From IMG/VR virus record IMGVR_UViG_3300025082_000022, positions 1-38,995 of that record: DNA of 38,995 nucleotides; one strand, given 5' to 3'. Below are positions 1-38,995 of this stretch, piece by piece. The notes beneath the pieces are model-generated. The model was not told the origin of the DNA and did no database searches. It saw only the letters and a list, made by a program, of their open reading frames with translations. The position numbers were made by a program, and so were the translations under genes. Source of the stretch: a virus. Position 1 is the stretch's first letter. Each line of letters begins with the position of its first letter.

Positions 1-127
1 AGTCAATAGCTATGATTTATCAAGACATCACGGTTACAGAATTTTTTACAAACATTTTGGTCGATGAGGCCGAATATTGTTCTAGAAGGGTTGCTTCGGG
101 CTCGTTCCAGGCTCGATTAAACGTGCA
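1..127. repeat. Terminal direct repeat, left copy (circular-assembly overlap)
   Basis: Bases 1-127 are identical to 38869-38995. The copy starts and ends inside one coding frame (the 82-residue gene that runs through the junction). A 127-base exact end overlap is what a k-mer assembler leaves on a closed circle, so this is most likely an assembly duplicate and not a biological terminal repeat. Confidence 0.93.
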
Positions 128-173
128 TTCAGATAACCACAACGCTGGGGCAGCCCCGGCGAAGGGGACGTAA
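1..173 (+). CDS. Small hypothetical protein, C-terminal part (gene crosses the circle junction)
   Basis: This is the 3' part of a gene that starts at 38793 and continues over the junction in the same frame to a TAA at 171-173. The joined protein is 82 residues, starts MKTTFHLPSGPVDVDIP and ends in a short Ala/Gly/Pro-rich tail (NHNAGAAPAKGT). It lies in the early rightward operon: its start overlaps the upstream stop (ATGA at 38793-38796), and the zinc-finger recombination gene begins three bases after its stop. No family recognised. The coordinates here are only the part visible at this end of the window. Confidence 0.75.
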   Translation, partial: SIAMIYQDITVTEFFTNILVDEAEYCSRRVASGSFQARLNVHSDNHNAGAAPAKGT

Positions 174-175
174 GC

Positions 176-985
176 ATGTTGAGTTCAACACCACCGATAC
201 TAACCCCCGATGAAGAAAAACCAACGAAAGAAGAAAGGCCCAATATGAATCAGAAACCACAAGTAATCCCACCTCAGAGTGTCTCTGAGATGAAAGCCCA
301 AATTCAGACCATTCAACAGGTAATGCGGTCTGTAATGAAGAAGGGGGAGCATTACGATACGCTCCCTGGATGCGGAGATAAAAATGTTCTCTTAAAATCG
401 GGAGCGGAGAAGATCTTGGCCACATTCAGAATTGCCCCTGAGTTTAAAATAGAAGATTTAAGCACAAATGAAGAGTGTCGATATCGGGTGTCTGCTACTG
501 GGAAATATGCCCCGGATGGAACGTTTCTTGGGCAGGGAGTTGGGGAGTGTTCTTCTAATGAGGAAAAATATAAGTGGCGGGCCGCGGTGTGCCCAGAAGA
601 GTTTTCTGAAATGCCGGAGAATCGCCGGAGAAAGAAATGGAAGAAGGGGTATAGCGGAAAGCCGAACTTCTCCGTTGAGCAGGTCCAGACAGATCACGCA
701 GACCAAGCCAATACCGTTCTCAAGATGGCGGTAAAACGAGCACTTGTGGCAATGGCGCTTATTGTGACAGCGGCATCAGATATTTTTACCCAAGACTTAG
801 AGGATAATTCAGAAAGTGAAACCGTAAATGCCAAACCAAACCCTATCTCAAATAAACAATCAGAACAAAAGTTTAATTGTTCTCAATGCAATATACCCAT
901 TAAACAAGAAGTCTTCGATTACTCCACAAAGGTTCTGGGTAAAGCTCTTTGCTTCAATCATCAAAAGGAGCTAAAAAATGACTGA
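176..985 (+). CDS. Phage recombination-module protein with C-terminal zinc finger
   Basis: A 269-residue protein. The core around residues 35-215 carries the stretch KKGEHYDTLPGCGDKNVL, then GAEKIL, and later VLKMAVKRALVAMAL followed by SDIFTQDLED. This arrangement recurs in phage proteins encoded beside RecB-like nucleases, and I take it as a DNA-binding or strand-annealing type protein by context only. The C-terminus has a Cys-x2-Cys ... Cys-x2-His cluster (CSQCNIPI and CFNH) typical of a small zinc ribbon. ATG 176 has AAGGGG eight bases upstream; an internal ATG at 245 with AAGG before it is an alternative that would remove a 23-residue hydrophilic leader. It overlaps the next gene by 8 bases. 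Exact activity is not established. Confidence 0.7.
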   Translation: MLSSTPPILTPDEEKPTKEERPNMNQKPQVIPPQSVSEMKAQIQTIQQVMRSVMKKGEHYDTLPGCGDKNVLLKSGAEKILATFRIAPEFKIEDLSTNEECRYRVSATGKYAPDGTFLGQGVGECSSNEEKYKWRAAVCPEEFSEMPENRRRKKWKKGYSGKPNFSVEQVQTDHADQANTVLKMAVKRALVAMALIVTAASDIFTQDLEDNSESETVNAKPNPISNKQSEQKFNCSQCNIPIKQEVFDYSTKVLGKALCFNHQKELKND

Positions 986-1577
986 AATTGACGGGCTAGT
1001 ATTTGATGAGGAGACTCATACCTATCGCTATGAAGGGCAATTGGTTCCTGGCGTAACCACCGTTCTAGAAGGGGTCGGCATATCAGATTTCTCCATGGTT
1101 CCGCCAAATGTCCTGGCGCAAGCTCAGTCTTTTGGTACCGAAGTGCACAATGCAACTGAAATATTTGATAGAGGAGAAGCTATCCCCGATTCCATTTCAG
1201 AGGCCACAGAACGATATCTTTGCCATTACATCTCATTCCTAAGAGATTTTGAGGTTAAATTTATAGAAATTGAAAAAAAGGTTTTTTGCAAAAAATACCT
1301 ATACGCGGGAACGCTGGACCGAATCGCTACCCTTAAAAAAATATCCAATCGCCCAGTCCTATACGACATTAAGACCGGGCAAAAATCCATATCCCATCAA
1401 ATCCAAACCGCCGCCTATGAATATGCATACAAACAAGATAAGCGGTCAAATATGGATCGTTACACACTATATTTGTCTCCTGATGGATACAAACTATCCG
1501 AGCCATATAAGAGTCGACAAGACCTCGATGTTTTTTTATCAGCACTATCTGTATACAACTACAAAATGAGAAAATAA
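978..1577 (+). CDS. PD-(D/E)XK (RecB/Cas4-like) exonuclease
   Basis: A 199-residue single-domain nuclease. The RecB-type motifs are all visible: GTEVH with His57, a conserved Glu in FIEIEKKVF (about residues 96-100), GTLD with Asp114, DIKTG with Asp130 and Lys132, and the QxxxY helix QTAAYEYA (Gln143, Tyr147). This is the metal-dependent catalytic core of phage recombination exonucleases that resect double-strand ends. AAAGGAG lies six bases before the ATG, which fixes the start. It sits between the zinc-finger recombination protein and the coiled-coil protein, the usual order of a phage single-strand-annealing set. It shares a short motif, ISDFSMVPxN (residues 35-44), with the next gene product. 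Confidence 0.88.
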   Translation: MTEIDGLVFDEETHTYRYEGQLVPGVTTVLEGVGISDFSMVPPNVLAQAQSFGTEVHNATEIFDRGEAIPDSISEATERYLCHYISFLRDFEVKFIEIEKKVFCKKYLYAGTLDRIATLKKISNRPVLYDIKTGQKSISHQIQTAAYEYAYKQDKRSNMDRYTLYLSPDGYKLSEPYKSRQDLDVFLSALSVYNYKMRK

Positions 1578-2347
1578 TGACAACACAAACAAAAGATCAA
1601 ACTATTGATGAGACAGTAAAGGTTACGGTTAACGACTCAACCTTAACGCATATTAATATAGCCAATACGCTAGCTAACACCGTAAAACGGTTAAAAATAA
1701 CTAATAACATTGAATACTCGAACTCTGGCCAGTTCTTAAAAAACATCAAAGCAGTATCTAAGGAAATCGATGATAGCCGAAAAGATATCACCAGGCCGCT
1801 AGACGATATAAAAAAACGGATAATGACCTTTTTCAAAGGCCCTCTCGCCGAACTATCCGATGCAGAAGCAGTTCTAAAAAAAGCAATTCTTGAATATCAG
1901 CAAGAGCAAGATCGTATTCGTTATGAAGCAGAGAAAAAAGCCATTGCCCAGGCTAAATCCAAAGAAGACAAAAAGCGAAAAAACCTAGAAGAAAGAGCTA
2001 GAAAAGAGAAAGAAAAAGGCAACACTGCTAAGGCTGAAATGCTAACGGAAAAGGCAGAGGATATATATGTTCCAACAGTGGTAAAAGCCCCCGCTTTTGA
2101 AAAAGTTGAGGGAATTTCGACTAAAAAAGTTTGGAAAGCCAAAATATCGGATTTCTCCATGGTCCCCCAAAACATCTATATCAACGACGAAAAAGTGCAA
2201 TCTGCAATTCAGGCGATAGTCAATAAACTTGCCAGGGCAACAAAAGGGGCTATGCCCATATCGGGAATTGATTTTTATCAGGAAGAGAGCATTGCGGCTG
2301 GCGCGGCCCTCATAAACCAAATTTCAGAGACCCCTACCAATGACTGA
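1577..2347 (+). CDS. Coiled-coil recombination-associated phage protein
   Basis: 256 residues. The N-terminal third is helical; residues about 100-155 are a highly charged Lys/Glu/Arg coiled coil (KKAIAQAKSKEDKKRKNLEE region). The C-terminus has a WKAKISDFSMVPQN segment followed by a helical region ending in a SGIDFYQEESIAA motif. Proteins of this layout (PLDDIKKRIMTFF... then FY-EE near the C-terminus) are common next to phage recombinases and nucleases, but their activity is unknown. The ATG overlaps the nuclease stop (TAATG), so translation is probably coupled. The role as recombination partner is inferred from position. Confidence 0.72.
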   Translation: MTTQTKDQTIDETVKVTVNDSTLTHINIANTLANTVKRLKITNNIEYSNSGQFLKNIKAVSKEIDDSRKDITRPLDDIKKRIMTFFKGPLAELSDAEAVLKKAILEYQQEQDRIRYEAEKKAIAQAKSKEDKKRKNLEERARKEKEKGNTAKAEMLTEKAEDIYVPTVVKAPAFEKVEGISTKKVWKAKISDFSMVPQNIYINDEKVQSAIQAIVNKLARATKGAMPISGIDFYQEESIAAGAALINQISETPTND

Positions 2348-3209
2348 TCGCCCATCAATGAATGTTCTAGTTATCGGTGGATCCGGGTTTATTGGCAAGC
2401 GTTTAATAAAAGCCTTTAAGAAAAAAGGGATTGATTACACTATTGCCTGCCGTGGAATAACTTACGGATTAGAGGAATTAGATTCAAAGTTTTTTTTGTG
2501 GGATACAAACAAAAAGCCGTGTAAGGATTTTAATTTCAATGCGTTCACTCACTTTGTTCACATCCCAGATTTAGCGCAAATTAAGTTCCCAGAGCAGTAT
2601 TTGAAATTTATAAGCTCCAAAAATTTCAAGCGCAATATTTTTATTAGCTCAACAAATATTCTCACTAACTTGCCAGCGGCATCAAAACCAAAAAGGGTAA
2701 AAGCTGAAAGCTTAATAAAGGAAACATTTAAAGCCTACACTATTTTGAGGCCCACAATGATTTATGGTGGCTTAGATGATAGAAACATGACCAAACTTAA
2801 GAAATTGTATTGGCGGCTCCCATTTGTCCCATTAATAGAGAAAGGGAAGGCTCTCCAGCAGCCCGTCCATGTAGAAGACGTTGTTGAGGCAATAATTCTT
2901 GGATTTGAAAACTCTTCTCTGATTAATAAAACTTTGACTGTTTCGGGCAAAACACCCCTCCCCTTCAAAGACGTCGCAAAAATATTGTGTGGCTCAATTA
3001 ATAAAAAAGCTAGGTTTTTAAACGTTCCCAGCACCCCAATTTTTTGGATATTTAGGTTGCTCGAGATATTTCACATCCCATTCCCTTTTAAATCTGAACA
3101 AATTCTGAGATTAAAAGAAGATAAGGCTTTTGCTTCAAGCCCACCGCTATTGGCGGCTGGGTTTAAGCCTAGAGAGTTTTCCGTCCACGAGGTGACAATA
3201 AATGGATAA
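2340..3209 (+). CDS. Atypical short-chain dehydrogenase / NAD(P)-binding epimerase-like protein
   Basis: 289 residues with an N-terminal Rossmann fold: VLVIGGSGFIG at residues 9-19 is the glycine-rich dinucleotide loop of extended and atypical SDR enzymes. Further family signatures are ISSTNI after the fourth strand, TILRPTMIYGGLDDRNM, and LQQPVHVEDVVEAI. At the place where classic SDRs have YxxxK the sequence is SKPKRVKAE, so the Lys is present but the Tyr is replaced by Pro. It therefore belongs to the atypical (NmrA/NDUFA9-like) group, and classic redox chemistry is doubtful. Such proteins in bacteria often sit beside sugar-nucleotide genes; in a phage it is a passenger (auxiliary) gene. 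It overlaps both neighbours by 8 bases, so it is part of the early operon. Confidence 0.85.
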   Translation: MTDRPSMNVLVIGGSGFIGKRLIKAFKKKGIDYTIACRGITYGLEELDSKFFLWDTNKKPCKDFNFNAFTHFVHIPDLAQIKFPEQYLKFISSKNFKRNIFISSTNILTNLPAASKPKRVKAESLIKETFKAYTILRPTMIYGGLDDRNMTKLKKLYWRLPFVPLIEKGKALQQPVHVEDVVEAIILGFENSSLINKTLTVSGKTPLPFKDVAKILCGSINKKARFLNVPSTPIFWIFRLLEIFHIPFPFKSEQILRLKEDKAFASSPPLLAAGFKPREFSVHEVTING

Positions 3210-3723
3210 TTCGGTGCAAAATTTTAAGGACAAATTTTTAACTTTTCTCGAAAAGTCTGGGGCAGAAATTTTAAAAACTACAAACCCATACGAGTTATTT
3301 AGGTTTAAGTGCGAAGAAGGTCTGGGAATCATTTACCAAGGGAAAAAAGGGGTTTCAAGCGTAGGGGCTGCCGATACAGCTATGGAGTTTTTCGATAACA
3401 AATGGGAATGGGCTGCATCTAAAAACTACGAGAGATTTGAGAAGCCTCAGGCCCGTGCCTATTTACTTGGCAGAGACGGTGAAAACTGCTTTTACTGTAC
3501 CCAAGAATTAGGTGACGACATAACGGTAGAGCACCTGCTATCGAAGGCGAATGGGGGTAACGATAATTTTGCCAACTTAGTACTAGCTCACGAGGAATGC
3601 AATGTCAGAGCGGGGTCGTTATCTCTTAAAGAAAAATTTGAGCTTTTTCATGACATGAGATTGAGAAGCGAGGCAAAGTTAATTCCAAAAGAAAGTGTTT
3701 TGGTGGGGAAAATTAATGATTGA
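3202..3723 (+). CDS. HNH endonuclease
   Basis: 173 residues. The C-terminal half is an HNH domain: Cys96-x2-Cys99, then EHL (Glu110, His111), GGNDNFANLVLAHEECN with Asn122, His130, Cys133 and Asn134. The two Cys pairs would hold a structural zinc and the central His would be catalytic. Residues 1-80 form a separate domain (FLEKSGAEILK...GLGIIYQGKKG) that I do not recognise. GAGGTGA lies just before the ATG. The gene overlaps the SDR upstream and the OB-fold gene downstream and is embedded in the operon, so it reads as a phage enzyme and not a free-standing homing intruder, although that cannot be excluded. Confidence 0.83.
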   Translation: MDNSVQNFKDKFLTFLEKSGAEILKTTNPYELFRFKCEEGLGIIYQGKKGVSSVGAADTAMEFFDNKWEWAASKNYERFEKPQARAYLLGRDGENCFYCTQELGDDITVEHLLSKANGGNDNFANLVLAHEECNVRAGSLSLKEKFELFHDMRLRSEAKLIPKESVLVGKIND

Positions 3724-4063
3724 TATTAACGCCTATGTTTTTACTGGAAAGTGCGCTCAGGGCCCAATTGTTGAAACTAACGCACATGGGGTTTTGACAA
3801 TAAAAATGATTGTGGAAATAAATGAGGGCGCGGGGATCACAAATGACATTGTTATCGAAGGATATAAAGGAGGAATGCAGTATGATTGGCAACCAATAAA
3901 AGTTGGAGATTATGTGTTTGGGTCTGGCCGGTTGGTGTCTGATGACGCGGGTGGTTATTCCGTATTATTAAGCAAATTAGCGAAGCTCCCCTGGGGCTCC
4001 GTATTAGACTTATCTGAAACCAAGGAAAAGCCCTTTGATTCTCTAGAAAATGGGTTATCTTGA
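3716..4063 (+). CDS. Putative OB-fold single-stranded DNA-binding protein
   Basis: 115 residues from the ATG at 3716, which overlaps the HNH stop. An upstream in-frame ATG at 3695 would place seven odd residues in front and is not preferred. The sequence alternates short beta strands (NAYVFTGKCAQGPIV, VLTIKMIVEI, NDIVIEGYKG, KVGDYVFGSGRLV, GYSVLLSKLAKL) in the order expected of a five-stranded OB fold. The GDYVFGSGRLV segment resembles the GDxVxVxGRL strand of SSB proteins. There is a short acidic tail but no classic DDxPF tip. Position between recombination and replication genes fits an SSB. Assignment is by pattern and context only. Confidence 0.5.
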   Translation: MIDINAYVFTGKCAQGPIVETNAHGVLTIKMIVEINEGAGITNDIVIEGYKGGMQYDWQPIKVGDYVFGSGRLVSDDAGGYSVLLSKLAKLPWGSVLDLSETKEKPFDSLENGLS

Positions 4064-4090
4064 ATATGTATGAAGAAGGCAAACTAACTA

Positions 4091-5293
4091 ATGGCTAGGC
4101 CACGACTAAACACGGTCGATTATTTCCCAATGTACTCACATTCATCAAAAACAGTGGAGATGCTTGAAAATAAGTTTGGCATAAAAGGGTATGCGTTTTT
4201 TTATAAACTTTTACAACTTTTGGCCACTGAAGATGGTCATGTATATCACGCAAATACACCAATGGACCTTGAGTTTTTGTCTCAGAAACTAAACTGTGAT
4301 GTTGATTTAGCTATAGAAATGATTAATACGCTTAGTTGTTGGGAGAAAATAGATTCTGATCTGTGGAATCAAAAAATTATCTGGTACCAAGGCTTTGTTG
4401 ATACTCTTGAATCAGTTTATAAGAAGCGCAACCGCCCTATCCCTACAAGGGATGACGCAATTAGGAAGGTAGGGGTTTCTGTGACAGAAACTAAAGGTAC
4501 CTGGAAAATACCCCCTAAAAACCGCCTAAAAGTGCCTAAAACGAGTAAATTAGAAAATATTTCAAAAAATGATCCCGTGACAGAAACAGGGGTTTCTGTG
4601 ACAGAAACTATAGTTCCTGTCACGAAAACTCGAGGTACCTTACCTGTTCCGTCACAGCCTGTTGCAGAAAGTACACAAAGGAAAGGAAAGGAAAAGAAAA
4701 AAAAGCAGCAAGCTGCTAAAAAAAAGGAGTTAAGTGATTTCACCGCTAAACCACCTCGGGAGGGGCCTGCTGCTTTTTCAAAATCTGAAAAAAGATTAAT
4801 TCGGCAAATAACCTATCGCCGTATTCGCAAAGCGGGCAAGGGTGAACCACCAAGGCTTTATGCCCAGCTATGCAAGGTTGCTAGGGAGGACCCTGCCGAA
4901 CTTGCCGGATGGGCCGAGGAAATGACAAAGAACCGAACCGAGGTGAAAGCGAGATGGCTCAAGCGAGCCAATCACAGGCTTTGCCGGAGGGAGCAAGCCC
5001 GAAAGAAGGTTCAGGAACGAAATCGAAATGAGTATTTCAAATCCGCCAGGTCTGTGTTCAAATCACTACCCAAACCCCACAAGGATGAGCTGTGGCAAAG
5101 AGCCTCAGATTACGAGAGGAGGGTTTTGGCTGAAAAGCTCAAAATGTCGCATGAGGAGGCCCTGGCCTACCCCGAACCCAAAGGTGCAATAATGACCCGA
5201 ATTTTCAGCATGTTGAAGGACGAAGGATATTTAAAATCCCCGGCAGATTTCGAGAATATTCCGCAAGCACAGGAACTCATCCATGCCGACTAA
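4091..5293 (+). CDS. Phage replication initiator / replisome organiser
   Basis: 400 residues. The N-terminus (about 10-110) has YFPMYSHSSKTVEMLENKFGIKGYAFFYKLLQLLA, the signature of the winged-helix DUF4373 (Lin1244/Lin1753-like) domain of phage replication initiators. Residues about 120-215 are a low-complexity linker with repeated GVSVTET units and a Lys-rich run. Residues about 220-400 are charged and helical and could be a helicase-loading part, but I recognise no motif. The linker DNA carries iteron-like repeats (see separate entry), as expected when a phage origin lies inside its initiator gene. Base composition of the C-terminal half is visibly more GC-rich than the linker, which may reflect a mosaic origin. 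Confidence 0.75.
   Translation: MARPRLNTVDYFPMYSHSSKTVEMLENKFGIKGYAFFYKLLQLLATEDGHVYHANTPMDLEFLSQKLNCDVDLAIEMINTLSCWEKIDSDLWNQKIIWYQGFVDTLESVYKKRNRPIPTRDDAIRKVGVSVTETKGTWKIPPKNRLKVPKTSKLENISKNDPVTETGVSVTETIVPVTKTRGTLPVPSQPVAESTQRKGKEKKKKQQAAKKKELSDFTAKPPREGPAAFSKSEKRLIRQITYRRIRKAGKGEPPRLYAQLCKVAREDPAELAGWAEEMTKNRTEVKARWLKRANHRLCRREQARKKVQERNRNEYFKSARSVFKSLPKPHKDELWQRASDYERRVLAEKLKMSHEEALAYPEPKGAIMTRIFSMLKDEGYLKSPADFENIPQAQELIHAD
4476..4660 (+). repeat. Iteron-like repeats, candidate replication origin inside the initiator gene
   Basis: The 15-base inverted repeat TTTCTGTGACAGAAA (perfect 7+1+7) occurs twice, at 4476-4490 and 4593-4607. A half copy, GTGACAGAAAC, is at 4577-4587. Degenerate copies follow: TTCCTGTCACGAAA at 4614-4627 and TTCCGTCACAG near 4648. 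GGTACC flanks the group at 4497 and 4634. Clustered short repeats in the linker of an initiator gene are the classic layout of a lambdoid-type origin. The repeats also encode a repeated peptide, so protein-level selection is an alternative. Confidence 0.55.
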
Positions 5294-5471
5294 CCCAAAC
5301 GGCCACAAGATAGCCGACCTGAACCACAAAAGCTTTGACAGAGCATTTCTTGCTTGGGAGGAGCTGAAAAGGGAGCTTTCTAAGCTCGCAAAGGATCATG
5401 ACTGTGCGAAGGGATTAGCTGAAGAAGTGCTGTTGCAACTGGGCATAAAAATTAAGGTGATTGAAGTATGA
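5283..5471 (+). CDS. Small hypothetical protein
   Basis: 62 residues, hydrophilic and probably helical (DRAFLAWEELKRELSKLAKDHDC). The ATG overlaps the end of the initiator gene by 11 bases and its stop overlaps the next start, so it is translationally coupled in the early operon. No family recognised. Helicase-loader or regulator roles are possible by position but nothing in the sequence shows this. Confidence 0.65.
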   Translation: MPTNPNGHKIADLNHKSFDRAFLAWEELKRELSKLAKDHDCAKGLAEEVLLQLGIKIKVIEV

Positions 5472-5662
5472 AATTAGAATCTGGAACGTATCGTTGGCAA
5501 AAAAATAACATTAGCTTTCAAGGTCTTGTCGGGGATAAATTTGCGCATGTCCAATTCCGGGAAAACGGCAAATGGAAAGTTGATAACTCGGTTAAAACAA
5601 ACGAAGAAGTCCGTGCAATTTCACAGCATAAAGACACTGAGTTTTTTGGGAAACTTATTTGA
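5468..5662 (+). CDS. Small hypothetical protein
   Basis: 64 residues, beta-rich pattern (SGTYRWQKNNISFQGLV, FAHVQFRENGKWKVDN). ATG overlaps the upstream stop by 4 bases (ATGA) and its TGA overlaps the TTG used by the next frame. No recognisable domain. Confidence 0.6.
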   Translation: MKLESGTYRWQKNNISFQGLVGDKFAHVQFRENGKWKVDNSVKTNEEVRAISQHKDTEFFGKLI

Positions 5663-5985
5663 AAATTACAAACAAAGTGAGCAAGGATGAATACGAAAAA
5701 ATCAAAAATATACGTCGAGGTCCCAGCCATAGTGCCCTACACAAGAGCAACAAGGAATCAGATTTTCTCCGGGTACACAACGAAGCAAAACAAACGCTAC
5801 GTGATATTCAAGGCCTTGTTTCAAATCAACTGTTTACTGGCGATGTCTCGGCCTCAATTATCTCAATTGGGAATACCAGGTCAGATGTGGACAATATCAC
5901 TAAAGCCGCTCTTGATTCAGCGCAAGGAATTATTTACTCAAACGATAAACAAGTCTGGAAAATCCATGCTGAACGTAGAGTTTAA
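5659..5985 (+). CDS. RusA-type Holliday junction resolvase, frame carrying the catalytic motif (frame-split gene)
   Basis: This frame opens with TTG (TTGA overlap with the upstream stop) and gives 108 residues. Its C-terminal half has the RusA signature: TGDVSASIISI, then RSDVDNITKAALDSAQG and IIYSNDKQVWKIHAERR. It supplies the Asp-x-Asp-Asn metal site, the conserved Lys, and the Asn-Asp of the last catalytic motif. RusA dimers resolve Holliday junctions and branched DNA before packaging. The first ~45 residues do not look like a RusA N-terminus, whereas the overlapping frame (5687-6004) does, and that frame also ends on the ATGA of the next gene. The gene therefore looks split by two compensating single-base shifts, near 5800-5830 and near 5980. 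Confidence 0.6.
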   Translation: MKITNKVSKDEYEKIKNIRRGPSHSALHKSNKESDFLRVHNEAKQTLRDIQGLVSNQLFTGDVSASIISIGNTRSDVDNITKAALDSAQGIIYSNDKQVWKIHAERRV

Positions 5986-6004
5986 ATTGGAAGAATCACA
6001 ATGA
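5687..6004 (+). pseudogene. Overlapping frame with RusA-like N- and C-termini
   Basis: This 105-residue frame starts at ATG 5687. Its beginning, IYVEVPAIVPYTRATRNQ then GYTTKQNKRY, resembles the N-terminal strand and Arg-rich motif of RusA proteins (VPxxPxxRxR...Y). Its end, VEFKLEESQ, resembles the final RusA strand, and its TGA overlaps the ATG at 6001 as in other operon joints. The middle (NCLLAMSRPQLSQLG...) is unlike RusA; the catalytic part is in the other frame. No convincing slippery heptamer is visible, so an inactivating indel pair or sequence errors are more likely than programmed shifting. Confidence 0.4.
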
Positions 6005-6423
6005 CATTTGATACTTTTTTAAAAGCTCTACAAATCACCTTTGAGGCAACTGTTCTAATCCTGTTTTTTACTATTGTTTACGTTTCAAACCAAGCCTTTC
6101 GCTCGATACTAAAAACAGCCCTCTTGAGAATAAAAACCGTTTTAGCCAAATTAAACCCCGTCCGAAAAATTAACAAACATCTTCTTGGTGATGTTGATGG
6201 CAAATTAAATATATATATTTCCGTTTTAAAATACATTCTTGTGGCACTAGCTTTTCTACTAATCGTACACTCGCTATATTCAATCCAAAAATCAAAAGAA
6301 ACAAACACAGAGAACTCTTATTCGCCACCTCATGGCTCCGAGAGCATTGAATACACCCCCGGAGATACTACCGTTCACAACCATGACCAGGGCGATGCTT
6401 TTTATCCAGAAGGAGGGGGTTAG
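6001..6423 (+). CDS. Two-pass membrane protein of unknown function
   Basis: 140 residues with two hydrophobic segments, about 12-34 (ALQITFEATVLILFFTIVYV) and about 73-93 (VLKYILVALAFLLIVHSLY). A basic loop joins them, and a 45-residue hydrophilic tail is rich in Ser, Pro, His and Gly (HGSESIEYTP ... YPEGGG). It sits in the early operon between the resolvase and the RNA-processing genes, away from the lysis genes, so a holin role is unlikely. Superinfection exclusion or host-membrane modification is possible but unsupported by a motif. Confidence 0.65.
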   Translation: MTFDTFLKALQITFEATVLILFFTIVYVSNQAFRSILKTALLRIKTVLAKLNPVRKINKHLLGDVDGKLNIYISVLKYILVALAFLLIVHSLYSIQKSKETNTENSYSPPHGSESIEYTPGDTTVHNHDQGDAFYPEGGG

Positions 6424-6425
6424 CA

Positions 6426-7169
6426 TTGGGACGACGATTTGTTGTCGGGGATATCCACGGGGCTCACAAGGCCCTCAGGCAAGTCCTAGAACGGTCGCAT
6501 TTTGACTATGACAACGATTTTCTAGTAATCATCGGGGATGTCTGTGATGGGTACCCAGAAACGAAGGAGTGTGTTGATGAGCTGCTAAAAATTAAAAACA
6601 GAGTTTTCGTAGTGGGGAATCATGATTTGTGGTTTGTTGATTGGATTAAAACTGGAGACAAACCGCCGATATGGACCAACCAGGGTGGTGAAGCCTCTCT
6701 TGAATCTTATGGCCACTCTAAATGGGAGCCGCGCATTATCCCAGACATTCCCGATAACCACAGAGATTTTTGGCTTAATTACGTCCCATATTATTTGACT
6801 AAACAAAATAAACTTTTCGTTCATGGCGGATTCAAATTTAAAACCTTTGTTACCAACGGGAGCCTTGTCGCATATAAGGCGGAATTATATGAAGATTTGG
6901 ATAAACAGGGACCGGAATGTTTGGCCTGGGACAGAGATTTATTCGGGTTTACCCGAACTCGAGAATTAAGAATAGGCCCATTCGAAGAGATTTTTATTGG
7001 CCATACCTCAACAGAATCGTTTTCGTTAGACCCTGTACATAGATGTAATGTTTGGAACGTGGATCAAGGCGCTGGATGGGGAGGAAGACTGACCCTCTTG
7101 GATATTGATTCCAAGGAATTTTGGTCTTCAGATAAAACAAAGGAATTATACGATGGATTTGGGAGATAA
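6426..7169 (+). CDS. PPP-type metallophosphoesterase (lambda phosphatase / Pnkp phosphatase-like)
   Basis: 247 residues with every binuclear-metal motif of the calcineurin-like PPP family: GDIHG (8-12), GDVCDG (37-42, the usual Arg after GDxxD replaced by Gly), GNHD (64-67), HGG (133-135), WDRD (168-171) and GHT (192-194). Members include lambda protein phosphatase and the 2',3'-cyclic phosphodiesterase/phosphatase domain of bacterial Pnkp. The start is TTG, supported by AGGAGGGGG eight bases upstream. The stop is directly followed by the ATG of the RNA ligase, so the two are co-translated. That pairing favours an RNA-end-healing job over protein dephosphorylation, but the sequence alone does not decide. 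Confidence 0.87.
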   Translation: MGRRFVVGDIHGAHKALRQVLERSHFDYDNDFLVIIGDVCDGYPETKECVDELLKIKNRVFVVGNHDLWFVDWIKTGDKPPIWTNQGGEASLESYGHSKWEPRIIPDIPDNHRDFWLNYVPYYLTKQNKLFVHGGFKFKTFVTNGSLVAYKAELYEDLDKQGPECLAWDRDLFGFTRTRELRIGPFEEIFIGHTSTESFSLDPVHRCNVWNVDQGAGWGGRLTLLDIDSKEFWSSDKTKELYDGFGR

Positions 7170-8177
7170 ATGAGAAAATTAGCCACAATAAGAAGAATTA
7201 GCAAAATCCACCCGATACCCGATGCTGAAAACATTGAGCTAGCCATAATTGATGGATGGCAAGTGGTGGTGAAAAAACATGAGTTTCGACCGGGCGACCT
7301 AGGGATTTACTGTGAAATTGACTCTTTTTTGCCCATGACGGATCAATTTGAGTTCCTGAGCTCTCGAGGGCTTCAAACTATAGCCAATGGCACCCAGGGG
7401 CATAGGTTAAAAACTGCCAAGCTCTGTGGTCAAATTAGCCAAGGGCTTTTTATTCCCATCCCGTTCATAATCCCGGATAACATATCTAAAATCGAGGGGT
7501 TCGATTGCACTGAGGTGCTGGGAATCCAATTATATGAGCTCAAAATACCAGCGGAACTTAATGGCGAGGTAAAAGGCCCCCTACCATCCTTTATCCAAAA
7601 AACTGATGAAGAGCGGATTCAAAACCACCCCGACTATTTTGAGCGGTGGGCCGGCCACAAATTTACGGTTACTGAAAAATTGGACGGAACAAGTTTCACC
7701 GCCTACCTTAACAAGGGAAAATTTGGCGTTTGCGGCCGAAATTATGAGTTTAACCTGGATACCCAAAAGAAAAATACGTATTTACAAGTTGCGAAAAGCC
7801 TCGACTTAGAAAGAAGACTTCGTGTATTAGGAAAGAATATTGCGATTCAAGGCGAATTAATTGGGGAAGGCATCCAAAAAAACAGATACAAAATAAAAGG
7901 CCACGCCGTCCGATTCTTCACCGTTTTTGATATAGATAAGCGCCGCCCAATGTCCCCAAATGCAACCCTCAAATTTCTTAAAAATATCGACCTTAAGCCT
8001 GTCCCTGTAATCAAAAACGGCTTAGAGTTTAGCTTTAATATAGACTCGATTCTTTCTTACGCCGAAGGAAAATCGGAGCTTTCGGATTCAACTCGAGAAG
8101 GCCTTGTTTTCCGACACACTGATGACTCTAGGATTTCTTTTAAAGTCATTAGCAATAAGTTTTTACTAAATGAGTAG
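7170..8177 (+). CDS. ATP-dependent RNA ligase (DRB0094/Rnl5-like, N-terminal OB domain)
   Basis: 335 residues. The N-terminus (MRKLATIRRISKIHPIPDAENIELAIIDGW) is the OB-like domain typical of the Deinococcus DRB0094-type ligases. The nucleotidyltransferase domain shows motif I EKLDGTS with the adenylated Lys170, motif Ia CGRN (~188-191), motif III IQGELIG with Glu229, motif IIIa FFTVFDID, motif IV REGLVF with Glu310, and motif V SFKVIS with Lys325. It would seal 5'-phosphate/3'-OH RNA ends. It starts at the base after the phosphoesterase stop; that enzyme could remove 2',3'-cyclic or 3' phosphates to make the ligatable end. All catalytic residues are present, so it should be active. Confidence 0.9.
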   Translation: MRKLATIRRISKIHPIPDAENIELAIIDGWQVVVKKHEFRPGDLGIYCEIDSFLPMTDQFEFLSSRGLQTIANGTQGHRLKTAKLCGQISQGLFIPIPFIIPDNISKIEGFDCTEVLGIQLYELKIPAELNGEVKGPLPSFIQKTDEERIQNHPDYFERWAGHKFTVTEKLDGTSFTAYLNKGKFGVCGRNYEFNLDTQKKNTYLQVAKSLDLERRLRVLGKNIAIQGELIGEGIQKNRYKIKGHAVRFFTVFDIDKRRPMSPNATLKFLKNIDLKPVPVIKNGLEFSFNIDSILSYAEGKSELSDSTREGLVFRHTDDSRISFKVISNKFLLNE

Positions 8178-8180
8178 CCG

Positions 8181-8369
8181 ATGAAACACATCATAGAAAC
8201 AAAACATTTTTACCAATGCGAAATTTGCAAAGGAAAACACGATACGAAAGAGGACGCCCGTGAGTGTGAAGAAAGGCCCCTGAGCAAAAACCCTTATTTA
8301 CTTGCGATAAACATCTTTTCGATGAGAAATTTTCACTATCAAAATCACGAGCTCTTTATCCCAAATTGA
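8181..8369 (+). CDS. Small zinc-finger-like protein, last gene of the early operon
   Basis: 62 residues. The N-terminal half, YQCEICKGKHDTKEDARECE, has Cys-x2-Cys, His and Cys in the spacing of small phage zinc-binding proteins. The C-terminal 28 residues are encoded antisense to the toxin gene (8298-8558), which converges on it, so the tail may be a by-product of a truncation when the toxin-antitoxin module arrived. The start follows the ligase stop by three bases. No strong Shine-Dalgarno, so coupling is likely. Confidence 0.55.
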   Translation: MKHIIETKHFYQCEICKGKHDTKEDARECEERPLSKNPYLLAINIFSMRNFHYQNHELFIPN

Positions 8370-8558
8370 ATAAAGGACCCTATAATTACCTATGCGAAAA
8401 CGATAAACATTTTCACTTGCGGCCAACTTCTTATACCCCATTGGCCTAGGGTTTAAGCTTAAGTTTGAAATTTTATCTAAAAGTCGAGCCTGGATGTTTT
8501 TGGGCAGATTCTTTAATTGTTTTTTAACCCCAGTTTTATAGGTAATAGCATACCCCAT
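8298..8558 (-). CDS. RelE/ParE-family toxin
   Basis: 86 residues: KKQLKNLPKNIQARLLDKISNLSLNPRP, then YRFRIGNYRVLYSI and ISHRKDVYRK, the standard strand-helix-strand pattern of RelE toxins. The basic residues at YRFRIGNYR and HRKDVYR match those used for ribosome-dependent mRNA cleavage. Its ATG directly abuts the antitoxin TAA (TAAATG). It is probably a type II toxin held in check by the upstream gene and may stabilise the prophage or exclude other phages. Confidence 0.88.
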   Translation of the reverse strand: MGYAITYKTGVKKQLKNLPKNIQARLLDKISNLSLNPRPMGYKKLAASENVYRFRIGNYRVLYSIWDKELVILIVKISHRKDVYRK

Positions 8559-8810
8559 TTAATCTAGTCCAAGCTCCTCTTTTAGCTTGTCGTGGGTAAT
8601 TACAGGCTCATTTCCATTTAGAATCGCAAGCGCATCCTTAAGGTCTCTTTCGTCCTCAAGTTCCTCATAATATCTTAGATCCTCAATGGGAATAATGGCC
8701 GCGACCTCCTTCCCATGCTTTGTAAGAATCGTTGTATCCTTTGCGTAGGACACAGTATTTATTAGCTCAGCGAAGTTTGTTCTTGCCTCGGTGGTAGTTA
8801 GATTAGCCAT
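8559..8810 (-). CDS. Phd/YefM-family antitoxin
   Basis: 83 residues: MANLTTTEARTNFAELINTVSYAKDTTILTKHGKEVAAIIP is the Phd/YefM DNA-binding fold, followed by an acidic C-terminus (ELEDERDLKDALAILNGNE) that would wrap the toxin. AGGAGG lies just upstream of the ATG. Such proteins repress their own promoter; an inverted repeat lies in the upstream region (8833-8847). Confidence 0.9.
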   Translation of the reverse strand: MANLTTTEARTNFAELINTVSYAKDTTILTKHGKEVAAIIPIEDLRYYEELEDERDLKDALAILNGNEPVITHDKLKEELGLD

Positions 8811-8832
8811 CAGACCCTCCTAATGTGCGTTT

Positions 8833-8876
8833 TGTACATTTCTTACATTCTATACCCATCTAGTGAACATTTCAAA
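8833..8876 (-). promoter_or_regulatory. Promoter and candidate operator of the toxin-antitoxin operon
   Basis: On the minus strand a -10 box TATAGA is at 8854-8849 with a weak TTTGAA about 16 bases upstream (8876-8871). The inverted repeat TGTA-N7-TACA (8833-8847) lies between the -10 box and the start codon, where antitoxin binding would block transcription. A second perfect palindrome, TCGGAGCTCCGA (8880-8891), lies further upstream. Sites are by eye only. Confidence 0.45.
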
Positions 8877-9025
8877 CCTTCGGAGCTCCGAGGGGTGATA
8901 ATAATAATGGTAACAGTATGCGAGCTTTGGCCTTCGATGATTATAAAATAGAAAAAGCTGGATAATCCTTTATTTGACTCTTAAAGTACCTAGAGCAGTG
9001 TTTTGAGCTGATTCGTGCTTGGTTT

Positions 9026-9373
9026 TTATTTGACCGGTAAAGTGCGCAATAAAGATTCTAGGGAGTCGGAGATTTTATCAAGTTTAGATTCGATTCCTCT
9101 TAGAGTCTGGTTTTGGGCAGGCACTGGGTCGTCAATTATAAGATCTATTGGGTGTACACTTTTGCATTTCATTTGTGCGGGAAGGTGGCTCCAACCCATT
9201 TTTTTTGCGTATTCATTTTCTTTTTCCTCAACCATTTCCGCGCGCTCATTCATAGCGGCCGTAAATTGTTCAAAATCCACATAATTTCCACATGCATGCC
9301 CCACAAGAGTATCCGTCAGTTGTCCGCACTTAGCACAGCGTTTATCAGTCATTTCTAAATCAGATCTTTTCAT
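9026..9373 (-). CDS. Hypothetical zinc-ribbon protein
   Basis: 115 residues. Cys-x2-Cys (RCAKCGQL) followed by HAC near residues 13-28 suggests a small zinc ribbon; the rest is hydrophilic and helical, ending in KLDKISDSLESLLRTL, a possible coiled coil. An internal ATG at 9352 (MTDKRCAKCG) is an alternative start. It lies between integrase and toxin-antitoxin on the same strand. No known function. Confidence 0.55.
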   Translation of the reverse strand: MKRSDLEMTDKRCAKCGQLTDTLVGHACGNYVDFEQFTAAMNERAEMVEEKENEYAKKMGWSHLPAQMKCKSVHPIDLIIDDPVPAQNQTLRGIESKLDKISDSLESLLRTLPVK

Positions 9374-9400
9374 CTTTAACTTTCATATATAAAATCCTCT

Positions 9401-9646
9401 CTATATCCAGTGAGATATCCAGCCCGGGCCTACTGGTATGGCGTCGGTTGGGTCAATTAATGGCTCAAGCCTGTTTTCTATATTATAAACATAGCTAACA
9501 GTATCATCCTCCCGTATCGGATATTCTGATTTAATAGGCGTTATTTGTGTTTTAACTTTCATATCCGAATATCTTTCCGCTGTGACCACCATATCCGTTA
9601 GTTCAATATAGTGCTCGTACAAATCAAGGTTTACTATTTCTATCAT
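9401..9646 (-). CDS. Small hypothetical protein
   Basis: 81 residues, beginning MIEIVNLDLYEHYIELTDMVV and ending PVGPGWISHWI. Beta-rich pattern, no motif recognised. It is downstream of the integrase on the same strand and could be co-transcribed. The 112 bases between it and the integrase hold no gene and are a possible attachment-site location, but nothing identifies one. Confidence 0.5.
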   Translation of the reverse strand: MIEIVNLDLYEHYIELTDMVVTAERYSDMKVKTQITPIKSEYPIREDDTVSYVYNIENRLEPLIDPTDAIPVGPGWISHWI

Positions 9647-9758
9647 TTTTTCTCAAAACCCATAAAAATTATGAATTAAGATCCTCATGTCCGCAAGACT
9701 AACCCTAATCGAAACTGTCTGCCAACAATAGTTTTTGAACCTAAATTATACTCATTTT

Positions 9759-10880
9759 TTACGCCGGATGTAATTCCATAGCTTCCCGTCTGGGGAACGA
9801 ACTGGCAACAGAGGCGATCTTTTCAATAGAATTTTTCTTATGAGCATCAGTTAAGTGCGCATATATCATTGTAACCTTTATATCCTTATGTCCAAGCAGT
9901 TCTTTGATTGTCACGATATCAACCCCATTCATTGCCAGGTGACTAGCGAACGAGTGTCTCATGGTGTGTAATGATGTGTCCGGCATCCCTAAATGGGTTA
10001 CAAGTCTTTTGAACGCCTTTCCTATATTATCCATCTTTCCGCCCATTTGGTGACAAAACACATATTTCATTTGATTGTTGTTGCGGCGCATTACCCTATC
10101 GTGCAAAGGATCGATATAATATTCCTTCAAGAACAACAATTCCTGATGTAGCGTTGAATTAATAGGTATCGCCCGGTCCTCGCAGCCTTTAGTATTGAAA
10201 ATGATGCTATTTTTCACGTAGATTAACTTATTGTGAAAATCGATGTCAGACCATTTGAGATTAGTCATTTCGCCCGCCCTGAGCCCGGAATTTAACCCCA
10301 TTGTAATAATCGACTGTAAATATCGGCTCGAATTGTCAAATAGGCGCTTAATTTCTTCATCAAAAAAGAATCGAGGCATTTTTCGCGTCTCTCGTAACTT
10401 TGTCGTTTTAGTAGTGGCTACAACATATGACCACTCCTTAGCAATTTTTAACATATTGGAAATGCAGTTTAAATCAACATTTACTGTTCTAGGCGTCACG
10501 CCCTCTTTTAACCTATAAGCCTTAAAGCCCTCGATTAATTCCTGAGTAATCCCCTGCAACTCTATAGACTCTTTGTCATACCCTGGCAAAGTGTCCATGT
10601 ACCTATAAAGGTTCTTAATAGAGTCTTTTTTCCGCATTAGCGTTCTGGGTCTCTGGTTACAAATGACCCAGTTTAAATATTTTTCCTCAAAAATTTTCAA
10701 CATGATTCGATTAGGCAGCTCAATGCCCAGTCTTTTTAAGGATAACTCCTCCTGTATTTTTCTTAGGGCTATTGAGGCGATGGGTTTTGACACCCTACCC
10801 AGCCCTCTTTTTATTTGTCTCCCATTGATCCTATAGGTTATAAAGTACGTGCCAGACTTTCGTTTATGTAGAGAAGCCAT
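9759..10880 (-). CDS. int: Tyrosine recombinase / phage integrase
   Basis: 373 residues from the ATG at 10880, which has AAAGG upstream; an in-frame extension to 10982 gives 34 atypical residues and contains the control region, so it is rejected. The N-terminal arm-binding part (SLHKRKSGTYFITYRINGRQIKRGLG) and SAM-like core-binding domain precede the catalytic domain. Catalytic residues: Arg201 (GLRAGEM), Lys231 (NTKGCED), His305 and Arg308 (HTMRH), His331 (GHKD) and the nucleophile Tyr340 (TMIYAHL). It would integrate and excise the phage at an attachment site not identified here. It marks the phage as temperate. Confidence 0.95.
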   Translation of the reverse strand: MASLHKRKSGTYFITYRINGRQIKRGLGRVSKPIASIALRKIQEELSLKRLGIELPNRIMLKIFEEKYLNWVICNQRPRTLMRKKDSIKNLYRYMDTLPGYDKESIELQGITQELIEGFKAYRLKEGVTPRTVNVDLNCISNMLKIAKEWSYVVATTKTTKLRETRKMPRFFFDEEIKRLFDNSSRYLQSIITMGLNSGLRAGEMTNLKWSDIDFHNKLIYVKNSIIFNTKGCEDRAIPINSTLHQELLFLKEYYIDPLHDRVMRRNNNQMKYVFCHQMGGKMDNIGKAFKRLVTHLGMPDTSLHTMRHSFASHLAMNGVDIVTIKELLGHKDIKVTMIYAHLTDAHKKNSIEKIASVASSFPRREAMELHPA

Positions 10881-11164
10881 AAAATTACCTTTCATTAATA
10901 TGTAGAGGTATGAAACTAACTGATTATTTAGTTTGCATTTGCAAATGGTATCGAATAGGTCACACAATGTATTGTTAGCCACTTTAAGCTGCTAGACTTA
11001 TTTATTGCCATTTTATCTGTTTGCAATATGAAGTCGCCAACAAAATGATAGTAGAAAAGAGCTAGTAATTGGTGAGAAAAAACTTCAAACATAATATTGA
11101 ACCTCAGCCCAAGGGTATCACCCTCGGCGTGTTGAAATCAACACAAAAATGATATGCTGTGGGC
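10881..11164. promoter_or_regulatory. Divergent control region between integrase and RHH regulator
   Basis: No gene fits in these 284 bases. They hold inverted repeats TTTGCA-TT-TGCAAA (10932-10945), GGGT-ATC-ACCC (11113-11123) and GTGTTGA-AA-TCAACAC (11129-11144). The last overlaps the proposed -35 region of the rightward RHH gene and is a good candidate autoregulatory operator. The integrase promoter must also lie here; the attachment site may as well. Confidence 0.5.
11132..11158 (+). promoter_or_regulatory. Promoter of the RHH regulator, probably leaderless
   Basis: TTGAAA (11132-11137) and TATGCT (11153-11158) spaced by 15 bases. The -10 box ends exactly six bases before ATG 11165, so transcription would start at or next to the start codon. 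No Shine-Dalgarno precedes the ATG. Spacing is shorter than ideal. Confidence 0.45.
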
Positions 11165-11368
11165 ATGAAGAAAAAATTCAACACCAGCCTAGATGAAGAG
11201 CTGTTAAAAAAAACAAGGCTATTCGCGGTAGAAAAAGGCTTAAAAATAAACCAAACGATAGAGGCGGCCTTAAGGATGCTGCTTTATTTCGGCGAAACAC
11301 TAGAGGATAAGCTTATTTCGGATGAAGCTGAAGAGTTGTGTCACGATGCCCACCACCTAGAGCAGTGA
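11165..11368 (+). CDS. Ribbon-helix-helix (Arc/CopG-type) regulator
   Basis: 67 residues. KKKFNTSLDEELLKKTRLFAVEKGLKINQTIEAALRMLLYF reads as the beta strand, helix A, turn and helix B of an RHH DNA-binding domain (strand KFNTSL, turn KGLKIN). An acidic tail follows. An upstream GTG at 11159 could add two residues but overlaps the -10 spacing. It is divergent from the integrase with a palindromic operator candidate between them, so it may control integrase expression or lysogeny, in the way Arc/Mnt act in P22. That role is inference. Confidence 0.72.
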   Translation: MKKKFNTSLDEELLKKTRLFAVEKGLKINQTIEAALRMLLYFGETLEDKLISDEAEELCHDAHHLEQ

Positions 11369-11423
11369 TGATATAATTAGGCAATGACTTTAACCAAGGG
11401 ACTCCCCTAAATATAAAACTGTA

Positions 11424-11564
11424 ATGCCCGTTGAATTTATTCCTATTAATAACTATTCAGACGGAACGTTTAGAGCGCGTAAATCAGTCAAAACCGGATA
11501 TTCAAATGGGATCGTTTTAGCTTGGATGCCGAACCCGGAAATTAACGAGTCAGCATTTTTTTAA
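11424..11564 (+). CDS. Small hypothetical ORF (46 aa)
   Basis: ATG at 11424, TAA at 11562-11564, protein MPVEFIPINNYSDGTF...NPEINESAFF. No Shine-Dalgarno and no known family. It lies downstream of the RHH gene on the same strand, and its stop is inside the 30-bp palindrome. It could be a genuine small gene or chance. Confidence 0.3.
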   Translation: MPVEFIPINNYSDGTFRARKSVKTGYSNGIVLAWMPNPEINESAFF

Positions 11565-11589
11565 AGGGGTCGAATTCGACCCCTTTAAA
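11560..11589. terminator. Perfect 30-bp palindrome, putative bidirectional terminator
   Basis: A perfect inverted repeat with 15-base arms and no spacer. Its core is GGGGTCGAATTCGACCCC, flanked by TTTAAA on both sides. It sits exactly where rightward transcription (RHH gene) and leftward late transcription converge. Each strand gives a GC-rich hairpin followed by only three U before A's, so termination may be inefficient; another role (protein site) is possible. Confidence 0.5.
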
Positions 11590-11596
11590 GCCGTCC

Positions 11597-11743
11597 CTAA
11601 ATCAAAATCAAAAAGATGTTCATCATCCCAAACCGTCCCGACCCTCTCATATTCGTTCTCAGGCCAAATTGATTAGATACCCATTCGTCTTTATCTGTTT
11701 TTTTGCCTCTAAAATGTAGAGAAACAACATATTTGCTATTCAT
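11597..11743 (-). CDS. Small hypothetical ORF (48 aa)
   Basis: Minus-strand ATG at 11743, TAG ending at 11597. Protein MNSKYVVSLHFRGKKTDKDEWVSNQ...NIFLILI with a hydrophobic end. Its ATG overlaps the TGA of the upstream frame (TGATG), a coupled-gene arrangement. It lies beyond the candidate late terminator at 11880-11908, so expression is uncertain. Confidence 0.35.
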   Translation of the reverse strand: MNSKYVVSLHFRGKKTDKDEWVSNQFGLRTNMRGSGRFGMMNIFLILI

Positions 11744-11949
11744 CAAAACCTGGGACGCTCTTCCAGCCAGTATCTCCAGTCACTTAGGTAATTTTTCAGC
11801 CGTTTTATAAAAGTTGGGCGGGATCTGGCTGCAATAGGCGGCCCAATAGACATGGTGTCATTATCTATAACGAAATCATAAAACCCCGGCGACCGAAGAC
11901 AACCGGGGCTACGGACATGCCGTAGGGGCATGTACTTATTGTACAACAC
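11743..11949 (-). CDS. Doubtful ORF (68 aa) across a structured region
   Basis: Opens with GTG at 11949 (or ATG at 11931). The first 25 codons read straight through the hairpin array at 11880-11958, including a terminator-like stem, and give a Pro/Arg/Cys-rich sequence unlike a folded protein. The rest (FIKRLKNYLSDWRYWLEERPRF) is more protein-like, and the stop is coupled to the next small ORF. It may be a short real gene starting further downstream, or nothing. Confidence 0.25.
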   Translation of the reverse strand: MLYNKYMPLRHVRSPGCLRSPGFYDFVIDNDTMSIGPPIAARSRPTFIKRLKNYLSDWRYWLEERPRF

Positions 11950-11958
11950 CTAACGGTG
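11880..11958 (-). ncRNA. Candidate structured RNA ending in an intrinsic terminator
   Basis: Read on the minus strand, 80 bases hold consecutive hairpins: CACC-TAAC-GGTG (11958-11947), TGTAC-N5-GTACA (11945-11931), ACATGCC-N5-GGCATGT (11933-11915), and CCCCGG/CCGGGG (11908-11884) with a C(UUCG)G-type apex, followed by TTTT. A second stem, CTACGG/CCGTAG (11909-11925), is mutually exclusive with the third hairpin. It lies just after the last lysis-region gene, so the minimum reading is a late-operon terminator; a processed small RNA is possible. Confidence 0.45.
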
Positions 11959-11960
11959 CA

Positions 11961-12263
11961 CTAATAAGGCAAAACGTCTTTTAACCCGTCCTGAATTCCT
12001 TTGTCCCAAAACTCGTCAACCTTATCTCCGAGCCTATCGAAATCTGCCGCCATTTTATTCCTGAGTTCACTATCAGGAATTTTAGCTAATTTTTTTCCAA
12101 TTTTTCTCCCAGCTAAATAACATGGCTCTTCAAGCCCCTTTATTACCCATTTAACTGGTGCAAAGTGAGTGTACAGCTTCAGGCTTATCTTCCAAACAGC
12201 AAAGCCGCCAATAATTGATGGCGCCATTGTCGTTACAATATTTTCTAAATTTAATTCAAGCAT
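11961..12263 (-). CDS. Membrane-anchored late protein, possible holin-like
   Basis: 100 residues. One hydrophobic segment near the N-terminus (about 10-32, TTMAPSIIGGFAVWKISLKLY), a second weakly hydrophobic stretch, then a charged helical C-terminus (ADFDRLGDKVDEFWDKGIQDGL). GGGAG precedes the ATG. It directly follows the endolysin gene, a place where holins, antiholins or spanin parts occur, but no family motif is visible. Confidence 0.6.
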   Translation of the reverse strand: MLELNLENIVTTMAPSIIGGFAVWKISLKLYTHFAPVKWVIKGLEEPCYLAGRKIGKKLAKIPDSELRNKMAADFDRLGDKVDEFWDKGIQDGLKDVLPY

Positions 12264-12284
12264 AAGACTCTCCCTTTTTATGAA

Positions 12285-12743
12285 TTAAGACCATGTTTCT
12301 TTCTCTCCATTCTTCCTAAATATAAATACCTCGTTTTTAAATGTCCTCCACGGAACGTTGATGGATACATGGAGCCCATTTGTTTTTTCATAATAAATTA
12401 GCTGCCTAAACGGTAGTTTTTGGCCATGTATCCATTTAAAAATCTCGAGGTTTTCTGCGAGAGAGCTTCTTATATCTGCCGCTGTGGCATCTATATGCTG
12501 AGACTTAGGGCTCCCCCCGACCTGTTTGTTAAGTTCTTCAGAACGCTTCCCAGACTCAATTATCGTTAACCCAAACCTTGCTCGAACCGGAATTAATACA
12601 GAGTCGCACAGCAATCGAATGCACTGCTCATTCTCTTTAGAAAGCGTTATTTTTTTCGCTAATTCAGGAAATTTCGACGATACTACAAACTCTTTGTATT
12701 TAAAGAAGTTGAATTTTGGATTAACAAGTCCTTGGCTTTTCAC
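12285..12743 (-). CDS. Peptidase M15-type endolysin (L-alanyl-D-glutamate / D-Ala-D-Ala peptidase)
   Basis: 152 residues from GTG 12743, chosen because AGGGGCGG lies eight bases upstream and the start follows the previous stop by four bases. A TTG at 12788 would add 15 residues overlapping the upstream gene. The zinc-peptidase motif SQHIDATAADI gives His83 and Asp90 (SxHxxxxAxD), and LHVSI supplies the third ligand His125. This is the M15 fold that cuts peptide cross-links in peptidoglycan. No signal peptide is visible, so export would need a holin. Neighbours on both sides are membrane proteins, forming the lysis cassette. Confidence 0.85.
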   Translation of the reverse strand: MKSQGLVNPKFNFFKYKEFVVSSKFPELAKKITLSKENEQCIRLLCDSVLIPVRARFGLTIIESGKRSEELNKQVGGSPKSQHIDATAADIRSSLAENLEIFKWIHGQKLPFRQLIYYEKTNGLHVSINVPWRTFKNEVFIFRKNGEKETWS

Positions 12744-12747
12744 AACG

Positions 12748-13212
12748 TTATCCGCCCCTAACCCCTGATAGGGCCAGGATCTCCACAATGTTATCGGTGA
12801 GGTTCAATTTATCTACTAAAATGATCACAACAAAGACGACAATAAACATTGTTTTTCCTGATTTGCTGGTAAAAAGTCGCCTAAGATCTTCGTACCAGGA
12901 CAGCTTATTCTTAAACCTATCAAACCCATCCAGCCGCGAGCTTAACTCATCGAACCTCGGGTTGATTTTTTGATCAAATATCTCGTTCAGATCTTTTTTT
13001 AACTCTGCCTTCAACTCCTCATACATTTTATTTGCCACTGAAAAGGCCTCTTTGCTGGTCACCCTTGCGTCCTGAGACATGACGGCGCTTTGATGCGCGT
13101 TTTTGATAGCATCATCGATACGCAAATCCATCTCAGATATCCTCTTGGATACCACGTCGACTTCGGATTCAACCCTGATTACCCTCTCTTCAATTTTTAA
13201 TTTTTCTTTCAT
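12748..13212 (-). CDS. Coiled-coil protein with C-terminal membrane segment (lysis cassette, XhlA/holin-like)
   Basis: 154 residues from ATG 13212 with AGGGG upstream; an ORF start at 13272 would overlap the previous gene. Residues 1-110 are a charged heptad-like coiled coil (RVIRVESEVDVVSKRISEMDLRIDDAI...). Residues about 120-140 are a single transmembrane helix (TMFIVVFVVIILVDKL). Coiled coil plus one C-terminal helix is the layout of XhlA-type lysis proteins. It is immediately upstream of the endolysin. Holin activity is inferred, not shown. Confidence 0.65.
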   Translation of the reverse strand: MKEKLKIEERVIRVESEVDVVSKRISEMDLRIDDAIKNAHQSAVMSQDARVTSKEAFSVANKMYEELKAELKKDLNEIFDQKINPRFDELSSRLDGFDRFKNKLSWYEDLRRLFTSKSGKTMFIVVFVVIILVDKLNLTDNIVEILALSGVRGG

Positions 13213-13228
13213 GTTTTTGCCCCTAGTA

Positions 13229-14908
13229 TTATTTTTCTGAATTTGATGCTCTGGACACGGCGATTGGTGCAATTTTTTCCGCCAAGGCTGATGCTCCCCT
13301 TGCTGTGCCGGGGATTGCCCCTGCCGCTTTTACTCCAGCCACACCCCCTAGTCGGGGAGACGCGGCAACCGCTAGCGCTGTAGCGGCTAATGGGCTCGGC
13401 CTAGTAGCAATTAGACTCCCTCTTAATATGTTCATTGCTCCCTGCAATCCTCCAGAACCGCCCCCTAGCCCTGGCGCAATTTGGCTAAAGACATCTCTTG
13501 CATTCGCTGCGCGTATTTGGTCCATAAACTTAAATCCCTTAGGAGCAAGCTCGTTAACCTCCTCAAACAGGCTTTGTGTTGAAAGATCTTTTCTATATAG
13601 ATTTTTTAAGTTTCTTGCGACATTCTTGTCCCCCAACTGTGTACGTATTCTGTCCTCAATATTTTTTATTTTTGAAAATCGGTCATTTGCAGCCGCATAA
13701 CCAGTGCTAACCGCTCTTAATTCTTGATTAACAGCGTTCCCAATTTGCTTTAATATTCCCTGCCCTTCGGTGGAGGCCTTTGAAACGGTTTGAGAAGGAA
13801 AGCTTCTGCTGGGCAATTCATTCCATATTTTTCTTTTTATAACATGCATTTTCCCTGGGCTCATTTGCCCGCCGTTTGCGGAAAGCTTTTTTCTGATTTC
13901 ATCAATAATCTTTATGTCTGCCTTCTTTAACGCAGTCTCTCCCTCAAAGGAACTTTGATTCAGAAGGTCATCCACTTTGTCTAACGCTCTTGATGTATCA
14001 ATTTTTTGTTCAATACCCCTCAGCGCTTTGGTTTCAGCCCCTACAGCCGACCCTGCTTCTCGACTAATGTGAAGCATTGCCTTCTGAGCCCGCTTTCCGA
14101 TTGCGTCAAAAGTTCTTTGGCTATCAAATGGCCCCTTAAAAATACTTTTTCCTTGTAGCTCCCGCTCAAGGGCAAACGAATAGTCTTTAGCCGGAATACC
14201 ATTTAAAACCTCGTTTATTTTCGCCACTGACTTTTTACTAACTGAGGCTAATTTCCCCGCTAACGCTTTAACCTGCCCGGTGGCTATAGGCAGCGCCAGA
14301 GCAACGGCCCCAGCGCTTACTCCTGCGTCTAGGGCCTCTCTGGCGGCGCTTTCCAAATTTTCACCCTGAGCCAATTCCTCGACAAACCGAGAACCGGAAA
14401 TTACGCCTGTCGCGCTGCCGGCTCCCGCAATCGCCTTAACCGCTTTGGCTACTTTAGCGCCTTTAAACACTGGGTTTAATTTTTGTAGCGAACCCAACAA
14501 CTTGGTTCCTTTTGCCGCAGGAACGACCCACGGCGCAAATCTGGCAACGCTTTCAAGCGTCTTTTTTGCGTCATCTCCAATATTTTCGATAACCGACTCA
14601 AACTGTGACGCTCCACGCTCAAGTTGTTCCTGCCTAGTTGTGATTTTCCTTTGCACCCTTTCCTCGACGGATTCTCCCGGCGCTAATGCTTGGAATTTTG
14701 ATAATATTTTTCCAACGGTTGTACCTTGAAATTGCTCCCATTGTTGTTGTCGAGATTGTAGCTTATGCATGCGCGGATCCTCAGATCTCGGCCGCCCATT
14801 ATTTGTCAATTGGCTAAAAATACCCTCTAATTCTTTTTCGCTTGGAACAGAGGCCCCCTCTAATTCAAGTATCCGCCCGTCTGGTGATTCAACTTCATAT
14901 ACTGGCAT
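13229..14908 (-). CDS. Large ejection / internal virion protein
   Basis: 559 residues. It opens with MPVYEVESPDGRILELEG, a beta hairpin found at the N-terminus of many podovirus internal proteins, then a long helical body. Ala/Gly-rich hydrophobic patches occur at about 120-215 (APWVVPAAKG, AGAGSATGVISG, AGAVALALPIATG) and near the C-terminus (about 500-545). Amphipathic helices with Ala-rich segments suit a protein that passes through the portal and lines the trans-envelope channel during DNA ejection. It is third in a run of three such genes between tail and lysis modules, the P22 gp7-gp20-gp16 arrangement. Its ATG overlaps the upstream stop (TAATG). Confidence 0.65.
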   Translation of the reverse strand: MPVYEVESPDGRILELEGASVPSEKELEGIFSQLTNNGRPRSEDPRMHKLQSRQQQWEQFQGTTVGKILSKFQALAPGESVEERVQRKITTRQEQLERGASQFESVIENIGDDAKKTLESVARFAPWVVPAAKGTKLLGSLQKLNPVFKGAKVAKAVKAIAGAGSATGVISGSRFVEELAQGENLESAAREALDAGVSAGAVALALPIATGQVKALAGKLASVSKKSVAKINEVLNGIPAKDYSFALERELQGKSIFKGPFDSQRTFDAIGKRAQKAMLHISREAGSAVGAETKALRGIEQKIDTSRALDKVDDLLNQSSFEGETALKKADIKIIDEIRKKLSANGGQMSPGKMHVIKRKIWNELPSRSFPSQTVSKASTEGQGILKQIGNAVNQELRAVSTGYAAANDRFSKIKNIEDRIRTQLGDKNVARNLKNLYRKDLSTQSLFEEVNELAPKGFKFMDQIRAANARDVFSQIAPGLGGGSGGLQGAMNILRGSLIATRPSPLAATALAVAASPRLGGVAGVKAAGAIPGTARGASALAEKIAPIAVSRASNSEK

Positions 14909-16068
14909 TATTTTACCCTAACTTTGAACCGACCCACTTGAGTTACATTGGACTTGCCAGAGCCTGCCCCTCCTTCATTTGAAAAAAGGCCTTCAAAATC
15001 CTCTTCGTTTATTTGAGAGATCCCACCTACAATCCTTTCAGGATCAACCCCCGACCGCCCGGCCTCTTCAGTGAAGAACGCCAGCTTTGAATCTACTAGC
15101 GCCTTTTGGCCTTGTTGAAGTAATATCGCCGTTCTTACAATCTCTTGTCTTTCGGGGTCTGTGAGCCCGACACCACCCTCTCTTAATTTTTCTAAAGCAC
15201 CCTGGGCTTTAGCTAAAGCGGCTTGGCCTTGAGGAGTCCTGGCAAATTCCGATTCCCTAACAACTGATCCTGGGTCCATCATCTTGTTAAAAGTAATAAC
15301 CAGGGCCTGATCTAAAGCATTTTTGCTAGCGGCTTTATCAGGGTTGTTTTTAAAATCCCTAAAAACATTAGCCATCCGGCTAACAGCTTGGTTAATTTCC
15401 GAGGCAGATTTAACCACCGGGTCCGATTGAACTTCTTTCCGCAGTAATTGAACGAATTTGTTGCTCTTAATGGAATCGCCCTTAGAGGAGCCCAGCTCAA
15501 CATTGCCCTTTAATTCGCCAGTATCAAGATCGATTGAAAATTTAGCATTCTCGCCTACTTGAGCGCCAGCTTGTTGTAAAAATGGGAATTGCTCCAAATG
15601 ACCTTCATCCACGACTCTATCAAATGAAACCGCATTCTGGGACACATCAATGTCATCGACTTGTTCTAAAACCCCTGAAATTTCCGGAGTTCCTGCGAAA
15701 TCCTGTTTTCGTTTATTGAGCCATGCCCTAGCGGCATTATTGTCCCCAAGCTCTTTAAGCAGCCCATATTCGGACTTAAACTGATTAAATACAGCCTGTT
15801 TTTGATCCTGTTCAGCTTTTTGTTTTCTTTGAACACGCTGCTCCCCTAGAGCCATTAATCTCGCTCCTAATTCGGGCTTACCGAATCGAAGAGCAAGGTT
15901 GCCAGCCGCCGCCTCTTGGGTAGACCCTTCAGGAATATTTCCTTCTGCAATTGATCTTAATCCCCTGCTAAAACCCACCTGTTGACGAAGTGCCTGCCCC
16001 TCCCGAAATGAGTCAATTAAATCCACGGGCTTGTTTAATCGTCTAAACGCTTCAAATCCAAATGACAT
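14908..16068 (-). CDS. Ejection / internal virion protein
   Basis: 386 residues, mostly helical and soluble. The region around 270-335 has ALVITFNKMMDPGSVVRE, then EFARTPQGQAALAKAQG and GGVGLTDPERQEI, a signature common in internal virion proteins of short-tailed phages. The C-terminus is Gly/Ser-rich with a final basic strand (VTQVGRFKVRVK). AAAGGA precedes the ATG. It lies between the two other ejection-type genes. Assigned from motif memory and position; the precise counterpart in P22 cannot be fixed. Confidence 0.68.
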   Translation of the reverse strand: MSFGFEAFRRLNKPVDLIDSFREGQALRQQVGFSRGLRSIAEGNIPEGSTQEAAAGNLALRFGKPELGARLMALGEQRVQRKQKAEQDQKQAVFNQFKSEYGLLKELGDNNAARAWLNKRKQDFAGTPEISGVLEQVDDIDVSQNAVSFDRVVDEGHLEQFPFLQQAGAQVGENAKFSIDLDTGELKGNVELGSSKGDSIKSNKFVQLLRKEVQSDPVVKSASEINQAVSRMANVFRDFKNNPDKAASKNALDQALVITFNKMMDPGSVVRESEFARTPQGQAALAKAQGALEKLREGGVGLTDPERQEIVRTAILLQQGQKALVDSKLAFFTEEAGRSGVDPERIVGGISQINEEDFEGLFSNEGGAGSGKSNVTQVGRFKVRVK

Positions 16069-16097
16069 TACAATTCCTTTCTATACATCAATAACCC

Positions 16098-16751
16098 CTA
16101 TTTTTTAAAAATGCTTCCAGGGTTCTGGTTCTTAAAATCAAAACCCGAAAACCCTTTTTTAAAAATGCTTCCAGGGTTCTGGTTCTTAAAATCAAAACCC
16201 GAAAACCCTGTCCCTTTTAGACCAAGATCAAACAAACCCCCAATAGCATTCGAATTCGCCACCCCTTTCTCTAACTCGGCAGAGGTTTGGAATAGCCCCA
16301 GATTTTGCAAAACATTTCCTTGTCTTGCGGATTGATTTCCAATTGTTTGGGTATTTAATCCGAGTGTATCCTGGCCTATTCCTAACGCCCGGCTTATAAG
16401 CTGGTCTCGTCGTCCTTGCTCACTATCAATTAGCCGCTGAGTAAGGTTTAAATCCCTTCGGATAGCAGACCCGCTATTTAATGCCCCCAGAGACGCCAAC
16501 CTTTGATTTAAAGCCCTGTTTGCCTCTGACTGTCTAAACCGAAAAGAGTCCGTAGCCGTCAGGGGGCTTGAAATCTCCCGGCTTACCGCGCTTACCGCCC
16601 CTTTTCCTAACCCAAGAAACGGCGCTTGGGCCTCTTGTTGGGCGCTAAAAAACCGCTCGTTCTGGGCCAAAAGATCATCTGCTGTTCTTTTTTGAACTTT
16701 AGTAGCCTTGTTTATGGCTTTTCGTTGTTCTTTCGCACTAAATGCTGACAT
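16098..16751 (-). CDS. Small ejection / tail-associated virion protein with duplicated C-terminus
   Basis: 217 residues. The N-terminal half is helical and rich in Gln/Ala/Arg (KEQRKAINKATKVQKRTADDLLAQNERFF). The middle carries the RQSEANRALNQRLASLGALNSGSA motif seen in DNA-injection proteins of short-tailed phages. The last 36 residues are two exact copies of an 18-residue unit (GFSGFDFKNQNPGSIFKK), produced by a 54-bp tandem duplication. GGAGG precedes the ATG. It overlaps the acetyltransferase gene by 14 bases. Confidence 0.65.
   Translation of the reverse strand: MSAFSAKEQRKAINKATKVQKRTADDLLAQNERFFSAQQEAQAPFLGLGKGAVSAVSREISSPLTATDSFRFRQSEANRALNQRLASLGALNSGSAIRRDLNLTQRLIDSEQGRRDQLISRALGIGQDTLGLNTQTIGNQSARQGNVLQNLGLFQTSAELEKGVANSNAIGGLFDLGLKGTGFSGFDFKNQNPGSIFKKGFSGFDFKNQNPGSIFKK
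16101..16208 (-). repeat. Exact 54-bp tandem duplication
   Basis: 16101-16154 and 16155-16208 are identical. The unit length is divisible by three, so the reading frame survives and 18 residues are duplicated at the protein C-terminus. Absence of any mismatch indicates a very recent event, or slippage between replication cycles. Confidence 0.92.
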
Positions 16752-17220
16752 GACTTATCCTCCTTTTATAAATTGAATCCACTCTCGAGAATTCATTTCG
16801 TTTTAAAAATTTCCCTACGCTTTCACCAAAATCAATGGTTTCGGGTAGTGAAACAGTGATTAATGAAATCCCCATCTCTTTAAGAACCCGAACAGATTCT
16901 TTAAGTAAGGTCATAAACAACTTGCCTCTATAGACCGCCGGCTTGCCTTTTTTGACATACCAGACATGCTCAGAAGCGCACATTTCTTTATGGTTGTATG
17001 GGCTGTAATTGATTTGGAAGAAGATTAAGCCATCTATTTGTCCTTCAACGTCGCTAATAATAGGCAAATATTCTGTAGAGGCGGCGATTTCTTCGATATA
17101 CTTACGAGTATCGCCCTCGCGATACGTATAGCCCCTAGACGCCATGTCTACGGCATCGAAGTGCTCTTTTGCAATCGCCATAACCCCATCTAAATCTTTT
17201 TCTTTCATTGTTCTAAGCAC
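16738..17220 (-). CDS. GNAT-family N-acetyltransferase in the virion module
   Basis: 160 residues from GTG 17220, which overlaps the upstream TAG (TAGTG) and has GGGAGGAG upstream. The fold order is GNAT: LRTMKEKDLDGVMAIAKEHF (strand 1, helix 1), a central antiparallel pair (EYLPIISDVEGQIDGLIFFQINY), a strand ending HVWYVKKGKPAVYRGKLFMTLLKESVRVLKEMG where the acetyl-CoA loop (Arg/Gln-x2-Gly-x-Gly/Ala) is replaced by YRGKLF, and ITVSLPE as the next strand. Similar genes occur among tail or internal-protein genes of podoviruses. Substrate unknown; the motif A loop is degenerate, so activity is not certain. Confidence 0.75.
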   Translation of the reverse strand: MLRTMKEKDLDGVMAIAKEHFDAVDMASRGYTYREGDTRKYIEEIAASTEYLPIISDVEGQIDGLIFFQINYSPYNHKEMCASEHVWYVKKGKPAVYRGKLFMTLLKESVRVLKEMGISLITVSLPETIDFGESVGKFLKRNEFSRVDSIYKRRISHVSI

Positions 17221-18680
17221 TACAAAAACTCCTCCCAATTAAATGCGCATAAAACATCAGTGGTCCCACTGGACGCCTCTACGCTTACGGACAACGAGTC
17301 TCCCGGGTTTAATGTAAAAGACGCCTCGGTTAAATCAATAATTTTCCCGTCTGCCTTTGACAGGCCAAAGGCAAATTGTAAGTTGCCCCCCGAAATTGCA
17401 GTGCTCGAAGAATCCTTTGCGGCCACAGACGTGTTTGTGGAGATATCCGAAAATGAGCTACCAGTCAAAATTGCGTTTGTTCTAAATCTAATTGTCGCGG
17501 GCTTTGTCCCGTCTATAGAGGCCGATGAAAAAATTAGCTTTATTTGCGACCTATTGAGGCCCCCTTGATATACGACCTTATTAAGTATCGTTAAAATGGG
17601 CGTTTCTGTGGTCCCGATTCCGGCGGCGGCGGCGACCGCCCCATGATGAATATGGCCATTCCCAAGGGCCCCCTCAACAAAAGCCGCAAATGATGGCGTA
17701 TAGCCTACTATATCCGAGGTGTTTGACGTGTTGCTTACAAAAGCGCTCAAAGGCAACGTTGGGTTTTTAAAAGTTACGCTAGTTGAGGAGTTTGCATATT
17801 TTATTGCATGTACAGCTTGAAAAGCCCCGGATTCAGGGGCCTCTAATGCAAAAGTTATTTGTCCATACCCGAGCCATTGATACTTTATTTGGTAAATATT
17901 CCCCTTTGTCTGGTCTAAGGTCATTCCGCTCGGCCCCGTCCCGTCCATAGGGTCAATATTCCAGGACGCCTGAGCCGTCCAATTGTCTGTCGCCGCGCTT
18001 CCTGCCAAAGTTTGAGCAAAGGAGCCAACGGCTGTTGTTGCCCCGCCCAATGAATATGTTCCAGTTCTTGAAGAGGCGTCGTAACTTTCAAATATAACGG
18101 TATCGCTACTAACAGAGGCCCTCCAGCCCCTCCCTAAATCGGAAAAGTCGTGTGCCGCAATTTCATTCGCCGTTATTGTCGTATCCCCGCTATTAGTGAC
18201 TGCCACAGTTGCGTCGGCGTCTCCATCTAGTGTTATTGTTATGTTCTCCGCTGTAGTGGAAGCGGTTGATACGGTCAGTGTCCTGACCTCCGGAACCCCT
18301 GATTCACGCCTAAGAACGCCAAACGATGTTCCGTTATAGCCAAAGTACAACCCATCGCCAGAGCTCCCCATGCCCTGCCCCTGACTGCTTCCGGTTACCC
18401 CTGTTGTCCAAATCCGTGTAAACCTACACACTGCGCCCTGCCCAGGCACATATCTCACTGGGATTTTTGATCTAAACTCGGCAGTTTGATTCGCGGCTGC
18501 GCCAGTTGAAAGTTTTGCCCTAGCCTCGTCAACTGTGATAGCTCCGTTATTGTTTCTTGTTTCGATAATTTCCTCGTTTATATTGTGCGGAAACAATAAT
18601 TGGACAATGGGGGTAAGCGAGGAGGTGCTTAACTCGCCAAATGCTGTTTTCGGGGCTTTCTCATTAGGTATAAATGTCAT
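17220..18680 (-). CDS. Large beta-rich virion structural protein
   Basis: 486 residues. The N-terminal third (SSLTPIVQLLFPHNINEEIIET, then GQGAVCRFTRIWTTG...GLYFGYNGTSFGVLRR) resembles a family of phage structural proteins with a GYNGTxFGxLRR signature. The middle is a Ser/Thr/Gly-rich segment (LTVSTASTTAENITITLDGDADA) like an inserted immunoglobulin-like or fibre domain. No transmembrane or enzymatic motif. Encoded between the fibre protein and acetyltransferase; tail or capsid-surface role inferred. Confidence 0.55.
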   Translation of the reverse strand: MTFIPNEKAPKTAFGELSTSSLTPIVQLLFPHNINEEIIETRNNNGAITVDEARAKLSTGAAANQTAEFRSKIPVRYVPGQGAVCRFTRIWTTGVTGSSQGQGMGSSGDGLYFGYNGTSFGVLRRESGVPEVRTLTVSTASTTAENITITLDGDADATVAVTNSGDTTITANEIAAHDFSDLGRGWRASVSSDTVIFESYDASSRTGTYSLGGATTAVGSFAQTLAGSAATDNWTAQASWNIDPMDGTGPSGMTLDQTKGNIYQIKYQWLGYGQITFALEAPESGAFQAVHAIKYANSSTSVTFKNPTLPLSAFVSNTSNTSDIVGYTPSFAAFVEGALGNGHIHHGAVAAAAGIGTTETPILTILNKVVYQGGLNRSQIKLIFSSASIDGTKPATIRFRTNAILTGSSFSDISTNTSVAAKDSSSTAISGGNLQFAFGLSKADGKIIDLTEASFTLNPGDSLSVSVEASSGTTDVLCAFNWEEFL

Positions 18681-18695
18681 CTTTCAATCCTTTTT

Positions 18696-19454
18696 TTAGT
18701 ATGTAAACCAGTTTGAGCCGTCTGTATAAACCGATACTGAAACATAATTGGTCGTAACAACTTGAGTTAAAGCGCCATCTATTGTTTCAGCCCCGTTGCC
18801 ATCTATTGTTATATTGTTTGCCAAAGCATTCCCTGACTCGTCCTTTATTATGTAGACGGTCCCTTCTCCCGCTGTCGCTGCGACTGGTAGATTAATGGTT
18901 ATCGCGACGCTACTTGTATCAACGCCAATTATAAAATCGCTAGAGAGAACGGTGTATGGGGATGACGATACTGAGGATCTATTATATTTCACCCCATTTA
19001 GAGTTTTATTAGTTAAAGTTTGAGTATCGGTTGTGCCAACAACGCTCCCTGTTACCCCATGAACGCCACTGGACGGGCTATCAACCTCAGAGCCATGAGC
19101 AAGATTGCTTATTGTATTGTTATCACCATCTATAGTTTTGTTAGTTAATATTTGCGTATCGCTTGTTCCAACAACATTTCCCGATACGCCATGGACCCCA
19201 GTAGCGTCGGCCATATGCGTATCAATTTGGGCATGTGTCTTTGTTCCTATGCTGGTTAAGTCTGCGTGACTTCTTGTTTCTAAGTCTGCGAGATCGGAAT
19301 CCTCCTTATTTATGGCCGACCATGGAACGCTTGCCGTGCCATCTATAAGCTGAACAACACCATCTATGCGCCGCTTAAGCTCGATCCTCCATTTCTCTAG
19401 CTCTCTTAGGTCTTTAAATTTAGGGATTGGCGGCAAGTTTGGGGAGACAGTCAT
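18696..19454 (-). CDS. Tail fibre-like protein with repeat units
   Basis: 252 residues from ATG 19454, which overlaps the upstream TGA (ATGA) and has GGAGG ten bases before it. The N-terminal 40 residues are an anchor ([25 protein letters not shown]). The middle contains two copies of a unit [23 protein letters not shown] / [23 protein letters not shown], split by a short linker, a pattern of trimeric phage fibres. The end ([26 protein letters not shown]...[11 protein letters not shown]) is a common fibre tip domain. Adsorption role inferred. Confidence 0.65.
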
Positions 19455-20866
19455 TGAGGCATTACCTCCACCCATTCTGATGCGCCAACTAAAGAGAATG
19501 GCACGGAGTCCGTGATAACAAATTCATATTGTCGGGACCGGTACATTCCCATTGGCTCAAATACAATATAAAACTCTTTGTCGCCTAATAGCCCTAAGTC
19601 TCCATCGATATAGGTGCTCCAGTTTAAGTCCCCATCGTCTTTGTAGCGCACCTGCACAACCGGTGTCCCGGATGTTCCGTGGCCCCTTTTGACGGTAAGA
19701 ACAACCTTTCCGGATTTTTTTACCGCATTAGTTCCATGATTAATATTTCCGGTAGATCGTACAAGTCGGATAAAACTAGAGTCGTCATCGTATACAGAGC
19801 TTGATAATTTATATATTTTCCCGTCTATCCTACTCCCAACCAAATTGATACCCCATGGAGCCGAACTTTCGTAACAACTCCCAATCCATCTGTCATAGGT
19901 AGCGGTGCTTTGATCCCAAAGCCCCAGCCTAAACCAGGAATTTCTTTGATAGTCATATCCAAGGGTCAGGTTTTCTTCAAGAAAATTGAAAATTACAAAA
20001 TGGTTCCCATCAATAGTGATATTGAAACCCCGGACATCTTCGATTGACTCCTTTTGGCTTATAAACCGATCAAATGGAGTTGAGACTATTTTTGGAGTTC
20101 TCCCTTCAAGCATCGTAAATCTTTTGTCGTTGTCTAAGAAAAACATCGTGTTGTTCGCCTTTGTTAGACTATGCTTTGCACTTATCCCTCTTTCTGTGTA
20201 ACCCCCGTCTAAACGCGAAAAAGGAGTGACCCCGTCGTTATAATAAGTCTCTATAGACTGTGATCCAAAAAGAATCATTTCTCTATAATTCACATCTAAA
20301 GCTTGTATAAAATCTGGGTTTGCTTCAGCACTTGCGAAGTTTAGGGAGCTCCAGTCCGCAGGACTCGCCACTTCAGAATAAAAAAACGATCCGCTTAAGT
20401 TATTGTTTGCAATAATATAGCTGTCTAGAAAGGCCACATGGCTTACCTGGGTAGGCGCGTCGGTGTCAGAAATATTGGCCGTTGCAGTTGTTCCGTCCGT
20501 TAGCTGCATTTTTCCGCCGTTGGCTAAAACCAATGTCGTGCCATTGTCTGTAAAACTCACTGGGTTTTGTTTTAATAAAAGATCCCCTGTGATCTCAGAA
20601 AAGGTTCCGTCTTTATCGTCTATAGTAAATGTTCGACCGTCGGACACAGCTACAAATTTTTGCAACCTATCCCACCAATAAATCCCATCTATTCCAGTTT
20701 GAGGGCCCGTGCCTAAGTCGCAAAGCTCCTCTGTCCCTGGAAATCTATTTAAAGTCCCAGTTTCATCTAAATACCCGTTTATCAGCTCATCCGAAAATTC
20801 CCGCAAACTAATTGGGTCTACATTTTTATAGGCAGATTTAAAAAGTGGTAACTGGACTTCCTGCAT
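19451..20866 (-). CDS. P22 gp10-like tail / packaged-DNA stabilisation protein
   Basis: 471 residues, almost the length of P22 gp10. The pattern agrees with that family: an N-terminal [14 protein letters not shown] segment, repeated beta blades ([59 protein letters not shown]) where FG-x-S-IEYF/Y is characteristic, then [21 protein letters not shown] and a C-terminal beta domain ending [13 protein letters not shown]. Such proteins form a hub below the portal that keeps DNA in the head and joins the tail needle or spikes. Located beside the tailspike, as in P22-like phages. Confidence 0.72.
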
Positions 20867-20873
20867 TTTTTTC

Positions 20874-23153
20874 CTATGGAGCTGAGGTGGTGTGTACCCA
20901 CGTCACGCCAGTTCCAGTAAGATCTAAATATTTATACCTAAGCGTCCCTCCGTCATCATGGCGAAAAATGAGCTTGTTTGATTTAAAATACAATTGTCCC
21001 TCGGTATCTTGCGTCGGATTTGTAGGGGTGCTAGAAAGCTCCACCAGACGTATCCCACCGTTCAATGTTTGCTCTCCCTCTAGGTAGGTTCTATATCCAG
21101 AAGAATTTACATGCCGCAAGCAAAGCTGGTCTTGTTCAACCGCTGAAATATCGCCATCGACATTGTTATCTAGGTTTCCTCCATCAACCACAATCCCCGA
21201 GGCAGTTAATAGAGATGTCACGACCCCCGAAGCCCCAGAGGTATCCCCGGAAATTGTATCCGCGGTGGTTGGGGTGCCGCTTGTGATGGTGTAAATTATG
21301 GTTGTTGTGGTCTCCCGATGAAAGGTGCCCGTAGCGCCAGAGCTTGAAAAGGATAAGTCTTCTCCGTCTTGAAATGTGCCCGTAATACCTGCGGAGCAAG
21401 TTGCGGTTTGTCCGCAAGCCATTCCATACCCTTGCCCGCCTCTTTGGGTAGCGATAGTTCCATTTAAAGCTCGGCATCCGATAAATTCCATGCCATTTCC
21501 GCCTGAGTCCTCAAGATGAAATCCGTTATAGAACCCATTTTGGGTTGCCCCATCATCCCAACTGTTATCGACGGCCAAGCACCCTGTAAGCATCATTCTG
21601 GAAGTGTTGGCGGCTGCCTGGAAAACAAACCCGTGCTGGGCATTCTTTGAAGCCGTGCAGCCAGTAACAGCCAGGCCCTGAGTTGTTGCAAATTGGAATC
21701 CGCTTTTAGAGTTGCTGACCGCATGGTTACCTGAAATGGTCATGTTTTTTATTCCGGTAATATTGAAGCCGAAATCAGTATTTCCGATGGCCATATTGTT
21801 GGAAAAAATAGAGTCTCGCCCCGGATGGTCCCCTAGCGTAGCGTCAAAAGTTCCTTTGACTTCGAACCCGTACAATGTGTTTCCCTGGGAAATGTTTCCT
21901 GAGACTATTGACTCAAGAAACCCGTTAAACAGATCAAAGCCGTCGCGTGTACAACCTTCTGCGTAGTTATCAATTAAAGAATTCCATTTTCCGTACCCTC
22001 TAACTTTAAATCCGTCAGTTCCACACGAATAGGCCTTGCACGAAATAATATCGGACTTTGTGACGCCCGAAAGGGTGAACCCTGTTTCCTGGACAGAGTC
22101 TACAACACAATTAATAATGGAGTGCCCATAGTTGCTAGAATAGTCGATTGCAGGGGTTTCATCAGAGTTGATTAGGTAAAACCCAAACGACCCGTTTGCA
22201 TAATAAACATCCTCTATAACACAATGCGTCGAATCCTGAACCCTTATCCCCATATCATTGTTTTGGTCTTGGTTTGAATCAATTTTAAACGTCTTAAAGT
22301 GGCAATTGGTCTTCGTAACCACATCAAACAAATATTGGTCTGTAGAAGATTGGTAGTGGTGCAATACTGACGCGTCTCTACCCTCCCCGCAAATAGTTGT
22401 ATTAGACGGGTATTGAATCTCGCCCGTTATTTTGTAGGTGCCTACCGGTATTTTTACTTTCCCATAAGCATCTACGGCCTCTTGGAAAGCTGTTTTACAC
22501 TCTGTACTGTCATCCCCAACGGCCCCCCAATACTGCGGATAAACATGCTCTATATATCCTGTCCCGAACACAACCGTTCCCGTGCCGTTCAAAGTGAATA
22601 TTTTGATTATTTCAGACTGTAAAGGCCCGTTCATTGTCAATGTCTTTGTGGTTGATATAGAGGCAATTGCTCCCGGGGCGAACATTAATGTAATGTTTTT
22701 GGGAACGGTGACATCCGCATCAATTGTCCAAGTGCCCGGCTTCAATAAAAGTCTTCTGACATTGGACCCAATATCGGTTATCGCGGCATTAATGGTTGAG
22801 GCGTCTAAGCTGCCATCCTCATAATCTGTCGCATCCACAAACGTATCTGTAGGGAAGCTATCAACCCTATATGTATTATCCGTAAAATCGTGCTGTAAGG
22901 TTGAGTCTGCGTCAGAAATCCGGATTCGTAATATGCCATCAAAATACACTTCCGTATCAAACATCCCCGCCGTGTTTAGTGATACAGACGTAACAGTGCT
23001 ACCTGTCTTGTCTGCCGCAGTATAAACAGCCTGAGCAGTCAAACCGCCAGGAACATAAAATTCTGCCGTTCCCCCACTTAGAACCAAGCCAGAATAGTTT
23101 CCGGTTACTCCTATGTAAGGGAAATTACTAATTTGAATTGCTCTTGCACCCAT
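20874..23153 (-). CDS. Tailspike with right-handed beta-helix (pectate-lyase-like) domain
   Basis: 759 residues. Residues 1-115 (GARAIQISNFPYIGVTGNYSGLVLSGGTAEFYVPGG) form an anchor resembling virion-binding heads. About 195-560 is a parallel beta-helix: QYWGAVGDDSTECKTAFQEAVDAYGKVKIPVGTYKIT is the typical entry motif, followed by repeated short turns such as SIINCVVDSVQETGFTLSGV and MTISGNHAVSNSKSGFQF. The C-terminal 170 residues include a Thr/Ser/Gly-rich stretch and a trimer end domain. Such spikes bind and often cut surface polysaccharide. No catalytic residues can be assigned from sequence alone. Confidence 0.85.
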   Translation of the reverse strand: MGARAIQISNFPYIGVTGNYSGLVLSGGTAEFYVPGGLTAQAVYTAADKTGSTVTSVSLNTAGMFDTEVYFDGILRIRISDADSTLQHDFTDNTYRVDSFPTDTFVDATDYEDGSLDASTINAAITDIGSNVRRLLLKPGTWTIDADVTVPKNITLMFAPGAIASISTTKTLTMNGPLQSEIIKIFTLNGTGTVVFGTGYIEHVYPQYWGAVGDDSTECKTAFQEAVDAYGKVKIPVGTYKITGEIQYPSNTTICGEGRDASVLHHYQSSTDQYLFDVVTKTNCHFKTFKIDSNQDQNNDMGIRVQDSTHCVIEDVYYANGSFGFYLINSDETPAIDYSSNYGHSIINCVVDSVQETGFTLSGVTKSDIISCKAYSCGTDGFKVRGYGKWNSLIDNYAEGCTRDGFDLFNGFLESIVSGNISQGNTLYGFEVKGTFDATLGDHPGRDSIFSNNMAIGNTDFGFNITGIKNMTISGNHAVSNSKSGFQFATTQGLAVTGCTASKNAQHGFVFQAAANTSRMMLTGCLAVDNSWDDGATQNGFYNGFHLEDSGGNGMEFIGCRALNGTIATQRGGQGYGMACGQTATCSAGITGTFQDGEDLSFSSSGATGTFHRETTTTIIYTITSGTPTTADTISGDTSGASGVVTSLLTASGIVVDGGNLDNNVDGDISAVEQDQLCLRHVNSSGYRTYLEGEQTLNGGIRLVELSSTPTNPTQDTEGQLYFKSNKLIFRHDDGGTLRYKYLDLTGTGVTWVHTTSAP

Positions 23154-23155
23154 TA

Positions 23156-24010
23156 CTATTTCCTTCCTGGTTGAAAAAAGATTGATCCCGACTCTTCATC
23201 TAAAACCAAGGCTTTTGCCTCGTATTCTTTAAATAGCCGAATTATGTAGTTTGTCGTGGCCGAAGATACCGAGGAAAATTCCGGGGCTAAATCGATGGCC
23301 ACTCCGTAAATAAGCGCTGAATACCACTCTTGAGGAAAATCTAGGTCATCTAATTGGTTGTCAATATCTTGCGGGTATTTAACGGCATCGAAAACAAGAA
23401 CGCCGCTAGTATCAGACGGGCTAGGGTAGAGATGAACATATGAAGTCGTGCCAGTATTTAGCCTTTCAAAATAATATTCTGAAGGCGTCCCCTCCACAGT
23501 TTTATCTCTATTTCTTTGGAACTCGTATCTAGATATCTTTTTTAATTCGTATTCTAATCTATTGGATTCGAGAATAATCCGAACATTTTCGATATCAACG
23601 ATTTTCGAATCAATAGAATAGACGCTTTTTGATACAGCCGATTGCGCGGTTGACCAGGAGGCCCCTGTGGTAGAGCTGCTTTTGTAATATGCAATATAAT
23701 CATCCCCGCTTGTTGGCCGGTTGGCCGCTACGGTTGTATGCGGCACAATCGCCTCCCAATTTTTAGTAGCGTCTGCATCATCGACCCATACCGTTGGGGT
23801 TTGCATTGCCTGAACATTCTGGTTTACGCCCCATATTTTATGTATTAGCGCTGGATAGCTTTTTATTCTTGTGTTTAAAGCCTGCAGCCCATTTTGAAGC
23901 TGGGCGGAAGACAAGGCCCTCCCTACTCCTAGTACACCAAGTTTTCTGTGCGCTGCCTCAATAATGTTTTGAGCCGTTAGGTTATAGTCATAGCTGCTAC
24001 TTGTCGCCAC
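23156..24010 (-). CDS. Head-tail connector / tail accessory protein
   Basis: 284 residues, GTG start at 24010. It opens SYDYNLTAQNIIEAAHRKLGVLGVG and continues QLQNGLQALNTRIKSY, then LKKISRYEFQRNRDKTVEGTPSEYYFER and DDLDFPQEWYSALIYGVAIDLAPEF. This order is found in a family of connector or tail-completion proteins of short-tailed phages. A role joining portal and tail is inferred from family memory and position next to the tailspike and gp10-like genes. Confidence 0.6.
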   Translation of the reverse strand: MATSSSYDYNLTAQNIIEAAHRKLGVLGVGRALSSAQLQNGLQALNTRIKSYPALIHKIWGVNQNVQAMQTPTVWVDDADATKNWEAIVPHTTVAANRPTSGDDYIAYYKSSSTTGASWSTAQSAVSKSVYSIDSKIVDIENVRIILESNRLEYELKKISRYEFQRNRDKTVEGTPSEYYFERLNTGTTSYVHLYPSPSDTSGVLVFDAVKYPQDIDNQLDDLDFPQEWYSALIYGVAIDLAPEFSSVSSATTNYIIRLFKEYEAKALVLDEESGSIFFQPGRK

Positions 24011-24380
24011 TGTCTAGGCCCTTTATTTTTTTACAAACAGCAAAGTTTTCCGAGGTTATCAGAGCCTGTTGGTCTAAGGTTTCAACGCATTTTTTAAGAT
24101 ATTCAATCTCTGCGTTAGAAAACCCCTCCTTCATTGGTGTTTCTTTAGATAGGTCCCAAGTCACCCTGTTTCCTTGGCCTCCGTCTTGTATTGCTGACTC
24201 CATGCCTACGGCGGCCATTTCCTCCTGGGATATAACTAGCTTTAAATTAATATCTGAACGAATCTGCATATCAATAAAATTTGATGTTTTGGGGAATATG
24301 GCCGGAATAGTTATCCGCTCCGAAACATTGAAATCAACCATAGTCTGATGGGGGCTTGCGGAGCCTTTTTTCTTACTCAT
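23997..24380 (-). CDS. Hypothetical late protein
   Basis: 127 residues, Lys-rich start (MSKKKGSASP), a beta-like middle and a helical end (NAEIEYLKKCVETLDQQALI). It overlaps the neighbours on both sides by 8-14 bases, so it is a real gene of the virion operon. No motif recognised; a small head or tail completion factor is plausible. Confidence 0.55.
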   Translation of the reverse strand: MSKKKGSASPHQTMVDFNVSERITIPAIFPKTSNFIDMQIRSDINLKLVISQEEMAAVGMESAIQDGGQGNRVTWDLSKETPMKEGFSNAEIEYLKKCVETLDQQALITSENFAVCKKIKGLDSGDK

Positions 24381-24591
24381 TTACAAAATCCGTTCGGGAT
24401 TTATTTAGAGAGATGAGGGCTTTGTCTTCATCTGATCCGCACGAATCGAAACACGCTGAGGCCTCTAGAGCCGCAATGTCGATTTGTATTTTTCCAGCAT
24501 ATGAATTAAATGCCCCAACCGATTTTTGCAAGCTATTCCAAAGCCTCATCGCCATAACTTTATCGTCTTCTTTTTGCTCTTCCATTGACAT
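24373..24591 (-). CDS. Small hypothetical late protein
   Basis: 72 residues, acidic and helical, three Cys in ASACFDSCG region (two visible pairs not in a zinc pattern). Start ATG 24591 or 24585; AGGGGA lies upstream. Overlaps the next gene by 8 bases. Unknown role. Confidence 0.5.
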   Translation of the reverse strand: MSMEEQKEDDKVMAMRLWNSLQKSVGAFNSYAGKIQIDIAALEASACFDSCGSDEDKALISLNKSRTDFVNE

Positions 24592-24632
24592 ACTAATTTC
24601 CCCTTTTTTACTAAACCGTTATTAAATAATTC

Positions 24633-25817
24633 TTAAGCTAAGGCAACCCCAATCCAACCACCGTCATACATCCAGAATTTATTTCCTGTGGAGTCATAAA
24701 CCATTGGCGCACGACCCGTTAAGGCAGTTGGTGTTCCAGTTGGTGTTCCAGCACATGTGGGAATATAAAAAAATCCATCAGTCGCGGTTGTGGCTATTGC
24801 TGCCGTCCCAACGGTGACACTGCCGGTTTCTTCAAGCGTCAGCGCGGTAATACATGAATCAGACGCCCCTGTGCCTTGTTTAGTCTTTAAGTGCAGTTTC
24901 CCTTGAGAATGAGACCCTGTGCGCTCGAAAGTAATCGCTCCGCCTGGTGTGGCTGTTGCGCCCTGAGCGCCAGAGGTGAACATTGTGAACGCCATTCCGC
25001 ACTCTTCTCCGTCGGCCCCGTCATTTACAAAGATTTGTTGAGAATAATTTGTGACAGCTGCTGCGTCAGAGGCATCTACTGCGGCCGAATGAATTTCAAA
25101 CGACTCCGCATTTCCAGAGGTATCCCCAAGAATAACGTTGTCCGCCGACGCGTCTACATAGAACGTGTCTGTATCTACGGCAAAATCATCGGTGACAATT
25201 ACCTTCCCAGACGAGGCTGTTAGCTCCAGATCAAACGAACCGCTATTAGTAAATTGTCGAATTGAGGCAGTTACTCCGCCCCCGCCGCCGCCAACCGTTG
25301 TGAAAGACAGCTTGGCCACGTTTCCAGACGACCCCGATGCTATTTGGCCAGCATATATGTTTTGCTCAGCCGTTACTCCGCCGGTTCCTCTGTTTTCTAC
25401 TTGAAATAAAAAGTCAGGGTCCGCCGTGCCGATCCCAACTCTGTTATTAGAGCCATCTACGCTAAAGGTTGTCCCGTCGATGGAAAGCCCGTTTATACCC
25501 CCGCTCAATACAAAGTCAGTATCTTGCGAAAGGTTTATTGTCGATGAGTTGACCGTTAAGCCGGTCAGAGTTCCAAGGCTTGTTATATTTGTTTGCGCGG
25601 CTGTCGTTAATGTCCCCGCAATATTTCCAAAAGTGACGTTATCAGTCGTCGCCACGCCTTGATTCATCGCGCCCAGGTATCCCCATTGAGCGGTGGATAT
25701 TGTCGCGGAATCAATGTTTAGCAACTGGTTCGCCTCTGAGGTGGTTAACCCTGCTAAAATCTCGATTTGTTCGTCAGTTATCATGCTGACGCCTCTTGAT
25801 GTTTGGCTAACCGTCAT
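24633..25817 (-). CDS. Beta-rich virion protein, tail fibre or head-decoration type
   Basis: 394 residues. The first 60 residues mention a typical phage-fibre entry (ITDEQIEILAGLTTSEANQLLNIDSATIS), followed by GTLTTAAQTNITSLGTLTGLTVN and the metagenomic-fibre signature NRVGIGTADPDFLFQVENRG (residues about 130-150). The body is Gly/Ser/Thr-rich beta structure, and it ends APMVYDSTGNKFWMYDGGWIGV, a common fibre end. No enzymatic motif. Position between capsid and connector genes. Confidence 0.6.
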   Translation of the reverse strand: MTVSQTSRGVSMITDEQIEILAGLTTSEANQLLNIDSATISTAQWGYLGAMNQGVATTDNVTFGNIAGTLTTAAQTNITSLGTLTGLTVNSSTINLSQDTDFVLSGGINGLSIDGTTFSVDGSNNRVGIGTADPDFLFQVENRGTGGVTAEQNIYAGQIASGSSGNVAKLSFTTVGGGGGGVTASIRQFTNSGSFDLELTASSGKVIVTDDFAVDTDTFYVDASADNVILGDTSGNAESFEIHSAAVDASDAAAVTNYSQQIFVNDGADGEECGMAFTMFTSGAQGATATPGGAITFERTGSHSQGKLHLKTKQGTGASDSCITALTLEETGSVTVGTAAIATTATDGFFYIPTCAGTPTGTPTALTGRAPMVYDSTGNKFWMYDGGWIGVALA

Positions 25818-25821
25818 ATTA

Positions 25822-26472
25822 TTATCCTGCCTGCATTAACGTGAAAACAACGGTTCCTGATGTATATGCTGAAATAATTAGTCTTGAGGCCCTAACTGGC
25901 ACAACATAATTCCCATCATCGGTCGCTGTTTTGCTTGCTAAATCATCATGATTCAATGCGGTAAGAACCGAGTTTAAATCTGATGTGGTTTGTAAATCGT
26001 CAAAAGTATGTTGAACGGTATAGGTAGCTGTTGCGGTAACCTCCGCCCCTATCCCTACGTTAAAAGGCCTCACGGCTTCATCTAGTATGTACCAGTTAGA
26101 AGCAGACGTGCCATCAACGCCAACCTCAATCGCGCCCGCTGTATCAGCGTCTACGGAAACACCTGTAACAGTCTTAAAATAAGATGTACTGGTGGCTGTT
26201 CCCGCATTAGGGCCGGTGGTAGCACCGTCGCCAATAGTATCTGTTATTGTGTAACCTCTAAAATCCGTACCTGTAATAGTGAAAATCCGTGCAGAGTCAT
26301 CTGCTGCCGCCGTAACAACAATCAAATGACCGTGGTTTAGAGTTACAGACCCACCAGAGGCAAGCGCCCCTGTAATTGTTAGGTCTTGGGCACCCCCTGC
26401 CGCAGGCGTCTGCGACAGGGAAATACCATCATCGTCGGATTGAGGAGTTAATGTGACTTGAATAGGTCTCAT
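25822..26472 (-). CDS. Beta-rich virion protein
   Basis: 216 residues, strongly Thr/Ala/Gly/Asp-rich beta pattern (VTLTPQSDDDGISLSQTP, LIVVTAAADDSARIFTITGTDFRG). It lacks Cys and has few Lys. Located among capsid-proximal genes; a head-surface or decoration role is plausible. Confidence 0.5.
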   Translation of the reverse strand: MRPIQVTLTPQSDDDGISLSQTPAAGGAQDLTITGALASGGSVTLNHGHLIVVTAAADDSARIFTITGTDFRGYTITDTIGDGATTGPNAGTATSTSYFKTVTGVSVDADTAGAIEVGVDGTSASNWYILDEAVRPFNVGIGAEVTATATYTVQHTFDDLQTTSDLNSVLTALNHDDLASKTATDDGNYVVPVRASRLIISAYTSGTVVFTLMQAG

Positions 26473-26482
26473 TTTTTATTCC

Positions 26483-27421
26483 TTATGAATCGACTGCCGG
26501 TAAAATATAGCCCGATTTATCAACTGCTGCTGTAGCGTAGTTTTCGAAGAAACCAAAGTTGGTTCCTGCGGTTACTAATAGTTCTGCGGCAGTATCTAAG
26601 TGGCGAACATGATTTCGTGCAATTACCCCTGTGTTAGCAGTGGTAGTATCTGCGGTAATTAATAATGGGTTGGCGTCGTTTAATCGAACACACCTATTAC
26701 CAATAATTTCAGCGTTACTTAAGTCTTTGCCAGTGGCAACGACTGCGATTATAGGTAAATCTGAGGTGTTAACGCCCAAATTAAAGTAGCAATTAGATAC
26801 TTTTAAACCGTCTAAATCCCCGTCGACATTAAGTAAAGAAGTTGTTGCCGTGTCTGGCTCAATCCAAGAACACCCGTGGAACTCAAGGCCGTCACATTCG
26901 TTATTCGTTGTTCCTGTATCAACAATCTCAACAAAGTTCATGTTGGTAGCAGTTGCAACAAAGTCACAGTCGACAAGCTTGAAATTCGTGGAGGATGGAG
27001 TGAATAGATCCGCAATGTCTGCAAAATTAGCACTAAACTTTAAGTTTTGAAGAACCGTATTAGCGCCACTAACCGCTATGGTCGTGGTAGTTGCGGTGTC
27101 TAGGGTAAAGGTCGGCTTTAGCGTTCCCGCGCCCAACCCCACAACAGTGATACCAGCTACGTCTAAAGCCAAAGCGGTCGCTGAAGACAAAGTCTCAGCG
27201 TGGCCAGGCTTAATGTAGATAATGTCCCCGTTGCTTGCGGTACATTTGCCGACTGCATAATCAAGGCTCGCAAATGGGTAGTTGTAAAGACCAGCTCTAC
27301 CACTGTCAGCTCCGGAACCAGAGTCTACCCAAAATACGTTCCCGGGTACCGTATCTGGTACCCGGACGTTCTTGACTAATTGTCCATTTTTAAATCCATT
27401 TGGATAACTTGATAAGCTCAT
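26483..27421 (-). CDS. Capsid-proximal beta-helix protein
   Basis: 312 residues, immediately downstream of the major capsid gene. GNVFWVDSGSGADSGRAGLYNYPFASLDYAVGKC followed by GDIIYIKPGHAETL is the start of a pectate-lyase-like parallel beta-helix, and the rest has repeated N-x-x-I/V turns (LDGLKVSNCYFNLG, NAEIIGNRCVRL). Proteins of this kind next to capsid genes decorate heads or form head fibres. AAGGAG precedes the ATG. Confidence 0.62.
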   Translation of the reverse strand: MSLSSYPNGFKNGQLVKNVRVPDTVPGNVFWVDSGSGADSGRAGLYNYPFASLDYAVGKCTASNGDIIYIKPGHAETLSSATALALDVAGITVVGLGAGTLKPTFTLDTATTTTIAVSGANTVLQNLKFSANFADIADLFTPSSTNFKLVDCDFVATATNMNFVEIVDTGTTNNECDGLEFHGCSWIEPDTATTSLLNVDGDLDGLKVSNCYFNLGVNTSDLPIIAVVATGKDLSNAEIIGNRCVRLNDANPLLITADTTTANTGVIARNHVRHLDTAAELLVTAGTNFGFFENYATAAVDKSGYILPAVDS

Positions 27422-27432
27422 AATTCTACTCC

Positions 27433-28317
27433 TTAGGTAGCGGCTACGCCGTAAATTGAACGAGGGTCAGACCAGCCAAATTTCAAGCGATATCGAACTC
27501 TGAATAGCGCGTCTCCGTTAGTTTCTCGGGTAGCATTTTCGAACTCAGCAGGGAATTTTCGCTTTTGGCAAAGAAGACCTTCAACGTCAGTAGTTAAGAA
27601 CCAATAGTTGGTATTGGTTAAATACGGAGTTGCTACAACTTCTACAGAACCGTTGTATGGATTAATCGCATTTTGGGCTGACTCAGGATCTTTAATTGAA
27701 CCGGTAATCTCCATTGCTTTCTTGTGAAAAGTAGGGGAAACCAAAAGTCTCTTTGGCTGTACTCGAAAGTTCAAGCCACGAGAATTAGGCATGTTCATTA
27801 GGTCTATCATCGCAGTCTCAAAAGACGTCATTGATAGCTGGGCAGGGGTAGTCATTTCATTAGACCAAGATCCGCCGCTAACTAATACATGATCAGTTGC
27901 GCAAAGCTCTTTGCCGTCTCCACCAGTTTGCACGCCAGAATCAAAAGCGTTGTTAAGGACATTGAAGCCGTCTGTTTCAGCAGTTTGCTGTACAGATTTT
28001 GCCAAACTAGAAGGGAGTGTGTCGTAAATCCCGTAGTTTTCATCTTCAAGGTCTTCCTTGGCAATTGGAACCTGTAGCTTATAAGTTTGTGCGGTTAAAG
28101 AAACCTCGTTGCCGATATAGATATCATCCTCTGGGAATGCTTGAGATTTACTTGTTTGAGGAACAAGCCCTGTCATTGAGTTTTCTAGGTAGTTCTCAGT
28201 GCTCCGGTTAGAAGTTTTAGTTGTGAAAACCTTTTCAAAATTAAACTCATAATTTCTCATTTGGTCGTCGTACTTTTCTTTCAAGTACGGGTACAGATCT
28301 GTTACTGATACGCTCAT
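27433..28317 (-). CDS. Major capsid protein (HK97 fold)
   Basis: 294 residues. The N-arm (MSVSVTDLYPYLKEKYDDQMRNYEFNFEKVF) is followed by the P-domain helix and beta pattern of HK97-type capsids (VPIAKEDLEDENYGIYDTL; FETAMIDLMNMPNSRGLNFRVQPKRLLVSPTFHKKAMEI, and the end DALFRVRYRLKFGWSDPRSIYG). The 'RGLNFRVQPKRLLVSP' segment is typical of Mu-like and related capsid proteins. Gene order (scaffold and decoration upstream, virion proteins downstream) agrees. AAAGGAG precedes the ATG. Confidence 0.82.
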   Translation of the reverse strand: MSVSVTDLYPYLKEKYDDQMRNYEFNFEKVFTTKTSNRSTENYLENSMTGLVPQTSKSQAFPEDDIYIGNEVSLTAQTYKLQVPIAKEDLEDENYGIYDTLPSSLAKSVQQTAETDGFNVLNNAFDSGVQTGGDGKELCATDHVLVSGGSWSNEMTTPAQLSMTSFETAMIDLMNMPNSRGLNFRVQPKRLLVSPTFHKKAMEITGSIKDPESAQNAINPYNGSVEVVATPYLTNTNYWFLTTDVEGLLCQKRKFPAEFENATRETNGDALFRVRYRLKFGWSDPRSIYGVAAT

Positions 28318-28336
28318 CGTTTATTTTCTCCTTTCG

Positions 28337-28870
28337 TTAGATCGCAGCCGATGCTGCTTTTAAGTAATGCTCTGATGCTTGGACAGTCACTTTTACGTTT
28401 GCGCCCCAAGCGTTATCTGAACGTCTTACTAGTTCCAGTATGGTAAATTGGGCATTATTTCCGTCTCCGGCCAAAGATGAACTTAGCTCAACTCCAGCTT
28501 GTCCGGTGTTTGTGCTGCCTGCGTGTGTCCAAATGGCATCTGCTTGGTCACCGATAGAGGTGGCAGCTAACGTTCCTGCACATTGAACTTCGTATTGGGC
28601 AACGGGGTCGGTGATTAACCTTACTTTTCCAGCGGTTGAAGCTGATAGCGAGTTGACCTCTTTACCGTCTGAATTGTGGCAAGAAAGAACAATGCCAGCG
28701 AAATCATCACTAGCAGCGGCCATAACGCTTGCGTTGCCATCTGTGTCTTGCTTAGCCAAATCCCCACGGAATATTGCTGTAGCGGTCCCTGCGTCTACGT
28801 TGAACTCTCGAACGTATGCAGGATCATAATATACTGGCTTGAAGCCAAAGGGTGTATCTGAATTTGCCAA
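28337..28870 (-). CDS. Capsid decoration / head-stabilising protein
   Basis: 177 residues, TTG start with AAAGGAG upstream. MANSDTPFGFKPV is a start widely found in head proteins encoded just before the major capsid gene of podo- and pelagic phages. The rest is a small beta barrel pattern (AIFRGDLAKQDTDGNASVMAA, GIVLSCHNSDGKEV, NAQFTILEL). It is the first gene after the 28.9-kb terminator, so its expression may be controlled separately from portal and scaffold. Confidence 0.62.
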   Translation of the reverse strand: MANSDTPFGFKPVYYDPAYVREFNVDAGTATAIFRGDLAKQDTDGNASVMAAASDDFAGIVLSCHNSDGKEVNSLSASTAGKVRLITDPVAQYEVQCAGTLAATSIGDQADAIWTHAGSTNTGQAGVELSSSLAGDGNNAQFTILELVRRSDNAWGANVKVTVQASEHYLKAASAAI

Positions 28871-28891
28871 TTTTTTTCTCCTTTCAATCTC

Positions 28892-28928
28892 AAAAAAAAA
28901 GGCGACACATCCTTTTGGACATGCCGCC
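28892..28928 (-). terminator. Intrinsic terminator inside the late operon, before decoration/capsid
   Basis: On the minus strand a 12-bp stem (28901-28928, GGCGGCATGTCC / GGATGTGTCGCC with three G-U pairs, loop AAAA) is followed by nine T. It lies between the 213-residue gene and the decoration gene with no other promoter evident, so it probably adjusts the ratio of upstream to downstream transcript. Confidence 0.85.
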
Positions 28929-28947
28929 TATGGTTTTTCCATTTAGC
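28926..28947 (-). repeat. 22-bp conserved box preceding terminator, copy A
   Basis: Minus strand reads GCTAAATGGAAAAACCAT then AGGC, identical over 22 bases to 33163-33184. It contains a small inverted repeat ATGG-AAAAA-CCAT and overlaps the first three bases of the terminator stem. Both copies stand in the same position relative to an intrinsic terminator. Confidence 0.85.
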
Positions 28948-28957
28948 GATTAATAAA

Positions 28958-29599
28958 TTAAATTTTTTCTGTTACTACTTCTCTCTTAATTTCACCAGAA
29001 ATTGATCCCTTACCTCCACCGGACCTGTAGTCCTGAGCTATTTGCTTAACCACGGCCGTTGAATTAACGATTCGATCTTTAAAATATTGATCTCTCGCTT
29101 TTTTCACCTCTAGTGGCATTCGCATTAAGATAAGGTCTCCTCGTATTTTCACGTTGGACCATTGCCCTGAGGGATCCTCTTTTCTCAGCATATTGGCACA
29201 ACAGTTAGGATCTTGATCTACTTCCTTGCCTTCTTCTATGGCCTTATAAATTGCTTCTGGTGTGTTTACAACAAAGCAATAATCGAAGTTAGGATCCTTC
29301 CCTGTAACAGTCAAAATGCTAGCAGGCTCCCAAATAGCGGCTGCTTTTGGTACTTTTTCTGGACTATGAGCAGGGTTTAATTCCTGATGATTTGATCTTA
29401 AAGAACGCGTTTGATTACTTGCGTTAACCTTTTGGTTGCGTTCTTCACTATAGGACTCAGCAGGGTTTTCACCTGATTCGGGGCTTGAACCCGATTCTAT
29501 TACAGCAGGATTTTCACCTGATAATTTCATACTACCACCGGTTTCAGCGTTTTCAAAATTTTCCATTGGCTTATTCCTTGCTCCCTTTTTTCTTGGCAT
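28958..29599 (-). CDS. Hypothetical capsid-module protein
   Basis: 213 residues. The first 85 are low complexity (Ser/Glu/Asn/Pro with two GENPA units: SGENPAVIESGSSPESGENPAES). The C-terminal part (IWEPASILTVTGKDPNFDYCFVVNTPEAIYKAI ... RSGGGKGSISGEIKREVV) is folded-looking. Strong AGGAGG before ATG. It lies between scaffold and decoration genes. Unknown; a head-assembly factor by position. Confidence 0.55.
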   Translation of the reverse strand: MPRKKGARNKPMENFENAETGGSMKLSGENPAVIESGSSPESGENPAESYSEERNQKVNASNQTRSLRSNHQELNPAHSPEKVPKAAAIWEPASILTVTGKDPNFDYCFVVNTPEAIYKAIEEGKEVDQDPNCCANMLRKEDPSGQWSNVKIRGDLILMRMPLEVKKARDQYFKDRIVNSTAVVKQIAQDYRSGGGKGSISGEIKREVVTEKI

Positions 29600-29602
29600 A
29601 AT

Positions 29603-30439
29603 CTATCCTCCTGCTCTCTGACTGGCCCTTGCATACTTTTTATAAGCGTCTTCTTTGGTTTTGCATGTGCCATCAAGCACCCATCGTTCTGCCATTTTTT
29701 TCTGCGATTCTGTAAGTTTTGCGTTGGTATCCCCGGCCCCAGCGCCAGGAGAAGGCGGTACCCCACTCGTAGCCGAGAAGCTCTGAAGGCTTTTATTTCC
29801 ACTTTTAACGCTTGCCTCTATCCCGCTATCTAACAGGTAAAAGAAAGTGTCTTCCGTCATATGCCCAGAATTAATTTCATTGGCATACCGCTGCTTAAGT
29901 TCAGCGTCTACTTGATGAGCCAGATTTTTAAAAACCTGGTCTTCGGCCACATCTTGATATTTAGTGTAAAACCTCTCTTTTACCGCACTTCCATGGCTAA
30001 TCTCTTGGCTAGGAATAGGATCATTCTTTATCGTTTGAGGCTCAACGCGCTTAGCATCGGCTTGCATTTCCGCAAACTCAAACATTAAATCAGAGGCCTT
30101 TTTATCGTCGCCATCCTCGATAGCCTGGAGGTGTTTAGCTTTCAAGGCTTCTCTTTTATTTTCAAAATCTTTCTCAGTTTGGCGGCTCTCTATTTTTGAC
30201 AGCTTCCCTTCCAGGCTTTCAATTTTCTCTTTGAAATTATCTCGTTCTCTTTCAGTTCCCTTTAGCTTCCCATATATAGAGTTCATTCTATTCTGAAAAC
30301 CTTTTGGGTCGTCCTCGTTAAGGCCTGGAACGCTAGGGGCATCGTTACCACCTTCTTGGGCTGGGACTTCCTGGTTTTCCGTTTCAGCTTTAGGGGCCTC
30401 TATCGTCGTCTCTTCCGTTACAGTTGTCTCTTCTGGCAT
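29603..30439 (-). CDS. Scaffolding protein
   Basis: 278 residues, acidic disordered N-terminus (MPEETTVTEETTIEAPKAETENQ), a central charged coiled coil (TERERDNFKEKIESLEGKLSKIESRQTEKDFENKREALK), and a helical basic C-terminus (TESQKKMAERWVLDGTCKTKEDAYKKYA). This composition and the location directly before the capsid genes are those of internal scaffolds that leave or are degraded during maturation. The ATG overlaps the stop of the GroES-like gene (TAATG), so synthesis of chaperonin and scaffold is coupled. Confidence 0.75.
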   Translation of the reverse strand: MPEETTVTEETTIEAPKAETENQEVPAQEGGNDAPSVPGLNEDDPKGFQNRMNSIYGKLKGTERERDNFKEKIESLEGKLSKIESRQTEKDFENKREALKAKHLQAIEDGDDKKASDLMFEFAEMQADAKRVEPQTIKNDPIPSQEISHGSAVKERFYTKYQDVAEDQVFKNLAHQVDAELKQRYANEINSGHMTEDTFFYLLDSGIEASVKSGNKSLQSFSATSGVPPSPGAGAGDTNAKLTESQKKMAERWVLDGTCKTKEDAYKKYARASQRAGG

Positions 30440-30798
30440 TAGTTTTCCTCCACCACTATTCCCTGAACATCTTCGTCATTAATCACATCAAACCTTTCCT
30501 CTCCTATTCGGCAAATCCCAGCCGAGTAAAAGGAATACCGGATAGTGTCCCCCTCCTTTAAAGGAATACCGAACCTCTCTGAAGTGGCGTGAGGGCCTAG
30601 CGCCGCCACAACCCCCTCTACCTGCCTGTTGTTTTGACGGACCACCTCAGGCTTTATGGATAACTCCAATAGGGAGCCCTTCACAAACACCTTCTCATCC
30701 TTTATTTCTACCTGTTGGCCGTCTATAAACATCGGGACCGCATCTTCGCTCCGTTTCACAATTACACGGTTAAAAACAGGCTTAATTTTTTTTGGCAT
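30439..30798 (-). CDS. GroES-like co-chaperonin (Cpn10)
   Basis: 119 residues. KPVFNRVIVKR at 6-16 corresponds to the GroES opening (xPLxDRVxVKR); VEGVVAALGPHA then KEGDTIRYSFYSAGICRIGEERFDVINDEDVQGIV matches the GroES end (GEVxAVGxG...GDxVxF..Y.G......E..xI....DI.A). The mobile loop region (EDAVPMFIDGQQVEIKDEKVFVKG) lacks the GGIVL tripeptide form used by GroES and is longer, so the host GroEL contact may differ. It lies between portal and scaffold genes; a role in capsid folding, like T4 gp31, is likely but inferred. Confidence 0.82.
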   Translation of the reverse strand: MPKKIKPVFNRVIVKRSEDAVPMFIDGQQVEIKDEKVFVKGSLLELSIKPEVVRQNNRQVEGVVAALGPHATSERFGIPLKEGDTIRYSFYSAGICRIGEERFDVINDEDVQGIVVEEN

Positions 30799-31029
30799 TT
30801 AGTGCTCCTTTTCTTTCTGATTCATTTCATAAATAGCGGTTTCTAAACCAAGGCAACGGCCTTCGCTTACAAAATATTCTTTTACCAGCGAGTTGGGGTC
30901 TGAAAAATTCCGCTCTAGCTTTTCGTCGAGGACCATTCCCTCTAACTGTTTTTTAAACGCCCTGGTCATTGGGTGAAAGTACCAGTCCGCCCAGTCTTCG
31001 CTTAAAATTAGATCCACGTCATTCGTCAT
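30799..31029 (-). CDS. Small hypothetical late protein
   Basis: 76 residues, helical and acidic (SEDWADWYFHPMTRAFKKQLEGMVLDEKL). The stop is directly followed by the GroES ATG region (AAGGAG lies in its last codons). No motif. It is conserved in position between portal and co-chaperonin genes; might be a head-completion factor. Confidence 0.5.
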   Translation of the reverse strand: MTNDVDLILSEDWADWYFHPMTRAFKKQLEGMVLDEKLERNFSDPNSLVKEYFVSEGRCLGLETAIYEMNQKEKEH

Positions 31030-31144
31030 TAGGTTGTAGGGGTTCCCTTTCGGTTTTTAGAGTCTTTTTAATCTTGTTTCTTACCTTGTTCTTGAAATTG
31101 GCGTTGATTGTTTTCAATGCCTTTTGTGATATAGCTACCCCCAA
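31019..31144 (-). CDS. Small basic ORF (41 aa) after the portal gene
   Basis: TTG at 31144, one base after the portal TAA; TGA at 31021-31019 overlaps the start of the next gene. Lys-rich: QKALKTINANFKNKVRNKIKK. No Shine-Dalgarno. The fit between two stops and starts supports a real small gene; function unknown. Confidence 0.4.
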   Translation of the reverse strand: MGVAISQKALKTINANFKNKVRNKIKKTLKTEREPLQPNDE

Positions 31145-31145
31145 T

Positions 31146-33107
31146 TTATGCAGGATTAGCTTCGCTAGATTCTTGTAGATAAACATGTCCTATATGTTCC
31201 CTTTGATGTTGATCAAATAAGCCTTGGCCCCCCGGCGTAAGTTGCTCGAAGTACACCGACTCCTTAAAATCGGCCATAACGTCTAAGTGACGGGCGTGGT
31301 CTTGGTCCGGTAGCGGCTCGGTGTATTGCTCCTTAAAAAGGAGTGCATTTTCTTCTTCTTGGGGAAGGTCAGGTTTTTGAGGCTCCTCAGGGGGCGGCAA
31401 AATCTGCGTAATAACAGAACTGTCTACACCCACGGCTTTTAAATATTCTGACGTAGCCACAAATATAGAGCTTGGGTTTTGCTGTATTAGGGGGTTGCTT
31501 AAGGCCGTTTCATAGACCAGCTGCGCTTTAGCGATTTTTTCTTGTCTTGATACAACCGAAACATCCGCCACAGGCTTAATATCGAAGCCCCTTTTAAAAT
31601 CGGTTTGCAAAACAGGAAAGATATCCGCAAAGGCTGCGTCTGGATCTTGAGGCGTTCCATCTTCATTAACCAATTGTGATTTATCGATAACAATATCGAA
31701 ATACTTTCTCATATCTAGATAAATGCCATTCAACTCGTACATCTTTTGGAACTCTTTACCCATTGCCCAGTAGATTCGACGGTTCATTGAGTTGAACACT
31801 TTTTGGCCCTGGTCTACTGCCGCAGCTACCGCCGTGGCGCTAGTGCCCGATTTCGGCAGGCCCCCGGTCTGGGTCTCTGTTACTGTGGTTAATCGGTTTT
31901 GATATTCTTGTAGCGTCCCCATTAGCGAGAAAAGCACTGTAGAAGGTTGTGCAATGTTTAACGGAAATAGCGCCTTACGGATATCATCTACCTTTAGCTT
32001 TACCGATTTATATTCCCCCATTTGCAGGCTAAGATCTTCTTTCTCAAACCCCGCCCCTTCCAGAATAAGGCCCATGGGGTTGTTTTGTAGCGTTCCCGAG
32101 TCAATGAGGTCGTTCATTATTTTGTTCATTGCCTCGTTAGAGTCTTTTAATAAGAGGCCAAACCCGTACCCATAGAACCCTTCAGGATTCGGGATAAAAT
32201 GAAACGGGGTAAAATATTCCATTACCTTTTCAGGGTTAAGTGGGTGTCTACGGCTTATAATTCGCAAAACCTTCTTTGTCTCGCAATCAATTGTGATTAT
32301 GTAAGGCTCTTTGATATCCCCTTTGTCTTTTAAATCTAGGTAAACGTGCTGTTCAATTAACAGCCGAGGCGCAATTGTTTCGTCAAAATCATCATCAGTG
32401 AGCCCTAAGTTTTCCAGGTATTGGGATTTTATCTGGTCCTCTTCGCCCTTTTGTATTCCCTTGTCCATGTTGTCGTGTTCGAGGAAATACTTGTTTTTCA
32501 TTCTTATCTGAACATCGTTAGGGCTCATCCACAGGTGTTGCGAGTACCGCTCCGAGTCTCTTAGGTACCGGGTCGAGTTGTGGACAATGAAATCGTAACC
32601 AGAAACCCAGTCACTAACAATCCTGTCCTTTATCGGGTCGTACCACGACTTACGTATCACTGTCCCGTCTATTGGCAGTTTCAGTAGAGTGGTGTCCATG
32701 GACTCTCTGTACTCTTCTATTTCGTAATCGAGCTGGTAGTTCTGGTACATCTCTACCCTATTGGCAGCGGCGATAGTTTCCTGGTCTTCACCAATATAAT
32801 CTGCTTTTAATATCTCTTTGCCTGGTATTAGTTCTGCGAAGGCTCTAGCCTGAAATTGCAGACAAGCGGTGGTGAGTACGGGCAGTCCCACGTTTGATGA
32901 GTTGTCCCACCTCAAGGTTATATCGTCGCGATTGATAGCAAAAAGCTTGGCCATTTCGGCCCGCTGTTCTTCCCATTTGCCCCTTGAGTCTATGTCCCTT
33001 CGGTACCCGTCATAAACAACCTGCCCTATTTTTTCGAGTTCCTTTTCGTTTAAACCCTCGGCTATGTTTTTAAGAACATCCTGGTTAACGATTTTAAAGT
33101 CTGTCAA
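31146..33107 (-). CDS. Portal protein
   Basis: 653 residues, TTG start with AGGAG upstream. The length and pattern fit P22-type portals: N-terminal RDIDSRGKWEEQRAEMAKLF with DNSSNVGLPVLTTACLQFQARAFAELIPGKEI, the core FTPFHFIPNPEGFYGYGFGLLLKDSNEAMNKIMNDLIDSGTLQNNPMG, and ETQTGGLPKSGTSATAVAAAVDQG. The last 100 residues are helical and acidic/Pro-rich, like the barrel and crown of podovirus portals. A dodecameric ring at one capsid vertex would drive packaging with the terminase. It follows a terminator-and-box leader. Confidence 0.83.
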   Translation of the reverse strand: MTDFKIVNQDVLKNIAEGLNEKELEKIGQVVYDGYRRDIDSRGKWEEQRAEMAKLFAINRDDITLRWDNSSNVGLPVLTTACLQFQARAFAELIPGKEILKADYIGEDQETIAAANRVEMYQNYQLDYEIEEYRESMDTTLLKLPIDGTVIRKSWYDPIKDRIVSDWVSGYDFIVHNSTRYLRDSERYSQHLWMSPNDVQIRMKNKYFLEHDNMDKGIQKGEEDQIKSQYLENLGLTDDDFDETIAPRLLIEQHVYLDLKDKGDIKEPYIITIDCETKKVLRIISRRHPLNPEKVMEYFTPFHFIPNPEGFYGYGFGLLLKDSNEAMNKIMNDLIDSGTLQNNPMGLILEGAGFEKEDLSLQMGEYKSVKLKVDDIRKALFPLNIAQPSTVLFSLMGTLQEYQNRLTTVTETQTGGLPKSGTSATAVAAAVDQGQKVFNSMNRRIYWAMGKEFQKMYELNGIYLDMRKYFDIVIDKSQLVNEDGTPQDPDAAFADIFPVLQTDFKRGFDIKPVADVSVVSRQEKIAKAQLVYETALSNPLIQQNPSSIFVATSEYLKAVGVDSSVITQILPPPEEPQKPDLPQEEENALLFKEQYTEPLPDQDHARHLDVMADFKESVYFEQLTPGGQGLFDQHQREHIGHVYLQESSEANPA

Positions 33108-33119
33108 TACGCAACTCCT

Positions 33120-33165
33120 AAAAACAAAAAAGGCACAGGTTCTCGATAATTCGATTTCCTGTGCC
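33120..33165 (-). terminator. Intrinsic terminator in the leader of the portal gene
   Basis: Minus strand: stem GGCACAGG / CCTGTGCC (33132-33165), inner stem TCGA-ATTA-TCGA, followed by TTTTTTGTTTTT. It lies only some 12 bases before the portal start region, so any transcript that reaches portal must pass it. Confidence 0.85.
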
Positions 33166-33184
33166 TATGGTTTTTCCATTTAGC
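33163..33184 (-). repeat. 22-bp conserved box preceding terminator, copy B
   Basis: Identical to 28926-28947 on the minus strand and in the same place relative to the terminator hairpin. Confidence 0.85.
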
Positions 33185-33204
33185 TAAATTTAACTTACTT
33201 TTTC

Positions 33205-33232
33205 AGTATACTCAGATTTTTTAAATGTCCAA
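33205..33232 (-). promoter_or_regulatory. Candidate promoter upstream of the portal leader
   Basis: TTGGAC (33232-33227) and TATACT (33210-33205) separated by 16 bases on the minus strand. Transcription would begin near 33198 and enter the box-terminator leader within about 15-30 bases. Predicted by eye. Confidence 0.4.
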
Positions 33233-33241
33233 ACTTTCCCG

Positions 33242-33391
33242 TTAATCAAACCTCGTGAATCGCTCCACGCAGTCTTTTATCAGGGTTACCTTGCCATGCT
33301 TAACCTGTATTTTTATTGCGATATCCCCGTAGGCAACGTAGTTGTCCTTGTTGGAATTTAGATAGGTTTTCTCTACCTCTCTACGCACCAT
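33242..33391 (-). CDS. Small hypothetical protein (49 aa)
   Basis: ATG 33391, TAA ending at 33242: MVRREVEKTYLNSNKDNYVAYGDIAIKIQVKHGKV, ending KDCVERFTRFD. A beta-rich small domain. A TTG at 33418 would add LGLNEDFKL and has GGAGG seven bases before it, overlapping the end of the terminase gene; either start is possible. Located between TerL and the portal promoter. Confidence 0.55.
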   Translation of the reverse strand: MVRREVEKTYLNSNKDNYVAYGDIAIKIQVKHGKVTLIKDCVERFTRFD

Positions 33392-33408
33392 TAGTTTGAA
33401 ATCCTCGT

Positions 33409-35406
33409 TTAATCCCAATCTTCATCCTCCCCTTCATCCGTTTGCCCTGCATTTTTGAGTATATCGCTGTAACGGGTATTCAAAATACCTAACATGGCTA
33501 CGCAATACGAATACTGATACCCGTCCTTTGGGAACCCCTGTTTTTCATATCGTATTGAGTTTAGCTCTTCTATAAGAGTGGGCATGTTTTGGAACACCCT
33601 GCATGCCGAACCAATATTAGAGATTGGGACGAGCCTTTTGTTTACTGCCCGCACCCCGTTTGATACGTCCGATTTCATGACATGCAGGTGGATATCCTCG
33701 TAATAGAGGATAGAATGAATATCGTTTAACGTTGTGTTTTCCATCAAGGTAGAAACGATCTTTTCCTTGGGCTCAATAACTACCTCTACTAGGTTGAGCT
33801 GGTGGGCAGTCTTTTTTTCTACTATTTTATTCGCTATTTCTTCACCAGACCCCTTTACCACCTCTGAAAGGAAGTAATACCAGTTGTTGTTCTCGTCTAT
33901 GGCCCTATAAACTATATGCGCTTCGGTTGGGGTTATCTTTAACGCGGCCTGGACAAACATTTGAGAGGTTATCTCAAATTCTGGAACTATATTTCGGGTG
34001 TCAAAAGCAAATATTCTATCCTCGGGAACCTCGCCAGACAGCACCCTCCATGCGCCCACTAGTGCGTCAACGTAATCGTCGTGGCTTGATTCTGGGAAAG
34101 ACTCTATTTGGTCAAAGAATTCTTCAGACCAATCACCTGGCACGAACCTAAATCTCTTGTTCGCAGCTAGGGCTGCTACAGGCAGTGCCCTAGTCTCCTT
34201 GTTTTGAGACCCAGGTGATAACCCTATGATTGGATATCTAGGCAAAAGCTCCTTGAGGTAGTTGATTGTGTATTTGCCGCTACTGCCCGGCTCCTGTTCG
34301 ATAGCTGAAATACAGCTTTCCCCGTCAGACTTTGTCACGTGCTCGTAAAGGGCCGTGATCTCTGACGCGTCCTCCTGTTTTTTTATCCCGTGCAGCAAAA
34401 CAAAATAACCGTTTTCGTCTACAGCCATTTTGATACAGGCCGTGCTATCTGGGTCCTTGTTTCCTTCGTGTTTCCTCGTAGAGGCTAAATCCCAGTTCCT
34501 TACTACCTGAACAGGCTTAAAGTCTCCTATTTGTATTGGCTCAAACCAAGTTCTTTTGAAGTAGCTTCCTGAATGAGCCTTTATTTTCCAGTTTCCGTTA
34601 AGAAGCCGTTCCTTTTCTACCTCCGATTGGCTAAGAAGGTTAGCTAGGTACTCCGGGTTTTGTCTTAGTAGGATTTGATTGTCTTCAACCTTTGCCGGAA
34701 TAAAGGTTAGAGACTTAATAAACACGTCAGGGTCCACCCCCTCCCGCATGTTCTCTTCAAAATAATCCGAATAGGTCTCCCTTAGCTCCTTCTTAGAGTT
34801 CCCCCATACAAATTCGTTGTTGATAATGATGAAATATCTAATCGCCCCAGATTTTAGCGGATCAGGGTACTCCCCGTTCTCATCTAACCACCAGGTTATA
34901 ACGTCTTTAACCCAGCTATCGGCGTCGGGGTTACAGGTGCAGCGAATATAGGGCTTAACGCCACAGAGGCTCCTGTTCCTTGATAGTAGGTATAGGAACA
35001 TCTGTTTAGTGAAGTGGGTTAACTCATCAAAGCCAATAAAGGCGTACTGTGCACCTTGATGGTCGTATACGTTCTTTTCATACTCAAGGTGGCCAAACTT
35101 AATAGTAGCGCCAGTTGGGAACTTCCACTTTATTTCGTGGGTCTTAGGGTCTCCGCCTATTAACGGATATATTGAGTTGGATTCATCCCATATTCCACCT
35201 GGGTTTTTGATTTGGGTGGTTGTTCTTCTGAAAATAACACCGGAGAATTGGGCGTTGTCTATATAACGCACTGGATCAAGTAGTAGCCCATAGGTTTTGC
35301 CGCCACCAGCGCCCCCGCCATAAATAACAATATCGGCCTCTGACCCAAGAAACTGTTCCTGTGGCCCTGGCTGCGGTCTAATCACGACTTGTCCTGTATT
35401 GTTCAA
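33409..35406 (-). CDS. Terminase large subunit with C-terminal extension
   Basis: 665 residues from TTG 35406 (or GTG 35385 with AGGA upstream). ATPase: Walker A GGAGGGKT (31-38), Walker B IGFDELTHF with Asp127 and Glu128. Nuclease (RNase H fold): NWDLAST with Asp306, AIEQEPGSSGK with Glu370, and HDDYVDA with Asp453/454. It pumps and cuts DNA at the portal. Most relatives end near residue 470-490; here 195 more residues follow (EITSQMFVQAALKI...), looking like a second alpha/beta domain (HIVYRAIDENNNWYYFLSEVV, LVEVVIEPKEKIV). That part is unassigned. Confidence 0.88.
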   Translation of the reverse strand: MNNTGQVVIRPQPGPQEQFLGSEADIVIYGGGAGGGKTYGLLLDPVRYIDNAQFSGVIFRRTTTQIKNPGGIWDESNSIYPLIGGDPKTHEIKWKFPTGATIKFGHLEYEKNVYDHQGAQYAFIGFDELTHFTKQMFLYLLSRNRSLCGVKPYIRCTCNPDADSWVKDVITWWLDENGEYPDPLKSGAIRYFIIINNEFVWGNSKKELRETYSDYFEENMREGVDPDVFIKSLTFIPAKVEDNQILLRQNPEYLANLLSQSEVEKERLLNGNWKIKAHSGSYFKRTWFEPIQIGDFKPVQVVRNWDLASTRKHEGNKDPDSTACIKMAVDENGYFVLLHGIKKQEDASEITALYEHVTKSDGESCISAIEQEPGSSGKYTINYLKELLPRYPIIGLSPGSQNKETRALPVAALAANKRFRFVPGDWSEEFFDQIESFPESSHDDYVDALVGAWRVLSGEVPEDRIFAFDTRNIVPEFEITSQMFVQAALKITPTEAHIVYRAIDENNNWYYFLSEVVKGSGEEIANKIVEKKTAHQLNLVEVVIEPKEKIVSTLMENTTLNDIHSILYYEDIHLHVMKSDVSNGVRAVNKRLVPISNIGSACRVFQNMPTLIEELNSIRYEKQGFPKDGYQYSYCVAMLGILNTRYSDILKNAGQTDEGEDEDWD

Positions 35407-35472
35407 TTGGAATTTTTAAGGGATAGGCTTAAGCGCTCAGCACAAGCATATGACAGTGGTAATAGAATCTGA

Positions 35473-35637
35473 TTACGGCAATAAAAGCCCGATACCACGA
35501 GTAAGCAAGTGCAAAAAAAACAAGTTGTGTACCAAAATCATTGCCACAATAAACAACAAAAATTGGTAGCTGTCCCGCTTCCCTTTTCGTTCGGTTTCAC
35601 ATTTATAGGCTGGGGCATCGATTGCTGTATCACTCAT
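35473..35637 (-). CDS. Small single-pass membrane protein
   Basis: 54 residues from ATG 35637 (AAAGGAAGAG upstream; a start at 35667 is less likely). Basic N-terminal half, then a transmembrane segment QFLLFIVAMILVHNLFFLHLL. Between the tRNA and large terminase. Unknown role. Confidence 0.55.
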   Translation of the reverse strand: MSDTAIDAPAYKCETERKGKRDSYQFLLFIVAMILVHNLFFLHLLTRGIGLLLP

Positions 35638-35723
35638 TTTCTCTTCCTTTATTTCGAGTATACCCAAAATGTTTTTTTTCCAAAGCTTTTTCTCATACGA
35701 GGTTAATCTGTTCCTACCGGCAT

Positions 35724-35798
35724 TGGCTCCCCGGGCTGGATTCGAACCAGCGACACAGCGGTTAACAGCCGCTTGCTCTTCCGCTGAGCTACCGGGGA
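35724..35798 (-). tRNA. tRNA-Asn (anticodon GTT)
   Basis: A full cloverleaf on the minus strand: acceptor TCCCCGG/CCGGGGA (35798-35792 with 35734-35728), D stem GCTC/GAGC, anticodon stem AGCGG/CCGCT with loop CTGTTAA (anticodon GTT at 35766-35764), T arm GCTGG-TTCGAAT-CCAGC, discriminator G at 35727 and encoded CCA at 35726-35724. The TerS stop codon abuts its 5' end, so it is excised from the late transcript. Confidence 0.96.
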
Positions 35799-36203
35799 TT
35801 AATTCCGGTTGTTTTCAGGCAAATACACGGTTACTGCCGGCAAAGCGTTACCCTTAACATCAATCCCCTGAATGGCTTTGCCCTCGGTCCTGTCCGCAAT
35901 TTCCTTGAACGCCTGCACATTTCCACTCAATGCCTCTGTTAACATTTTAGCCGCAACCATCATCGCAATATTATTATCTGCATTCGTTTTTCTAATGGCC
36001 TCAATTTCTAGCACCTCGTCTACCCCATTGATAGAGTATTCTAAGCGCACCCTATCTGCGGCTAACAGCTCTGCCATAGCCTCGGATACAAATTTCTTAT
36101 TTGCAGGTCTACCCTTGGCATTTGGACTCTGACCAGGTAGCCACCGACCGCTCTTGTCCCGTAAAGGCGCCCGTTTTCGTGATTTAACGTTCTTATCAGG
36201 CAT
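35799..36203 (-). CDS. Terminase small subunit (DUF5681-like)
   Basis: 134 residues from ATG 36203; an upstream in-frame ATG at 36269 gives 22 atypical residues. The N-terminus (RKRAPLRDKSGRWLPGQSPNAKGRP) is the DUF5681 motif of phage proteins encoded before large terminases. Helices follow (FVSEAMAELLAADRVRLEY, NIAMMVAAKMLTEALSGNVQAFKEIADRTEG). It would recognise the packaging site and pass DNA to TerL, which is next but for the tRNA. It ends with a short beta tail. Confidence 0.72.
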   Translation of the reverse strand: MPDKNVKSRKRAPLRDKSGRWLPGQSPNAKGRPANKKFVSEAMAELLAADRVRLEYSINGVDEVLEIEAIRKTNADNNIAMMVAAKMLTEALSGNVQAFKEIADRTEGKAIQGIDVKGNALPAVTVYLPENNRN

Positions 36204-36632
36204 ATGTTCATAATATACGAAAACTTTGTAAATCAAATATTTTTTACCGTCATTGGCAGTTGTTTCCATTTTGGAAATAACTGAATCTTCCTCGAGTTCG
36301 CCATCTTCAAAGATATTTGCAGGTCTCGGTTAACAGCCTATCAAGGCATGCTATTCCCAGATGTGCGGTGTCGCCCCTAAGCCCAGTGAACACCTTGTGG
36401 ACAGTCAGTTTTTTATGAAGAAAGAACAGAGGTTTCATCTGGGAGGTATTTGATATTCGGCCCTCGTTTCATGATCATATTTTGTGATCTTGAATACATT
36501 TATTTTCTGAAAAAGCAGAAACTCGACATTATGTTTAGTGTGAAGGAGGGACAAAGGGGGTTATGCGACGGGTTAGTTTCTAGCACCAAGACTCACTTAA
36601 ACCACAACAACGAAGCCTTTTGATATATTGTT
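36204..36632. other. Non-coding gap between sigma factor and small terminase
   Basis: About 430 bases with no convincing gene on either strand. Visible elements are inverted repeats TTTCTG-N6-CAGAAA (36504-36521) and GATCA-N7-TGATC (36473-36489). A late promoter, end of the sigma transcript and a packaging (pac) site would all be expected here, but none can be pinpointed. No obvious terminator is seen after the sigma stop, so the sigma transcript may continue into the late operon. Confidence 0.5.
36210..36236 (-). promoter_or_regulatory. Possible leaderless promoter of the terminase/late operon
   Basis: TATTAT (36215-36210) lies six bases before ATG 36203 on the minus strand, with TTGATT (36236-36231) 15 bases upstream. 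Spacing is short, and no Shine-Dalgarno precedes the ATG. Weak but the same geometry as two other regulator genes here. Confidence 0.3.
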
Positions 36633-37490
36633 TTATAGCGTAAATTCCAAAAGCTTTTTTGCTCGGGATGGGTGCTTAAGTTTATTTAGGGCGGCTACCT
36701 CTATTTGCCGAATTCGCTCCCGAGTCACTTTAAACTTGGTCCCAACTTCTTCCAGCGTTTTAGGTTTGCCATCCCCAAGCCCAAATCGAAGTTTCAAAAC
36801 TTCGCCTTCTCGCTCAGTCAACTCATCCAACACTTCTGACAGCGTATTTCTTAAGGATTCACGAACCAAAGTTCTATCATGAACTTGCTGGCTTTCATAT
36901 TCTACGAACTCACCCAAAGAGCCACCCTCTTCCTCCCCGACTGGTAAATCTAAAGAAACAGGGGCCTGGGAAATCTTTATGATCTCCATTACCTTTTGAA
37001 CCGGCAAATCAATTACCTCGGATATTTCTTTTTCAGTCGGTTTTCTTGCCAGGCTCATTGTCAACTCCCTAGAAACTTTTCGGAGCTTATTAATGATTTC
37101 TATCATATGAACCGGAATTCGAATTGTTCTGGACTGGTCTGCAATAGCCCGCGAAATCGCCTGACGAATCCACCATGTGGCATACGTACTAAACTTATAC
37201 CCCTTGTTATGGTCAAACTTCTCAACCGCTCGAATCACTCCAATATTTCCTTCTTGAATCAGGTCCAAAAATGGAATGCCTCGACCAATATGTTTTTTTG
37301 CAATACTTACAACCAATCTTAGATTGGCAACAATCATTTTGCTCTTAGCCTCCAAATTCCCTTCCAAAATATCTTCAGCTAAAGATATTTCCTCCTCTTT
37401 GCTAAGTAGTTTTTGTTTGCCAATCTCCGTTAAATAAGCACCGACGCACTCTCGCTCAATTAACTCGTTTTGCTTCTCTTTTCCCGGCAT
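36633..37490 (-). CDS. RpoD/SigA-like sigma-70 factor encoded by the phage
   Basis: 285 residues. Region 1.2 (about 12-44, [25 protein letters not shown]); region 2 (47-115) with [36 protein letters not shown] and [20 protein letters not shown], where the -10-reading residues agree with primary sigma factors; region 3 (118-195, [23 protein letters not shown]); region 4 (205-282) with [20 protein letters not shown], identical in its recognition helix to primary sigmas. Region 1.1 and the large non-conserved insert are absent. It should form holoenzyme and read near-consensus promoters. GGAGAGAGA precedes the ATG. Location upstream of the late genes suggests it drives or boosts late transcription. 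Confidence 0.93.
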
Positions 37491-37514
37491 TCTCTCTCCT
37501 GTTTGCCTCTGTTC

Positions 37515-37576
37515 ATTATAAAATAAAACTTTACCATTAACCCCTTAAATAAACATCCCCCTCTTGTACATACAAG
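37515..37576 (-). promoter_or_regulatory. Sigma-gene promoter and upstream operator candidate
   Basis: On the minus strand TATAAT (37520-37515) stands about 25 bases before the sigma start, with no good -35. Upstream of it, a palindrome CTTGTA-CA-TACAAG (37563-37576) could be a site for the divergent helix-turn-helix regulator. A promoter with perfect -10 but poor -35 plus an upstream site suggests activation, but this is inference. Confidence 0.45.
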
Positions 37577-37689
37577 GCAGGTAATATCTGAAGCATCTCG
37601 TCTGTGTAGAGAACATCCACTATTGAGGGAAATTTCGTGTCTACTCAAGTTTTGTTTTTTTGCTTGTTTATATTTTACTTATATTTTTC

Positions 37690-37718
37690 TTGACTTGGCA
37701 TGGGTGCTCGAGTATTCT
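37690..37718 (+). promoter_or_regulatory. Strong early promoter, leaderless start of the helix-turn-helix gene
   Basis: TTGACT (37690-37695), 17-base spacer, TATTCT (37713-37718). The -10 box is followed by six bases and then ATG 37725, so transcription starts at the start codon. No Shine-Dalgarno is present. Confidence 0.72.
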
Positions 37719-37724
37719 AATGGC

Positions 37725-37976
37725 ATGCCTAAGTCACACAACGTCGCCAAAATAAATAAAGAAAAATTTTTAAAAGCACTTGCCAAAAGACATGTGTCCC
37801 CAAAGACGCTGTCTGCACAGGCTGGCACTGCCCAGTCCCGATTGTCGAACCTATACTCAAAAAACCCTATGTTTAGATGCTCAACGGATTACGCCGAGCG
37901 AATTCTTGAAGCTTTAAACAAAGGTCACAAAAAGGATGCTAAATTTGTGTTTGAGGATTTTTTTTATTATGTATGA
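37725..37976 (+). CDS. Helix-turn-helix (XRE/Cro-like) regulator
   Basis: 83 residues from ATG 37725. A longer frame from 37623 includes the promoter and is rejected. KEKFLKALAKRHVSPKTLSAQAGTAQSRLSNLYSKNP reads as helices 1-4 of an XRE-type DNA-binding domain (helix 2 SPKTLSAQA, recognition helix AQSRLSNLY). The rest (STDYAERILEALNKG) is the last helix. No oligomerisation or LexA-like cleavage domain follows, so it is Cro-sized. It heads the early rightward operon and is divergent from the sigma gene; it may be the lysis-lysogeny switch or control both promoters. Confidence 0.72.
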   Translation: MPKSHNVAKINKEKFLKALAKRHVSPKTLSAQAGTAQSRLSNLYSKNPMFRCSTDYAERILEALNKGHKKDAKFVFEDFFYYV

Positions 37977-38009
37977 TGGATACATCTCTATCCTATTTTT
38001 AACAAAATT

Positions 38010-38357
38010 ATGACAATGACAAAATCACAAAACTTTATAAATCAATTGCAAACCTGGGCCCTAACCGTGGATGCAATAGTAAAGGAGCAACCGGAATTAA
38101 GAGATTTAATGTTTGAGAGTAATGCTACGGGCGCCGAACCCCACAAGACACCTTCAGAAAACCCTTCACAAAACTCATTTATGAGCTTCAACAAGTCTGC
38201 CAAATCCCCCAAATCGGCGTCTATAGGATTGCTTCGCAATCTAAATAAAAAGAAAGAGAGGAGGTTAAATGAAAACGAAAGAGCCTGTATTAGAACGTCT
38301 AGTAATGAAGCTAAAGTATATAGACGAACAAGCCGAGATTATTCGATTAACAGATGA
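38010..38357 (+). CDS. Hypothetical early protein
   Basis: 115 residues (ATG 38010 or 38016). N-terminal helix FINQLQTWALTVDAIVKEQPELRDLMFE, Ser/Pro/Asn-rich middle, basic end. No Shine-Dalgarno. The last 30 codons overlap, in another frame, a smaller gene with an excellent ribosome-binding site (38269), so the true C-terminus may differ. Confidence 0.45.
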   Translation: MTMTKSQNFINQLQTWALTVDAIVKEQPELRDLMFESNATGAEPHKTPSENPSQNSFMSFNKSAKSPKSASIGLLRNLNKKKERRLNENERACIRTSSNEAKVYRRTSRDYSINR

Positions 38358-38394
38358 AACGATAGGTATCGAGTTTTTTTTATCAAGAAATTAA
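38269..38394 (+). CDS. Small early protein (41 aa)
   Basis: ATG 38269 with GAGAGGAGGTTAA directly before it, one of the best ribosome-binding sites in the genome; TAA 38392-38394. MKTKEPVLERLVMKLKYIDEQAEIIRL, ending FFLSRN, a helical protein. It is followed 12 bases later by the next gene with AAGGAG. Function unknown. Confidence 0.6.
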   Translation: MKTKEPVLERLVMKLKYIDEQAEIIRLTDETIGIEFFLSRN

Positions 38395-38406
38395 GGAGAG
38401 AAAAAA

Positions 38407-38796
38407 ATGAATTTGTCACAAAAAAAAATCCGACCCCGGACAAAGAGGTCGGAAATAAATGAAGATGTCTCAGTTGAAAATTATACCCAACACGAGGATT
38501 TTTCGCAACGCTTTAAAAACTTAGTGATGGATGCGACTTCGCATATGCCAATGCAAGATAGATTGGCGAGAGTGAGGAATATCGACCTTTTAATTATCAA
38601 TGGGGCCGTGGATGAAGCGACCATGTTCCATCGACTAGCCAATGTAGCTCACACCAATGTGGGAAAAGCTTACAGTTATGAATTTGAGCTTGGCCGGTTA
38701 GCTGTGGAAGAAGGGGGCAGTACCCCTCAGGAAGACACGCTAACAACCATCAGCTTTGTTGAGCGGTTATTCGATCATATTAGGAGTAAAAAATGA
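38407..38796 (+). CDS. Hypothetical early protein
   Basis: 129 residues, AAGGAGAG before ATG. Basic N-terminus (KKIRPRTKRSE) then a helical domain (FSQRFKNLVMDATSHMPMQDRLARVRNIDLLIINGAVDEATMFHRLANVAH). No family recognised. Its TGA overlaps the next ATG (ATGA). Confidence 0.6.
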   Translation: MNLSQKKIRPRTKRSEINEDVSVENYTQHEDFSQRFKNLVMDATSHMPMQDRLARVRNIDLLIINGAVDEATMFHRLANVAHTNVGKAYSYEFELGRLAVEEGGSTPQEDTLTTISFVERLFDHIRSKK

Positions 38797-38995
38797 AAAC
38801 CACATTTCACCTCCCTTCAGGGCCGGTTGATGTTGATATTCCTATCGACAATAACCTGCCTGACGTCAAGTCAATAGCTATGATTTATCAAGACATCACG
38901 GTTACAGAATTTTTTACAAACATTTTGGTCGATGAGGCCGAATATTGTTCTAGAAGGGTTGCTTCGGGCTCGTTCCAGGCTCGATTAAACGTGCA
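38793..38995 (+). CDS. Small hypothetical protein, N-terminal part (gene crosses the circle junction)
   Basis: The 5' part of the 82-residue gene completed at 1-173. ATG 38793 is in the ATGA overlap with the preceding gene. The last 127 bases of this part duplicate bases 1-127. Confidence 0.75.
   Translation, partial: MKTTFHLPSGPVDVDIPIDNNLPDVKSIAMIYQDITVTEFFTNILVDEAEYCSRRVASGSFQARLNV
38869..38995. repeat. Terminal direct repeat, right copy (circular-assembly overlap)
   Basis: Exact copy of bases 1-127; see the left copy. One of the two should be removed to obtain the 38,868-bp circle. Confidence 0.93.

Follow-up and report, generated by a model that had tools for sequence, protein, structure and literature searches.

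A phosphoesterase gene abutting an Rnl5-type RNA ligase gene in a virus record: a plausible RNA-repair pair in an uncommon arrangement

Phage RNA repair is known chiefly from T4 and large lytic phages. Here we asked whether two abutting genes, encoding a calcineurin-like phosphoesterase (PPE) and an RNA ligase of the Rnl5/DRB0094 type, form an RNA-repair cassette, as an earlier note on this DNA had proposed. The DNA analysed (the window) is a virus record of 38,995 bases. It carries integrase, terminase, portal-like and capsid genes, and thus represents a temperate tailed phage or prophage. The PPE and ligase genes are the last two of a same-strand run that includes exonucleases, an HNH gene, a replication initiator and RusA (Table 1). 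The PPE gene starts with TTG at 6426 and stops with TAA at 7167-7169, and the ligase ATG follows directly at 7170 on the same strand, confirming the gapless junction that had been described. The two are real and apparently intact genes for known kinds of enzyme, set in an uncommon arrangement. The toxin beyond the ligase falls within the ParE/RelE superfamily, and its RelE_StbE score is below the cut-off. Elsewhere in the window, an RpoD-like sigma-70 factor of 285 aa (36633-37490, minus strand) lies near a tRNA-Asn gene (35724-35798) and may be either a phage gene or host flank.

Table 1. Features of the PPE-ligase locus, in window coordinates
Feature	Position	Strand	Basis or remark
Upstream same-strand genes (RusA-like resolvase, 140-aa ORF)	5659..6423	+	
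RusA-like resolvase	5659-5985	+	Upstream of PPE
140-aa ORF	6001-6423	+	Upstream of PPE, same strand
AAGGAGG, ribosome-binding-like, shortly before PPE TTG start	6410..6416	+	Read directly
Calcineurin-like phosphoesterase (PPE), 247 aa, GDxxDG subfamily	6426..7169	+	Profiles, AlphaFold, Foldseek
PPE motif I GDIHG, residues 8-12	6447..6461	+	D9, H11, G12 invariant in relatives
PPE motif II GDVCDG, residues 37-42	6534..6551	+	Gly42 at place of PPP signature Arg
PPE motif III GNHD, residues 64-67	6615..6626	+	N65, H66 invariant
PPE His133, metal ligand	6822..6824	+	Invariant in relatives
PPE Arg170	6933..6935	+	Aligned to lambda Arg of WNRE
PPE GHT, residues 192-194, His193 metal ligand	6999..7007	+	Invariant in relatives
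Subfamily C-terminal tail S-D...LY...GR, residues 235-247	7128..7166	+	Not in lambda phosphatase
GGGAG, ribosome-binding-like, within PPE 3' end ahead of ligase ATG	7161..7165	+	Read directly
Rnl5/DRB0094-type RNA ligase, 335 aa	7170..8177	+	TIGR02306, NgrRnl 5cot
N-terminal OB-fold domain (PF21189), residues 4-97	7179..7460	+	
Adenylyltransferase domain (PF09414), residues 164-327	7659..8150	+	
Ligase motif I KLDG, Lys170 nucleophile	7677..7688	+	In register with NgrRnl KLDG
Convergent toxin-antitoxin pair, downstream of ligase	8298..8810	-	Profile matches
ParE/RelE superfamily toxin	8298-8558	-	PF05016 E 1.1e-12
Phd/YefM antitoxin	8559-8810	-	Profile match
Tyrosine integrase	9759..10982	-	Phage_integrase E 1.2e-31; points to temperate phage

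With a TIGR02306 score of 184.3 bits against a curated cut-off of 151.15, the ligase clearly belongs by its profile matches to the Rnl5/DRB0094 family, and by analogy with that family it would seal nicks. Matches to the PF21189 OB fold (E 4.9e-36) and to PF09414 (E 8.8e-27) accompany a full-length alignment to its best solved relative, NgrRnl (5cot; E 7.7e-73). Motif I (TEKLDG) is intact, Lys170 is invariant (alignment A2) and aligns with the NgrRnl structure, and the C-terminal SFK motif (S323-F324-K325) is conserved, in agreement with the earlier description of a DRB0094-type ligase with an intact active site. Sealing of 3'-OH/5'-phosphate nicks in duplex is an established property of the family. 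The OB fold, the adenylyltransferase domain and the KLDG lysine are shared with DraRnl (DRB0094) and NgrRnl; the setting differs, since the solved NgrRnl comes from a eukaryote, Naegleria, whereas the window ligase resides in a temperate phage and abuts a phosphoesterase. Rnl5 relatives were found in 323 of 50,697 phage records, each less than 60% identical to the window ligase. At two of the loci (L004 and L005, 3716-5786), the Rnl5 match is split in two parts and an ORF lies in the ~1 kb that separates them, possibly reflecting an intron or intein.

The enzyme family to which PPE belongs is usually annotated as serine/threonine phosphatase. PPE matches PF00149 (E 5.6e-14), and phrog_246 (NinI-like; E 2.4e-46) is its best PHROG. 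The metal ligands D9, H11, D38, N65, H133 and H193, as well as the catalytic-type H66, show little or no variation across ~105 relatives. The description of PPE as a PPP-type enzyme with all metal motifs therefore stands with respect to every metal ligand but not with respect to the PPP signature Arg, which is missing: lambda phosphatase has Arg at this position (GDxVDRG), whereas PPE has Gly42 (GDVCDG), as do 98 of 104 relatives. The other Arg on the phosphate side, Arg170, is retained by 104 of 105 relatives, and in the C-terminal tail S235 is invariant and R247 is present in 92 relatives. Based on these comparisons, PPE is assigned to a distinct subfamily of binuclear metallophosphoesterases. 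In a tree of 109 PPE sequences the window gene falls within a 16-row clade of Omnitrophota and viruses (support 95/97), which also contains the PPE of the Omnitrophota contig L198. One phage homolog (L056:3992-4699) has a single in-frame TAG at codon 62 (...NLI*VIGNHD...) but is intact elsewhere, and PPE is split at the same place in L057-L059 and L061; either stop-codon recoding or a real break is possible.

The AlphaFold model of PPE (pLDDT 94) retrieved lambda phosphatase (1g5b; E 1.7e-11) and the phosphatase domain of C. thermocellum Pnkp (CthPnkp; 4j6o; E 1.9e-11), which heals RNA ends, as its closest folds in Foldseek, with ApaH structures third. Lambda phosphatase and CthPnkp both hydrolyze 2',3'-cyclic nucleotides. 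Given these fold matches, RNA-end healing is allowed, albeit not singled out. Mutational work on CthPnkp forms the basis for tying the signature Arg to preference for monoesters versus diesters, and by analogy its loss may have shifted PPE from phosphomonoesters to diesters. The loss leaves the substrate preference of PPE ambiguous, and as such weighs against an RNA end as the substrate.

PPE shares with lambda phosphatase (NinI) its fold, metal ligands, catalytic-type histidine and a site near recombination genes, and one alternative is that it is a lambda-type protein or general phosphatase, its adjacency to the ligase being incidental. The best PHROG match fits this explanation, as do the location of lambda ninI near the NinG/Rap junction endonuclease, comparable to that of PPE near RusA, the proximity of a NinG gene to PPE in a Leptolyngbya phage, and the rarity of the ligase pairing described below. 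We nevertheless consider it distinctly improbable: PPE is ~20% identical to lambda phosphatase and just ~26-28% identical to NinI-like phage genes, its subfamily has GDxxDG in place of GDxVDRG together with an added SD..LY..GR C-terminal tail, and some of its relatives are grouped with RNA or NAD genes. The chance that PPE is instead an ApaH-like Np4N hydrolase or decapping enzyme appears very slim. Although apaH was the best, weak NCBIfam match, the GNHD motif is ApaH-like and ApaH structures rank among the fold matches, the score of 61.7 bits lies far below the ApaH cut-off of 176, and the alignment is good over approximately the first 70 residues alone.

Conservation of the pair was examined in three sets of 80 loci each (viral PPE, viral ligase and bacterial PPE) and in 285 Omnitrophota genomes. 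PPE and Rnl5 lay within ~1.2 kb of each other at four loci in all (the window, L070, L080 and L198). After de-replication, Rnl5 was present within four genes of PPE at 2 of 53 viral and 1 of 51 bacterial loci, none of them abutting; among the loci examined, direct abutment was limited to the window. Closeness of the two genes in PPE-bearing virus records did not exceed chance at 2.5 kb (P 0.23), and an excess at 12 kb (P 0.01) refers to a distance picked after the fact. A PF09414 ligase of some kind was found in 12 of 50 PPE-bearing virus records, not significantly near PPE. Among the Omnitrophota genomes, 41 had PPE and 4 had Rnl5; three of these 4 had both, one gene apart in one case. The named phages whose PPE genes are most closely related to that of the window, namely Cellulophaga phi40:1 and Calle_1, Leptolyngbya Lbo-JY46 and two huge uncultured phages, have no adjacent Rnl5, and the viral collections searched for the pair yielded no relatives of the window above 60% identity. 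The search for the same pair in other phages therefore mostly failed, and we rejected a conserved pair, for which L070, L080 and L198 were the only support across the viral, bacterial and Omnitrophota samples.

This rarity suits an explanation in which the two are unrelated cargo genes, brought together as random neighbors in a phage accessory slot ahead of the toxin-antitoxin pair and integrase: abutment is seen in the window only, and closeness in virus records is at chance level. Two observations argue against it. PPE is followed by Rnl5 on one strand at L080 and L198, with one gene between, and at L070, with three, and these loci are spread across the PPE tree; moreover, the stop/start abutment resembles that of a translated operon. 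We hold random placement to be quite unlikely.

The gene order at L080 is PPE, a small metallophosphoesterase, Rnl5, and the wider segment (L080:3989-7282) contains one Rnl5 ligase amid three metallophosphoesterase genes of different families. On the Omnitrophota contig (L198:446-6093), a DarT-like ADP-ribosyltransferase, a macrodomain (DarG-like) gene, one further gene, PPE, an SDYHFSH metallophosphoesterase and the Rnl5 ligase are arranged in this order on one strand. A divergent SDTHFGH metallophosphoesterase gave weak matches in 20 of 51 ligase records; we rejected it as an instance of the same pairing, as it represents another family and usually lies two or three genes upstream, and its nearness to Rnl5 is probably due in part to shared descent.

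The neighborhoods of relatives bear on function. Rnl5 genes neighbor cREC, Rnl1, other RNA ligases, CCA/polyA polymerase, AAA_33 kinases, HAD_PNKP and HAD_SAK. In two Omnitrophota loci (L263 and L266), a look at the sequence indicated that Rnl5 adjoins an AbiEi/AbiEii-like defense pair. Relatives of PPE neighbor KptA, Thg1, 2H, cREC, NADAR, macrodomains and NAMPT. Among phages, RlaP, NADAR, NAPRTase and HAD_SAK surround PPE at L056, Rnl1 is found at L091 and cREC at L073, and PRPP-synthetase-like and NAMPT genes stand beside PPE at three de-replicated viral loci (L038, L052 and L065). One phage locus (L069:1016-8134) encodes a macrodomain, KptA, Thg1, PPE, a 2H phosphoesterase and Nudix, with Thg1 directly ahead of PPE. 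Six Bacteroidota loci (L219, L244, L246, L251, L256 and L258), which represent at least two families (Flavobacteriaceae and Leadbetterellaceae), have KptA closely preceding PPE: no gene intervenes in four of them, a single gene does in the two Kordia loci, and NAMPT lies downstream in most. KptA was encoded in 15 of 50 PPE-bearing genomes, and was adjacent or one gene away in six. Adjacency to KptA as a general rule was rejected: 148 genomes from a single order yielded 11 clear PPE genes, just one of which lies beside KptA. The density of repair markers, which were chosen out of the neighbor genes themselves, showed no sharp or clear drop with distance from PPE, and NAD-salvage genes adjoin PPE relatives as often as RNA ligases do.

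The partner genes of PPE relatives are among those named in published accounts of NAD-dependent RNA repair in phages, which treat such clusters as RNA-repair systems and make passing mention of occasional calcineurin-like enzymes (PMC9503650, PMC7824862); we did not find the PPE subfamily singled out in the literature of this field that we examined. The KptA/2H/sirtuin systems (PMC9503650) share with PPE relatives the company of KptA, 2H, cREC, macro and NADAR. Among the best 25 of 36 families listed for the window, in contrast, none of these partners was detected, nor was a 5'-kinase, KptA (PF01885), 2H, HAD_PNKP, Hen1, NAD-salvage, macro or Nudix match.

The same neighborhoods support the main rival to an RNA-end substrate, namely that PPE acts on soluble ADP-ribose 1''-phosphate or on the 1'',2''-cyclic phosphate that KptA produces, either returning ADP-ribose to NAD synthesis or removing a host signal, with the ligase an independent RNA-repair neighbor. 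Consistent with this possibility, NAMPT and PRPP-synthetase-like genes adjoin PPE not only in the three viral loci but also in Bacteroidota (L244, L251, L225 and L258), Nudix, Sir2, ADP-ribosylglycohydrolase-like and macrodomain genes surround PPE relatives, and pathways for regenerating NAD from ADP-ribose have been described in phages (PMC12774641, PMC13232231). The lack of NAD-salvage, macro, KptA and Nudix matches among those 25 window families speaks against it, as does the fact that some PPE relatives accompany the RNA enzymes Thg1, RlaP and Rnl1, and we regard an ADP-ribose phosphate substrate as unlikely.

An RNA-repair role for the pair is plausible, since both families have relatives in phage RNA-repair or NAD-recycling clusters. 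The window shares with the C. thermocellum Pnkp/Hen1 system (4j6o) a phosphatase superfamily fold and the logic of healing followed by sealing. Unlike Pnkp, which joins kinase, phosphatase and ligase in one polypeptide and has Hen1 as partner, the window encodes two proteins, with neither a kinase nor Hen1 detected, and its ligase is of another family; healing and sealing enzymes are thus separate, as had been stated. The window likewise differs from T4 Pnkp/Rnl1 in having no detected kinase and a ligase of the Rnl5 rather than the Rnl1 family (PF09511). A P-loop scan of the window found no P-loop kinase, the motif occurring only in the terminase, with a P-loop-like string in one structural gene, and so agrees with the earlier remark that no polynucleotide kinase is visible.

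This absence constrains the possible targets. Both tRNA-cutting toxins and RelE leave 5'-OH ends at the breaks they make, and RelE-family toxins target mRNA. With no 5'-kinase, KptA or 2H detected in the window, the pair alone cannot mend RelE- or tRNase-type breaks; it would either use a host kinase or serve breaks with 5'-phosphate ends. Repair of the phage's own RelE-type cleavage, which the earlier note had offered as one purpose, was rejected as the primary role, as it would need a 5'-kinase and its target would be mRNA.

The analysis shows where the genes lie, the predicted fold, the catalytic residues, the family membership and the surroundings of relatives; what the pair acts on, in which sequence and against which target we infer as follows. 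The two genes would form an RNA-mending unit that closes the 3' end of a temperate phage replication/recombination operon. PPE would remove or open the 2',3'-cyclic or 2'/3'-phosphate on cut RNA to leave a 3'-OH, and the Rnl5 ligase, having adenylated itself at Lys170 with ATP, would join this 3'-OH to a 5'-phosphate provided by a host or unseen kinase or already present at the break. Were PPE to leave a 2'-phosphate, a KptA-type enzyme would remove it later, which would explain why some PPE relatives lie beside KptA, Thg1, 2H and NAD-recycling genes. We consider end-cleaning by PPE and nick sealing by the ligase, with the 5'-kinase supplied from elsewhere, the best-supported explanation, at slightly less than an even chance. 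Of the cassette originally proposed, the end-healing-like fold, the nick-sealing ligase family and the repair surroundings of relatives hold up, and the rarely conserved pairing counts against it.

A broader and more speculative view, possible if somewhat unlikely in our estimation, is that GDxxDG phosphoesterases are an unrecognized component of NAD-dependent RNA repair in phages and Bacteroidota, preparing 2'/3'-phosphate RNA ends or clearing ADP-ribose phosphate made by KptA, and that the window carries a stripped-down version coupled to Rnl5. If the pair does repair RNA, a small temperate phage equipped both to clean and to seal RNA ends would widen the known range of phage RNA repair. The significance lies mainly in the PPE subfamily, and less in the pair: its recurring minority link to KptA, Thg1, 2H and NAMPT provides a testable substrate hypothesis, and the link between PPE and KptA touches on the question of what purpose bacterial KptA serves.
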